Below, one piece after another: positions 1 to 64,000 of a stretch of 64,000 nt of DNA. A program made the position numbers and the translations under genes. The first letter of the stretch is position 1, and each line of letters starts with the position of its first letter. This stretch comes from Lotus japonicus (taxonomy: Eukaryota > Streptophyta > Magnoliopsida > Fabales > Fabaceae): contig NC_080044.1 in assembly GCF_012489685.1 (NCBI RefSeq), positions 62,234,732 through 62,298,731 on the forward strand, given 5' to 3'. The notes under the pieces were generated by a model that ran no database searches, was not told the DNA's origin, and saw only the letters and a program-made list of their open reading frames with translations.

Positions 1-494
1 GTTTTTGAAGATTGACTTACATGCTATGTGCTATGTGGGTAATCTAGGATGTGTGGTGCATGCTTTATATGCTAAGTGCTAAGTGTTAATGTTGAGATTT
101 CTTGATATATGACATGTTGTTGATTGTGATGATTTAAATATGCTTCACACTGGAAATCTGAGATTCTGAATGGTGAGAATAGCGGGCAGGTCATGCCGAT
201 TTTATTTTGAGAGTTTTGAGAAAGTTTGATAGGACGAACGAGGTTCGGGCCTTGATTTTGTTTAGTGGATCGAGACATCCTCTGGAAGCGACTTGGGATT
301 GGGAGATCCTGCAAATGTATAAGACTTGCGATAAGACAAAATGGAATCTATTTTATAAAGAAAACTCATAAGACCTTAAATAACCTCTAAATCTTTAAGT
401 AATGATAACAACCTCGAAGGAAGGCATTGGAAGTGAAATCTTAATTTTGGAAAACGAGGAGTGTCGTCGGATCCAAGTGTTGAGTATGTTGTCG

Positions 495-618
495 TTGTGC
501 TGTTGGAGCAACGTTTGATGTTGTGCTGTTGGAGCAGCGTTTATTGTTGTGCTGTTGGAGCAGCGTGTGTTATTGTGCTGTTGGAGCAGCGTGTGTTGTG
601 GTGCTGTTGGAGCAGCTA
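495..618 (+). repeat. 26-bp minisatellite, about five copies, inside LTR family 1
   Basis: Units start at 495, 521, 547, 573 and 599, a constant 26-bp period. Each holds the core GTGCTGTTGGAGCAGC, which can fold as GCTG/CAGC around TTGGAG. The complete family-1 LTRs have only single related hairpins here (for example TGCTC-TGG-GAGCA near 34859), so the array is an expansion private to this copy. Confidence 0.9.
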
Positions 619-1287
619 TGTGTCGTTATGAAGTGTGTCTTTTGGTCGCAGAATCGACATTACCTTAGGGTAAGCTTTTAGAGACTTTAACTTCCCTAGA
701 ACACGTGGCGACGTGTCGAGTGAGGTCGGAGACGTTGTTTGACTAATCATTTTGCATACATGCAACATTAATGAGGTATTAACACAGGACGTACTCTGGA
801 CCTCGTCGGTTTCCAAAATGGTCATAAGACCCGGAATGCCGTGAAAGAGCGTTTGTAGACGTCTCTTGTAGCAGACCGAAATGGAAGACCTACGGGTTTA
901 CTGCTGATCTGACTACCCTGTGGGAGTAAGAGACATCACGGGCCGAAATGGCACCACCGTGGCTGGTGAAGGGCTGATCCGATGATGTCCATCCGTTCCG
1001 GATTGCATATTGGTTGACTGGGTTAACCTGCATACATATCACGCAACATGCATACTGACTTAGTTGATGAGTGTGGTTGCTATTTGATAAACTTACGTGG
1101 AACATGCTAATTGTTATTATTGTCGTTATGATTTTGTGGAACATGCAACCCTAGGAATGAGATCTCTAGTTATAAGCCTAAGTGGCTATCTATTATTTGT
1201 ACCTATTGGGTTTATTATCTACATAGTTCTTTAGAGTTGACCCTCGCGTCTTCTGTGTGTGTTTTGGCGGACAACGCCTTTTGTCAG

Positions 1288-1449
1288 ATGAGTATTGCGG
1301 ACTGGTTCACCATGGTCCACCCTTAGGGGGAAACTAGGTTGGGATGCTGGAACAGGAGCGCGTCGCGGTAGCGAGAGGATGACGGATGGTGTACATAGAC
1401 TAGGTCGTTCTGGATTTCGAATTCGGACGACGATCATGCTAGCATGTAG
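1288..1449 (+). pseudogene. Remnant of the LTR-encoded 'ADWF' ORF
   Basis: The start is recognisable: ATG directly after TTGTCAG, reading MSIADWFTMVHP. A TAG follows at once, where the complete copy has TCG. The middle of the ORF is deleted. The acidic 3' end up to GCATGTAG is still recognisable by comparison with 20748-21224. It is non-functional. Confidence 0.75.
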
Positions 1450-1928
1450 GTTTTAGTGCTGGTGTGAACTCCTCAAGATGGGATTAGTGTAGGAGTAGAG
1501 TCTTAGCTCTGAACATCATTTGTTTCTTTTGGGACAGGGTAGCTTCCCACCTATAGCTTTTTGTGTGGTTTCTTTACAGGAATCACAGAGAGTTGGTTGG
1601 ACTTAGGAGGTCTTGCTTCAGGCCGATGGGCCAGCTGATTTTCAGTTTTGAGGGATGGTGTTGCGGACACTTCACCTTTATTTTCAGTCTGTACATATTG
1701 CCTTCGGGCGCTACACTTTTCTTTCCGTCACTGGAGGTTTACTCGTGACGAGGTTACTACTACAGCGGGGGCTGTTTATATATTGTATATTAGTTCGGAT
1801 TTTTGTTAGTGTTGGGTTTTATTTAATTCAGTCTTGTCTTAGTTATTATAAAAAAAAAATATTCACGTTTTTCCGCATTAAGTTTATTTTGGTTACTAAA
1901 GTGACGCCACCGAAATCGGGGTGTTACA

Positions 1929-4049
1929 GGGAACAATGGAGAGGTTTGGTTCAGGTGATGAAGACTGATTTCTACTTGCAACCTCAGAGGGAGAACCAAT
2001 CTGCAGAGTCTGATGTGCAGATATGTTGGTCTCAGGGTTTTGATGAGAGGTTTCAGTCTCAGGGTTTGGTGATTTGTCTGAAGAATGGTTTGAGACTGAC
2101 TCATTATTCTCTGGAAGAGGAGAATGAGGAGGTGGAGGTGGAGGAGGCATTGAAGCCAGAGGGACCGCTTGGATTGGTAAATCCGGAGCAACCAGAGGTT
2201 CTGGCCTTGGTCCAGAGTAGCGGTTTGGACTAGGAACAGTGATGAAATGTGCAGGAATTTCAGAAATCATTTCTCTAGCAATTTGAAAGAATTTCCGATT
2301 GGCTTCAGATTCATTGGAGGGAGAAGAGAAAGGAACATTGGTTGGAAAAGAAACAGAGGGACCAGGAGAGAGAATTTCATGTTCAGAGTGAGTATGTGAA
2401 TGTGGTTCAGAGGTGGTTTTATCAGAGGCTTGTGTTTCAATGACTTGTGGTTCAGAGGTTTCTAGATTGTATGGAAGTATAATGGGTGAGGTTGAAGCAG
2501 AGGGTTTGTTAGCTTGGAGCATTTTCCAGAGTGGTTCTTCCTCAATGGAAGGTTGGAAGAATGAGGCCCTAGGGGGTGAAGGATGAGCAGTTGGTTGATT
2601 GATTGGTGTGGGTTCAGGATTGATTTCATCATGAATTGCATCAAGCAAATTTAAATCATCATCTGAAAGAACAACAAACTTACTTGAAGCTCTAGCTGAA
2701 GATCTTGTGACTCTGGTAGAAGGTGCAGTTCTAGCAGGCTCCTGAGTTGGTTGCAGATGAGTAACTTGAGTCACAATCCTGACCTTCTTGGCCTTCTTCT
2801 AAGGTGGTGGTTCATCATCATCATTGTCATCACCATCAGAGGGATCATTCTCCTCAGAGGCTTCAACGTGCTTTCTCTTGAACTTTCTCTTCCTAGGAGA
2901 TTCAAAGTCAGGATGATCTGGGAGATTCCTGAAGAATTCATCCACATCAATCTCAAAGCCTTGCCGCCTCAAGTCATCAAGGTAGATTCTGATTGCCTCT
3001 GGGTCATCAGCCTTGGACCAGAGGGGATAGTCCTTCAGATGGATTCTTCTTCTTGGTCTTGCATCAGCAATTTTGACCTCAGCCCTTATTTCTATCAGGC
3101 CCATTCTCTTCATGGAAGTAGGAGTGTAGACATCCCCAGTAATTGTTGTCAAGTCTTCAGTGCATCCTAATTTTTGCAGATCCTTTATCAGTTTTCTCTC
3201 AATGAAGAAGTCAGCAAGTAATCTGCCAAATGGTATGTATTTGATTGCAGACTTGGGTGAAGCAGTGGTTCTTAACTTCTTGATGCACTCCTTCAGATAG
3301 GAGAAGAGAAAATAGGGCAGGCAGACTTTGCGGTGCTCCTTGATGAAGAAGAGTAACACCTTCTGGGTGAAGTTGATATAATCTGGAGAGCTTCCCTTTG
3401 GCCTTTGATTTATGCAGTTTAGCAGAATCTTGTGCCAGATTCTCAAATCAGGATAAAGATCCTTGGTCTTGCAGTCATTTTTCCCTGGCTTCCATGTAGA
3501 ATAAAGAGCCATGTTGACTGCCTCTTTAGTTTTTTGTTTGACCTTTGATTCCTGCAACTGGAATTTGTAGCCATTGCTTGTTTTTGCACCCAGAAGCCTT
3601 GCAAACGACTTCTCCGAAATAATGATCCTGTTCCCCAGAACAAATGACACCACTTGATGCTCATTGCAATCAGCGTGCTTCCAGAATTCCTTCACGAGTT
3701 TATCATAAACTGGACCATGGAGTCTTTGGAAGTACCCTACCTAGCCTTGAGCTTGAGCTTCAGGACGAAGATCAATTCCATTGTCAGCAATGTTGTCGAG
3801 GTCGAATCTCCATTCAGCGAGAACTTGGAGATCTTCTGGAGGGAAGACGCAAGTGACTGCACATCTTCTCTGAGAAAGGGGAACAACATCTTCCACATCT
3901 CGGACTTGTGCTTGAGCATCCTCAGTCGATCTAGGAGGCAGAACATGACCCACTTGCCCTGTTGGAAGACCCACAACCATTCTGGGAAATACACTTCCAT
4001 CGACGGAATCAGATCGTTCACCGGAGTCAGCTCTTTCAGAATTTGCCAT
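1929..4049 (-). pseudogene. ORF3 (envelope-position ORF) of copia element X, broken
   Basis: The frame starts at the ATG at 4047-4049 (MANSERADSG...) and runs through 1929, where the LTR insertion removes the C-terminus. It matches the ORF3 proteins of A, B and D by eye: a conserved N-terminal half (FWKHADC, ITEK/ISEKSFARLLG, INQRPKGSSPDYINF, SAIKYIPFGRLL) and an acidic, Pro/Ser-rich C-terminal half with basic KKAKK clusters. There are two in-frame stops. One is TAG at 3738-3740, where the relatives have Trp. The other, near 2801, sits before the KKAKK cluster where element B has AAG. The family resembles the plant-retroelement 'envelope-like' / putative plant transposon proteins; its function is unknown. 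Confidence 0.8.
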
Positions 4050-4190
4050 TGTTGAAGGTAGAAGGTTTGGGTAGAATAGAGATGAGTGAAAGCGAGAGAG
4101 AATGGAAGAGAATGTGGGTTTTGCAAACAGGAGAGAGAAGCAAAAGACGTGAATGATGGAGAACGTGTGTGTGTAGTGGTTTGTGAAAGT

Positions 4191-4231
4191 AACCGTTGTT
4201 GATTGTAAAAGCAAAAGTAAAATCAACGGTT
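4191..4231. promoter_or_regulatory. Inverted repeat upstream of ORF3 (copy X)
   Basis: AACCGTTGTTGATT and AATCAACGGTT pair around a 16-nt loop, about 140 bp upstream of the ORF3 start. The same palindrome stands at this position in A, B and D. Its role is unknown; a regulatory element of ORF3 is inference. Confidence 0.6.
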
Positions 4232-4476
4232 GAAAATTAAGAACATCATTATGAACAGTTAATACACACATCACACGGTGGAGATAAAACACATCAACAC
4301 TCATTACAACAGATTGTCAGCACGGGCACAAGGAACGATGTATCAAAGTAACTGACACACGCTTACTGTCTCATCTCAGAGTAAGCACCAATGGGTACTT
4401 ATCTTCTGACTAAGTTACCTTTAGAACTAGACATCTTCTGATGAAGAAGTATCATAGTCAGAGGTTCTGATCCATC

Positions 4477-5630
4477 TGAAGGTATGAAAAACGGTAGAAA
4501 GGGGGGGTTTGAATAACGTTTTCAGAATAAAACGTCCACCTTAAAGATTTTAATAAATCTTTCGAGAACAAAGTGCTTAAGATAAGAGATAGAAAAGCAC
4601 ACAAGGATTTTATCCTGGTTCACTTGATGAATCACTCAAGCTAGTCCAGTCCACCCGTTAAGGTGATTTCTTCCTTTTTAGAATGAAGGCAATCCACTAA
4701 TCAGGTAAATGTTACAACTGCACTTGAAACCTACAAGTGACTAACAATACACTGACTTAGCTCACACTAAGATTCACTCTCTTGGTCTTCTCTAGGATCC
4801 GATCAACCTTGATCTCCTAAAGGTAACTAAACAAATGTTTAAGAAAGAATGTTTACAAAGAATTTGCTTCTGAAAAGCTAATAGTAAACACAATGAATTC
4901 AAGATGAAAGAATGCTTAGAAGGTTTTGACTATAGCTTGCACGTGTGAGATTCTTCCAAAACATCTTTCAATCTTCAGCCTTTATTTATACTCCAAGGAA
5001 TAGGGTTTGAACGCTGCATGGAAATGCTACCGTTGGAGGGCAGTTCTGGAAATTCCAGCTTCTGCTGTGGCTGAGAATGTTAGGTAGGTCGTCAGGATAG
5101 TACATTTGCTTTTGTACTTGGATAGTGACTTGACCTTTAAACCTAGTAGACTTCTGATCAGGGGATTGCTTCATGTTGGAACTTGTGAAGCCAGTTGATC
5201 AGAGTCAGAGGGAAGTGCATGGTCTTCAGAGTCATCTTGCTTCTGGACATCAGAGTTTCCACTTTTCAGCTTCTGGATCTTCAGAGTCTTCTACACCATC
5301 AGAACATCTGAACCTTCAGAGTTTCTTGGTTGTCAGAACGTCTGGATCTTCAGAACTTCAAGTGACTGAGTCCATATCAGAGCTTGTATGACTTCAGATC
5401 TTCTGAAGCGTTTCTACTGTTCAGAGTGAACATAGATGTTGCGAAAGCGTTGCTTGGGTCACTCTTTATGCACAGTGCTTCTGATTTGTGTGAGATAAAA
5501 TTGAGGTCAGAGCCTGTAAATAGCACACTCAGAAAAACACGTTAGAGTACCATAATTGTTCATACTAAAATGTTAACTTGTAATCATCAAAACATAGAGT
5601 TGTACTACTCGATCAAAACTTGATCTTACA
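4477..5630 (-). repeat. 3' LTR of copia element A
   Basis: On the minus strand it begins TGTAAGATCAAGTTTTGATC (5630 leftward) and ends ...CATACCTTCA at 4477, the same ends as the LTRs of B and D; length 1154 bp. The PPT follows at once. It holds a TATA box (4981-4994) and an upstream CCAACGG box (5030-5036 on the opposite strand). The U3 part is crowded with TTCTGAAG/CTTCAGAA-type words. Confidence 0.92.
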
Positions 5631-5645
5631 ATCTCCCCCTTTTTG
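5631..5645 (-). other. Polypurine tract of element A
   Basis: On the minus strand AAAAAGGGGGAGAT abuts the LTR start TGTAAG, the expected plus-strand primer site for reverse transcription. Further GGGGGAG copies lie at about 5776-5784, 6074-6086 and 6139-6148. Confidence 0.85.
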
Positions 5646-6340
5646 ATGATGACAAAACCAAGTATTTCGATGAACAATTCTTAAACAATAAACTGAATTC
5701 ACTCAGAGTTTAGAGAGATAGAATAGTTTATTTTACTCATTCTGAATCCAAGTCACAGCTTGATTCTGAGCATAGCTCCCCCTGAATCTAAGACTTAATG
5801 AAAACGTTAGAAATGTCTAGATTCTGAGCTAAATAATATAAGAGTTCAGAGTGAAGGCGCATGACATAGATGAAATAAAATAATCAGAGCGCATAAGTAT
5901 TCAGAGTCAACAATAAGGGTATCAGGGTCAAATGAAATCACTTCAGAAGAAGTGAAATGTATTCCTTGTATTTGCCCAGTGACACATCTATGGTCATAAA
6001 GGTGGAACTCTTAAGCTCTCCAAAAAGAAAAATAAATCACACTAACACAGCTTACACATCAAAAACTGGGTGTACTCCCCCTTTTTGTCATAAGCAAAAA
6101 GTATGGGGTGTGAAAAACTTAGCTTGAAGTACAAGGTACTCCCCCTTAGAGAAGGTCTAAGTTTAAGAACGATATGAAGAAATAAACGATGCATGAATAA
6201 GAGTTACGCGAATTAAAGAAGGGAGTTAAAGCATAAGAAGAACGTTTACCACCGGCCACGGGAGTAAAGAGAAGCTTCAGTTACCAAGGACTTAACCTCG
6301 AGAAACTGTAGGAGAAATAACTTCCAAGGAGAGAATGAAG

Positions 6341-6350
6341 CTTATATAAA
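6341..6350 (+). promoter_or_regulatory. TATA box of the antisense ORF (element A)
   Basis: CTTATATAAA lies about 55 bp upstream of the antisense ATG. Element D has CTATATAAA at the same distance, in otherwise diverged flanks. This supports a real promoter facing opposite to the element's own transcript. Confidence 0.6.
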
Positions 6351-6401
6351 GCGATTGAGAAGAGAGTAAGCTTCACAACGCGATCAATACCATAAAAAGA
6401 A

Positions 6402-6794
6402 ATGGCTTCATACATGGTTGCACTAGAAGAGCTCAGAAGGAAAGCCTTCGAGGAAGACATGTTCCTTAATATCCGGCACCCTGATGGTACACGAACGATA
6501 CAAGAGCTGACGAAGACACTGCTTGAAGAGGATCTTGGTCCAGAGCTGGAGAAAGATCTGAAAGAATTCCTTGACTTTGTGGAGGAAATTCAGGAGCTCA
6601 GCCAGCTGGAACTGAATTTTTTGGAAGAGAAGGAGTCAGTGGAAAGAAGAATCAAGACTATAGAAGATAGTCTGGAGAAAACTGAGCTTAGCATCAAGCT
6701 TGGCAATATAGAGTATGCGCTTGATCGGCTAGAGAAGGAAAGAGCAGAGCAACGCCGGGAGTGCAGAAGAATGAGAAAGGATCCTCCATTCTAG
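6402..6794 (+). CDS. Conserved antisense ORF of the copia family, 130-aa coiled-coil protein
   Basis: This ORF runs opposite to element A, between its ORF3 and 3' LTR. It starts MASYMVALEELRRKAFEED and ends MRKDPPF, exactly 130 codons. Element D has an ORF of identical length in the same place (49590-49982). About two thirds of residues are identical by eye, and the changes are mostly conservative (K/R, D/E, I/V). The sequence is Glu/Lys/Leu-rich with heptad-like spacing from about residue 45 to 120, so a coiled coil is likely; there is no signal peptide or membrane segment. It is convergent with ORF3 with a gap of about 198 bp. It is open here although every sense gene of A is broken. I recognise no family. 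Expression is unproven. Confidence 0.7.
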   Translation: MASYMVALEELRRKAFEEDMFLNIRHPDGTRTIQELTKTLLEEDLGPELEKDLKEFLDFVEEIQELSQLELNFLEEKESVERRIKTIEDSLEKTELSIKLGNIEYALDRLEKERAEQRRECRRMRKDPPF

Positions 6795-6992
6795 ATGTAG
6801 GGAATAAAATGTATGATGTAATAGCGTGATGATATGAAAAAAAAAAATTTTGCAAACACAATGTCATATATATATATATATATGCAATGATAAGCGACGA
6901 GTAAGCAAAAAACATAGCAAATAAAGCAAATTAAAAAATAAAAGTAAAAAATAAAATAAGTTAAGAAGGAAAAACGAAAGAAATTCTAAAAA

Positions 6993-9810
6993 CTAAGGCT
7001 TGTCAGAGCGACGCAGGAGTTCTTGAAGAACTTGCTTCATTTCCACCAGCAGAGTCTCATGAGAGTTGAGACGTTGTTCCATGATGTCAAGTCTGGAAGA
7101 ACTTGGCTGTGTAGAGGTAGAGGGAACATTCTGAGCTGAGTTAGGAGCTTGAGTGGAATCAGAAGCAGCAGGAGTGAAGACCACTGGTGCAAGAGCTTGA
7201 CATCTAAGATCTTCAGCTTCAGCTTCTAGTCTCTCAGCTTCTAATCTTGCATTTTCAGCCTTTGCAGCCGCTTGACGTGCGGCTTCTTCTGCTTGCTCTT
7301 TCTTTCCTTTTGCTTCTTCAACAGCTTCAAGTAAGTTAGTTCTTTGCTGTTGTTCATGCAGAGCCACTCTTCTATTAAACCGCTGTCTGGCAGCCTCAAT
7401 CCTCTGATCCCTTTCAGCAGTGAGAAGACTCATCATAACAGGAACCTGAGCAACTAACCAAGTACTCAGACGATTCCATTCTTCAGCAACAGAGTCAGAG
7501 TTCTCACTCAGGTCAGTGTGACCTTGCACATTGCGAATCATCAGTGAAGCTTCATGATTAAAAACACTGATGCACTCAGAGAGAGAGGTTGGCCTGAGGT
7601 ATGTGTAGGGAACAATGGAGAGATTGGTTTCAGGAGAGGTTGGGTGGTTGCTGCTGTTTGCCTCAGAGGCACCTTGAGGAGAACCAATATCAAAAGTTTG
7701 GACATTTGGTTCAGAGGTTCCAAGGTTTGGTTCAGAGGTTTCAACCTGAGGATGTGGTGATCTAACCGAAGAGTGGTTAGACACTGAGTTTTCTGGTTCT
7801 GGTTGAACTTGTTGAGCTAGAGGGTCTGCTTCATGCAAGGGGTCAGCCTGGATGGGATGATCTGGGTCAACTAGACGTTCGGGTCTAGGTCCAGGGTATC
7901 TCCTAGGGCTTGGTACTGTGATGTAGTACTCAGGAATGGCAGACACTTTTTCTTTCCAAGCTTCGTGAAATTTACGAAGTGACTCAGAGTTGTTGGAAGG
8001 TGAGGAGTCAGCAACGTTGGTAGGAAAGGATACAGAAGTATAGGGAGTGGAAGAATCTGTATCAGCAGTTCTACGAACAGGACGTTCTGATGCTCTGGGG
8101 ACAGAGTGATCAGACGTTCTGGGTTCAGGTTCAGAGGGTTCAAGAATAATGGGTTCAGAGGTTAGTGGATTGTATTGAATGGTAATGGGTGAGGTTGGTT
8201 CAGAGGGACGTGGAGTTTGAAGCATATTCCACAGAGGTGCTTCTTCTTGGGAAGGTTGGAAAAATGAAGACCTTGGTTAATTTGGTGGAGATGTGGTTTG
8301 GACAGCTGGTTGAGACTCTGGGATAGGAGTGAGTTGGGTGGCGGTGCGGTTAAGAAGTGTTGAGATGGGGAGTGCATCAAGTGAATTTAAATCATCCTCA
8401 GATTCAGTGACAGCAGACTTACTTGATGAACGCACGGCAGACCGAGTCACTCTGGCAGAAGTCTCTACTTTGATGACTGCAGCAGCAGGTTCCACACGAG
8501 TAGGTTTCTCCACAATCCTCACATGCTTCTTCTTCTTCTTTGGAGGAGAAGGATCATCATCATTATCACCATCATCATCATCAGGCTTGGTGGTTTCATC
8601 GTGCTTCCTCTTAGGCTTGTCAGCCTTCTTCTTCTTCTTTAGAGGAACATCAGACTCTTCAGAAGATTCCTCCAAGACCATTTTTCTCTGAACTTTCCTC
8701 TTGGGAGGAGAGTCAAACTCTGGGGCTGGTGGCAGTTTTCTGAAAAACTCGTCCACATCTATCTCGTACCCTTGTTGCTTCAGATCATCAATGTAGCACA
8801 GAATAGCCTCTAGGTTATCGGCTTGGGACCACACAGGGTAATCATTCAGAGGCACCCTTCTTTGTCTTACTTCATCAGAAGTATCTTCATGAGCAGGGGC
8901 TACCTTCTTCTTGACCAGTCCCATCTTCTTCAAAGATGTGGATGTGAAGACATCACTGACAATTGTTGACAGGTCCTCTGTGCATCCTGCCTTGATCAGA
9001 TCTTCTATGAACTTGTTCTCAATGAAGAGATCTGAAAGCAGTCTCCCAAAAGGGATGTACTTGATAGCAGACTTGATGGAGGCAGTGGTTTTGGACTTCC
9101 TGAAACACTCTTTCAGGTAGGAGAACAGGAAGAAAGGAAGGCAGATTTTGCTATGATCCTGAATGAAGAACAGCATTGCCTTCTGGCAGAAGTTGATGTA
9201 ATCAGGAGAGCTTCCCTTTGGCCTCTGGTTGATGCAGTGAAGCCGAATCTTGTGCCAGATTCTTAGCTTGGGATGAAGATCAACCACCTTGTAGTCGCTC
9301 TTGCCAGGTTTGTAGGTGGTGTAAAGAGCCTTGTTGGTTTCATCCTTGGTTCTGGGTTTCACCTTTGACTCCGTCAGTTGGAATCTATACCCAGTTCCAG
9401 TGTGTGCACCCAGAAGATTCACAATAGACTTCTCAGTAATGATTATCCTCCTTCCAGCAATGTAGGAAACCATTTGAGTGTCATCACAGTCGGCATGCTT
9501 CCAGAATTCTTTGACCAATTTGTCATAGATTGGACCTCTAAGTCTGTTGAAGTACTCTTCCCATCCTTGAACATGAACCTCAGGACGAAGATCATACCCA
9601 TTAGCAGCTATATTATTCAGCAAGCACCTGGAGTTCTTCCGGAGCAAACACGCAGTGAACGGCACAGCCCCGTTCTGCAATTGGAATCATCTTCTCTTGA
9701 GCTTGACGTTGACTTGGAGTTTCAGGACCCAATTGACCTGTAGCTTGCCCTACTACCATATGAGGAAACCTGGTTGCACCTGCAGCTTCGGTTCTGTTTT
9801 GTCTCACCAT
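6993..9810 (-). pseudogene. ORF3 of copia element A, broken
   Basis: It starts at 9810 (MVRQNRTEAAGATRFPHMVV) and ends with TAG near 6993. It has the conserved N-terminal domain (FWKHADC, IITEKSIVNLLGA, INQRPKGSSPDYINF), then KKKKK basic clusters, a Ser/Pro/Glu-rich stretch, and a C-terminal coiled coil rich in EEAARQAAAKAE. A deletion of about 17 bp near 9620, relative to element D, shifts the frame after EELQVLAE. A TAA near 8277-8279 interrupts the middle. Without these it would be about 940 residues, like the copy in D. Its role is unknown; position and family suggest the envelope-like ORF of SIRE elements. Confidence 0.82.
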
Positions 9811-9960
9811 CTTGAAGTCGGTTGAAGGTTTTGGGTAGAAAGGAGAAGGATGAATAGAGAGAGAGAGAGATCGTGGGGATGAGTTTTTGAAAAACTGAAG
9901 AGAGAGAAGGTAAAACCGTAAGTGTAGGAGAACGTGTGTGTATAGTGGGTTTTGACAAAT

Positions 9961-9999
9961 AACCGTTGTTGATCAAAAAGCAATTTAAAATCAACGGTT
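9961..9999. promoter_or_regulatory. Inverted repeat upstream of ORF3 (copy A)
   Basis: AACCGTTGTTGAT and ATCAACGGTT form the same imperfect palindrome as in X, B and D, with a 3-nt bulge, about 150 bp before the ORF3 start. Confidence 0.6.
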
Positions 10000-10244
10000 A
10001 AAAATTAAAGACATGATAGTAACAGTTAATACACATATCACACGCAGGAGAGAAGCACATCAACACTCATTACGACAGACTGTCAGCACGGGCACAAGGA
10101 ACTATGTATCAGAGATACTGACACACGTTTACTGTCTCAGCTTCAGAGTCAGCACCAATGGGTACATAAACTCTGATAGAGTTACCTTCTGGACTAGACA
10201 TCTTCTGATAAAGAAGTATCATAGTCAGAGGTTCTGAACCATCT

Positions 10245-13027
10245 TCATGCTGGACAAAAGTCCATATTCAGATTTTTCAGAATGAAATTAAATCTATCCT
10301 CTGCTAAGGGCTTTGTAAAGATATCTGCCCATTGATGGTCAGTATCAACAAACTTCAAGAGAAGTACGCCCTTCTGTACATAATCTCTAATAAAGTGATA
10401 CTTTACCTCAATGTGCTTTGCCCTTGAATGTAAGATAGGATTCTTACTCAATGAAATTGCAGCAGTGTTATCACAATAGATTGGGATATTGCTCTCAAGG
10501 ATTTGATAATCCTCCAGCTGATGTTTCATCCAGAGCATCTGAGTGCTGCATATTGCTGCTGAGATATATTCTGCCTCTGCAGTAGATAGTGCAATGGTTG
10601 ATTGACTTTTGCTTGCCCATGAGACTAAGTTGCTTCCCAGAAATTGACAATTTCCAGAAGTGCTTTTTCTCTCTGTTCTATCTCCAGCATAATCAGCATC
10701 ACAGTAACCTGAAAGCTTGTACTCTGATGTTTTCTTCTACATCAAGCCAAGGTTAGTGGTACCTTTCAAATACCTCAGGATCCTCTTAACAACAGTTAAG
10801 TGGGTTTCCCTTTGATCTGATTGGAAACGAGCACATAAATGAACACTAAACAATATATCAGGCCTAGATGCAGTTAAGTATAGAAGTGATCCTATCATAC
10901 CACGATAGAGCTTCTGACAAACTTTACCACTTACAAACTCATTCTCCAGAAGGAATGAGCTGAGTCTCTCATACCATGCTCTGGGAGCTTGCTTCAGACC
11001 ATAGAGTGATTTCTTCAGCTTGAAGACATGGTCTGGATTCTTCTCATCCTCAAAACCCGGGGGTTGATGAACGTAGACTTCCTCAGATATGTATCCATTT
11101 AGGAAGGCACTCTTAACATCCATCTGATGTAGAATTATGTTGTGATTCACAGAGAAGGAGATCAGCAGTCTGATTGCTTCTAGTCTTGCTACTGGAGCAA
11201 ATGTTTCAGTGTAGTCTATTCCTTCCTGCTGACTGTAGCCTTGAGCAACTAGCCTTGCCTTGTTTCTGACTACATCACCTTTCTCGTTCAACTTGTTTCT
11301 GAACACCCATTTTGTTCCAATTACATGGACACTTTGAGGCTTCTTCACTAGGCTCCAAACATCATTCTTGGAAAATTGATTCAATTCTTCTTCCATGGCC
11401 AGAATCCAGTCCTTGTCCTGAAGAGCTTCATCAATTGACTTGGGTTCAATTAAGGACACCAATCCTTTCAGACTAAGCAGGGTCTCTTCAGAGTGTCTGA
11501 AGGCTGATCTGGTTCTGACTGGTTCGTCTTTGTTGCCCAGAATCAATTCCTTAGGATGAGCTCCAGTGATTCTGCTCTTCTTCTGAGTTTGTGAATTAGA
11601 GGGACCAGCTTCTTCTGGTTCATCTTCCTCTGGCTCAGCTTCCTCTGGAGCTTTGCCTTTGTCAGAAACACTTATACTTAAATCTGCAAATTTCTCAACT
11701 AGCTTTGACTGATCAGAGTCAAGCTTATCGTCAAATCTAACATGAATAGATTCTTCAATTGTTTTAGCATCAGTATTATAGAACCTAAAACCTTTAGATC
11801 TCTCAGAGTAACCAAGTAATAGACATTTAGAAGACTTAGCATCAAATTTATGCAATCTATCCTTAGTATTAAGAACATAACAAACACAACCAAAAGGATG
11901 AAAATAAGAAATGATGGGTTTGATATTCTTCCACAATTCATAGGGAGTCTTATTCATAATTGGTCTCACAGAGATTCTGTTCTGAATGTAACACGCCGTG
12001 TTTACTGCCTCTGCCCAAAAGTGCTTAGCCATGCCAGTTTCTTGGAGCATGGTTCTAGCCATCTCCTGAAGAGTTCTGTTCTTCCTCTCAACAACACCAT
12101 TTTGTTGAGGAGTTCTGGGACAAGAGAAATCATGTGCAATTCCATAGGAATCAAACAGACTCTCAAACTTGTCATTCTCAAACTCTCCACCATGGTCACT
12201 TCTGACATGCACAATCCTACAAGCCTTCTCGTTTTGCACTTGGGCTATGAAGGTAGAGAACACAGCATGAGACTCATCCTTGCGGGTTACAAATTTTACC
12301 CATGTCCAGCGGCTATAGTCGTCAACAATGACCATCCCATATCTCTTGCCACCTATAGACTCAGTTTTCACTGGTCCAAACAGGTCGATATGCAGAAGTT
12401 CCAACGGCCTTGAGGTTGAGACAACATTCTTTGCCTTGAAAGGGACTTTTGTGTATTTGCCTTTCTGACATGCTTCACAAAGAGCGTCTGAAGAGAACTT
12501 TAGAGTGGGTAAGCCCCTGAGCCCCTGACAAGGTTTAGCTTGCTCAGCTGAGAAATCTTTCTCATACTGGTAGGCCCTAACCGTCTATGCCATACCCATT
12601 GCTCTTCAATAACAGACAGAAGGAACTTCACATTCTGAGCCTCCTACTCAGATAATCTGATCTTATAAATGTTGTTCTTCCTCTTGCTATTAAACAGAAC
12701 AGAGCCATCGATCTGACTTACAGCCCGGCAGGACTTTTGATTGAAGATAACATCATAACCCTTGTCAGCTAATTGACTTATAGACAATAAGTTATGAGTT
12801 AAGCCGTCTACCAATAAAACATTGTCAATGCATGGACTACTATCTACACAAATAGTCTCAGTACCAACAATTTTACCCTTTTCGTTGCCACCAAAGCCAA
12901 CTTCGCCTCCAGGCTTAAGTTTTAGCTCTTGGAACATACACCTTTCTCCCGTCATGTGACGCGAGCATCCACTGTCCAGATAACATGATTGGTGTTTCAG
13001 TGGAGCTATCAAGGATATCTGCAACAT
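10245..13027 (-). pseudogene. pol (PR-IN-RT-RH) of copia element A, broken
   Basis: Protease motif [11 protein letters not shown] lies near 12960. Integrase has the [10 protein letters not shown] and [11 protein letters not shown] blocks, and RT has the TKWVFRNK and [10 protein letters not shown] blocks. RNase H ends ...NLNMDFCPA with its stop at 10245-10247. Damage: TAG replacing Leu at the end of the protease-linked block (about 12644); an 8-bp tandem duplication near 12515 that shifts frame; a 327-bp in-frame deletion that removes the YVDD catalytic segment of RT; and TAG replacing Tyr near 10737. The missing RT segment ends in GGTAAA at both sides in intact relatives, which suggests a microhomology deletion. 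It cannot encode an active RT. Confidence 0.88.
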
Positions 13028-14738
13028 AGATAATCTTATCCTTAGGTACCCACTTTCTGGGTCCTCTCTTGTTAGTTACTCCAGAGGTTCTGATCACCTT
13101 GGGTTTCTCAACATGATAATGTAAAGGAATTTTTGCATGATATTTAAGCACTGAAGGAGTTCCCTTTTTACGAGAAGGTTTAGCAATGATTCAGGCAAAA
13201 TGGTACCAGAGGGTACAAAATGTTCATGCAGAGGTTTAGCCTTAGGCATAGGAGGCTCATTTCTACTTGGTCCAGAATAGCCAATGCCACTCATCCCATT
13301 TCTGCTAACGCCATAGATCATTGAAGCCATCAAGCTTCTATCTACGCTTTTAGCTAGGAATCTTTGAAAGGATTTTTCATATTTAGATTCATTCTTTATA
13401 TCAGAGGCATCACATGCAAAAACTTCTTCTAACTTGATAATTTGGTTTTTAAGCACAGAGTTAGAGTTAACTAAAGCATGATTATTTTCTTTTAGTTCAG
13501 AAATAAGTTTCTCATGTTCAGTAGAAGTTTTAGAAACAGCAGTAAATTCCTTTTTCAACCTTTTATGTTTAGTCAAGAGAAAGTTATATTTATCAATGAT
13601 ATCAGACAAAGCACATTTAAGTTCAGAGGTTGAGAAGGAAGCGAATACCTCATTTTCATCGTTAGAGTCTAGATCTTCCTCTGATGCTGATTCAGAATTA
13701 GTTGCTTCTTTTGACTCTGCTTCTTTGTTCTTGACAATAGTCATTAGTCCTTCAACAACTTCTCCATCAGAGTCAACATCCTCCGACTCTGATTCATCAA
13801 AAGTCACCATGAGGTCTTTCTTAGCTTTGAAATGCTTCTTTGGCTTCTTGTCCTTTTTCAGCTTAGGACAATCACTCTTGTAGTGCCCTGATTCTTTGCA
13901 TTCAAAGCATGTGACTTCCTTTGATGAAGACTTCTTCTAACCAGAAGAAGATTCATTCTTTCCTTTATACTTTCCAGAGCCTTTGTGTTTGCTCTGCCTG
14001 TGCTTCCAGATGCGGTTAAGCCTTCTGGAGATCAGAGTCAGCTCATCCTCATCAGAATCTTCAGAGGCTTCTTCAGATTCTTCTTCTTCTTCTGCTTGGA
14101 GAGCTTTAGCCTTTTCAGATTTGGATTTCAAGGCTATAGACTTCTTCTTCTGATCCTGATGTTCAGAACGCTTCAGTTCATGACACTTCTGTATGCTTAT
14201 GAGTTCTTCCAGACTCATCTGATCAACATCTCTTGTGAGCTCGAAGGAAGTTATCAAAGGCATCCAGCTTTCAGGAAGGCCTCTCAGAATTCTCATGACA
14301 TGATCAGCAGTTTTGTAGCTCAGCTTGAGAGGTCTAATTCCAGCAATGAGTAGCTGAAATCTGGAGAACATGTCCTCAATGGACTCACTGGATTCCATCT
14401 GGAATGATTCATACTTTCTAATCAAGGCCAACACCTTTGACTCCTTCATCTTCTTGTTTCCTTCATGGGTCATCTTCAATGAATCAAAGATACCCTTAGC
14501 ATACTCACGATCTGTGATATTTTGATATTCTTCATAAGAAATAGCACTTAGAAGAATAGTTCTAGCTTTATGATGCAGTGAGTAAAGCTTCTTTTGTTCT
14601 GCAGACATCTCTGATCTTGAGATTTTCTTGCAATCAACGTCAACTGGACGCTCGTAGCCATCCACTATAATATCCCAGAGATCTGCATCAAAGCCCAGAA
14701 AGAAGCTTTCAATCCTGTCTTTCCAGTATTCAAATCTT
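12915..14738 (-). pseudogene. gag of copia element A, 5'-truncated and broken
   Basis: The frame begins inside the UBN2-type capsid region (RFEYWKDRIESFFLGFDADLWD) because element B's LTR cuts off the start at 14738. A CCHC knuckle (CFECKESGHYKSDC) follows a Lys/Ser/Glu-rich linker. The C-terminal part ends in the frame overlapping pol. A TAG near 13936 stands where D has CAG, and a frameshift lies near 13180. Known role of the family: virus-like particle structural protein. Confidence 0.85.
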
Positions 14739-15952
14739 TGTAAGATCAAGTTTTGATCATATTGTACAACTCTATGTTTTGATGATTACAAGTTAACGTT
14801 TTAGTATGAACGATTATGGTACTCTAACGTGTTTTCTGAGTGTGTTCACGACAAGCTCTGACCTTGATATAATCTCACACAAATCAGAAGCACTTTGCTT
14901 AAAGAGTGACCCTAGCAACGCTTTCGCAATCTCTATGTTCAAACTAAACAGTAGAAAAGCTTCAGAAGATCTGAAGATAGTCAAGCTCTGATGTGGACTC
15001 AACTCACTTGAAGTTCTGAAGATCCAGACGTTCTGATAACCCAGACACTCTGAAGGCTCAGAAGCTCTGATGGTTTAGAAGACTCTGAAGATCCAGACGC
15101 TGAAAAGTGAAGTCTCTGAAGTCCAGAAGCAAACTGGCTCTGAAGACCAAGTACTTCTCCTCTGAGTTCAAAATCAGAAGCTACAACGGTTAGAGGATCC
15201 ATGCTTCCCACTGACTCTGATCAACAAGCTTCACAAGTTCCAACACGAAGCATTCCTCTGATCAGAAGTCAACAAGATTAAAGGTCACATCACTATCCAA
15301 AGTACAAAAGCAGTGTACTATCCTGACGACCTAACCTAACATTCTCAGCCACAGCAGAAGCTGGAAATCCCAGATCTGCCCTCCAACGGTAGCATTCCCA
15401 TGCAACGTTCAAACCCTAATCCTTGGAGTATATAAAGAGGCTGAAGACTGAAAGATGTTGTCGAAGAAACTTATACGCGCAAGCTATATTCAAATCTTCT
15501 TAGAAATCTTTCTTCAACGAATTCATTGTGTTTACTACAAGCTTTTCAGAAGCAATCTCATTGTAAACAATATTTTTTAAACAGTTGTTTATTTTTACCT
15601 TTAGGAGATCAAGGTTGATCGGATCCTAGAGAAGACTAAGAGAGTGAATCTTAGTGTGAGCTAAGTCAGTGTATTGTTAGTCACTTGTAGGTTTCAAGTG
15701 CAGTTGTAACAAATCTCTAATTAGTGAATTGCCTTCATTCTAAGAAGGAAGAAATCACCTTCACGGGTGGACTGGACTAGCTTGAGTGATTCATCAAGTG
15801 AACCAGGATAAAATCCTTGTGTGCTTTTCTCATCTCTTATCTTAAGCACTTTACTTGTGTTTCAGAATATTTGTTAAAATCTTAAGTGGGATGTTTTATT
15901 CTGAAAACGCTATTCAAACCCGCCCCCCTTTCTATCGTTTTTCATACCTTCA
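14739..15952 (+). repeat. 5' LTR of copia element B
   Basis: It starts TGTAAGATCAAGTTTTGATC, ends CATACCTTCA, 1214 bp. TATA box GTATATAAAG at 15428-15437 and CCAACGG at 15383-15389 mark the promoter. It is followed by a 2-nt spacer and the PBS. Confidence 0.93.
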
Positions 15953-15954
15953 AT

Positions 15955-15966
15955 TGGTATCAGAGC
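15955..15966 (+). other. Primer-binding site, initiator tRNA-Met (element B)
   Basis: TGGTATCAGAGC, two bases after the LTR end. This is the usual plant copia PBS, complementary to the 3' end of initiator methionine tRNA. Confidence 0.93.
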
Positions 15967-16025
15967 GCAAGTTCTGATTACCACACCTAACAGTGTTCAG
16001 TGATCCGGGCCGGTGTGAAAAACAA

Positions 16026-17825
16026 ATGGCTACCACCAGTGAAACGCAAAAAGATGGTTACAATGCAAAGCCTCCTATGTTCGATGGTCAAAGGTTCGAA
16101 TATTGGAAAGACAGAATCAAAAGTTTCTTTCTGGGCTTTGACGCAGATCTCTGGGATATCATTATGGATGGCTATGAGCGTCCAGTTGATGCTGATGGCA
16201 AGAAGATCTCCAGATCAGAGATGACTGCTGAGCAAAAGAAGCTTTACTCACAGCACCACAAAGCTAGAGCTATTCTTCTTAGTGCTATTTCCTATGAAGA
16301 GTACTAGAAGATTACAGATCGTGAGTTTGCCAAGGGTATATTTGAATCCTTGAAAATGTCCCATGAAGGAAACAAGAAGGTGAAAGAATCAAAGGCGATG
16401 TCCTTGATCCAGAAGTATGAATCCTTCATCATGGAACCTAACGAGTCCATTGAGGATATGTTTTCCAGATTTCGGTTGCTTGTAGCTGGAATAAGACCTC
16501 TCAACAAAAGCTACACTACAAAAGATCATGTCATAAGGGTTATTAGAAGTCTTCCTGAAAGCTGGATGCCTTTAGTGACTTCAATAGAGCTTACAAGAGA
16601 TGTTGAGCATATGAGTTTAGAAGAACTCATCAGCATACTGAAATGTCATGAACTGAAGCGCTCAGAAATGCAGGATCTGAGGAAGAAGTCTATAGCTTTG
16701 AAATCCAAATCTGAGAAGTCTAAATCTGAGAAGTCGAAAGCTCTCCAAGCTGAAGCAGAAGAATCTGAAGAAGCATCAGAAGATTTTGATGAAGATGAGC
16801 TAACTCTGATCTCCAAAAGGCTCAACCGCATCTGGAAGCACAGGCAGAGCAAGTACAGAGGCTCTGGAAAGACCAAAGGAAAATTTGAATCCTCATCTGG
16901 CCAGAAGAAGTCCTCAGTCAAGGAAGTCACTTGTTTTGAATGCAAAGAATCAGAGCACTACAAGAGTGATTGTCCAAAGCTGAAAAAGAACAAGAAGCCA
17001 AAGAATCACTTCAAAACAAAGAAAAGTCTAATGGTGACTGTTGATGAATCAGAGTCAGAAGATGTTGACTCTGATGGTGAAGTTCAAGGACTCATGGCTA
17101 TTGTCAAAGAAGCAGAGTTAAAAGATGCAACTAACTCTGAATCAGCGTCAGAGGAAGATCCTAACTCAGATGATGAAAATGAGGTATTCGCTTCTTTCTC
17201 AATCTCTGAACTAAAACATGCTTTGTCTGATATTATGGATAAGTATAACTCTTTATTGACTAAGCATAAAAAGTTGAAAAAGGATTTCTCTGCTACTTCT
17301 AAGACTTCTGCTGAACATGAGAAAATCATTTCTGAAATGAAAAATAATAATCATGCTTTAGTAAATTCCAACTCTGTACTTAAGAACCAGATTGCTAAGT
17401 TAGAAGAAGTGGTTGCTTGTGATGCCTCTGATAGTAAGAATGAATCTAAATATGAAAAATCCTTTCAAAGATTCCTAGCTAAAAGCGTAGACAGAAGCTT
17501 GATTGATTCAATGATCTATGGCGTAAGCAGAAATGGAATGTATGACATTAGCTATTCTAGACCCAGTAGAAATGAGCCTCCTATGCCTAAGGCTAAATCC
17601 TTGTATGAACATTTTGTACCCTCTTGTACTATATTACGTGAACCATTACCTGTTAAAGTTGCTGACCCCCCTCTCAAAAAGGGAACCTTCTCCATGTCTA
17701 AATATCTTGCTAAAATTCCTTTACACTATCATGTTGAGAAACCCAAGGTGATCAGAACCTCTGAGGTAACTAACAAGAGAGGACCCAGAAAGTGGGTACC
17801 TAAGGATAAGATTATCTATGTTGCA
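16026..17825 (+). pseudogene. gag of copia element B, one amber codon, cut by a solo LTR
   Basis: It starts at ATG 16026 (MATTSETQKDGYNAK). UBN2-like capsid region at residues about 20-200, acidic Glu-rich linker, CCHC knuckle (CFECKESEHYKSDC; the usual Gly is Glu), then a coiled-coil-like tail. TAG at 16305-16307 replaces the CAG of element D. The 3' end is interrupted at 17825 by the solo family-1 LTR; the frame reads a few codons into the LTR before stopping. Apart from these breaks it follows D closely. Confidence 0.88.
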
Positions 17826-19259
17826 TGTAAGACCCATGTTTTTAAGTTTAGAATAAGCGAATAAAATTCCTATTCGCAATTAGGTTTGATGTATCGTGAA
17901 GGGAAACCTGAACAAGAGTTATTGAATGGAATAAATTTATGAAGGAGAAAGTTCAGGAAAAGTCTAAGGATTGTATCAAGGTCGATAAAAGTCATAGCAC
18001 GATTAGTATTCGCTTAAACCTAGGGCAAGAGCACTAGTAAATAGCTAATTTACACTTAGAGACACGATGGAAACTAATTCCAAAAATCTTCAGAGAAATG
18101 TTAGAACTTCTCTTAATCCATATATGACAAGCGTTTCAAGGCGAAACCCTAGAATGTACGAACGTCCGATTCCAATCCTCGTAGGTTTGCCGAAACTAAA
18201 ACCCTGATAGTTCAAGAAACCTAGAATGAACGGTCGAGGAAGACTTTTTCTTCAAATGAAGATTCCACACGCGTACGCCCATTTCTCTTGATGTTTTCAA
18301 TCTTTCTTCAGAAGGAAGTTTTCTCTTCCGACATCCACTGCAAAAAGTAACTTATCGGGTAAAATAGATTTACACCGACTTTGAATTATTCACCTTAATT
18401 CCAAGAAACCTCTTTTGAGTTTTAGAATTCTGTCGCCAAAACCTATCTTAGAATTCACGGAGAATGAGAAACTTTGGCAAAACTTACCCATTTCTCTCTC
18501 AAAACCCGCGAGCTTCATTGGAGGAGGAGGAGGAGAAGATTTTCGCCATTTCTTGCTTGATCGTTGATTCAACAATTGCTACTTGAAGGTATCGAGGTAT
18601 AGTTGCTAATCCTTACCTCTGATCGTCGTTTCCGTAGCTTTTTACTATGTCTTTCTGTACCCTTAGTTTTGAGGTTTTTGCAAAACTACCCAGATAACTT
18701 CATCTTTCTATCTAAACATCTTCCCTACGTGCCCAAGAGCATGTTTAGCGAATAATATTACGCCGATTCTCGCGAAACTACCGTCGAGTTTCAATTCTGC
18801 TCCAAATACCCATTTTTAGACAAAGTTTCGTCCTTTGGGCTGAAAACTATTGACTTAGCTTAGTGCTAGTTAGATTAGTCGTCATAAACGTCGTTGGTGA
18901 CGTCCCCATCCAATTTGTTTTTCGATTGTCCAATTTTGAAATTCTGAGCTAAAAATATTGACCAAAATACCCCTACGACAGTTTTCGATCCGATAATTTT
19001 TCCGAGTTTAGATTAACCTTAGTTACGACTAATAATAACCTAGGAACCAAGTTTGATCGAAGAAAAATCGACACACACAATTGTGATGTGTGGCCGTGAG
19101 CTATCCTAGGGGAGGGAGAAAATTTCTTTTTCGAAAACTTATCCTTTCGCGCTAGATTATCGTACCTCGGAGTATATGCTACTTCGTGTAACCTTAGTGA
19201 GTATTGATTGCTGAGTTTCTGGTAGATTTTGATGGAATTCTGTGGTTTTTGCTCTAAAG

Positions 19260-19337
19260 GTTCTTTTGAGGAATTTCCCGAAGAACAAGGCGTTGATTGT
19301 GAAGGAGCGTTTGAAGAGAACCCTGGAGGAGTTACAG
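19260..19337 (+). other. 78-bp exon-like block in LTR family 1
   Basis: It is bounded by a pyrimidine-rich stretch ending CTCTAAAG and by a strong donor, TTACAG/GTGAGG. The same 78-bp length recurs in the other complete LTRs (34120-34197, 56827-56904, 29073-29150 on minus). One acidic reading frame (SFEEFPEEQG here) is open in all four. Splicing is inferred from the sequence only. Confidence 0.5.
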
Positions 19338-20747
19338 GTGAGGGCTACTCACTGAACTATTAGCTAATGCTTTAGGTGTCGACGTATTCGACTTGATTTA
19401 CTGTTTATGCACTTGGTTGTGTTTTACTGAGAAAATGTTTTCTGAGGCTTCGGCTGACAATGATGATTATTCATCTATTGACTGTTTTTGAGTTTGAATA
19501 ACATGCTATGTGCTAAATGGTTAATCTAGGATGTGTGATATCTGCTCTATATGCTAAGTGTTACGTGGTTAACTTAGGATGTGTTGATATATGAGCTATG
19601 ATTGTTGGACTGTGCTAATTTAACTATGCTATTACACATATGTCTGTGGTACTGGAGAGTGAGGATAGCGGGCAGGTCATGCCAAATTTTTATGAGATTT
19701 TGAGATAGTTTGACGGGACGAACGGAGTTCGGGCCTTGTTATGGTTTTAGTGGATCGAGACATTCTCTGGGAATTATTTGGGATTATGGGATCTTTGAAA
19801 CTCATAGGAAATACGATAAGACTAAAAGGAAACTATTTTACAAGGAAAACTCATAAGATATTAAACAACCTCTAAACCTTTAAATAAAGATAATAATCTC
19901 GGATACAAACTCAGGATTGAATTCTAGTTTTGGAAAATGAGAAGTGTCGTCGAGTCCAAGTGTTGAGGAAGACTAATAGGTTTGGAGTATGTTGATACTC
20001 TTTGCTCGCTGAGCAGTGTTGACCATCGGATGGAGATGAGTCGGATGATTCGGGGAATCATCATGAGATAATGTGTTTTGAAATTAATGGTCTTTTGTTG
20101 CAGAATCGACTTTTGCCTTAGGGTATGCTTTTAGAGACAATAAGTTAGCTAGAACACGTGGCGACGTGTCGAGTGAGGTCGGAGACGTTGTTTGACTAAT
20201 TACTTTGCATTCATGCACTCATTTTGAGGTATTAACACGGGACGAACTCCGGACCTCGGTGGATTCGAAAATGGTCATAAGACCCGGATTTCCGCGTAAG
20301 AGCACTGTTAGGTGACTCTTAGTAGCAGACCGAAATGGCAGGCCTTCGGGTTTTATGCTGATCTGACTACCGTTGTTGTTGGAGTAAGAGGCACGCGGGC
20401 CGAAATGGTCCCACCGTGGCTGGTGCTAGGGCTGATCCGTTGATGTCCATCCCTCCGGAATGCATTTGGTTAACAGGGTTAACCGGCATTGCATTTCATG
20501 CAACATGCATACTGACTTAGTTGCTGAGTGTGATTGATAATTGTTAATCCTTTTTTTGATGCATGCTAATTGTTATTATCGTCTTATATATTCATTGTGA
20601 AACATACAACCCTAGGATGCTATCTTAAACTTATAAGCCTAAGTGGCTATCTCTTATCTTTATCTATTGGAATTATTATTTACATAATTCTTTGGAGTTA
20701 CCCTCGCATCTTCTGTGTGTGTTTTGGCGGACTACGCCCATTGTCAG

Positions 20748-21224
20748 ATGTCTTTGGCGGACTGGTTCACGATGGTCCACCCTTCGGGGGGGACTAGGTA
20801 CGAGATGTTAGATCAGGATGACCCCGGTTCGTGGGTGGTCGACCCCGCTGGCCATCGAGCGACGTACTCGGAGAGGATCATGGAGGATCGTGTCAACAAC
20901 TTAGGACACTTGACGGCAGGAGTGCTGAGGAGATGCACTGTTAGCTTCAACTTGCCACCCGGCGTGCACTGCGGACCCGGAGTAGGAGCACCACCACCAC
21001 CGTCATCTTCGGATGATGAGGACCCCTCGGAGGAGGAGCCTGTGGGAGTGACTTCTTCAGAGTCTAGCTCACCTGCCGTTGCTGTCATTGATGATTTTGG
21101 CTCGGGCCCTAAGCCCGTGAGGCCAACACAGGAGCGCATCGCGGTAGCGAGAGGAGGGAGGACGGTGTACATAGACTTGGTCGTTCTGGATTCAGATTCG
21201 GACGACGATCACGCTAGCACGTAG
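20748..21224 (+). CDS. LTR-encoded 'ADWF' protein, 158 aa
   Basis: It starts at ATG directly after TTGTCAG (possible splice acceptor) with MSLADWFTMVHPSGG. The first ~75 residues look like a compact domain (DPAGHRATYSER, VLRRCTVSFNLPPGVHCGPG). Then come a Pro/Ser/Asp/Glu-rich linker and a short C-terminal block (RIAVARGG, VYIDLVVLDSDSDDDH). A homologous ORF lies in the related LTR family 2 (27164-27824 minus); the N-terminal domains are about half identical by eye. Lying wholly inside an LTR, it would be carried twice by a full element. I recognise no known family. It is intact here, broken in the other copies; function and expression are unknown. Confidence 0.6.
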   Translation: MSLADWFTMVHPSGGTRYEMLDQDDPGSWVVDPAGHRATYSERIMEDRVNNLGHLTAGVLRRCTVSFNLPPGVHCGPGVGAPPPPSSSDDEDPSEEEPVGVTSSESSSPAVAVIDDFGSGPKPVRPTQERIAVARGGRTVYIDLVVLDSDSDDDHAST

Positions 21225-21706
21225 TTCTGAGTGCTGGTGTGAGCTCCTCGAGATAGGATTAGTGTAGGAGTAGAGTCTTAGCTCTGACCGTCATGTTTTA
21301 TTTTGGGACAGGGTAGTTTCCTGCTAATAGCTTTTTGTGTGGTTTCTCCTCGGAAATCACAGAGAGTTGGTTGGACTAGGGGGTCTTGTTTTAGGCCGTT
21401 AGGGCTAACTTATTCTCATTTTTGAGGGATTGTGTTGCGGACACTTGACCTATCCGTTTGGATTGTACATATTGCCTACGGGCGCTACTTTCTACTACTT
21501 CCCGTCACTGGAGGGTACTCGTGACGTGGTTTGTTACTTACAGCGGGGGCTGTAATTATTATTGTATATTAGTTCTGTTATCTTTGTTGGGGAGTTTATT
21601 TCTCTCAGTCTTTGATTGTATTATCAAAAAAAAAAAATATTCACGTTTTTCCGCTTTAATTTCTTTTTGGTTACTTAAGTGACGCCACCGAAATCGGGGT
21701 GTTACA

Positions 21707-24700
21707 TTGCAGATATCCTTGATCGCTCCACTGAAACACCAATCATGGTATCTAGACAGTGGATGCTCGCGTCACATGACGGGAGAAAGGCGTATGCTCG
21801 CGTCACATGACGGGAGAAAGGCGTATGTTCCTGGAGGCGAAGTTGGCTTTGGTGGCAACGAGAAGGATAAAATTGTTGGTACTGGTACTATTTGTGTTGA
21901 TAGTAGTCCATGCATTGATAATGTTGTATTGGTAGACGGCTTAACTCACAACTTATTGTCTATAAGTCAAATAGCTGACAAGGGTTATGATGTTATTTTC
22001 AATCAAAAGTCTTGCAGGGCTGTAAGTCAGATCGATGGCTCTGTTCTGTTTAACAGCAAGAGGAAGAACAACATTTATAAGATCAGATTATCTGAGTTGG
22101 AATCTCAGAATGTGAAGTGCCTTCTTTCTGTTAACGAGGAGCAATGGGTATGGCATAGACGGTTGGGGCATGCCAGTATGAGAAATATTTCTCAGCTGAG
22201 TAAGCTCAACCTTGTCAGGGGCTTACCCGCTCTGAAGTTCTCTTCAGATGCTCTTTGTGAAGCATGTCAGAAAGGCAAATTCACAAAAGTCCCGTTCAAG
22301 GCAAAGAATGTTGTCTCAACCTCAAGGCCGTTGGAACTTCTGCATATCGACCCGTTTGGACCAGTGAAAACTGAGTCTATAGGTGACAAAAGATATGGGA
22401 TGGTCATTGTTGACGACTATAGCCGCTGGACATGGGTAAAATTTCTATCCCGCAAGGATGAGTCTCATTCTGTGTTCTCTACCTTCGTTACCCAAGTGCA
22501 AAACGAGAAGGCTTGTAGGATTGTGCGTGTCAGAAGTGATCATGGTGGAAAGTTTGAGAGTCTGTTTGATTCCTATGGAATTGCACATGATTTCTCTTGT
22601 CCCAGAACTCCTCAACAAAATGGGGTTGTTGAGAGGAAGAACAGAACTCTTCAGGAGATGGCTAGAACCATGCTCCAAGAAACTGGCATGGCAAAGCACT
22701 TTTGGGCAGAGGCAGTAAACACAACATGTTACATTCAGAACAGAATCTCTGTGAGACCAATTCTGAATAAGACTCCTTATGAATTGTGGAAGAATATAAA
22801 ACCCAACATTTCTTATTTTCATTATTTTTGTTGTGTTTGCTATGTTCTAAACACTAAGGATAGATTGCATAAGTTTGATGCAAAATCTTCTAAATGTCTA
22901 TTGCTTGGTTACTCTGATCGATCTAAAGGTTTCAGATTTTATAATATTGATGCTAAAATTATTGAAGAATCTATTCATGTTAGATTTGATGATAAGCTTG
23001 ACTCTGATCAGTCAAAGCTAGTTGAAAAGTTTGCAGATTTGAGTATAAATGTTCCTGATAAAGGCAAAGTTCCAGAGGAAGCTGAGCCAGAGGAAGATGA
23101 ACCAGAAGAAGCTGGTCCCTCTGATTCACAACCTCAGAAGAAGAGCAGAATCACTACGTCTCATCCTAAGGAATTGATTCTGGGTAACAAAGATGAACCA
23201 GTCAGAACCAGATCAGCCTTCAGACCCTCTGAAGAGACTCTGCTCAGTCTGAAAGGATTGGTGTCCTTAATTGAACCTAAGTCAATTGATGAAGCTCTTC
23301 AAGACAAGGACTGGATTCAGGCTATGGAAGAAGAACTTAATCAATTCTCCAAGAATGATGTTTGGAGCCTAGTGAAGAAACCTCAAAGCGTTCACGTGAT
23401 TGGAACCAAATGGGTTTTTAGAAACAAGCTGAATGAGAAAGGAGATGTAGTCAGGTACAAGGCAAGGCTAGTTGTTCAAGGCTACAGTCAGCAAGAAGGA
23501 ATAGACTATACTGAAACATTTGCTCCGGTAGCAAGACTGGAAGCTATCAGACTACTGATCTCATTCTCAGTGATTCTTCATCAGATGGATGTTAAGAGTG
23601 CATTCCTAAATGGTTACATCTCAGAGGAAGTCTATGTTCATCAACCTCCAGGTTTTGAAGATGAGAAGAAACCTGACCATGTTTATAAATTGAAGAAATC
23701 TCTCTATGGTCTGAAGCAAGCTCCCAGAGCATGGTATGAGAGACTCAGCTCATTCCTTCTGGAAAATAAGTTTGTTAGGGGTAAAGTAGATACAACTCTC
23801 TTTTGCAGAACTTACAAAGATGATATCTTAATTGTGCAAATTTAAGTTGATGATATTATATTTGGATCTGCTAATTCATCTTTATGCAAAGAGTTTTCTG
23901 AGATGATGCAGGCTGAATTTGAAATGAGTATGATGGGAGAACTCAAGTACTTTCTGGGTATACAAGTTGATCAAACACCAGAAGGAACTTACATCCATCA
24001 GAGCAAGTACACTAAAGAACTTCTGAAGAAGTTCATCATGACAAAATCTACAATTTCTAAGACTCCAATGCATCCTACATGCATCCTGGAGAAAGAAGAA
24101 GCAAGTGGTAAAGTTTGTCAGAAGCTCTATCGTGGTATGATAGGATCACTTCTATACTTAACTGCATCTAGGCCAGATATTCTGTTTAGTGTTCATCTAT
24201 GCGCTCATTTCCAATCAGATCCGAGGGAAACCCACTTAACTGCTGTTAAGAGGATCCTGAGATATCTGAAAGGTACCACTAACCTTGGCTTGATGTATAA
24301 GAAACATCAGAGTATAAGCTTTCAGGTTACTGTGATGCTGATTATGTTGGAGATAGAGCTGAGAGAAAAAGCACTTCTGGAAATTGTCAATTTCAGGGAA
24401 GTAACTTAGTCTCATGGGCAAGCAAGAGGCAATCAACCATTGCACTATCCACTGCAGAGGCAGAATATATCTCAGCAGCCATTTGCAGCACTCAGATGCT
24501 CTGGATGAAACATCAGCTAGAGGATTATCAAATCCTTGAGAGCAACATCTCAATATATTGTGATAACACTGCTGCAATTTCACTGAGTAAGAATCCTATC
24601 TTACACTCAAGGGCAAAACACATTGAGGTAAAGTATCATTTTATTAGAGATTATGTTCAGAAGGGCGTACTTCTTCTGAAGTTTGTTGATACTGACCATC

Positions 24701-24789
24701 AATGGGCAGATATCTTTACAAAGCCCTTAGCAGAGGATAGATTTAATTTCATTCTGATAAATCTGAATATGGACTTTTGTCCAGCATGA
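21707..24789 (+). pseudogene. pol (PR-IN-RT-RH) of copia element B, broken
   Basis: It resumes right after the solo [14 protein letters not shown] protease motif, HRRLGHAS zinc-finger region, integrase ([16 protein letters not shown]), RT and RNase H ending NLNMDFCPA. Damage: TAA at 23843-23845 replaces exactly the Tyr of the RT YVDD motif (the following codons still read VDD), and a 1-bp loss in an A run near 24304 shifts frame in RNase H. A 31-bp tandem duplication (units at 21763 and 21794) plus loss of about 19 bp next to it leaves the protease region in frame. Five residues are missing after SDHGG. It is inactive. Confidence 0.9.
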
Positions 24790-25035
24790 AGATGGATCAG
24801 AACCTCTGGCTACGATGCTTCTCTATCAGAAGATGTCTAGTTCAGAAGGTAACTCTATCAGAGATTAAGTACCCATTGGTGCTTACTCTGAAGCTGAGAC
24901 AGTAAACGTGTGTCAGTTGCTATGATACATCGTTCCTTGTGCCCGTGCTGACAATTTGTTGTAATGAGTGTAGATGTGCTTCTCTCCACCGTGTGATATG
25001 TGTATTAACTGTTTGTAATGATGTCTTTAATTTTT

Positions 25036-25074
25036 AACCGTTGATTTTACTTTGCTTTTTAATCAACAACGGTT
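25036..25074. promoter_or_regulatory. Inverted repeat upstream of ORF3 (copy B)
   Basis: AACCGTTGATT pairs with AATCAACAACGGTT (3-nt bulge) about 140 bp before the ORF3 ATG, as in X, A and D. A CACACACG word and a pyrimidine-rich leader follow. Confidence 0.6.
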
Positions 25075-25211
25075 ACCTTCTAAAACCATTACGCACACAC
25101 GTTTCCCATCACTTTCAGTTTTACTTTCTCTCTCCTGCTTTTGCAAAACCCTTATCTTCTTCAATTCTCTCTCGCTTTCAACTTCTTCTCTTCTACCGAA
25201 ACCTTCATCCT

Positions 25212-26699
25212 ATGGTGAATCAAGAAAGAGCTGACTCTAGTGATAAGTCTGATTCCGCCGATGGAAGAGTTTTTCCCAAAATGGTTGTGGGTCTTCCAAC
25301 AGGGCAAGTGGGTCCTGTTCTGCGTCCTCGTTCAACTGAGAGTTCTCAACATGAAGTGCAAGACGCTGGAGATGTTGTACCACTTTCTCAGAGACAATGT
25401 GTGGTTACCTGCTGCTTTGCTACTGAAGAACTCCAGGTTCTTACTGAATGGAGATTTGATTTTGATGTCATTGCTGCAAATGGGTTTGAACTGCGTCTTG
25501 AGATTCAAGCACAAGGCTGGGAAGGGTATTTTCAAAGGATCAGCGGTCCTGTGTATGATAAGCTTGTGAAGGAATTCTGGAAACACGCAGATTGCAATGA
25601 GCACCTAGTGGTATCCTTCATTCTGGGAAAAAGGATCATCATAACTGAGAAAACAATTGCAAGGCTTCTGGGTACAAAATCGAGCAAGGGCTACAGGTTT
25701 CAGTTGCAAGAATCAAAGGTCTCAACCAACACCAAGGAGAAAGTCAACATGGCTGTCTACTCTACATGGAAGCTAGGAAAGAATGATTGCAAGACCAAGG
25801 AGCTTCACCCTGATTTGAGAATCTGGCACAAGATTCTTCTGCACTGCATCAACCAGAGACCAAAGGGAAGCTCTCCTGATTACATCAACTTCACCCATAA
25901 GGTGTTGTTGTTCTTCGTCAAGGACCACAAAAAGGTGTGCCTGCCTTACTTCATCTTTTCTTATCTGAAGGAGTGCATCAAGAAGTCCAGAACCACCTCT
26001 TCACCAAAATCTGCCATAAAATACATACCTTTTGGTAGTTTGCTTTCTGACTTCTTTGTGGAAAGCAAATTGGTGCATGCCCTGCGAAGGTTGGGATGTT
26101 CTGAAGACTCGACAACAATGGCTGGAGATACTTTCAATGCCACATCCTTGAAAAGAATGGGCATGATCGAAACTAAAGCTGAATCCAGCACTGCTGAAGA
26201 AAGGCCAAGGAAAAGGATTCCTCTAAAGGGCTATCCTCTATGGTCCAAGGCTGATGAGCCAGAGGCAATCAGATACTATCTTGAGGATCTGAAGCAGCAA
26301 GGCCTTGAGATTGATGTGAACAAATTCTTCAGAAATCTCCCAGAGCCTCCGGACTTTGAGTCCCCAAGGAAGAAGAAGACCAAGAGGAAACAAGTTGAAG
26401 CATCTGAGGAGAAGGATCCCTCTGATGGTGATGACAATGATGATGATGATGCTCCACCGCCTAAGAAGAAGGCTAAGAAGGTCAGGATTGCACCTCAAGT
26501 AGTTATCATGGAAACTACTCAGGAACAAGCTAGACCTGCACCCTCCATCAGAATCACGAGATCTGCAGCAAGAGCTTCAAGTAAGTTTGCTGCCCTTTCT
26601 AATGATGATTTAAATTTGCTTGATGCAACCCTTGATGCAACCAATCCTGAACCATCACCAATTCATCAACAAACCTCTCACCCTTCACCCCCTAGAGAC
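25212..26699 (+). pseudogene. ORF3 of copia element B, truncated by insertion of chromovirus G
   Basis: It starts at ATG 25212 (MVNQERADSSDKSDSADG) and is open for 496 codons without a stop until the G insertion at 26700. It contains the N-terminal domain (FWKHADC, IITEKTIARLLG, INQRPKGSSPDYINF, SAIKYIPFGSLL) and the acidic/basic segment DDNDDDD...KKKAKK. Before the insertion this was probably the best-kept ORF3 in the window. The C-terminal Ser/Pro-rich and coiled-coil half is displaced beyond the window. Confidence 0.85.
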
Positions 26700-27163
26700 T
26701 GTAACACCCCGATTTCCGGGTGTCACTTTAGTAACCAAAAATAAACTTTACGCGGAAAACAGGTAATTTTTTTTCCGCTTGATTCCTTTAAATTAAAGAG
26801 ATAAAGAAATAAAGACATAACCCATCAACTAAACTAACCGATATACAATATATACACATGTACAGCCTCAGCTGCACTCCACGTCACGCGAACCCGTAGT
26901 GACTCCAAAGTAATATGCCCGTAGGCAAATATGTACAACACCAGTAATGTACGCAAAAGTATCAAAATACAATCATCCAAGAGAAATGTCGGCACCCAAA
27001 AATGGCCTGAACTAAAGACCCCTATACTCCGACAGACTCTCTGTGATTCCTCATCAAAAGAACCACACAAAAAGCCACACATCGGGAACCTACCCTGTCT
27101 CAAAAAGTAAGACGATCAGTGCTCTACACAAAAAATGACGCTAGCCTAACCTACCCTCCCAGC

Positions 27164-27824
27164 TCATAGCTCCTCCTCCTCCTCATCGCTGCTCGGCGAG
27201 TAGCTGTCCCCACTGCTCTCGGAGTCAGAGTCGGAATCCACCGTAATCATCTCGGTGTCCAAGTCCATGACCTCCCTCCTAACTGTCCTGCGCACCGTCC
27301 TAGTCGAGCTGGTCTCAACATCCACCTCTCCTGTAAGAACATCCTCCTCCACCACCCAAGGGGTCCACACGGTAGCCGTGCGGTGAAGAGAAAGAAAAGA
27401 GACGTGAGGCAGATGGGACTACAGACTCCCTCTTTGGCCGCACAAGCCTAGAGGACGACGCCACGTCGGTAGGATCAATGGCAGTAGCAGGAGGTGACGC
27501 AACAGGTGTAGCAGCAGCAGGCTCGATCTCCGCTGGGTCCTCGTCATCAGAAGATGAAGCCGGAGGTGGTGCAGGTGGTCCTCGACCAGTACCTGGTCCA
27601 CAGTGAACTGAGGGCGGCAAGTCAAAGCTCAGCTCCATACGTCGTAGTACTCCTCTCGTCAAGCGTCCACGCTCATCAGTCCGGTCCTCCATGACCCTTC
27701 CCCTGTACGTCGCTCGGTGACCAGCCACATCGATGACCCAAGCGGTGGGGGCATCACGATCCACCAACTCATACCTGATCCCCCCCGAGGGAGAGACCAT
27801 CGAGAACCAGTCGGCCATCGACAT
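27164..27824 (-). pseudogene. LTR-encoded 'ADWF' protein, family-2 copy, frameshifted
   Basis: It starts at 27824 (MSMADWFSMVSPSGG) just after CTGCCAG. The N-terminal domain (DVAGHRATYRGRVMEDR, GVLRRMELSFDLPPSVHCGPG) clearly matches 20748-21224. The acidic/Pro-rich linker follows. Near 27370 the frame is lost; the continuing frame encodes an acidic tail ending SPSSDEEEEEL (stop near 27164). One indel separates this copy from an ORF of roughly 220 codons. Confidence 0.6.
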
Positions 27825-28071
27825 CTGGCAGCAGGCCGACCGCCCAAACACAAACATGAAACCAAAACCAAGGCGCTAGGGTCAACTCACGGAAATAAGT
27901 AGATATACACTCAACATGTGACAGGGTATAGATATATATGTTGTTATATATATACGTATAAATAATCCTAGCATGTTATTGGCTCTAACAATGCTTCAAT
28001 AAATCAAGCAGCATACAACTCCACTCAGAATGAATGTATGCGTGAAATGCAATCAATATGATCCGGATAAT

Positions 28072-28269
28072 TGTGACGCGTTCCCGTTCGCCACAGGTGA
28101 AGCATTCCCGTTCTTCACTAGTGAAGCATTCTCGTTCTTCACTCTTGGTGAACCATTCCCGTTATTCACCGTATGATGAACCATTCCCATTATTCATCAA
28201 TAATGCATTGGTGAACCATTCCCGTTATTCACCAAATGATGCAATGGTGAACCATTCCCGTTATTCACC
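28072..28269 (-). repeat. Array of short palindromes, loop class AACGGGAA, in the LTR of G
   Basis: Seven hairpins: 28072-28095 (decayed), 28097-28118, 28120-28143, 28147-28170, 28174-28199, 28210-28233 and 28246-28269. The loop core (ATTCCCGTT on this strand) is nearly constant. The stems differ but still pair: GGTGAA/TTCACC, GATGAA/TTCATC, GTGAAG/CTTCAC. The matching array in the solo LTR is at 57698-57839. Confidence 0.85.
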
Positions 28270-28354
28270 ATATGATGCAATATGGTTAGCCAAACATCGA
28301 ATCGTCCTCACAACACAAGTGTTTAGCTCAAACCCAATATCAAAACAGACCCAA

Positions 28355-28532
28355 GAGTTAGTGTCTGTCAATACAACACAACTCGGAGTTAGTGTCGGTC
28401 AATACAACACAACTCCAACAACCATAGAACCCAAGGGTTTAGTGTTGGTCAATACAACACAACCCCAACAACAAGAGCACTAAGTGTCGGTCAATACAAC
28501 ACAGCTCCAACAACAAGAGTACTAAGGTACTC
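28355..28532 (-). repeat. Array of palindromes, GTGT..ACAC class, in the LTR of G
   Basis: Units at 28355-28384, 28386-28415, 28435-28465 and 28475-28507 share the core GTCAATACAACAC with inner stem GTGT/ACAC. The outer stems are GAGTT/AACTC, GAGTT/AACTC, GGGTT/AACCC and GAGC/GCTC, all paired. A perfect GAGTAC-TAAG-GTACTC hairpin closes the array at 28517-28532. Confidence 0.85.
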
Positions 28533-29072
28533 GGTGACTTTCAATCATCACCGTGGTTCACCCCCCCGTGGTGTCCACCAAAAATCTCCCAAAACCCACA
28601 TCAAAAGTCGACTTTTCCCCGTCCTTCAAAATTATTTTCCCCTTTAGTTTTCCTATGCTTAAACGTTAATAAAAATTATTTCGATTCAAATTAGTCAAAT
28701 TATGATTTTATTTCTCAAAGTCTAAGTTTCCCAAAGTTTCTATTTTTCGAAAGTCTAATCATTCTAAGTTTCCAAAGACCAACCACCCAAAAGAAATTTC
28801 CCGGGGAAAGTCTAAGAATACGAACAAATGGCTAAGTCTCAAAGCCCACATTTGAACTTGCCTAGGGTTGTTTATCCAACCCGAAATACCAACTTCAATC
28901 AGTTCAGAGGTTCCCCACTCCGAAGTCGCGTCAAAAAGCACAATCCAACAATATCACAAGTTATGGAAAACATCATAACATCACTCATCATCATAATCAA
29001 CATCAGATAAAGCATAAGTCGAATTTATCGACGCCTATCATGCAATCATAGCTAATAGTAAGTTGCCCTAAC

Positions 29073-29150
29073 CTCGAGCTGCTCCAGTCTCGTGGTTCAA
29101 ATATCCTTCACACGAATGCTCTGAAGATCCCAAAGTTCCTTCAACTGAAC
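29073..29150 (-). other. 78-bp exon-like block in the LTR of G
   Basis: Minus strand: TTCTCCGAG acceptor side, CTCGAG/GTTAGG donor side, exactly 78 bp. The frame beginning SVEGTLGSSEHS is open, as in the other three copies, although the alternative frame has a stop here. Confidence 0.5.
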
Positions 29151-29952
29151 CTCGGAGAAAAGCAAAGCAGAATCCAAACAAAATCGATCAGTTCGATCAC
29201 AATACAACTCATAAACGATAGACAAAGCATTAAAGCTTCAGAATACATCAGTCGGATGCGAAAAGACAAGTTTTCGAAAACGAAAACTCCCCCCCCCCTC
29301 ACAACATAGCTCTCGGCCATAAAGGAAAAAGAGCTCCGGCTCTTTTTCTTCGATCTAATCAGTTTACAAGGTAGTTTTAGGGTAAAGCTAAGGCAAAGAA
29401 ACTGTCGGAAAAATTTTCGGACGATCGGATCGAATTACGGCTATTCAGGGGCGTTTTGGTCCAAAATAAAAGCTCAAAACCTCAAAGTTATCACTTCGGA
29501 AAACAAATTTGACAGCAATGATCCTAACGACATCCGTAGCAACAAATCATAAAGGTACGAAGTCAGATTACGACTTTTCGACAGTAAAGTTTCGAAATGT
29601 GCGACAAAAGGGGTTTTGAATCAGTTTTTCAGATCCTTGACAACTCGATCCATAACGGCGAATACTGACGAAGGTTTTAGGCTCTTGGGCACGTAGGGAA
29701 GATAACCCAACATAGAAATCAGGAAAAACGGACAGTTTTACAAAAAGCTCAAAACTTTGCGCACAGAAACGACTACAGAAATGTAGTAGAAATAGTGATC
29801 AGAGGTAAGAATCAAGCTAATTACCTCGATACCTTGAAGTAGGAACGAACTGCACGAAGATCGGTCAAGTTTCGGCGAAAATCTTTTCTCTCCTCTTCTC
29901 CCCTAAACTCGCGGCCCCAAGAGAAAGAAATGAGAAGATATTTTGAAATTTT

Positions 29953-29965
29953 GGCTATTTATAGG
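29953..29965 (-). promoter_or_regulatory. TATA box of the G LTR
   Basis: CCTATAAATAGCC on the minus strand, downstream of a TCGCGAAATTTTC block. It aligns with the TATA box at 56015-56025 of the solo family-2 LTR. Confidence 0.65.
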
Positions 29966-30655
29966 AAAGTGAAATCGCGGAAAAATGAAAATTTCGCGAT
30001 TCCGATTTTTGCAGCACGTTCACCGAAGAATTCTAAGAGAGATTCTGGCATCAGAATTCCAGAACTCAAAACAAATCTCAGACATTTGGGAAAAACGATA
30101 TCTAAAATCCCAAAAGCGGTGTATGTTAATCTGTCCCGAAAAACTACTTTTTGCTGTGATGGTCAGACGACAAAACTTTGTTCTGGAGAAAGATTGGAAA
30201 TGTCGAAACAAATCTGGCATCGCGAACGGAAACTTCGTTAGAAGTCCCGAATAGAAAAAGTCTTCATCCAGCGCTTGAATTTAGGGTTTCGAAGCAAAGA
30301 AATTAGCGTCGTCGAACATCCGAAAAGTGAATACTATTGTACGTACAGTCCAGGGTTCCGAAATGAAACGCTGGTCGAAGGAAAAATAAAGAGAACCTTT
30401 AAATTTTCCAAGGATTCGAAATCTCACCTAATACGTTGCTCTAAAAGCGAAATTAGCCTATTCTGGACACTCTCGCCATAAGGCAGGTGTGCAGACGACT
30501 CGCACTAATTCCTACAGTGACTACACAACATTCCTCAAGCAATTCCTGAACTTTCTTCTTCATTAATCTTTCTCAAACAGCAAACTCCTGTCACGCTTAC
30601 ACTGATTCTGCGCGTGAGTCGGAAATTAACTTGTTCTGTAAATCCAGGTCTTACA

Positions 30656-30667
30656 ATACTCCCCTCC
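30656..30667 (-). other. Polypurine tract of chromovirus G
   Basis: GGAGGGGAGTAT on the minus strand directly precedes the LTR start TGTAAG. Confidence 0.85.
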
Positions 30668-30692
30668 AAAAAGAAAGTTTCGTCCTCGAAAC

Positions 30693-32602
30693 TCAGAGTT
30701 CTGCGAAAAGTCTGGGGTACAGTTCCTTGATCTTGTCTTCCAATTCCCATGTAGCGTCTCCCGTATCATTATTCCATATCACCTTCACTAACGCAATCTG
30801 CTTCCCTCTAAGCTGTTTCACTCTTCTATCCCCAATACTCACTGGCGGTGCCTCAAAAGTCAAATCATCCTTCAGCTCAACGTTGTCTGGCTCGATTACA
30901 TGAGTTGGGTCTGGAATGTACTTCCTCAACTGGGACACATGAAATACATCATGAATGTTGGAAAGAAACGGTGGTAGTGCAATCTGATATGCAACTGGTC
31001 CAACACGTCGAGTGATTTGATAAGGCCCAATAAACTTTGGCGTGAGCTTCCTTGACTTAATAGCTCGTCCAACCCCCGTAGTCTGAGTAACTCGTAGGAA
31101 CACATGATCGCCCTCTTCAAACTCTAGAGTTCTACGTCTCTGATCAGCATAACTCTTCTGTCTGCTCTGTGAAGCCCTCATCTTCTCTCTGATCTGCTTA
31201 ACCTTCTCAGTCGTCTGTTGCAGCAATTCTGGCCCAATCAACAAACTCTCCCCATCTTGATACCAACACAACGGTGTCCTACACTTTCGACCATACAAAG
31301 CTTCATACGGTGCCATCCCAATGCTCGCATAAAAACTATTGTTGTATGTAAACTCGATCAATGGCAGAAGATCATCCCAGCTTCCTCTGTTATCTAACAC
31401 ACAAGCACGTAGTAGATCCTCTAGCGACTGAATAGTTCTCTCTGTTTGCCCATCAGTTTGTGGATGATACGCCGAACTCAATCTCAGCTTGGTTCCTAAC
31501 GCGTCATGAAGAGCTCCCCAGAAGTGCGAAGTAAACTTTGGATCCCGATCAGACACAATACTCGTCGGAACTCCATGTAGTCTCACAATCTCCGCCACAT
31601 AAATCTCAGCCAACTTTTCCACATTGTAGGTAGTCCTCACTGGTAGAAAATGCGCTGACTTAGTCAAACGATCCACAATCACCCAAATCGAATCGTGTCG
31701 TTTCTGTGTTCTTGGCAAAGCTACCACAAAATCCATGGATATACTATCCCATTTCCATTCTTCCACGTCTAGACTCTGTAGCATACTAGCAGGTCTTTGA
31801 TGCTCTACCTTAGCCTTCTGACAAGTCAAACATGCAGCTACATACTCGGCCACTTGTTTCTTTATTCCCGGCCACCAGAAATTCAGTTTCAAGTCTTGAT
31901 ACATCTTTGTCATTCCCGGATGAATACTCCATTTGCTCTTGTGCCCTTCATCCATGATTAGCCTTCTCAATTCTGAATTATTGGGTACACACACTCTGTC
32001 CTTGCATCTTAAGATATCATCAGTTCCGATCTTGAATTCCGGGTCTTTCCCTTGAATTACTAAGTTCCTCTTCTCCAGCAGAAACGCATCTTGCAGTTGT
32101 TGCTCTCTAATCTCTTCCATCTGTCCACTGGCGATTCTGATCATTCCGAATCTCAACTTTCCCTCAGACGGTGTCACACCTAAACTCATATCTCGAAATT
32201 GTTCCAGCAACTCCAACTCTTTAACCATCATTGACGAGACATGCATCTTTCTACTCAAGGCATCAGCAACTACATTCGCCTTTCCAGGGTGATATTGCAG
32301 CGTAAACTCATAGTCTTTGATAAACTCCATCCACCATCGTTGCCTCATGTTCAGCTCCTTCTGATCAAACAAGTATTTAAGACTCTTGTGATCGCTAAAT
32401 ATCGTGAAAGTACAACCATAGAGATAATGCCTCCAGATTTTCAGCGAAAACACAATGGCAGCTAACTCCAAATCGTGAGTCGGGTAGTTCTTCTCATGAG
32501 TCTTCAATTGTCTCGAAGCATAAGCCACCACCTTTCGATGTTGCATCAGCACACATCCCAAGCCTTGATACGAAGCATCACAATAAACTTCATAAGGTTC
32601 CT
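30693..32602 (-). pseudogene. pol 3' part of chromovirus G: RNase H, integrase, chromodomain
   Basis: The frame is open from the solo-LTR junction (32602) to the stop near 30693. RNase H core: [31 protein letters not shown]. Integrase zinc finger: [11 protein letters not shown]...CLTCQKAK. Catalytic core: [22 protein letters not shown] and the QTDGQTERT block. A chromodomain-like end is visible (RQVK-type [26 protein letters not shown]). This half has no stops; it is a pseudogene only because the solo LTR separates it from RT and because of upstream breaks. Family role: DNA integration, with chromodomain targeting to heterochromatin. Confidence 0.9.
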
Positions 32603-33286
32603 TGTAAGACCCAAGTTTTTAAGTTATGTCAAGTGAATAAAATCCTATTCACGATTAGGGTTGATGTATCGTGAAGGGAAACCTGAACAAGAGTTGACCA
32701 AATGAAATAAATTTATGAAGGAGAAAGTTCAGGAAAAGTCTAAGGATTGTATCAAAATTGATAAAAGGTATAGCACGATCGATTCGCTTAAACCTAGGAC
32801 AAGAACCTTAGGAAAAGACTAAGTTCCACCCTTGGAACACTATAGGAATAATTCCAAAAATCTTCAAGAGGAATATAAGACTTTCTCTTATTCCTTTTTA
32901 TAACAATCGTTTCAAGGCGAAACTCTAGGATGTACGAACGTCCGATTCCAATCCTCGGAAGTTTGCCGAAACTAAAACCCTAATAGTTCAAGAACCCTAG
33001 AATCAACCGACGATGAAGACTTTTTCTATTCGGAGCTTCAAATGAAGATTCCACCCGCGTACACCCATTTCTCTTGATGATTTCAATCTTTCTTCAGAAG
33101 GAAGTTTTCTATTCCGACATTCGATGCAAAATGTAACTTATCGGATAAAATAGTTTTACACCGACTTTGCATTAGTCGCCTAAAATACAAGGAGACCTCT
33201 TTTTAGTTTTGGAATTCTTTCGCCAAAACCTATCTTAGAATTCACGGAGAATGAAGCCGGAAAAATCGGAATCGCGAAACTTTCAT

Positions 33287-33318
33287 TTTCCCGCGTTTTT
33301 CCATCCTCTATATATAGC
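33287..33318 (+). promoter_or_regulatory. E2F-type site and TATA box of LTR family 1
   Basis: TTTCCCGC (33287-33294) matches the E2F consensus TTTSSCGC and lies about 15 bp upstream of CTCTATATATAGC (33306-33318). The solo family-2 LTR has the same pair at 55996-56025. Binding is inferred. Confidence 0.5.
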
Positions 33319-34119
33319 AAGAAAGATGAGAAAAATCACAAAATCTTACCCATTTTCTCTCTTGAACCCGCGAGCTTTGGAGGAGGAGGAGGAGAAGATA
33401 TTTTCTTCATTTCTTGCTTGATCGTTGATTCAACAGTTGCTACTTGAAGGTATCGAGGTATAGTCGCTAATCCTTACCTCTGATCGTCTTTTCCGTAGCT
33501 TTTCACTATGTCTTTCTGTGCTCATAGTTTTGATGTTTTTGCAAAACTATCCTGAATACTTCATTTTTCTATCAAAACATCTTCCCTACGTGCTCTTGAG
33601 CGTGTTTAGCAAATAATATTACGCCGATCCTCGAAAAACTACCGTCGAGTTTCAATTCTGCTTAAAATACCCATTTTGGGGCAAAGTTCCGTCCTTTGGG
33701 CTGAAAACTATCGCCTTAGCTTAGTGCTAGTAGGATTAGTCGTCATAAACGTCGTTGGTGACGTCCCCATCCTATTTGTTTTTCGAAATTTCAGTTTTGA
33801 AATTCTGAGCTAAAAATATTGACCAAAATACCCCTGCGACAGTTTTTGATCCGATAATTTTTCCGAGTTTAGAATACCCTTAGTTACGACTAATGATAAC
33901 CTAGGAACCAAGTTTGATCGAAGAAAAATCGACCCACCTAATTACCAATAGTGGCCGAGAGCTATAGAGGAGGAGGAGGAAAATTTCTTTTTCAAAAACT
34001 TGTCCTTTCGCGCTAGATTATCGTACCTCACAGTATGTACTACTTCGTGAAACCTTAGTGAGTATTGATAGCTTAGTTTCCGATAGATTTTGATGGAATT
34101 CTGTGGTTTTACTCTAAAG

Positions 34120-34197
34120 GTTCATTTGAAGAATTTCCCGAGGAACAAGGCTTTGCTTGTGAAGAAGAGTTAGAGGAGAACCCTGGAGAATCTACAG
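34120..34197 (+). other. 78-bp exon-like block in LTR family 1 (second copy)
   Basis: CTCTAAAG precedes it and CTACAG/GTGAGG ends it. The acidic frame (SFEEFPEEQGFACEEE) is open; the alternative frame has a TAG. Confidence 0.5.
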
Positions 34198-35686
34198 GTG
34201 AGGGCTACTCACTGAATCCTTAGTTAATGCTTAGGTGTCGATGCTTTCGACTTGATTTACTGTTTATGCACTTGCTTGTGTTTGACTGGAAAATGTTTTC
34301 TGAGGCTTCGGCTGACAATGTAGATGATTCATCTACTGACTGTTTTTGAGATTGACTTACATGCTATGTGCTAAGTGGTTAATCTAGGATGTGTGATATT
34401 TGCTTATATGCTAAGTGCTAAGTGGTTATGTTAGGATGTGTTGATATATATATGACTTGTTGATTGACTGTGCTGATTTAACTATGCTTTTTCATATATA
34501 CTGTGGTTCTGAGGAGTGAGAATAGCGGGCAGGTCATGCCGATTTTTATGAGTGTTTTGAGAGAGTTTGACAGGACGAACGAGGATTCGGGCCTAGTTTT
34601 GTTTTAATGGATCGAGACATTCTCTGGGAGTGATTTGGGATTAGGAGATCCTGAAAATTTATAAGATTTGCGATAAGACAAAATGGAATCTATTTTATAA
34701 GGAAAACTCATAAGACATTAAACAACCTCTAAATCTTTAAATAATGATAACAATCTCGAAGGAAAGTTTAGGAGTAAAATCTTAGTTTTGGAAAACGAGA
34801 AGTGTCGTCGGATCCAAGTGTTGAGAAAAGTATAAGTTTTGAGTATGTCGGTACTCTTGTGCTCTGGGAGCAGTTGTGTTGTTGGGCTATCTGAGAGATA
34901 AGCCGGGAAACAGGTAGTTTCCGAGTATGTTGATACTCTTTGCTCGTTGAGAAGTTTTGACCATCGGATGGAGATGAGTCGGATGATTTGGAGATCATCA
35001 TGAGAGAATGTGTGTTGTTGAAAGAAGTGTCTTTTGTCGCAGGATCGACGTTACCTTAGGGTAAGCTTTTAGAGACAATAACTTAGCTAGAACACGTGGC
35101 GACGTGTCGAGTGAGGTCGGAGACGTTGTTTGGCTAATCATTTCGCATTCATGCACCATTAATGAGGTATTAACACGAGACGGACTTCGGACCTCGGTGG
35201 ATTCCAAAATGGTCATAAGACCCGGATTTCCGCGTAAGAGCGCTTGTAGGCGACTCTTAGTAGCAGACCGAAATTACAGACCTTCGGGTTTACTGCTGAT
35301 CTGACTACCGTTGTTGTTGGAGTAAGAGGCACGCGAGCCGAAATGGTCCCACCGTGGCTGGTGTTAGGGCTGATCCGTTGATGTCCATCCGTTCCGGAAT
35401 GCATTTGGTTAACTGGGTTAACCGTCATCTGCATTTCATGCAACATGCATACTGACTTAGTTGCTGAGTGTGATTGATAATTGTTAATCCTATTTGAAGC
35501 ATGTTAATTGTTATTACTGTCGTTTATATTTATTGTAGAATATACAACCCTAGGATGCTATCTCTAGCTATAAGCCTAAGCGGCTATTCTCTTATCTGTA
35601 TCTATTGGTGATATTACCTACATAATTCTTTGGAGTTGACCCTCACGTCTTCTGTGTGTGTTTTGGCAGACTACGCCTATTGTCAG

Positions 35687-36144
35687 ATGTCTTTAGCGGA
35701 TTGGTTCACGATGGTCCACCCTTCGGGGGGGACTAGATATGAGATGATAGATCAGGATGACCCCGGCGTCTGGGTGGTTGACCCCGCTAGCCATCGAGCG
35801 ACGTACTCGGGGAGGGTCATGGAGGACACTTGATGGAGGGAGTGCTGAGGAGGTGCACTGTCAGTTTCAACTTGCCGCCCGGAGTGCACTGCGGACCAGG
35901 TTTAGGAGCACCACCACCACCGTCATCTTCTGATGATGAGGACCCCTCAGAGGAGGAGCCTGTGGGAGTGACTTCTTCAGAGTCCAGTTCACCCACGGTT
36001 GCTATCATTGATGATCATGGTTCGGGCCCTAAGCCCGAGAGGCCAGCACCGGAGCGCATCGCGGTTGCGAGAGGAGGACGGGTAGTGTACCTAGACTTGA
36101 TCGTTCTGGATTCGGATTTAGACGATGATCACGCTAGCATGTAG
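35687..36144 (+). pseudogene. LTR-encoded 'ADWF' protein, frameshifted copy
   Basis: It begins MSLADWFTMVHPSGG after TTGTCAG at 35687. A 19-bp deletion near 35828, with GGA on both sides in the intact copy, shifts frame and gives a TGA at 35831-35833. The remaining acidic C-terminal part continues in another frame to GCATGTAG at 36144. Confidence 0.75.
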
Positions 36145-36626
36145 GATTGAGTGTTAGTGTGAGCTCCTCGAGATAGGATTAGTGTAGGAGTAGAGTCTTA
36201 GCTCTGACTGTCATTTGTTTCTTTGGGGACAGGGTAGTTTCCCACCTATAGTTTGTGTGGTTCCTTTACGGGGATCACAGAGAGTTGGTTGGACTTAGGA
36301 GGTCTTGTTTCAGGCCGTTGGGCCAACTTATTCTCATTTTTGAAGGTGTGTGTGTTGCGGACACTCAACCTTTCCTTATTGTTTGTACATATTGCCTACG
36401 GGCGTTACACTTTTCTACTTTCCGTCACTGGAGGTTACTCCTGACGAGGTTGCTACTTACAGCGGGGCTGTAATTTTATATTGTATATTAGTTCTGATTA
36501 TCTTTTATTGTTGAGTTTCATTTCTTTCAGTTTATTACTCCTTTATCGAAAAAAAAATATTCACGTTTTTCCGCTTAAGTTTCTTTTTGGTTACTAAAGT
36601 GACGCCACCGAAATCGGGGTGTTACA

Positions 36627-38569
36627 TTCCTCCGGTTGTGGCAAAATAAGCACAGGTGACGTCGTCAAACGTTCCTTCAGAGTCTGAAAACTTGATTCAC
36701 ACGCCTCAGTCCATGCAAAAGGTTGATCTTTCCTCGTCAGTTGAGTCAAAGGTCCAACAATCTTGGCAAATCCCTCAATAAAGCGTCTATAATATCCAGC
36801 TAAACCCACAAAACTTCTGATTTCTGTCACTGTCTTCGGTTGCTCCCAAGCCAAAACAGTCTCCACTTTCGCTAGATCCACAGCTATGCCTTCCTTGGAG
36901 ATAACATGGCCTAAGAAATTAACTTCCTCCAGCCAGAATTCACACTTGGAAGGGTTCGCATACAGCTTTTTCTCCCTCAACACTTGTAAAACTTGGCGCA
37001 AATGTCCTTCATGTTCCTTCGCGTCCTTTGAATAGATCAGTATGTCATCAATAAACACCACCACAAACCGATCTAAGAATTCATGAAAGATGTGGTTCAT
37101 GTAATCCATGAAAATAGCAGGTGCATTTGTCACTCCAAACGGCATCACTAGGTACTCGTAGTGTCCGTAACGTGTTCTGAATGCAGTCTTTGGTATATCC
37201 TCAGTCTTCACCCTGATCTGATGATAGCCTGACTTCAAGTCTATCTTCGAAAATACGGCAGCCCCTCGTAACTGATCCATCAAATCATCTATCCTCGGCA
37301 ACGGGTATCGGTTCTTGATCCTCGCCTTGTTCAGTTGTCGATAATCCACACACAATCTCGACCTTCCGTCTTTCTTCTTAACTAAAAGCACTGGCGCTCC
37401 CCACGGTGAAACACTTGGTCATATGAATCCTTTTGCCGAAAGATCCTCCAACTGAGATTTCAACTCTACTAACTCCGCAGGTTCCATACGGTAAGGTGCA
37501 ATCGAAATCGGTCCGGTTCCAGGTACAATGTCGATCACAAACTCTACATCGCGTACAGGCGGTAGTCCAGGTACATCTCCAGGAAAAACATCCGCAAAAT
37601 CTCGAACCATTGGAACACCATGAATATCCGATTCCTTCTTCCCCTCCAGACTTAGCAATGAAAAGTACCTCTGAGTGCCCTCGTTCAACGATGCACTAAT
37701 GTGATTAATAGAAAGATACTCGAAAAGATCCGAGTCTGGGAACACCACTTTCTTTCGACTGTGTCCAAAAGACAATGGTAGTGGGATAACCAATCCATCC
37801 CTAGGATTACATCTAGGTTTTTAAGGGGTAGACATACTAGGTTGGCATGAAAAGTTCTATCTCTATATACTACTGAACAGTGCATGCATGCGACATTAGC
37901 AATTAGGGTCCTAGCAGGTGTAGTTACCATAAGATCAAAACTCAAAGTAGTAATAGGCAGATGCAGTCTTGATACGCAATCCTTAGAGACAAATGAATGA
38001 GTTGCACCAGAATCAAAGAGTACGGTTAGAAGATTACCGTCAATTTCACATTCTCCTCTGATTAATCCATCCGCTCCTTCAGCCTCTTCACCATCCATTG
38101 TATACACTCTTCCCTTCGCCACTGGGCGCTTCCCACTAACAGCATTCACAGACGGTTCCGCCTTTGGTGCCTTGCAATCCATAGCCAGATGCCCAGATTT
38201 ATTGCAGTTGTAGCATCTTGGTGGCAACGTGCAATTGTTTGCATAGTGTCCGACCCCTCCACATCGGAAACAAGTCACCTCATGGTTTTGGGTACGGCTT
38301 CCCGACCCTCCAGAAGTAGCAGCAGCAGCCATCGATTTGTAAGATCCCGGGGTGAACCCTCTCCCTGCAGGACGTTGATATGGCTTCCTCGCCTGAAACC
38401 TTCCCCTACCCTGAAAATTCTGTGGTGTCGACCTCACTGGTCCTCCTGTTCAATCTTCGATTCTTCATCAACTCCACCTCTGTTGCTTTCTCAACCAATG
38501 CTTGAAACCTCATGATCCCCAACGGTCTCACTGAGTCCTCAATATCAGGTCTCAGTCCCCTCACAAATC
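36627..38569 (-). pseudogene. gag-protease-RT of chromovirus G, broken
   Basis: From right to left: a gag C-terminal part with two CCHC knuckles (CFRCGGVGHYANNC, CYNCNKSGHLAMDC), protease (LFDSGATHSFV), then RT with [17 protein letters not shown] and the [12 protein letters not shown] catalytic block. Breaks: frameshift near 38445 in gag; frameshift near 37745 just after the protease (LLDT/RKKVV); and TGA at about 37416 where CGA (Arg of GFIRPSVSPW) is expected. The gag N-terminus is lost to the C insertion at 38570, and the RT C-terminus is separated by the solo LTR. Family role: particle protein, polyprotein processing, cDNA synthesis. Confidence 0.88.
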
Positions 38570-39809
38570 TGTAAGATCAAGGTTTGATCAGTGGTTGCAT
38601 CTCTATATTTTGATGATTACAATTAAGGTTTGTAATGATGAACAATTGTGGTACCCTAACGTTTGTCATTTTAAGATGTGACAAACATGTTCTGAATCTG
38701 ACCCAAGCCTATTCGTTCAGAAGAAGAAGAACCAAGGGTTACTAAAAAGAGAGCTCTTTAACCTACCATGTTCGTTCTGAACAGTGGCAAACGTCAGAAG
38801 CTCTGAAGATGGGAGCTCTCAAGAAGCTCTGAAGAACTCAAGTCAGAAGTTCTGAAGACCAGATGTTCCAGTGGAACGGTCCAGAAGCAGAAGACTCAAG
38901 TTCTGAAGACGTGCAAGAAGTTGGTTCTGAAGACCCAAGCTATTCTAGCTCTGACGATCAGAAGTTCTGAGGAACGTGTTCAGAAGTAGAAGTTGCAAGG
39001 TCAGAAGAATCCAAGCTTCAATCTGACGATGATCAGCAGCTTCACCAACGTTCATCTGAAGCTCCTTGATCCCAAGTCAACTGGTGAAAGGACAGGTCGC
39101 TATCACAGTACAACGTCGTACATGTCTCAGTCTGTCCGCCACCTACCTTGTATAGCCTAGCAGTCTGATATCACAGAATTGCCACTCCAACGGATAAAAC
39201 CCTAGCAACGGCTACATCACAAGTCTTGGAGTATATAAAGGCTGAAGAAAGAAGAAAGAAGCTAAGAAACTTTGCTGAAAACATTCAACATATACGAACC
39301 ATTCTCTTAGCATTATTTCTTCACTGTTCTTAAACATCTGAGTTTACTATTCGCTTGTTAGAAGCACTTATTGTAAACCCGAAACCTTTTACATCACATT
39401 GTAAAGTTTATCAAGAGACCAAGGTTGGTCGGATCTTGAGAGGACTGAATCAAGGCTGATTCAGTATTTAGCTAGTCTTAAGAGGATCGGAAGATCAGCT
39501 TCTTAAGAGGATACTAGTGAGAAAATCAGTGTATTGTTAGTCACTTAGCAGGTTGCAAAGTGCAGTTGTAACACTCATTGATTTTAGTGGATTGCCTTCA
39601 TCAGAAGAAGGAAGAAATCACCTTCACATGTGGACTGGATTAGCTTGAGCTTTTATCTCAACTGAACCAGGATAAAATACTTGCGTGCTTTACTTCCTAT
39701 CATTCAGCACTTAGTTTTTATCTTTGAGTTTTGAAAAAGCTAAAAAGTATACCCGTGATTCAAAAACTCTATTCAAACCCCCCCTTTTCTAGTGTTTTTC
39801 GCACCTTCA
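38570..39809 (+). repeat. 5' LTR of copia element C
   Basis: 1240 bp, TGTAAGATCAAGGTTTGATC to GCACCTTCA. TATA GTATATAAAG at 39231-39240, CCAACGG at 39187-39193. It is diverged from the other copia LTRs but has the same ends and promoter spacing. Confidence 0.9.
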
Positions 39810-39811
39810 AT

Positions 39812-39823
39812 TGGCATCAGAGC
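39812..39823 (+). other. Primer-binding site of element C (one mismatch)
   Basis: TGGCATCAGAGC; the family standard is TGGTATCAGAGC, so one base no longer matches initiator tRNA-Met. Confidence 0.85.
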
Positions 39824-39864
39824 TCCGGTTCTGATTTTAACACCTAACAGTGTTCAGTGATCCA

Positions 39865-41070
39865 TGTAAGATCAAGTTTTGATCTAGTAGTACAACTCTA
39901 TGTTTTGATGATTACAAGTTAACCTTTTGATATGAACAATTGTGGTACTCTAACGTGTTTTTCTGAGTGTGCTATTTACAGGCTCTGACCTCAACTCAAT
40001 CTCACACAAATCAGAAGCACTGTGTATAAAGAGCGACCCAAGCAACGCTTTCGCATTCACCATGTTCAGTATGAACAGTGGAAAAGCTTTAGAAGTTCTG
40101 AAGTTATACAAACTCTGATGTGGACTCAGTCACTAGAAGTTCTGAAGATCCAGAAAGTCTGATAACCAAGAAACACTGAAGGCTCAGATATTCTGATGGT
40201 GTAGAAGACTCTGAAGATCCAGAAGCTGATTAGTGAAACTCTGATGTCCAGAAGCAAGATACTCTGAAGACCATGTTCTTCCCTCTGAGTTCAGAATCAG
40301 AAGAAACAATGGTCAGAGGATCTGAGCTTTCCCTCTGACTCTGATCAACCGGCTTCACAAGTTCCAATATGAAGTATTCCCCTGATCAGAAGTCTCCTAG
40401 GTTTAAAGGTCAAGTCGCTATCCAAGTACAAAAGCAACTGTACCTTCCTGACGACCTACCTAACAGTCTCAGACACAGCAGAAGCTGGATTTTCCAGAAC
40501 TGCCCTCCAACGGTAGCATTTCCCATGCAACGCTCAACCCTAATCCTTGGAGTATATAAAGAGGCTGAAGACTGAAAGAAGCGGCTAGAAGCATTCACAT
40601 ACGCGCAAGACAAATTTAAATTCTTCTAAGCTTTCTTTCATCTGAAATTCATTGAGTTTACTATTAGCTTTTTAGAAGCAAATCTCTTGTAAACAATTCT
40701 TTGATAAACAGTTTGTTTAGTTCCTTTAGGAGATCAAGGCTGATCGGATCCTAGAGAAGACTAAGAGAGTGAATCTTAGTGTGAGCTAAGTCAGTGTAAT
40801 TGTTAGTCACTTGTAGGTTTCAAGTGCAGTTGTAACTCTTACCTGATTAGTGGTGCCTTCATTCTAAGAAGGAAGAAATCACCTTAACGGGTGGACTGGA
40901 GTAGCTTGAGTGATTTATCAAGTGAACCAGGATAAAATCCTTGTGTGCTTTTCTATCTCTTATCTTTAGCACTTAAAGTTCTCGAAAGATTTGTCAAAAT
41001 ATTTAAGGTGGAAGCTTTATACTGAAAACGTTATTCAAACCCCCCCTTTCTACCGTTTTTCTTACCTTCA
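39865..41070 (+). repeat. 5' LTR of element D
   Basis: TGTAAGATCAAGTTTTGATC to CTTACCTTCA. The first bases include the palindrome GATCAA-GTT-TTGATC, kept in all copia LTRs here (C has GGT as its loop). Confidence 0.97.
40507..40561 (+). promoter_or_regulatory. LTR promoter of element D: CCAACGG box and TATA
   Basis: CCAACGG (40507-40513) lies about 40 bp before GTATATAAAG (40552-40561). The pair has the same spacing in A, B and C. CCAACGG resembles the core of plant M-phase (MSA) elements bound by MYB3R proteins; that role is inference. Confidence 0.6.
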
Positions 41071-41072
41071 AT

Positions 41073-41084
41073 TGGTATCAGAGC
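41073..41084 (+). other. Primer-binding site of element D
   Basis: TGGTATCAGAGC two bases after the LTR, complementary to initiator tRNA-Met. Confidence 0.95.
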
Positions 41085-41142
41085 GCAAGTTCTGATTACC
41101 ACACCTAACAGTGTTCAGTGATCCGGGCCGGTGTGAAAAACA

Positions 41143-43053
41143 ATGGCTGCCACCACCAGTGAAACTCAAAGAGATGGTTACAATGCAAAGCCTCCTATGT
41201 TCGACGGTCAAAGGTTCGAATATTGGAAAGATAGACTGGAAAGTTTCTTTCTGGGTTTCGATGCAGATCTCTGGGATATTATTGTGGATGGCTACGAGCG
41301 TCCAGTTGATGCAGATGGCAAGAAGATCCCAAGGTCAGAGATGACTGCAGATCAAAAGAAGCTGTGCTCACAACATCACAAAGCAAGAGCAATTCTTCTA
41401 AGTGCTATTTCCTATGAAGAGTACCAGAAGATTACAGATCGTGAGTTTGCGAAAGGCATTTTCGAATCTCTGAAGATGTCTCATGAAGGAAACAAGAAAG
41501 TCAAAGAATCAAAGGCATTGTCTTTGATCCAAAAGTATGAATCCTTCATCATGGAGCCAAATGAGTCCATTGAAGAAATGTTCTCCAGATTTCAGTTGCT
41601 TGTAGCTGGCATACGACCTCTCACCAAGAGCTACACAACAAAAAAACATGTCATAAGGGTCATCAGGTGTCTTCCTGAAAGTTGGATGCCTTTAGTGACT
41701 TCAATAGAGCTCACGAGAGACGTTGAGAATATGAGTTTAGAAGAACTCATCAGCATTTTGAAATGCCATGAGCTGAAGCGCTCAGAGATGCAAGATCTGA
41801 GGAAAAAGTCCATAGCCTTGAAATCTAAATCTGAAAAGGCTAAGGTTGAGAAGTCAAAAGCTCTTCAAGCTGAAGAAGAGGAATCTGAAGAAGCATCAGA
41901 AGATTCTGATGAAGAAGAGCTGACTCTGATCTCCAAGAGACTCAATCGCATCTGGAAGCACAGGCAGAGCAAATACAAAGGCTCTGGAAAGGCAAAAGGA
42001 AAGTCTGAATCCTCAGGTCAGAAGAAGTCCTCACTTAAGGAAGTCACATGCTTTGAGTGCAAAGAATCAGGGCACTACAAAAGTGACTGTCCAAAATTGA
42101 AGAAGGACAAGAAGCCAAAGAAGCACTTCAAGACAAAGAAGAGTCTGATGGTGACATTTGATGAATCAGAGTCAGAGGATGTTGACTCTGATGGTGAAGT
42201 CCAAGGACTCATGGCTATTGTCAAAGACAAGGAAGCAGAGTCAAAGGGAGCTGTTGACTCTGACTCAGAATCAGAAGGAAATCCTAACTCAGACGATGAA
42301 AATGAGGTATTCGCTTCTTTCTCTACCTCTGAACTGAAACATGCATTGTCTGATATCATGGATAAGTATAACTCCTTATTGTCTAAGCATAAAAAGCTGA
42401 AAAAGAACTTATCTGCTGTTTTCAAGACTCCTTCTGAACATGAGAAAATTATTTCTGATTTGAAAAATGATAATCATGCCTTGATCAATTCTAACTCTGT
42501 GCTTAAGAACCAGATTGCTAAGTTAGAAGAAATTGTTGCCTGTGATGCCTCTGATTGTAGAAATGAATCTAAGTATGAAAAGTCTTTTCAAAGATTCCTA
42601 GCTAAAAGCGTGGATAGAAGCTTAATGGCTTCAATGATCTATGGCGTAAGCAGAAATGGAATGCATGGCATTGGCTATTCTAAACCAATTAGAAATGAGC
42701 CCTCTGTGTCTAAAGCTAAATCCTTGTATGAATGCTTTGTTCCCTCTGGTACCATATTGCCTGATCCTGTACCTGCTAAAGTTGCTAAAAACCCTCTTAA
42801 AAAGGGATCCTTCTCTATGACTAAATATCATGCAAATATTCCTTTAAAATATCATGTTGAGACACCCAAGGTGATCAGAACCTCTGGGGTAACTAACAAG
42901 AGAGGACCCAGAAAGTGGGTACCTAAGGACAAGATTATCTATGTTGCAGATATCCTTGATAGCTCCACTGAAACACCAATCATGGTATCTGGACAGTGGA
43001 TGCTCGCGTCACATGACGGGAGAAAGGCGTATGTTCCGAGAGCTGAAACTTAA
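41143..43053 (+). CDS. gag of element D, intact, 636 aa
   Basis: The start is the first ATG after the PBS (MAATTSETQRDGYNAK). Domains: UBN2-type capsid region at residues about 20-200 (FEYWKDRLESFFLGFDADLWD), a Lys/Glu/Ser-rich linker, one CCHC knuckle near residues 303-316 (CFECKESGHYKSDC), an acidic segment, then a coiled-coil-like stretch. The frame ends ...KAYVPRAET about 160 bp beyond the point where the pol frame opens. Gag and pol therefore overlap, with pol in +1. Family role: virus-like particle shell and RNA packaging. Confidence 0.92.
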   Translation: MAATTSETQRDGYNAKPPMFDGQRFEYWKDRLESFFLGFDADLWDIIVDGYERPVDADGKKIPRSEMTADQKKLCSQHHKARAILLSAISYEEYQKITDREFAKGIFESLKMSHEGNKKVKESKALSLIQKYESFIMEPNESIEEMFSRFQLLVAGIRPLTKSYTTKKHVIRVIRCLPESWMPLVTSIELTRDVENMSLEELISILKCHELKRSEMQDLRKKSIALKSKSEKAKVEKSKALQAEEEESEEASEDSDEEELTLISKRLNRIWKHRQSKYKGSGKAKGKSESSGQKKSSLKEVTCFECKESGHYKSDCPKLKKDKKPKKHFKTKKSLMVTFDESESEDVDSDGEVQGLMAIVKDKEAESKGAVDSDSESEGNPNSDDENEVFASFSTSELKHALSDIMDKYNSLLSKHKKLKKNLSAVFKTPSEHEKIISDLKNDNHALINSNSVLKNQIAKLEEIVACDASDCRNESKYEKSFQRFLAKSVDRSLMASMIYGVSRNGMHGIGYSKPIRNEPSVSKAKSLYECFVPSGTILPDPVPAKVAKNPLKKGSFSMTKYHANIPLKYHVETPKVIRTSGVTNKRGPRKWVPKDKIIYVADILDSSTETPIMVSGQWMLASHDGRKAYVPRAET

Positions 43054-46045
43054 GCCTGGAGGCGAAGTTGGCTTTGGAGGAAATGAAAAGGGTAAAATTT
43101 TTGGTACTGGTACTATTTGTGTAGATAGTAGTCCATGCATTGATAATGTGTTATTGGTAGACGGCTTAACACATAACTTATTGTCTATAAGCCAATTAGC
43201 TGACAAGGGCTATGATGTTATATTCAATCAAAAGTCCTGCCGGGCTGTAAGTCAAATCGATGGCTCTGTTCTGTTTAACAGCAAGAGGAAGAACAACATT
43301 TATAAGATCAGATTATCTGAGTTGGAGGCTCAGAATGTGAAGTGCCTTCTGTCTGTTAATGAAGAGCAGTGGGTATGGCATAGACGGTTAGGGCATGCCA
43401 GTATGAGAAAGATTTCTCAGCTGAGCAAGCTAAACCTTGTCAGGGGCTTACCCAATCTGAAGTTCGCTTCAGACGCTCTTTGTGAAGCATGTTAGAAAGG
43501 CAAATTCACAAAAGTCCCTTTCAAGGCAAAGAATGTTGTCTCAACCTCAAGGCCGTTGGAACTTCTGCATATCGACCTTTTTGGACCAGTGAAAACTGAG
43601 TCTATAGGTGGCAAGAGATATGGGATGGTTATCGTTGATGACTATAGCCGCTGGACATGGGTAAAGTTTCTAACCCGCAAGGATGAGTCTCATGCTGTGT
43701 TCTCTACCTTCATTGCTCAAGTGCAAAACGAGAAGGCTTGTAGGATTGTGCGTGTCAGAAGTGACCATGGTGGAGAGTTTGAGAATGACAAATTTGAGAG
43801 TCTGTTTGATTCCTATGGAATTGCACATGATTTCTCTTGTCCCAGAACTCCTCAACAAAATGGTGTTGTTGAGAGGAAGAACAGAACTCTTCAGGAGATG
43901 GCTAGAACCATGCTCCAAGAAACTGGCATGGCTAAGCACTTTTGGGCAGAGGCAGTAAATACAGCATGTTACATTCGGAACAGAATCTCTGTGAGACCAA
44001 TTCTGAATAAGACTCCTTATGAATTGTGGAAGAACATAAAACCCAACATTTCTTATTTTCATCCTTTTGGCTGTGTTTGTTATGTTCTCAATACTAAGGA
44101 TAGATTGCATAAATTTGATGCTAAGTCTTCTAAGTGTCTATTACTCGGTTACTCTGAGAGATCTAAAGGTTTTAGATTTTATAATACTGATGCTAAGACT
44201 ATTGAAGAATCTATTCATGTTAGATTTTACGATAAGCTTGACTCTGACCAGTCAAAGCTAGTTGAAAAGTTTGCAGATTTAAGCATTAATGTTTCTGACA
44301 AAGGCAAAGCCCCAGAGGAAGTTGAGCCAGAGGAAGATGAACCAGAGGAAGAAGCTGGTCCCTCTAACTCACAAACTCTGAAGAAGAGCAGAATCACTGC
44401 AGCTCACCCTAAGGAATTGATTTTGGGCAACAAAGACGAACCAGTCAGAACCAGATCTGCCTTCAGACCCTCTGAAGAGACCTTGCTCAGTCTGAAAGGA
44501 TTGGTGTCCTTAATTGAACCCAAGTCCATAGATGAAGCTCTTCAGGACAAGGATTGGATTCTGGCCATGGAAGAAGAATTGAATCAATTCTCCAAGAACG
44601 ATGTTTGGAGCTTAGTGAAGAAGCCTGAGAGTGTCCATGTAATTGGAACAAAATGGGTATTCAGAAACAAGCTGAATGAGAAAGGAGATGTAGTCAGAAA
44701 CAAGGCAAGGCTAGTTGCTCAAGGCTACAGCCAGCAGGAAGGAATAGACTACACTGAAACATTTGCTCCAGTAGCAAGACTGGAGGCAATCAGACTGTTG
44801 ATCTCTTTCTCAGTAAATCACAACATAGTTCTACATCAGATGGACGTGAAGAGTGCCTTCCTAAATGGTTATATTTCAGAGGAAGTCTATGTTCATCAAC
44901 CCCCAGGTTTTGAAGATGAGAAGAAACCGGACCATGTGTTCAAATTGAAGAAATCACTCTACGGTCTGAAGCAAGCTCCCAGAGCATGGTATGAGAGACT
45001 CAGCTCATTCCTTCTGGAGAATGAGTTTGTAAGGGGTAAAGTAGATACAACTCTTTTTTGCAAGACTTATAAAGATGATATCTTAATTGTGCAAATTTAT
45101 GTTGATGATATTATATTTGGTTCTGCTAATCAATCTCTATGCAAAGAATTTTCTGAGATGATGCAGGCTGAATTTGAGATGAGTATGATGGGAGAATTAA
45201 AGTACTTTCTGGGAATACAAGTTGATCAGACACCAGAAGGAACATATATCCATCAGAGCAAGTACACTAAAGAACTTCTGAAGAAGTTCAATATGCTGGA
45301 ATCTACAGTGGCCAAGACTCCAATGCATCCTACATGTATTCTGGAGAAAGAAGATAAAAGTGGTAAAATATGTCAGAAGCTCTATCGTGGCATGATAGGT
45401 TCACTTCTATACTTAACTGCATCTAGGCCAGACATACTATTTAGTGTTCATTTATGTGCTCGTTTCCAATCAGATCCAAGGGAAACCCACTTAACTGCTG
45501 TTAAGAGGATCCTAAGGTATCTGAAAGGCACCACTAACCTTGGCTTGATGTATAAGAAAACATCAGAGTATAAGCTTTCAGGTTACTGTGATGCTGATTA
45601 TGCTGGAGATAGAACAGAGAGAAAAAGTACTTCTGGAAATTGTCAATTTCTGGGAAGCAATCTAGTCTCATGGGCAAGCAAGAGGCAATCAACCATTGCA
45701 CTATCAACTGCAGAGGCAGAATATATCTCAGCAGCAATATGCAGCACTCAGATGCTCTGGATGAAACATCAGCTGGAGGATTATCAGATCCTTGAGAGCA
45801 ATATCCCAATCTATTGTGATAACACTGCTGCAATCTCATTGAGTAAGAATCCTATCTTGCATTCAAGGGCAAAGCACATTGAGGTAAAGTATCACTTTAT
45901 TAGAGACTATGTACAGAAGGGCGTACTTCTTCTGAAGTTTGTTGATACTGACCATCAATGGGCAGATATCTTTACAAAGCCCTTAGCAGAGGATAGATTT
46001 AATTTTATTCTGAAAAATCTGAACATGGACTTTTGTCCAGAGTGA
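42893..46045 (+). pseudogene. pol (PR-IN-RT-RH) of element D, single amber codon
   Basis: The frame opens at 42893 (first ATG 42941). Protease [13 protein letters not shown] zinc region HRRLGHAS...CEAC; IN core [32 protein letters not shown] with YVDD at 45098-45109; RNase H with [23 protein letters not shown]; it ends NLNMDFCPE. The only defect is TAG at 43493-43495 between the IN zinc cysteines' CEAC and KGKFTKVPF, where B has CAG. It is otherwise complete, so it is either recently killed or expressed by readthrough; I favour mutation. Confidence 0.9.
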
Positions 46046-46290
46046 AGATGGATCAGAACCTCTGACTATGATACTTCTTGATCAGAAGATGTCTAGTCCA
46101 GAAGGTAACTCAATCAGAGTGTGTGTACCCACTGGTAATGATTCTGAAGCTGAGACAGCAACACGTGTGTCAGTATTTCTGATGCATAGTTCCTTGTGCC
46201 CGTGTGACAGTCTGTTATGATTGCGTGTAGATGTGCTTCTCTCCTGTGTGTGATTTGTGTATTTACTGTTACTATCTATCTTTAATTTTC

Positions 46291-46330
46291 AACCGTTGAT
46301 CTTAAATTGCTTTTTGAATCAACAACGGTT
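46291..46330. promoter_or_regulatory. Inverted repeat upstream of ORF3 (copy D)
   Basis: AACCGTTGAT pairs with ATCAACAACGGTT around a short loop, about 160 bp before the ORF3 ATG. It is followed by CACTATACACACACG and a CT-rich leader, which also occur in A. The spacer 46046-46489 holds no gene. Confidence 0.6.
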
Positions 46331-46489
46331 ATTTGTCAAAACCCACTATACACACACGATCTCTTTCACTTCCGGTTTTTACTCTCTCTCTCTCTGCTAT
46401 TTCAAAACCGCTTATCCTCGTTTTCTCTCTCGATCTCTCTTCATCTTTCAACCTTCATCTTCTACCTCAAACCTCCAACCGCTTCAAAA

Positions 46490-49396
46490 ATGGTGAGTCA
46501 AACCAGAAGAGCTAATGCAGATGCAACCCAGTTCCCTCACATGGTAGTTGGTCTAGCAACGGGTCAAAGGGGCCCTGAGAATCCGACACAAGATCAAGGT
46601 CAAGCTCAAGAGCAGATTATTCCAATTGCAGAACGGGGCTGTGCCGTTCATTGCGTTTATGCTCCTGAGGAACTTCAAGTCCTGGTAGAATGGAGATTCG
46701 ACCTCGACAACCTAGCTACAAATGGGTATGATCTCCGTCCTGAAGTCCAAGTTCAAGGTTGGGGAAATTACTTCAACAGGCTTCGAGGACCGGTGTATGA
46801 TAAACTGATCAAGGAATTCTGGAAGCACGCCGACTGCGATGATACTCAGGTGGTATCTCACATTCTTGGAAGAAAGATCATCATCACAGAGAAGTCTTTC
46901 GTGAATTTGCTGGGTGCAGACACTGCTTTTGGGTATCGTTTCCAATTCACGGAATCGAAGCTGAAACCCAAGACGAAGGATGAGATCAACAAGGCCCTGT
47001 ACACCAATTACAAACCGGGCAAGACGAATTACAAGGTGATGGACCTTCATCCCAAGCTCAGGATCTGGCACAAAATTTTGCTCCACTGCATAAACCAGAG
47101 ACCAAAGGGCAGTTCCCCAGACTACATCAACTTCAACCAGAAGGTGATGTTGTTCTTCATCCAAGACCAGAAGAAGATCTGCCTTCCCTACTTCCTGTTC
47201 TCCTACTTGAAGGAATGTATCCGGAAGTCTCGTACCACTGCCTCCATCAAGTCAGCGATCAAGTATATTCCCTTCGGGAGACTTTTGTCTGATCTCTTCA
47301 TTGAGAGTGGCCTCATTCAAGATCTGATAAATGCTGGATGCACAGAGGATCTGACCACCATTGTCAGTGATGTCTTCACTGCAAATTCTCTAAAGAAGAT
47401 GGGCCTAATCAAGAAGAAGATTGCTCCTTCCCATGAAGACACATCTTCTGAGATCAGAAGTAGAAGGATGCCTCTGAATGACTACCCTCTGTGGACACAG
47501 GCAGACAATCCTGACGCCATTAGGTGCTATGTTGAAGACCTAAGGGCTCAAGGATTCGAAATTGATCTCGATGATTTCTTCAGCAGACTGCCGCCAGCTC
47601 CAGAGTTTCCTTCTCCTCCCAAGAAGAAAGTTTAGAGGAAGATGATCCTAGAAGAATCTTCTGAGGAATCAGATGTCCCTCTGATCAAAAAGAAGAAGGC
47701 TGGTCAATCCAAGAGAAAGCAAGATGAAACCAGCAAGCCCGATGATGGTGATGATGGTGATGATGGTGATAATGAGGATGGTCCTCCTAAGAAGAAGAAG
47801 AAGCAGGTCAGAATCGTGGTGAAGCCTACTCGGGTGGAACCAGCTGCTGAAGTGGTCAGAAGGATTGAAACTCCTGCCAGAGTGACAAGATCACCAGCAC
47901 ATTCAAGTAAGTCTGCAATTGCTTCTGATGATGATTTGAATTTATTTGATGCACTCCCCATATCTGCCATGCTCAAACACTCTTCAAATCCCCTCACTCC
48001 TATTCCTGAATCCCAACCAGCTGCACAAACCACCTCTCCACCACATTCCCTAAGATCTTCGTTCTTTCAACCTTCCCCTACTGAAGCACCTCTCTGGAAT
48101 TTGCTCCAGAACCAACCCTCTAGGTCAGAAGAACCAACCTCTCCCATTACCATTCCGTACAACCCATTAACTTCTGAACCCATCATTCATGAACAACCAG
48201 AGCCTACCCACACAGAACCTGGACCCAGAACCTCTGATCACTCTGTCCCAAGAGCATCAGAACGACTGGCTCTCAGACCCACGGATACAGACTCTTCCAC
48301 AGCCCTTACACCTGTATCCTTCCCAACCAATGTTGCTGACTCTTCTCCCTCCAATAACTCTGAATCCATTAGAAAATTCATGGAGGTCAGAAAAGAAAAG
48401 GTGTCTACCTTAGAAGAGTATTATCTCACTTGTCCAAGCCCTAGGAGATATCCTGGCCCTAGACCTGAACGTCTAGTTGACCCAGATGAACCTATCTTGG
48501 CCAATCCTTTACATGAGGCAGACCCTTTGGCTCAACAAGCTCACCCTGCCCCTGACCAACAAGAGCCTATTCAACCAGAACCTGAACCAGAACAATCTGT
48601 GTCTAACCAATCCTCGGTTAGATCACCCCATCCTCTGGTTGAAACTTCAGAACCTCACCTTGGAACCTCTGAACCCCATGCTCAAATGTTTAACATTGGC
48701 TCTCCACAAGGTGCCTCTGAAGCTCACAGCAGCAATCACCCAGCCTCTCCTGAAACAAACCTCTCCATAATTCCTTACACTCACCTCCGACCCACATCTC
48801 TCTCTGAGTGCATCAATATTTTCTATCATGAAGCCTCTTTGATGCTACGCAATGTGCACGGTCAGACTGACCTAAGTGAGAATGCTGAACATGTGGCTGA
48901 TGAGTGGAACAATCTGGGCACTTGGCTAGTGGCTCAAGTTCCAATTATGATGCAGCTCCTGCATGCAGAAGGAAGTCAGAGGATTGAGGCTGCAAAGCAA
49001 AGGTTTGCTCGAAGGATGGCTCTTCATGAACAAGAACAGAGACATAAGCTTCTTGAAGCTATTGAAGAAGCTAAGAGAAAGAAAGCTCAAGCAGAAGAAG
49101 CTGCACGTCAAGCAGCAGCTCAAGCTGAACAAGCCAGATTAGAGGCAGAACGAATTGAAGCTGAGGCTGAAGCTCTTAGATGCCAAGCACTTGCACCAGT
49201 AGTGTTTACTTCTGCTGCTTCTGCTTCCATTCCAGCTCCTCAATCTGCTCAGAATGTTCCTTCCGGTTCTACTCAGTCAAGCTCGTCCAGACTCGACATC
49301 ATGGAACAGCGTCTTGACACTCATGAATCCATGCTAATTGAAATGAAGCACATGATGATGGAACTTCTGCGTCGAACTGATAAACCCTATTTTTAG
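46490..49396 (+). pseudogene. ORF3 of element D, single amber codon, 968 codons
   Basis: It starts at ATG 46490 (MVSQTRRANADATQF). The N-terminal ~380 residues form the conserved domain (FWKHADC, IITEKSFVNLLGAD, INQRPKGSSPDYINF, SAIKYIPFGRLL, FEIDLDDFF). Then come basic KKKKK clusters and acidic runs (nuclear-localisation-like), a long Ser/Pro/Glu stretch, and a C-terminal coiled coil (AEEAARQAAAQAEQARLEA) ending MMELLRRTDKPYF. TAG at 47633-47635 replaces the CAG present in A. I see no clear signal peptide or transmembrane segment, so an envelope glycoprotein role is doubtful. The conserved domain resembles the 'putative plant transposon protein' group. Confidence 0.85.
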
Positions 49397-49589
49397 GATC
49401 TCTATGCTTTTCTTTTTCTTTAACGTTGTTTTATTTTTGTTAACTTCTGTTTCTTTTTATTTAATTATTCTACTTTGTTCGTTTGTGGTTATCTATGCAT
49501 ATCTATATATATTTTTGTCACATATGTTTGCAAAAATCTTTTTATTCATAATCTCTTTATGTTTACATCATACATTCTTTCCCTCAAGT

Positions 49590-49982
49590 CTAGAATGGAG
49601 GATCCCTCCTCATTCTTCTGCACTCCTGGCGCTGCTCTGACCTATCCTTCTCCAGACGCTCCAGTACATGCTGGATGTTGTTGAGCCTGTCTTTTAGCTC
49701 ATCCCTCTCCAGAATCTCTTCTGCAGTCTTGAGCTTCTCTTCCAAGATCTCTTTTTCTTCCAGCAGCTTGAGTTCAAGCCGGCTGAGTTCTTGCACCTCC
49801 TCCACGAAGGCAAGAAATTCCCTCAGGTCTCTCTTCAACTCTGGACGCAGGTCCTCCTCCAGCAGTGTCCGTGTCAGCTCCGAGATGGTCGTTGTACCCT
49901 CTGGATGCCTGATGTTCAGGAACAAGTCCTCCTCGAAGGCCTTCTTCCTCAGCTCTTCTAGTGCTACGATGTATGATGCCAT
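49590..49982 (-). CDS. Conserved antisense ORF of the copia family, 130 aa (copy D)
   Basis: It starts at ATG 49982 (MASYIVALEELRKKAFEED) and ends MRRDPPF at 49590. An upstream in-frame ATG at 50036 exists but is not shared with A, and it overlaps the TATA box, so 49982 is the better start. Length and ends equal the ORF at 6402-6794 of A. Glu/Lys/Leu-rich heptads from about residue 45 indicate a coiled coil. It is convergent with ORF3 (gap about 193 bp). It has no recognised family. Confidence 0.72.
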   Translation of the reverse strand: MASYIVALEELRKKAFEEDLFLNIRHPEGTTTISELTRTLLEEDLRPELKRDLREFLAFVEEVQELSRLELKLLEEKEILEEKLKTAEEILERDELKDRLNNIQHVLERLEKDRSEQRQECRRMRRDPPF

Positions 49983-50035
49983 TTTCTCCTTTCTGAAAAT
50001 TGTTCGAGTTGTGCAGCTTACCTCTCTCTCTCCCA

Positions 50036-50048
50036 CTCTTTATATAGG
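50036..50048 (-). promoter_or_regulatory. TATA box of the antisense ORF (element D)
   Basis: CCTATATAAAGAG on the minus strand, about 60 bp upstream of ATG 49982, aligned with CTTATATAAA in A. Confidence 0.6.
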
Positions 50049-50233
50049 CTTCACTTTCTCTCTGAAAGTTAATGCTCCTACAGTTTCTCGAGATTAAATT
50101 CTTGGTAACTGACCCTTCTCTTTACTCCCTTGACCGGTGGTAAACGTTCTTCTCTTGCATTAACTCTTCTATTCATTTCGCCTAACTCTGATTCTTGCAT
50201 CGTTTTCATTTTCTTTAAACTTAGACCTTCTCT

Positions 50234-50787
50234 AAGGGGGAGTACCTTGTACTTCAAGCTAAGTTTTTCACACCCCAAGCTTTTTGCTTATGACAAAAAG
50301 GGGGAGTAAACCCAGTTTTTGATGTGTAAGATGTGTTAGTGTGATTTATTTTTCTTTTGGAGAATTTAAGAGTTCCACCTTCATGACCATAGATGTGTCA
50401 CTGGGCAAATACAAGGAATACATTTCACTTCTTCTGAAGTGATTCTAAGTTGACTCTGATACCCAAGACTCTGATACCTTGTCCGTGACTCTGATTACTT
50501 ATGCGCTCTGATTACTCGATTTTCATCTATGTCATAAGTTTTTCACTCTGAACTCTTATATCATTTAGCTCAGAATCTAGACTTTACTAACGTTTTCATC
50601 AAGTATTAGATTCAGGGGGAGCTAAGCTCAGAATCAAGCAGTGACTTGAATTCAGAATGAGCAAGATAAACTATTCACATCAGGATAAGTCTTATTCTAT
50701 ATCTCTAAACTCTGAGTGAATTCAGTTTAATGTTTAAGAATTGTTCATCAAAAATCTTAGTTTTGTCATCATCAAAAAGGGGGAGAT
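50234..50787 (+). other. Polypurine tract and three upstream PPT-like copies (element D)
   Basis: The functional PPT, AAAAAGGGGGAGAT, lies at 50774-50787 against the LTR. GGGGGAG words also occur at 50234-50243, 50295-50306 (AAAAAGGGGGAG, nearly identical) and 50613-50621. Element A has the same set. Otherwise the stretch 50049-50773 holds no gene. Confidence 0.7.
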
Positions 50788-51995
50788 TGTAAGATCAAGT
50801 TTTGATCTAGTAGTACAACTCTATGTTTTGATGATTACAAGTTAACCTTTTGATATGAACAATTGTGGTACTCTAACGTGTTTTTCTGAGTGTGCTATTT
50901 ACAGGCTCTGACCTCAACTCAATCTCACACAAATCAGAAGCACTGTGTATAAAGAGCGACCCAAGCAACGCTTTCGCATTCACCATGTTCAGTATGAACA
51001 GTGGAAAAGCTTCAGAAGTTCTGAAGTTATACAAACTCTGATGTGGACTCAGTCACTAGAAGTTCTGAAGATCCAGAAAGTCTGATAACCAAGAAACACT
51101 GAAGGCTCAGATATTCTGATGGTGTAGAAGACTCTGAAGATCCAGAAGCTGATTAGTGAAACTCTGATGTCCAGAAGCAAGATACTCTGAAGACCATGTT
51201 CTTCCCTCTGAGTTCAGAATCAGAAGAAACAATGGTCAGAGGATCTGGGCTTTCCCTCTGACTCTGATCAACCGGCTTCACAAGTTCCAATATGAAGTAT
51301 TCCCCTGATCAGAAGTCTCCTAGGTTTAAAGGTCAAGTCGCTATCCAAGTACAAAAGCAACTGTACCTTCCTGACGACCTACCTAACAGTCTCAGACACA
51401 GCAGAAGCTGGATTTTCCAGAACTGCCCTCCAACGGTAGCATTTCCCATGCAACGCTCAACCCTAATCCTTGGAGTATATAAAGAGGCTGAAGACTGAAA
51501 GAAGCGGCTAGAAGCATTCACATACGCGCAAGACAAATTTAAATTCTTCTAAGCTTTCTTTCATCTGAAATTCATTGAGTTTACTATTAGCTTTTTAGAA
51601 GCAAATCTCTTGTAAACAATTCTTTGATAAACAGTTTGTTTAGTTCCTTTAGGAGATCAAGGCTGATCGGATCCTAGAGAAGACTAAGAGAGTGAATCTT
51701 AGTGTGAGCTAAGTCAGTGTAATTGTTAGTCACTTGTAGGTTTCAAGTGCAGTTGTAACTCTTACCTGATTAGTGGATTGCCTTCATTCTAAGAAGGAAG
51801 AAATCACCTTAACGGGTGGACTGGAGTAGCTTGAGTGATTTATCAAGTGAACCAGGATAAAATCCTTGTGTGCTTTTCTATCTCTTATCTTTAGCACTTA
51901 AAGTTCTCGAAAGATTTGTCAAAATCTTTAAGGTGGAAGCTTTATACTGAAAACGTTATTCAAACCCCCCCTTTCTACCGTTTTTCTTACCTTCA
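50788..51995 (+). repeat. 3' LTR of element D
   Basis: 1208 bp, near-identical to the 5' LTR. Differences seen: T/C and A/G substitutions in U3, an A/C substitution near the end, and a 2-bp indel at GTGG(AT)TGCC. Confidence 0.97.
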
Positions 51996-52022
51996 ATCCA
52001 GAACCTTGGTAAAAAACAAACA

Positions 52023-53132
52023 ATGGCCTAAGCCAATACTTCCGCTGACAACAACAACAACAACAACCAACTCAGAGCACCAATCTTTGATGGTGAAAAG
52101 TTTGAGTACTGGAATGATAGAATAGAGTGTTATTTCCTTGGCACTGACCCAGATCTCTGGGATATGGTCATTGAAGGCTATACTGATCCAGTAGATGCTT
52201 CAGGAGTGAAGATCCCCCGTTCTGAAATGACTGACGCTCAGAAGAAGCGTTTCAAGGATCATCACAAGGAGAAGTCTATGCTATTCAGCTCAATATCATA
52301 TATTGAGTATGAGAAGATCTCTGACGAAGAAACTGCTAAATCCATCTTTGACTCCTTGGTCATGACGCATGAAGGAAATGAAGAGGTCAAGGAAACCAAG
52401 GCTCTTGCTCTCATACAACAATATGAGCAGTTTAAGATGGAATCTGGTGAAACCATTGAGGAGATGTACTCAAGGTTTCAAACTCTGATTGCTGGAATCA
52501 GAGTCTAAACAAGGGCTACTCTACTGGTGATCATGTCAAGAAGATTATCAGAAGTTTGCCTAAGGAGTGGAGAGCGTTTGTCACTTCCCTAAAACTCTCC
52601 AGGAATTTGAACTCGTTGAAGTTAGAAGAACTCGTGAGTCATCTCAGAAGCCATGAGATTGAACTCAAAGGGGACAAGCCTCAGAAGAAAGACAAGTCTA
52701 TTGCTCTTAAGTCAAAGTCTGACAAAGCGAAAGCTTATCAGGAAGAAGAAGAAGATTCCTCTGAAGAGCTATCAGATGCGTCTGGTGATGAAGAACTATC
52801 TCTTTTCACAAAGAGGTTAAGCAAACTCTGGAAGAACAGACACAACAAAGGCAAAGGACCAAAGAAAAGTTCAATAAGATATGAATCTTCATCTGGTCAG
52901 AAGAAATCATCTGGAAAGGAAGTCACTTGCTTCGAGTGCAAGGAATCTGGACACTACAAGAGTGACTGTCCCAAGTTAAAGAAGGACAAGAGACCAAGAA
53001 AAGTTTTCAAGAAGAAGGCTCTTATAACCTTTGATGCAACTGATTCTGATGAAGCTGAGTCAGAAGAAGATGAAGCTTCAGAAGATGACTCAGACTCTGA
53101 CAATGACGATGAGGTATTCTCTAACTTTTCTA
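52023..53132 (+). pseudogene. gag of copia element C, broken and truncated
   Basis: ATG at 52023 is followed by TAA at codon 3 (ATG GCC TAA). The frame then continues open (Asn repeat, FDGEKFEYWNDRIECYFLGTDPD, DGYT/EGYTDPVD). A 1-bp loss near 52500 shifts frame inside the capsid region (IAGIR/NKGYSTGDH). A CCHC knuckle CFECKESGHYKSDC follows, then an acidic stretch. The CACTA element cuts it at 53132. It is clearly a different gag subfamily from A, B and D. Confidence 0.85.
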
Positions 53133-53356
53133 CACTACAGCATTTTTCACTTTAGGCCACGCTAATTTCTTCGACGGAGAAAAAACCGTGGCTGAATTAG
53201 AGTATAGGCCATGGTTCAAAAGTTGTGAACACATGAAGACCACGACTGAAGAAAACCGTGGCATCTACGTTTTCTACCACGCTTCAATAATTGTGGACGG
53301 TTCATGGCTACAACTTTCCAACCGTGGCAACCTAATCCCACAAATATAACCGCGGC
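53133..53356 (+). repeat. CACTA terminus and subterminal repeat region
   Basis: Besides the terminus, the short motif CCGTGGC or its complement recurs in both orientations: 53156-53161, 53186-53192, 53239-53244, 53256-53262, 53277-53282, 53322-53328, plus CCGCGGC at 53350-53356. Such subterminal motifs are transposase-binding sites in En/Spm; here that is by analogy. Confidence 0.75.
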
Positions 53357-55319
53357 ATAAAAAAGTCCTAATACTAAAAAATTCCCTTCCGCCAAAATTT
53401 TGTGAACCCCGCGCGTGTTTAGAGTTTTGGCACAACTAAAGGATTAATTTTCATTAAAAAAACCTTAAAACTAATTAAAAAATAGAAACCCCCAAACCCC
53501 TAACACTACTACACAGTACGTACTATCAGAGAAAGGATTTTGAACCCTAACTTTCTCCTTGGCTGAACATCGTAACCCTCCTCATCTCGGCGACCTCCTC
53601 TCTCCGCCGGCGACGGCTTGTACGACCCTCCTCTCTACGCTGCTTAGGTATGTTATTCATATATATTTGCTTGTTCCTATCATATCAAATTTGTGTTCTT
53701 GGCCCTTCTTGTTTCATGTGTTATACTATTATGCGACCCTCCTCTCTACGTTGATTACCCATTGGATGGTGCTATCCCTTTGTAGTTGGTTTTCGGTTCT
53801 CTTTGGTTCTGTCTTTCTCTGTTTCTGTTCTGTTTCTTCTTTGTTCCTCTCTTTTCCTTTCTATCTTGTTATGTCTTGTTTTCTTGTGAAAAGTTGAAAT
53901 TTTACTCAAAAGTGATTACTTAGGAAAATTGATTTTTGAAAGGAAAAACTTTGATCCATGGTATCTTGGACTAGATCAATTTTGTCTGTAACTTGTTTTT
54001 GAAAGAAAAGTGGTCCTTAACCAATATAATTGTGTGGCCGACTGACTGATCTTCTCTTTTTTGTATGCATATGAAATTCCAATTGTTACTTCAGAACTTT
54101 GAGCAGAGGTATCCACATCTTTTTCAACCACTGACCGAGAGCAAGGAGCAAGAAGATTAAGAGAAGGGAACCAGTAGCATCAAGCAAAAATCAGTTTTCT
54201 TCAACTGGTACTTCTCTCTTTGTTTATTTCAATCATTAATTGTCTTTTTGCACTTGCTTTCTTATTTATCTGTCAGAATGTGATCTGCAAAAATGAGATG
54301 AATTCTATGTTGAGTTTAAATGTTTATAGTAGTGCTGTTCCGTGGGGTGCTGTTGTGACTATCTTGCTGTCCTTTACTTTGTTTTTTCTGTGCGCTGGGG
54401 GTATCCTTGCTTCTGAGATTGGACTTGGCAATTCTCAATTTGGTTGGCTTGCTCCCCTTGGATTTGCATTCGTGGACAGTAGCTACAGGACATATTTGTA
54501 TATCAACAGATTGCTAGGAATTGAACTATTATGTATTGCTAAACCATTTATTATATCTGTGTACATGAGATTTTTAGAACCCTTATTGCTAAACCATTTA
54601 CTATATTCTTTTTGGCCTTTCAAAAACAATAGTTGCTACCTTTGTGCTACCTTATGCTTGTACTCTTATCTTTCTTTTTCCTGTTTCTGTGTTGAACATG
54701 CTCACTTGGGAGGGTCTTTGGTTCCAAGAGTTATTCTATCTATATATATTTCAACTTTCACAAAAAAATGTTTATAGTATCTTATTCTCATTTTGAAAAA
54801 AAGACACATTTATCTGTCAGAATGTTTATAGTCCCCAACTGTGATTGTATTATTTTTCTAATATTCATTCCTATTAAGCTATGTTGCTCATGACATGGAA
54901 CATGCTTGATGAACCAAAATGGACCAGGCCCAGGATGATACCCTTGTGTGAGAGGAAGCTGATCTAGTGGGTATTAACAAACCCAAGAAGCAGCCTAGTG
55001 ATTTGCTTTTTTGCTCTCTTTTTATGTGATTTCTCCTTGTGCTTTTTATGTTTGGAAGTGAGCTCACTTTTTCATCAGTTATGTGGCTATACTGCTATAG
55101 TGATATATATTTGACTTATATTATATGTGAGTTTTAAACTGGTTTCTAATTTTTATTTTCAGGAAGGTTTAGTTTGGGAGTACAAGGGAGATCAAACAAA
55201 ATTAAGTTTAATTACTCCAACAAATCTTGAGGGGTAAGTTACTCTACTACTTGATTTTGTTTATGCTTAAGTTTGGAACATGACATGGGGTTACATATGC
55301 TTTGATCAATATTTGATTG
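53357..55319 (+). other. CACTA 5' non-coding / leader region
   Basis: There is no convincing gene. A CT-rich stretch with CTTAG/GTATG at about 53646, a segment after TTACTTCAG (about 54092), and a 71-bp block at 55163-55233 with canonical TTTTCAG and GGTAAGT borders look like untranslated exons of the transposase transcript. CGACCCTCCTCTCTACG occurs twice (53623-53639, 53734-53750). The 185-codon ORF at 54220-54777 lies in AT-rich sequence and is probably chance. Confidence 0.4.
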
Positions 55320-55995
55320 CTTTCTGTAAGACCTGGATTTTCAGAACAAGTTAAGTTTCCGACTCACACGTAGAATCAGTGTAAGCGTGACAGGAGTTTG
55401 ACATTTGAGAAAGATTAATGAAGAAGAAAGTTCAGGAATTGCTTGAGGAATGTTGCATAGTTGTTTTCGGAGTTAGTGCGAGTCGTCTGCACACCTGCCT
55501 TATGGCGAGCGTGTCCAGAATAGGCTATTTCGCTCTTAAAGCAACGTTTTGAGTGAGATTTCGAACTCTCGGAAAATTTCAAGATTCTCTTTATTTTTCC
55601 ATCGACCAGCGTTTCATTTCGGAACTCTGGACTGTACGCACGATAGGTTTCACTTTTCGGATGTCCGCCGACGCTAATTTCTTTGCTTCGAAACCCTATT
55701 TTCGAGCAATGGATGAAGACTTTTTCTATTCGGGACTTCTAACGAAGATTCCGTCCGCGTTGCCAGATTTGTTTCGACGTTTCCAATCTTTCTTCAGTAG
55801 GAAGTTTTGTCGTTTGAGCATCACAGCAAAAAGTAGTTTTTCGGGACAGACTAACTTACACCGCTTTTGGCGTTTTGGATATCGTTTTTCCCAAATCCTA
55901 GATATTTGTTTTGAGTTCTGGAATTATGATGCCAGAATCTCTCTTAGAATTTCTTGGTGATCGTGCTGCAAAAATCGGAATCGCGAAATTTTCAT

Positions 55996-56025
55996 TTTCC
56001 CGCGATTTCGCCCGCCTATAAATAG
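55996..56025 (+). promoter_or_regulatory. E2F-type site and TATA box of LTR family 2
   Basis: TTTCCCGC (55996-56003) and CCTATAAATAG (56015-56025), preceded by TCGCGAAA. The same arrangement is at 33287-33318 in family 1; in the LTR of G the E2F box has one change. Confidence 0.5.
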
Positions 56026-56826
56026 CGCGAAAAAGCAAAATCCTCCCATTTTGCACCATTGGAGCCGCGAGTTCTTGGGAGAGAAGGGAGGAGAAGATTT
56101 TCGCGAAACCTTGACCAATCTTCGTGCAGTTCGTCCCTACTTCTAGGTATCGAGGTAACTAACACGATTCCTACCTCTGATTGTTGTTTCTGTTGCGTTT
56201 CTGAAGTCGTTTCTGTGCTCTAAGTTTTGAGCTTTTTCTAAAATTGTCCGATTTCTCTGATTTCTCGCTTGGGTTATGTTCCTTATGTTCCCCTGAGTCT
56301 AAAACCTCTGTCAGTAAACTCTGATTGCGATTCAGTTGTCCAGGATCTGAAAAATTGACTCAAAACTCTTTTTGTCTCACATTTCGAAACTTTATTGTCG
56401 TAAAGCTATAATCTGACTTCGTGCCTTTAGGATTTGTTGTCACGGATGTCATGAGGATCGTTGCTGTCAAATCTGTTTTCAGAACTGATAACTTTGAAGT
56501 TTTGAGCCTTTATTTTGGACCAAAATGCCCCTGGATAGTCGTATTTCGGCCCGATTGTCCGAAAATTGTTCCGGCAGTTTCTTTGCCTTAGTTTTACCCT
56601 AAAACTACCTTGTGAATTGACTTGGTCAAAGAAAAAGAGCCGAAGCCCTTTTTCCTTTGTGGCCGTGACCTTGTAGTGTTGGGGAGGGAGTTTTCGTTTT
56701 CGAAAACTTGTGTTTTCGTACCCGATTGTCGTCTTCTGAAGCTTTAATGCTTTGTCTATCGTTTATGTGTTGTTTTGCGATCGAACTAATCGATTTTGTT
56801 TGAATTCTGCTTTGTTTTTCTCCGAG

Positions 56827-56904
56827 GTTCAGTTGAAGGAACTTTGGAATATTCAGAGCAACTGTTTGAGGACAACCTTGATTTCGAAGCTGGAACAGCT
56901 CGAG
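56827..56904 (+). other. 78-bp exon-like block in LTR family 2
   Basis: TTTTTCTCCGAG before, CTCGAG/GTTAGG after, 78 bp. The frame SVEGTLEYSEQLFED is open. Confidence 0.5.
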
Positions 56905-57494
56905 GTTAGGGCAACTTACTATTAGCTATGACTGCATGATAGGCGTCGATAAATTCGACTTATGCTTTACTTTGATATTGATTATGATGATGGTTTATTG
57001 TTATGAATGTTTTCATAATTTATGATGTTGATGTTGTGTTGGATTGAGCGTTTTGACGCGACTTCGGAGTGGAGATTCATTGATCTTGTGATCTTTGACA
57101 TTTCGGGTTGGATGAACAACCCTAGGCAAGTCCAAACGAGGGGTTTGAGGCTTAGCCATTTGTTGGGATTCGTTTGAATACTTAGACTTTCCCCGGGAAA
57201 CTTCTTTTGGAGGGTTTTTGGAAAACTTAGAATGATTAGAATTTCGAAAACTAGAGACTCTGGGAGACTTAGACTTTGAGAAGTAAACTCATAACTTGAC
57301 TAATTCAATTCGAAACGTTTTTACTAAACGAATAATCATAGGAGAATTAAAGGGGAAAATATTTACGAAAGACGGGGAAAAGTCGGCTTTTGTTGTGGGT
57401 TTGGAGAGTTTTGGAATTGGGGAAAGCCACTAAGGTGAGCTATGGTGATGATTGAAAGTCACCGAGTACTCTAGTACTCTTGGGAGTGTTGTTC

Positions 57495-57613
57495 GAGTCG
57501 TGCTGTATTGACCGGCACAGACTCTGGGCTTTGTTTGTGGGTTTTGTGGTGGGAGTTGTGTTGTATTGACCGACACTTACTCCGAGTTGTGTTGTATTGA
57601 CCGACACTAACTC
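57495..57613 (+). repeat. Palindrome array, GTGT..ACAC class (solo family-2 LTR)
   Basis: Units 57495-57524, 57552-57583 and 57584-57613 share the core TGTATTGACCG. The first has outer stem GAGTC/GACTC and inner stem GTGC/GCAC. The others have GAGT/ACTC and GTGT/ACAC. Both stems of the first unit are changed on both sides. Confidence 0.85.
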
Positions 57614-57697
57614 ATGGGTTTGTTGAGATTGGGTTGTGAGCTAAACACTTCCGTGGTAAGGGCGATTCGTTGTTTGGCTAACCATATTGCATCAATC

Positions 57698-57839
57698 GGG
57701 TGAATAACGGGAATGGTTCACCTGTGCATATCATATAGTGAATAACGGGAATGGTTCACCAAGGATGAATAACGGGAATGGTTCATCCAGGATGGATAAC
57801 GGGAATGGTCCATCCATAGTGAAGAACGGGAAGCTTCAC
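57698..57839 (+). repeat. Palindrome array, AACGGGAA-loop class (solo family-2 LTR)
   Basis: Five hairpins at 57698-57721, 57737-57758, 57762-57787, 57789-57814 and 57817-57839. The loop keeps AACGGGAA. Stems: GGTGAA/TTCACC, GTGAA/TTCAC, GGATGAA/TTCATCC, GGATGGA/TCCATCC, AGTGAAG/CTTCACT. Confidence 0.88.
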
Positions 57840-58254
57840 TGAGGCGTGAGACTTCGTGAAAGCATGGAACTTCACTGAAGCGTGAGACTTCGTGAAAGTG
57901 AGTAAGCTTCACTGAGGCGTGAGACTTCGTGAAAGCAGAAACTTCACTGAGGCGGGAGACCTCGTGGAGACGGGAACCTTCGCTGAAGCGGGAGACTTTG
58001 CGGAGGCGTACACCTTTGCTGAAGCGGGAGACTTTGCGGAGGCGTGCAACTTCACTAAAGCGTGAGACTTCGTGAAGGTGTGGAACTTCATTGAAGCGGG
58101 AGACTTCATGAAGGCGCGAAACTTCACTGAAGCGTGAGACTTCGTGAATGCGTGAAAATTCACTGAAGCGTGAGACTTCGTGAATGTGTGAGATTTCACT
58201 GAAGCGTGAGACTTTGTGAAAGCGTAAGACCCCATTGAAGCGTGAGACTTCATG
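57834..58254 (+). repeat. Palindrome array, about twelve units of 26-30 bp (solo family-2 LTR)
   Basis: The typical unit is outer stem TTCAC/GTGAA, 1-nt bulge, inner stem GAAG/CTTC, loop CGTGAGA. Variants keep pairing: CTTCAT/ATGAAG (58085-58112), ATTCAC/GTGAAT (58157-58184), TTTCAC/GTGAAA (58193-58220), CCAT/ATGG (58231-58254), inner GAGG/CCTC (57948-57962). It has no counterpart in the LTR of G. Confidence 0.88.
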
Positions 58255-58594
58255 GAAGCGTGAGATTTCATCGTCGTTTACCCTAGGGCAACGACAGGGA
58301 ACATTGGTTTAGTTGGATACGTGTGTGTTGGGAGGACGATACATTGTTTGACTAACCTTATCACCTAACTTCATATGTTGAGATTATGATGATTTGATGT
58401 TGATGAACATCGTTAGGTAGTAATGATTGAACTGTGTAGGAGATTCGAGAACATGCTATGTATATACCTTAGAGTAGGCAATACATAACTTATATGTATA
58501 TATATACAACATATGTATATATCCCCTTTATCACAAGTTGATTGTATATCTATTGTATTCTGTAAGTTGACCCTAGCGCCTTGGCTTTGTTTGT

Positions 58595-58780
58595 ATGTTT
58601 GTGTTTGGGCGGTCGGCCTGCTGCCAGGCGTCTGTCAGCCGGTTCGTGATGATTCGTTGTGCGGGAAAGACCCGGAGCGGAACGACTATTACTGAAGCTT
58701 TCGACGAGGACCCGGACTTCATGCCTGATCGAGGGAGGGTCGATGATAGTAGTGTGGGGTATGGGTGGTTAGAGTCTTTT
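58595..58780 (+). pseudogene. Remnant of the LTR-encoded ORF in the solo family-2 LTR
   Basis: The lead-in MFVFGRSACCQ matches the sequence before the ADWF start in the LTR of G, but most of the ORF is deleted or diverged (only a short acidic end DEDPDFMPDRG remains). Confidence 0.5.
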
Positions 58781-59320
58781 GGAGTTGGTTGTTACTGTAA
58801 TAGCTCTGATTCGTTTTGCTTTTGGGACAGGGTAAGTTCCCGATGCATGGCTTTTTGTGTGGTTCTCTTACGGAGGGATCACAGTGAGTCAGTCGGACCA
58901 TAGGGGTCTTTGCTTAGGCCATTTTGAGGCCGACTTTCTCCTAGTGGTTTGTAATTATACTTTTTCTCACTCACACTTCTGGATCTGTAAATATTTGCCT
59001 ACGGGCACACTACTTTGGAGTCACTGCGAGTGTGTGTGACGTGGAAGTGCAGCTGAGGCTGTACATGTTTATATTTGATGTATATCGGTTAGTTTAGTAG
59101 TTGGGTTTTGTCTTTACTTCCTTATCGTTTTGATTTAAAGGAAAGAAAACGAAAAAAAATTACCTGTTTTCCGCGTAAAGATTATTTTTGGTTACTAAAG
59201 TGACACCTGGAAATCGGGGTGTTACACTTTCGAATTCAAAAGTTGAATTTTATTTAGTGATAGGATGTTAGTCATGCCACTTTTTTATATATTATTTAAT
59301 TTATTTCATTAGATTAAAAA

Positions 59321-61845
59321 ATGAAGGACAAAGAGTGGACCAAACTTCCAAGGTTTTGTCCAGAGTATATCATGGGCGTTCGTCGATTTTTAGACTTTGC
59401 CTACACTAAAGGAAGACCTCAAGGAGATGAGATTTTATGTCCTTGTGCCAAGTGTAGAAATCACTGTTGGACAAAAAGAAATGTGATATTGGATCATTTG
59501 GTAGCTAACGGCTTTCTAAAGGGATATGATGTTTGGGTCCACCATGGGGAGCAAATAGAAAGGCCAATGGAAGTTGATGATATTATTGCAGATCAAGAGG
59601 ACTCACATGACGACATTGGTGGCTTGTTGCACGACACATTTCGAAATGTGGTAGAAGCAGAAGTTAGTGAGGGTCCTAATGAGGATGCTAGAAAGTTCTT
59701 CAACTTGGTTAATGAGGCAAAGCAGGAGCTATACCCAGGGTGCAAGGACTTCTCCACCTTGTCATTCATGATTCGACTGTATTTGTTGAAGTGTCTTCAT
59801 GGGTGGAGCAATGCCTCATTCACCGCCCTCTTAGAACTATTGAAAGAAGCGATGCCTAATTTAAACATTCCTTCATCTTTTAACAAGGCAAAGTCCATGA
59901 TTAAGGATTTGGGCCTTGATTATAAAAAAATTGATGCATGTCCGAATGATTGCATGTTATATTGGAAAGAGCATGCCAATGACAACTTTTGTTGTGTTTG
60001 TGGAGATTCACGGTGGAAGGAAGTTTCCCAAGCAGATTGTGGGTCCGAGCAAACAAAAGATGATTATAAAGTTCCTGCAAAAATTTTGAGACATTTTCTG
60101 TTGATTCCTAGACTTCAAAGGTTGTTTATGTGTTCAACGACAGCCGAGTCAATGAGATGGCATGAAGAGGAGCGCTCAAAGGATGGGAAATTGAGACATC
60201 CTGCTGATGGTCAAGCATGGAAGGACTTTGATCAGCATCATCTTGATTTTGCTTCAGAGCCTCGCAATGTAAGACTTGGCTTAACCAGTGATGGATTCAA
60301 TACTATGAGCATAGCTCACAGTACGTGGCCTGTCATGATGATGGTATACAACACTCCACCTTGGCTCTCTATGAAATCTGAGTATACAATGCTTTCATTA
60401 TTGATTCCTGGACCAAAATCACCAGGAAATGATATTGATGTATACCTTCAGCCACTGATAGAAGAGCTAAAGGAATTGTGGGAGTATGGAGTGCAGACAT
60501 ATGATTCCTCAAAAAATGAAACATTTCAAATGCGTGCAGCTCTTTTGTGGACAATCAGTGATTATCCTGGGTATGCTATGTTGTCAGGTTGGAGCACCAA
60601 AGGAAAATTGGCATGTGCATGTTGTAATTACAACACCAATTCAGTCTACCTCAGACACAGTCATAAGATGTGTTATATGAACCACTGTGTGTTTTTGCCA
60701 ACGCTTCATCCTTGAAGAGATGATGAGAAGTCCTTTAATGGAGAAAAAGAACTTAGGACTCCACCACCCAAGCTAGAAGGTGAAGAAATCCAAGAAATCT
60801 TAAAAAAATTCCCAAATGAGTTCGGGAAAAAGAAAAAGAAGAAAGTTGATGGCCCGTGGAAGAAGAGGTCGATATTTTTTGAGTTGCCTTATTGGGCTCA
60901 AAATACATTACGTCATAATCTAGATGTAATGCATATTGAAAAAAACATTTGTGATAGTATTCTTGGGACTCTTTTGGACATTCCAGGGAAGACAAAGGAT
61001 CATGTTAATGCTCGTTACGATCTACAAGATATGGGAATTAGAAAAGAACTACATCCAAGGGAGATTGGTGGAGGTCGTTCAGAGTTTACAAAAGCATGTT
61101 TTTCAATGACTTCGGAAGAAAAGTCCATTTTCTGTGGAGTTATAAAGGCTGCTAAATTACCAGATGGGAGTGCATCAAATATTTCGAAGTGTGTGCACAT
61201 TGTTGATAAGAAAATATCTGGTTACAAGAGTCATGATGCACATTTCATGTTGCATTACTTGTTGCAAATAGCAGTAAGAAGCACAATGCCGAATGCGGTG
61301 GCCACACCTCTAATTCGTCTTGGTTCCTTTTTCCGTGCTATATGTCAGAAAGTTATCCAAGTGCAAGATTTGGATTACTTAGAAGCGGAGATTGTAGAGG
61401 TGCTTTGTCAGTTGGAGATGATTTTTCCTCCTAGTTTCTTTGACATAATGGTTCACTTACCTATGCATTTGGTTAATGAAGTCAGATACGGTGGTCCCGT
61501 TCAATTTAGATGGATGTACCCCACGGAAAGGTACTTGTGTAAACCTAAGACATATGTTCGTAATAGAGCTTATCCAGAAGGTTCTATTGCCGAGGGGTAT
61601 TTGGCTGAAGAAGTTTTAACTTTTTGCTCAAGATATTTAAATAAAAGTGTAGAGACAAGGTTGAACAAGAAGGGTCGAAATTATGATAATAGTGATTCAT
61701 GTGAAGTAGATTTTGATGATTACTTTTCAAGTATTGGTCGTCCTTTAGGAGGGGCAGGTAAACCATTTTCTCTAGATTTAAGAACGAAGGCTGATGCACA
61801 TCGATATCTCTTATTCAACTGCGATGAAGTTCAAAATTACATCAG
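59321..61845 (+). pseudogene. CACTA transposase (TNP2 type), one nonsense codon
   Basis: It starts at ATG 59321 (MKDKEWTKLPRFCPEYIMG). The N-terminal transposase-associated domain (CPCAKCRNHCW, HGE) is followed by the TNP2 core (TALLELLKEAMPN, YKKIDACPNDCMLYW, CCVCGDSRW, MRWHEE, FNTMSIAHSTWPVMMMVYN, PPWLSMK, CACCNYNT, NLDVMHIEKN) and a DUF4218-like end (VHLPMHLVNEVRYGGPVQ, RWMYPTERYL). TGA at 60713-60715 replaces the Trp usual in this HPWR-type block; before and after it the same frame is open. A likely donor follows NYIR at 61845. If unspliced, the frame stops at 61894. Function: cuts the CACTA ends for transposition. Confidence 0.88.
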
Positions 61846-62087
61846 GTATTTGAATATCTTTTTGTTAGCCTTGATTGCAATTATTATAAAGTAGGTTAAG
61901 TTCCTCAATTTCTACTAAATTACATTACATGTTTCTTGACAGCATTTTAGAATTTCATAATGAACTTAAAAGATACACCAACCAAATTAGTATGACAATT
62001 AGCATATAGACACATCTTATCTCATCCTTGTTTCTGAAATTTATATTATATAAATACTAATCTACTTTTTTTTATTCTCAACAGAAA

Positions 62088-64000
62088 ATGAATAAACAAG
62101 TGAGCTTAATGAAGAGGAAGATGAATGCTATAGACAAGGGTGCAAAAAGTACTTCCAGTTTTCATTTACCGGAAGTGAGATCAAGTGCTGAGCTGCTTAA
62201 GCAATTTCGAGTCAAGCAAGAGAAGATAAGTAGTAATCGTGGAGGAGCCAATATGACTTCACCTGAAGTACAAAGTAAGAACCAGAATGAAGAAAAAGGA
62301 AGCAACCAGCCTTTATTTGTGCATGGATCACAAGAACAGTTCAAGTTATCCAACTTTGCAGCTAGTGGTTCAGTAAGTTTAAATTCAAATAAGGTGATTC
62401 ATCCAACTAAAAAGAGGAGTGGTATAGCAGTGATTGAAGGTGATGATTCAAGAAAAAAGCAGCAACTTGTGAAAAATACACTTCCTGCAAATGATGATTC
62501 CAAGGCAAAGCAACAACCATTCACAAGGACAGTGGCTGCAAACTGCAATTTAGGGTCAAATCAGCAACCTATGAAAAATGTAGTGCTTTTAAATGACAAT
62601 TCCAAGGCAAATCAGCAACTCTTTACAAAGACAAAAGCTGCAAATGACAATTCAGGGTCAAGGCAACAACCTATGAAAAAAGTAGCGGCTGAAGGCGAAG
62701 ATTCAAGGAAGACGCAGCAGCAGCCTATGAAAAATACAGCTCTTGCAAATGACAATTCCAAGGCAAAACAACAGCCTATGAAAAAGCAGCAGCCTATGAA
62801 AAATATAGTGATCGGAATTGACAATTCTAAGGAAAAAGAGCAGCATATGGATGGGGTAGTGGCTGAAGATGTTGAGTCAGGAACAATGCAAGAAAGTGCT
62901 AGGAAGAAGACCAGAAAAACCCCAATGTGTAGAGCAACCTCAATTGATGAGTTTCTTAAAGAAAATGGAGAAGAAGAAGAAGAAGAAGAAGAAGAAGAGC
63001 CAAGAGATGAAAGTTCTGATGATGAAGAATATATCATGAGACAAGAAGAAAATGCACAAGAAGAAGAAGGTGGCGAGACAAATGGTAATAAAATTTGTTT
63101 GACTTATAATAATTGTATTGATTTGTTATTCAAGTTATGTATTCCTCTTTTTGTATATTATCTAATAAAAACTTTATGTCAAAATAGGGACAAGTAAGAA
63201 AAGAACAAGAGGGCCAACACAAAAGTTAAAAATTCATGCAAGAAATATTGATGATCGTGAAGAAGTTGTCCTCGATAATGATGGAGAGCCAATTGGACCC
63301 AATGATCAAACTGTGTTTGACTTGAGTAATTTCCTTGGCACCATTGCAAGGAATTCAGACTTGTGTCCTTTGATTTTTACAAACTTCAAAGTGTTGGTCA
63401 AAGAAAATGGAGGTCGTATATGGGATTATGTTAATGTATGACAAATGTAATTTCATTTTAATTTTAACCGATACATAATTATTTATGAAAATTATGAGTA
63501 ATTCCTTCTTTTTTGCAGGATAAATACATCATTCCAGAAAAAGGAAGAAAAGCCGTATTTTCTCGCATCAATGATGCTTGGAGGCGTTACAAGAGAAATC
63601 TCAAAAGGAGCTGTTTTCTAAAGTATTCTACGATGAGGGACAGATTAAAAAACCGCCCCATGGATGTACCTGAAGCTCATTTCAAGAAATTAATAGCTTA
63701 TTGGAAAAATAGTACTGTTCAGGTAAGATAATTATGTGGTTTATTCTTTTGAACATTCATATTTTACTCTCTAACTTTGTACTTCTACACAATGCAGAGA
63801 ATTAGCCAAATAAATGCTGCAAATAGAGCAAAGAAAAAGTATATGCATCGTACAGGACCAGTAAATTTTGCTAGGATTCGAGCACAATTGGTAGATTATT
63901 TACACATGTTTATGTGTACTATTGTTTATTTTCAGTTTCACAAGCTATAAATGTATCTTAGTGTTTGATATCTAATTATTGTAGCGTGCAAAAAAGGAAA
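62088..64000 (+). CDS. Second CACTA gene (Transposase_24 / Ptta-type), exons 1-6, continues past the window
   Basis: ATG at 62088. Exons inferred from GT..AG borders and frame: 62088-63084, 63188-63435, 63519-63722, 63798-63890, 63985 onward; all junctions keep the frame. Exon 1 is low-complexity, with repeated QQPMKN and NDNSKAK blocks and a Glu-rich run. Later exons encode the Transposase_24 region: FDLSNFLGTIARNSDLCPL, FSRINDAWRRYKRNLKRS, HFKKLIAYWKNSTVQ, ISQINAANRAKKKYMHRTG. In En/Spm-like elements the second protein binds subterminal repeats and assists excision. No stop or frameshift is seen, unlike in TNP2. The true start could lie in an upstream exon. Confidence 0.82.

Follow-up and report, generated by a model that had tools for sequence, protein, structure and literature searches.

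A solo long terminal repeat (LTR) in the genome of Lotus japonicus, referred to here as F, carries 20 hairpins of three repeated types (H1, H2 and H3), in which the loops are largely constant while the two arms of the stems change together. The hairpin zone of F occupies LTR positions ~2120-2935 (~57443 to 58259 in the window, that is, the whole stretch of 64,000 nt that was analysed), and its repeated hairpins end ~1-1.4 kb before the LTR end. The loops are conserved between F and a second copy, G, and a TATA box common to both stands 1.4-2.2 kb upstream of the hairpins. Because of this place, the zone is assigned to a presumed RNA leader. Selection on RNA is favoured since loops are conserved between F and G and T-G pairs persist in the stems. 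The reading that we prefer, with a probability of roughly 0.48, is that RNA-level selection acts on leader hairpins whose loops are recognised and whose stems need only pair.

The hairpin zone in the LTRs of F and G

The LTR copies and the promoter motif are located as follows.

55325..59226, plus strand: F, solo LTR of 3.9 kb, with ends TGTAAGACC...GGGGTGTTACA and the target duplication CTTTC on both sides
26700..30655, minus strand: 3' LTR of G, a Ty3/gypsy element, downstream of the RNaseH-integrase open reading frame (ORF) 32618-30693
56017..56023, plus strand: TATA box TATAAAT within CCTATAAATAGC, at LTR position 693 of F

F aligns with the 3' LTR of G, for which no 5' LTR was located in the window. 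Two further solo LTRs, A1 and A2, belong to a family related to F/G, and A0 is a third copy of that related family, truncated by the window start. Ends of the TG...CA type together with target-site duplications on both sides identify F (CTTTC), A1 (TTGCA) and A2 (TTCCT) as LTRs. The coding parts of G are those of Ty3/gypsy pol, with Pfam matches to RT in 37418-36597 and to RNaseH, H2C2 and SH3_Tf2-1 in 32618-30693; an rve match in the latter is weak (2.5e-5, below Pfam's cut-off). We infer from a split RNaseH domain that both pieces belong to G, and the A2 solo LTR (32603-36626) appears to have been inserted in the pol gene at that split. The initial annotation had spoken of a chromovirus LTR. 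The LTR part holds, F being a solo LTR, and the chromovirus part is plausible from SH3_Tf2-1 and the RNaseH-integrase in G; no chromodomain was detected, as Pfam gave no such match for the whole 32618-30693 ORF at E 0.001 or for its last 80 residues at E 10. A comparison of these 80 residues with PDB returned only two insignificant rows (E 0.44 and 0.84). The C terminus of this ORF may resemble plant chromodomains, and the lineage is probably Ty3/gypsy of the Tekay/Del type.

The array had also been placed downstream of a TATA box, and this was borne out: G carries TATAAAT at the same LTR position, 693, as F (29963, minus strand). TATATAT occurs at LTR position 707 in A2, and A1 has no TATA box at the corresponding LTR place. 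The F and G copies would thus presumably be transcribed across the hairpin zone, whose members are listed below.

57698..57841, plus strand: H1 array in F, five hairpins with the loop AACGGGAATG
28095..28270, minus strand: H1 array in G, six hairpins
57495..57613, plus strand: H2 array in F, three hairpins
28354..28509, minus strand: H2 array in G, four hairpins
57833..58259, plus strand: H3 array in F, 12 hairpins with a period of ~36, CTTCAC-t-GAAG-C(GUGA or GGGA)GA-CTTC-GTGAA, stems covarying
57443-57464, plus strand: single hairpin GGTGA/TCACC, with a counterpart in G at 28532-28553 and weak covariance-model rows (E 4.6-6.3)
57464-57479, plus strand: single hairpin GAGTAC-TCTA-GTACTC, with a counterpart in G at 28517-28532 and the form GAGTAT-GTTG-ATACTC in A1/A2

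Several other features adjoin the zone. In two LTR families, the LTR also contains an ORF of 158-169 codons (MSMADWFSMVSPSGG...), which follows the hairpin zone on its downstream side.

27824-27315, minus strand: MSMADWFSMVSPSGG ORF in G
20748-21224, plus strand: MSMADWFSMVSPSGG ORF in A1
35687, plus strand: MSMADWFSMVSPSGG ORF in A2, interrupted after 48 codons

Between A1 and G its dN/dS is 0.28 over 129 codons (dS 1.1). The G form shares 91% identity with an L. japonicus protein at 91% query coverage, and the matches named (five of eight) all come from L. japonicus. No Pfam match was found at E up to 10 for the A1 form and two L. japonicus relatives, and a motif search found no start of this ORF in F. 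A TATATATA-rich block, possibly a second promoter, lies between the hairpin zone and the place of this ORF (F 58497-58522; G 27932-27954, minus strand). CACTA-type transposase ORFs (Transposase_21, DUF4218) at 59318-61894 adjoin F. Elsewhere in the window, 39865-41072 and 50788-51997 are two repeat copies resembling the LTRs of a copia element; since they are 99.6% identical, the insertion is probably recent.

Covarying stems and conserved loops

The initial annotation reported five palindromes with the loop AACGGGAA at 57698-57839. They are present in F (57698-57841), and the stems quoted for them, GGTGAA/TTCACC, GGATGAA/TTCATCC, GGATGGA/TCCATCC and AGTGAAG/CTTCACT, are correct, as are those quoted for G. 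That list lacked the second F unit (57736-57761), in which AGTGAA/TTCACC contains a single outer A-C mismatch, and the reported extent covers only the H1 array of a longer and richer zone running from ~57443 to ~58259. On the minus strand, 28081-28262 holds another five AACGGGAA loops, which brings the window to 10 matches against 1.10 expected, a number reached by none of 100 shuffles. The H1 loop is better taken as 10 nt, AACGGGAATG, with a closing pair that is T-G in 8 of 11 units and G-C in the other three; GGG occurs in 10 of the 11 loops. The H1 set comprises 11 units from F and G, 10 of them distinct, and excludes a decayed seventh unit in G (28073-28094; 12.6 bits and E 1.1 with the covariance model).

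Within the zone, H1 is accompanied by two other covarying types: H2, which both F and G carry, and H3, which was found in F but not in G. The H2 loop TATTGAC (UAUUGAC in RNA) is constant in all seven units of F and G, and its stems covary, for example GAGTC-GTGC/GCAC-GACTC against GAGTT-GTGT/ACAC-AACTC, with a T-G pair kept in 6/7 units. The T-G pairs of H1 and H2 pair in the sense RNA and would be removed by equalisation of the arms. H3, with 12 units of which 11 are distinct, shows the stem variants TTCAC/GTGAA, TTCAT/ATGAA and GAGG/CCTC. Its caps are C-GUGA-G in eight units and C-GGGA-G in four, varying only at the N of a tetraloop that follows the GNRA rule. The single GAGTAC-type hairpin reads GAGTAC-NNNN-GTACTC in F and G, GAGTAT-GTTG-ATACTC in A1 and A2, and GAGTAT-GTCG-GTACTC at another place in A2, which gives one of its pairs three states (C-G, T-A and T-G). 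Chance palindromes are ruled out for F and G by the counts of perfect hairpins (stem of at least 6, loop 6-14), namely 25 and 27 against shuffle means of 7.7 and 7.5 and largest values among 40 shuffles of 14 and 12.

Covariation was assessed among units that are related by duplication within an array and form small samples. Of the stem cells in H1, 93.8% are paired and 12 carry changes on both sides, against a shuffle mean of 4.7; in H3 the figures are 94.5% and eight against 2.0. None of 500 shuffles reached either count. The number of pairs with a double change was attained by 13 (H1) and 8 (H3) of 500 shuffles. Further pair types gave no support, as their number was not above shuffles (reached by 334/500 for H1 and 88/500 for H3). 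When partners were slid by 1-3 columns, only 25-54% of cells paired in H1 and H3. A tree-conditioned null placed as many changes as observed in each column at random on the unit tree, leaving out the outermost pair of H1 and of H3. Under it, both-side changes in H1 were matched in 0/5000 trials (covariation P 0.0038, cells paired P 0.0144), and paired cells in H3 likewise in 0/5000 (covariation P 0.0006, both-changed P 0.0106). When entire 3' arms were exchanged at random between units, the result was 0/5000 for H1 and for H3; for H2, 76/77 cells pair (P 0.0008 by the same permutation, on a hand alignment that favours pairing). The arms of H3 are 91.7% Watson-Crick within a unit and 80.0% and 81.8% between neighbouring units. 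Covariance models gave convincing scores for array units only, with E <0.01 in 11/41 rows (R1) and 12/36 rows (R2).

The comparison between F and G bears on the loops. In the aligned zone, differences fall at 2/70 loop sites, 21/146 stem sites and 47/234 other sites; this is one pair of copies, and an alignment of repeats matches like with like and so overstates the contrast somewhat. Random placement of blocks of the same sizes gave P 0.0034 for loop conservation, and 2 of 462 circular shifts did equally well. Changes on both sides affect eight stem pairs, where 1.46 would be expected (0/20000). Among the 73 stem pairs compared, 60 are unchanged, four changed on both sides and are paired in both copies, eight are unpaired in G and one is unpaired in F. 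Within the H3 array, the mean pairwise difference is 0.069 for the loop, 0.217 for the stem and 0.417 for the spacer, the last figure coming from the 9/11 spacers that are 5 nt long.

Folding energies give a mixed picture. The z-scores are -2.48 sense and -1.32 antisense for the H1 array of F, -1.65 and -3.18 for the first 295 nt of H3 (57836-58130), and -1.90 and -5.68 for the hairpin chain of A2, so that only one of the three stretches folds better in sense. A scan with 120-nt windows showed the same mixture. The consistent sense-strand energy signal that was expected was therefore not found in the three stretches folded on both strands or in the scan. Over H1, H2 and H3 there are 26 G-U cells and 9 A-C cells; counted by eye as separate events, these are ~7-8 against 4, a difference that is not significant.

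Taken as a whole, the proposal of a maintained stem-loop finds covariation above shuffles, slid partners and the tree-conditioned null, two additional hairpin types and conserved loops on its side, and, against it, the mixed folding energies and a G-U excess that is not significant by event. Covariation above the null and loop conservation were thus both found, in few, related units and not on every measure.

Related LTRs and further copies

At the place corresponding to the zone, A1 and A2 carry hairpins of other sequences.

34841..34999, plus strand: hairpins of the A2 solo LTR, GAGTA-TGTCGG-TACTC, GGAAAC-AGGTA-GTTTCC, GAGTAT-GTTG-ATACTC and GATGAT-TTGGAG-ATCATC
19985..20062, plus strand: hairpins of the A1 solo LTR, GAGTAT-GTTG-ATACTC, TGCTC-GCT-GAGCA and GATGATTC-GGG-GAATCATC

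Perfect hairpins number 15 in A1 (shuffle mean 7.35, largest 14), 13 in A2 (8.3, largest 16) and 2 in A0 (3.05). This excess is less clear than in F and G, so the hairpin zone of the A family rests on fewer hairpins. Where F and G carry hairpins, A0 has about five tandem copies of GTGCTGTTGGAGCA at 493-617, with short, unvarying stems. The sense folding z of this repeat is 0.00, and antisense windows are lower (-3.4 at position 481 of the LTR piece).

Short contigs, seen as translations, in which third codon bases are left free, and scored among the 7993 candidates sharing most words, indicate putative hairpin arrays in further copies. P0009 and P0010 match the antisense of H1, and the residues of P0010 fit the co-changed forms; P0010 and P0011 match H3, P0011 being otherwise like A2. 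The question raised earlier, whether the loop is conserved beyond F and G, is thus answered in part: P0009 and P0010 fit H1 units, at the level of translation. Viral contigs yielded no stretch with the exact H1 pattern, H2 or H3. A looser H1 pattern gave three stretches there, each with one AACGGGAA on the counted strand and no array, and these are taken as chance.

Explanations and comparison with known signals

In the preferred explanation, the transcript of a Ty3/gypsy retrotransposon would have a long untranslated leader in which the zone forms a chain of RNA stem-loops; every type of hairpin would combine a fixed loop with a stem constrained only to pair. The loops would most likely be read by a protein, with the element's own Gag/nucleocapsid as first candidate, or would pair with another RNA copy. 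Many weak sites might jointly mark the genomic RNA for packaging or dimerisation, which is our first guess as to function; the second is that the zone acts in translation past the leader. Tandem duplication would alter the copy number, and selection on pairing and loop sequence would keep the units alike in form. Two further observations count against this RNA-level reading: the H1 change from T-G to G-C has no paired single-step intermediate, and F is a solo LTR without coding sequence.

Template switching, already offered as an alternative in the initial annotation, is the strongest competitor; it is weakened by the loop conservation and the retained T-G pairs, and we consider it less likely than selection on RNA. 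On this account the arrays arose by mutation, and selection played no part: in reverse transcription or replication, single-stranded DNA would fold into hairpins and one arm would serve the polymerase as template for the other, with unequal exchange raising the number of units. Each paired change would then be a copying event. Such homogenisation of short inverted-repeat arms by template switching is documented in yeast, for protein-coding genes with spacer inversions (PMC8604942), whereas the exact loops here all lie in the sense orientation of their own LTR (H1 10/10 and H2 6/6 in the window). Antisense folding at least as strong for H3 and A2, the other-sequence hairpins of A1 and A2 at the corresponding place and the separate tandem repeat of A0 agree with a mutational origin, and the T-G to G-C change in H1 would be easier as a single copying event. 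However, loops should then diverge like spacers, yet they differ between F and G at 2/70 against 47/234 sites (P 0.0034, in one copy pair); T-G pairs persist in 8/11 H1 and 6/7 H2 units; and the loop changes of H3 are confined to the N of GNRA. An exchange that evens out the loops but not the flanking stems of one 26-nt unit is also hard to picture.

A further idea, which we consider unlikely, is that the hairpin zone persists by form and not by sequence. In different LTR families this place would be filled again and again by new types of hairpin, each then being amplified, the loops being read by the element's machinery and the drifting stems perhaps evading host silencing RNAs of 21-24 nt. 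It is based on H1 and H2 in F/G, on H3, which F carries and an A-like copy appears to carry from its translation, and on the GTGCTGTTGGAGCA repeat in A0.

Elements acting at the DNA level, either palindromes bound by a protein of the host or of the element itself or LTR repeats that work like enhancers, are a rather improbable explanation. In its favour, a palindrome reads symmetrically in DNA, and enhancer activity is common among tandem arrays in LTRs. A binding site should keep its arms and tolerate changes in the spacer, whereas here the arms vary pairwise and the middle is fixed, and the TATA box is 1.4-2.2 kb upstream of the zone. That the antisense strand encodes a translated repeat is highly improbable: it has open frames (in F 196 codons, spanning H3 and H1; in G 145 codons, spanning H1 and H2), which short-contig translations match, but over H3 the minus strand is open in two frames, as a stop-free period divisible by three would lead one to expect, the H1 stem changes alter residues (GEPFPLFT, DEPFPLFI, DGPFPLSI), and the F frames that match the short-contig translations carry stops.

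No known RNA family was recognised, Rfam giving no match in the window at the gathering score. Covarying hairpin arrays in plant LTRs were not reported in the literature searched by title and the start of the abstract, a body from which subscription papers were mostly absent. The leaders of Ty1 and retroviruses have a few distinct hairpins near the primer site, unlike F, where hairpins of three types repeat to a total of 20 and end ~1-1.4 kb before the LTR does. BARE elements of barley belong to the Copia superfamily. Like the presumed leader zone described here, the packaging and dimerisation stem-loops of Ty1 and retroviruses lie in the structured 5' leader of an LTR element (PMC5454406 and PMC7395439). 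BARE is likewise a plant LTR element, and the available part of PMC3735527 mentions conserved dimerisation and packaging signals and describes no hairpin array. The packaging signal of alphaviruses (nsP1 type) resembles H1-H3 in consisting of repeated hairpins at multiple sites, with a GGG that likewise occurs in the H1 loops; disrupting its stems or GGG abolishes preferential packaging, according to a review (PMC8233893). It belongs to an unrelated virus and lies in a coding region, whereas the present array, a putative packaging signal, lies in an LTR.

For plant LTR retrotransposons other than BARE, 'fairly little' is known of the packaged RNA, according to the available part of PMC3735527. 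As a cis-acting signal, 20 arrayed hairpins whose loops are fixed and whose stems covary would be open to direct testing, and the many array copies form a natural series of variants. If, instead, template switching produced the array, the retroelement holds a dense record of its action.
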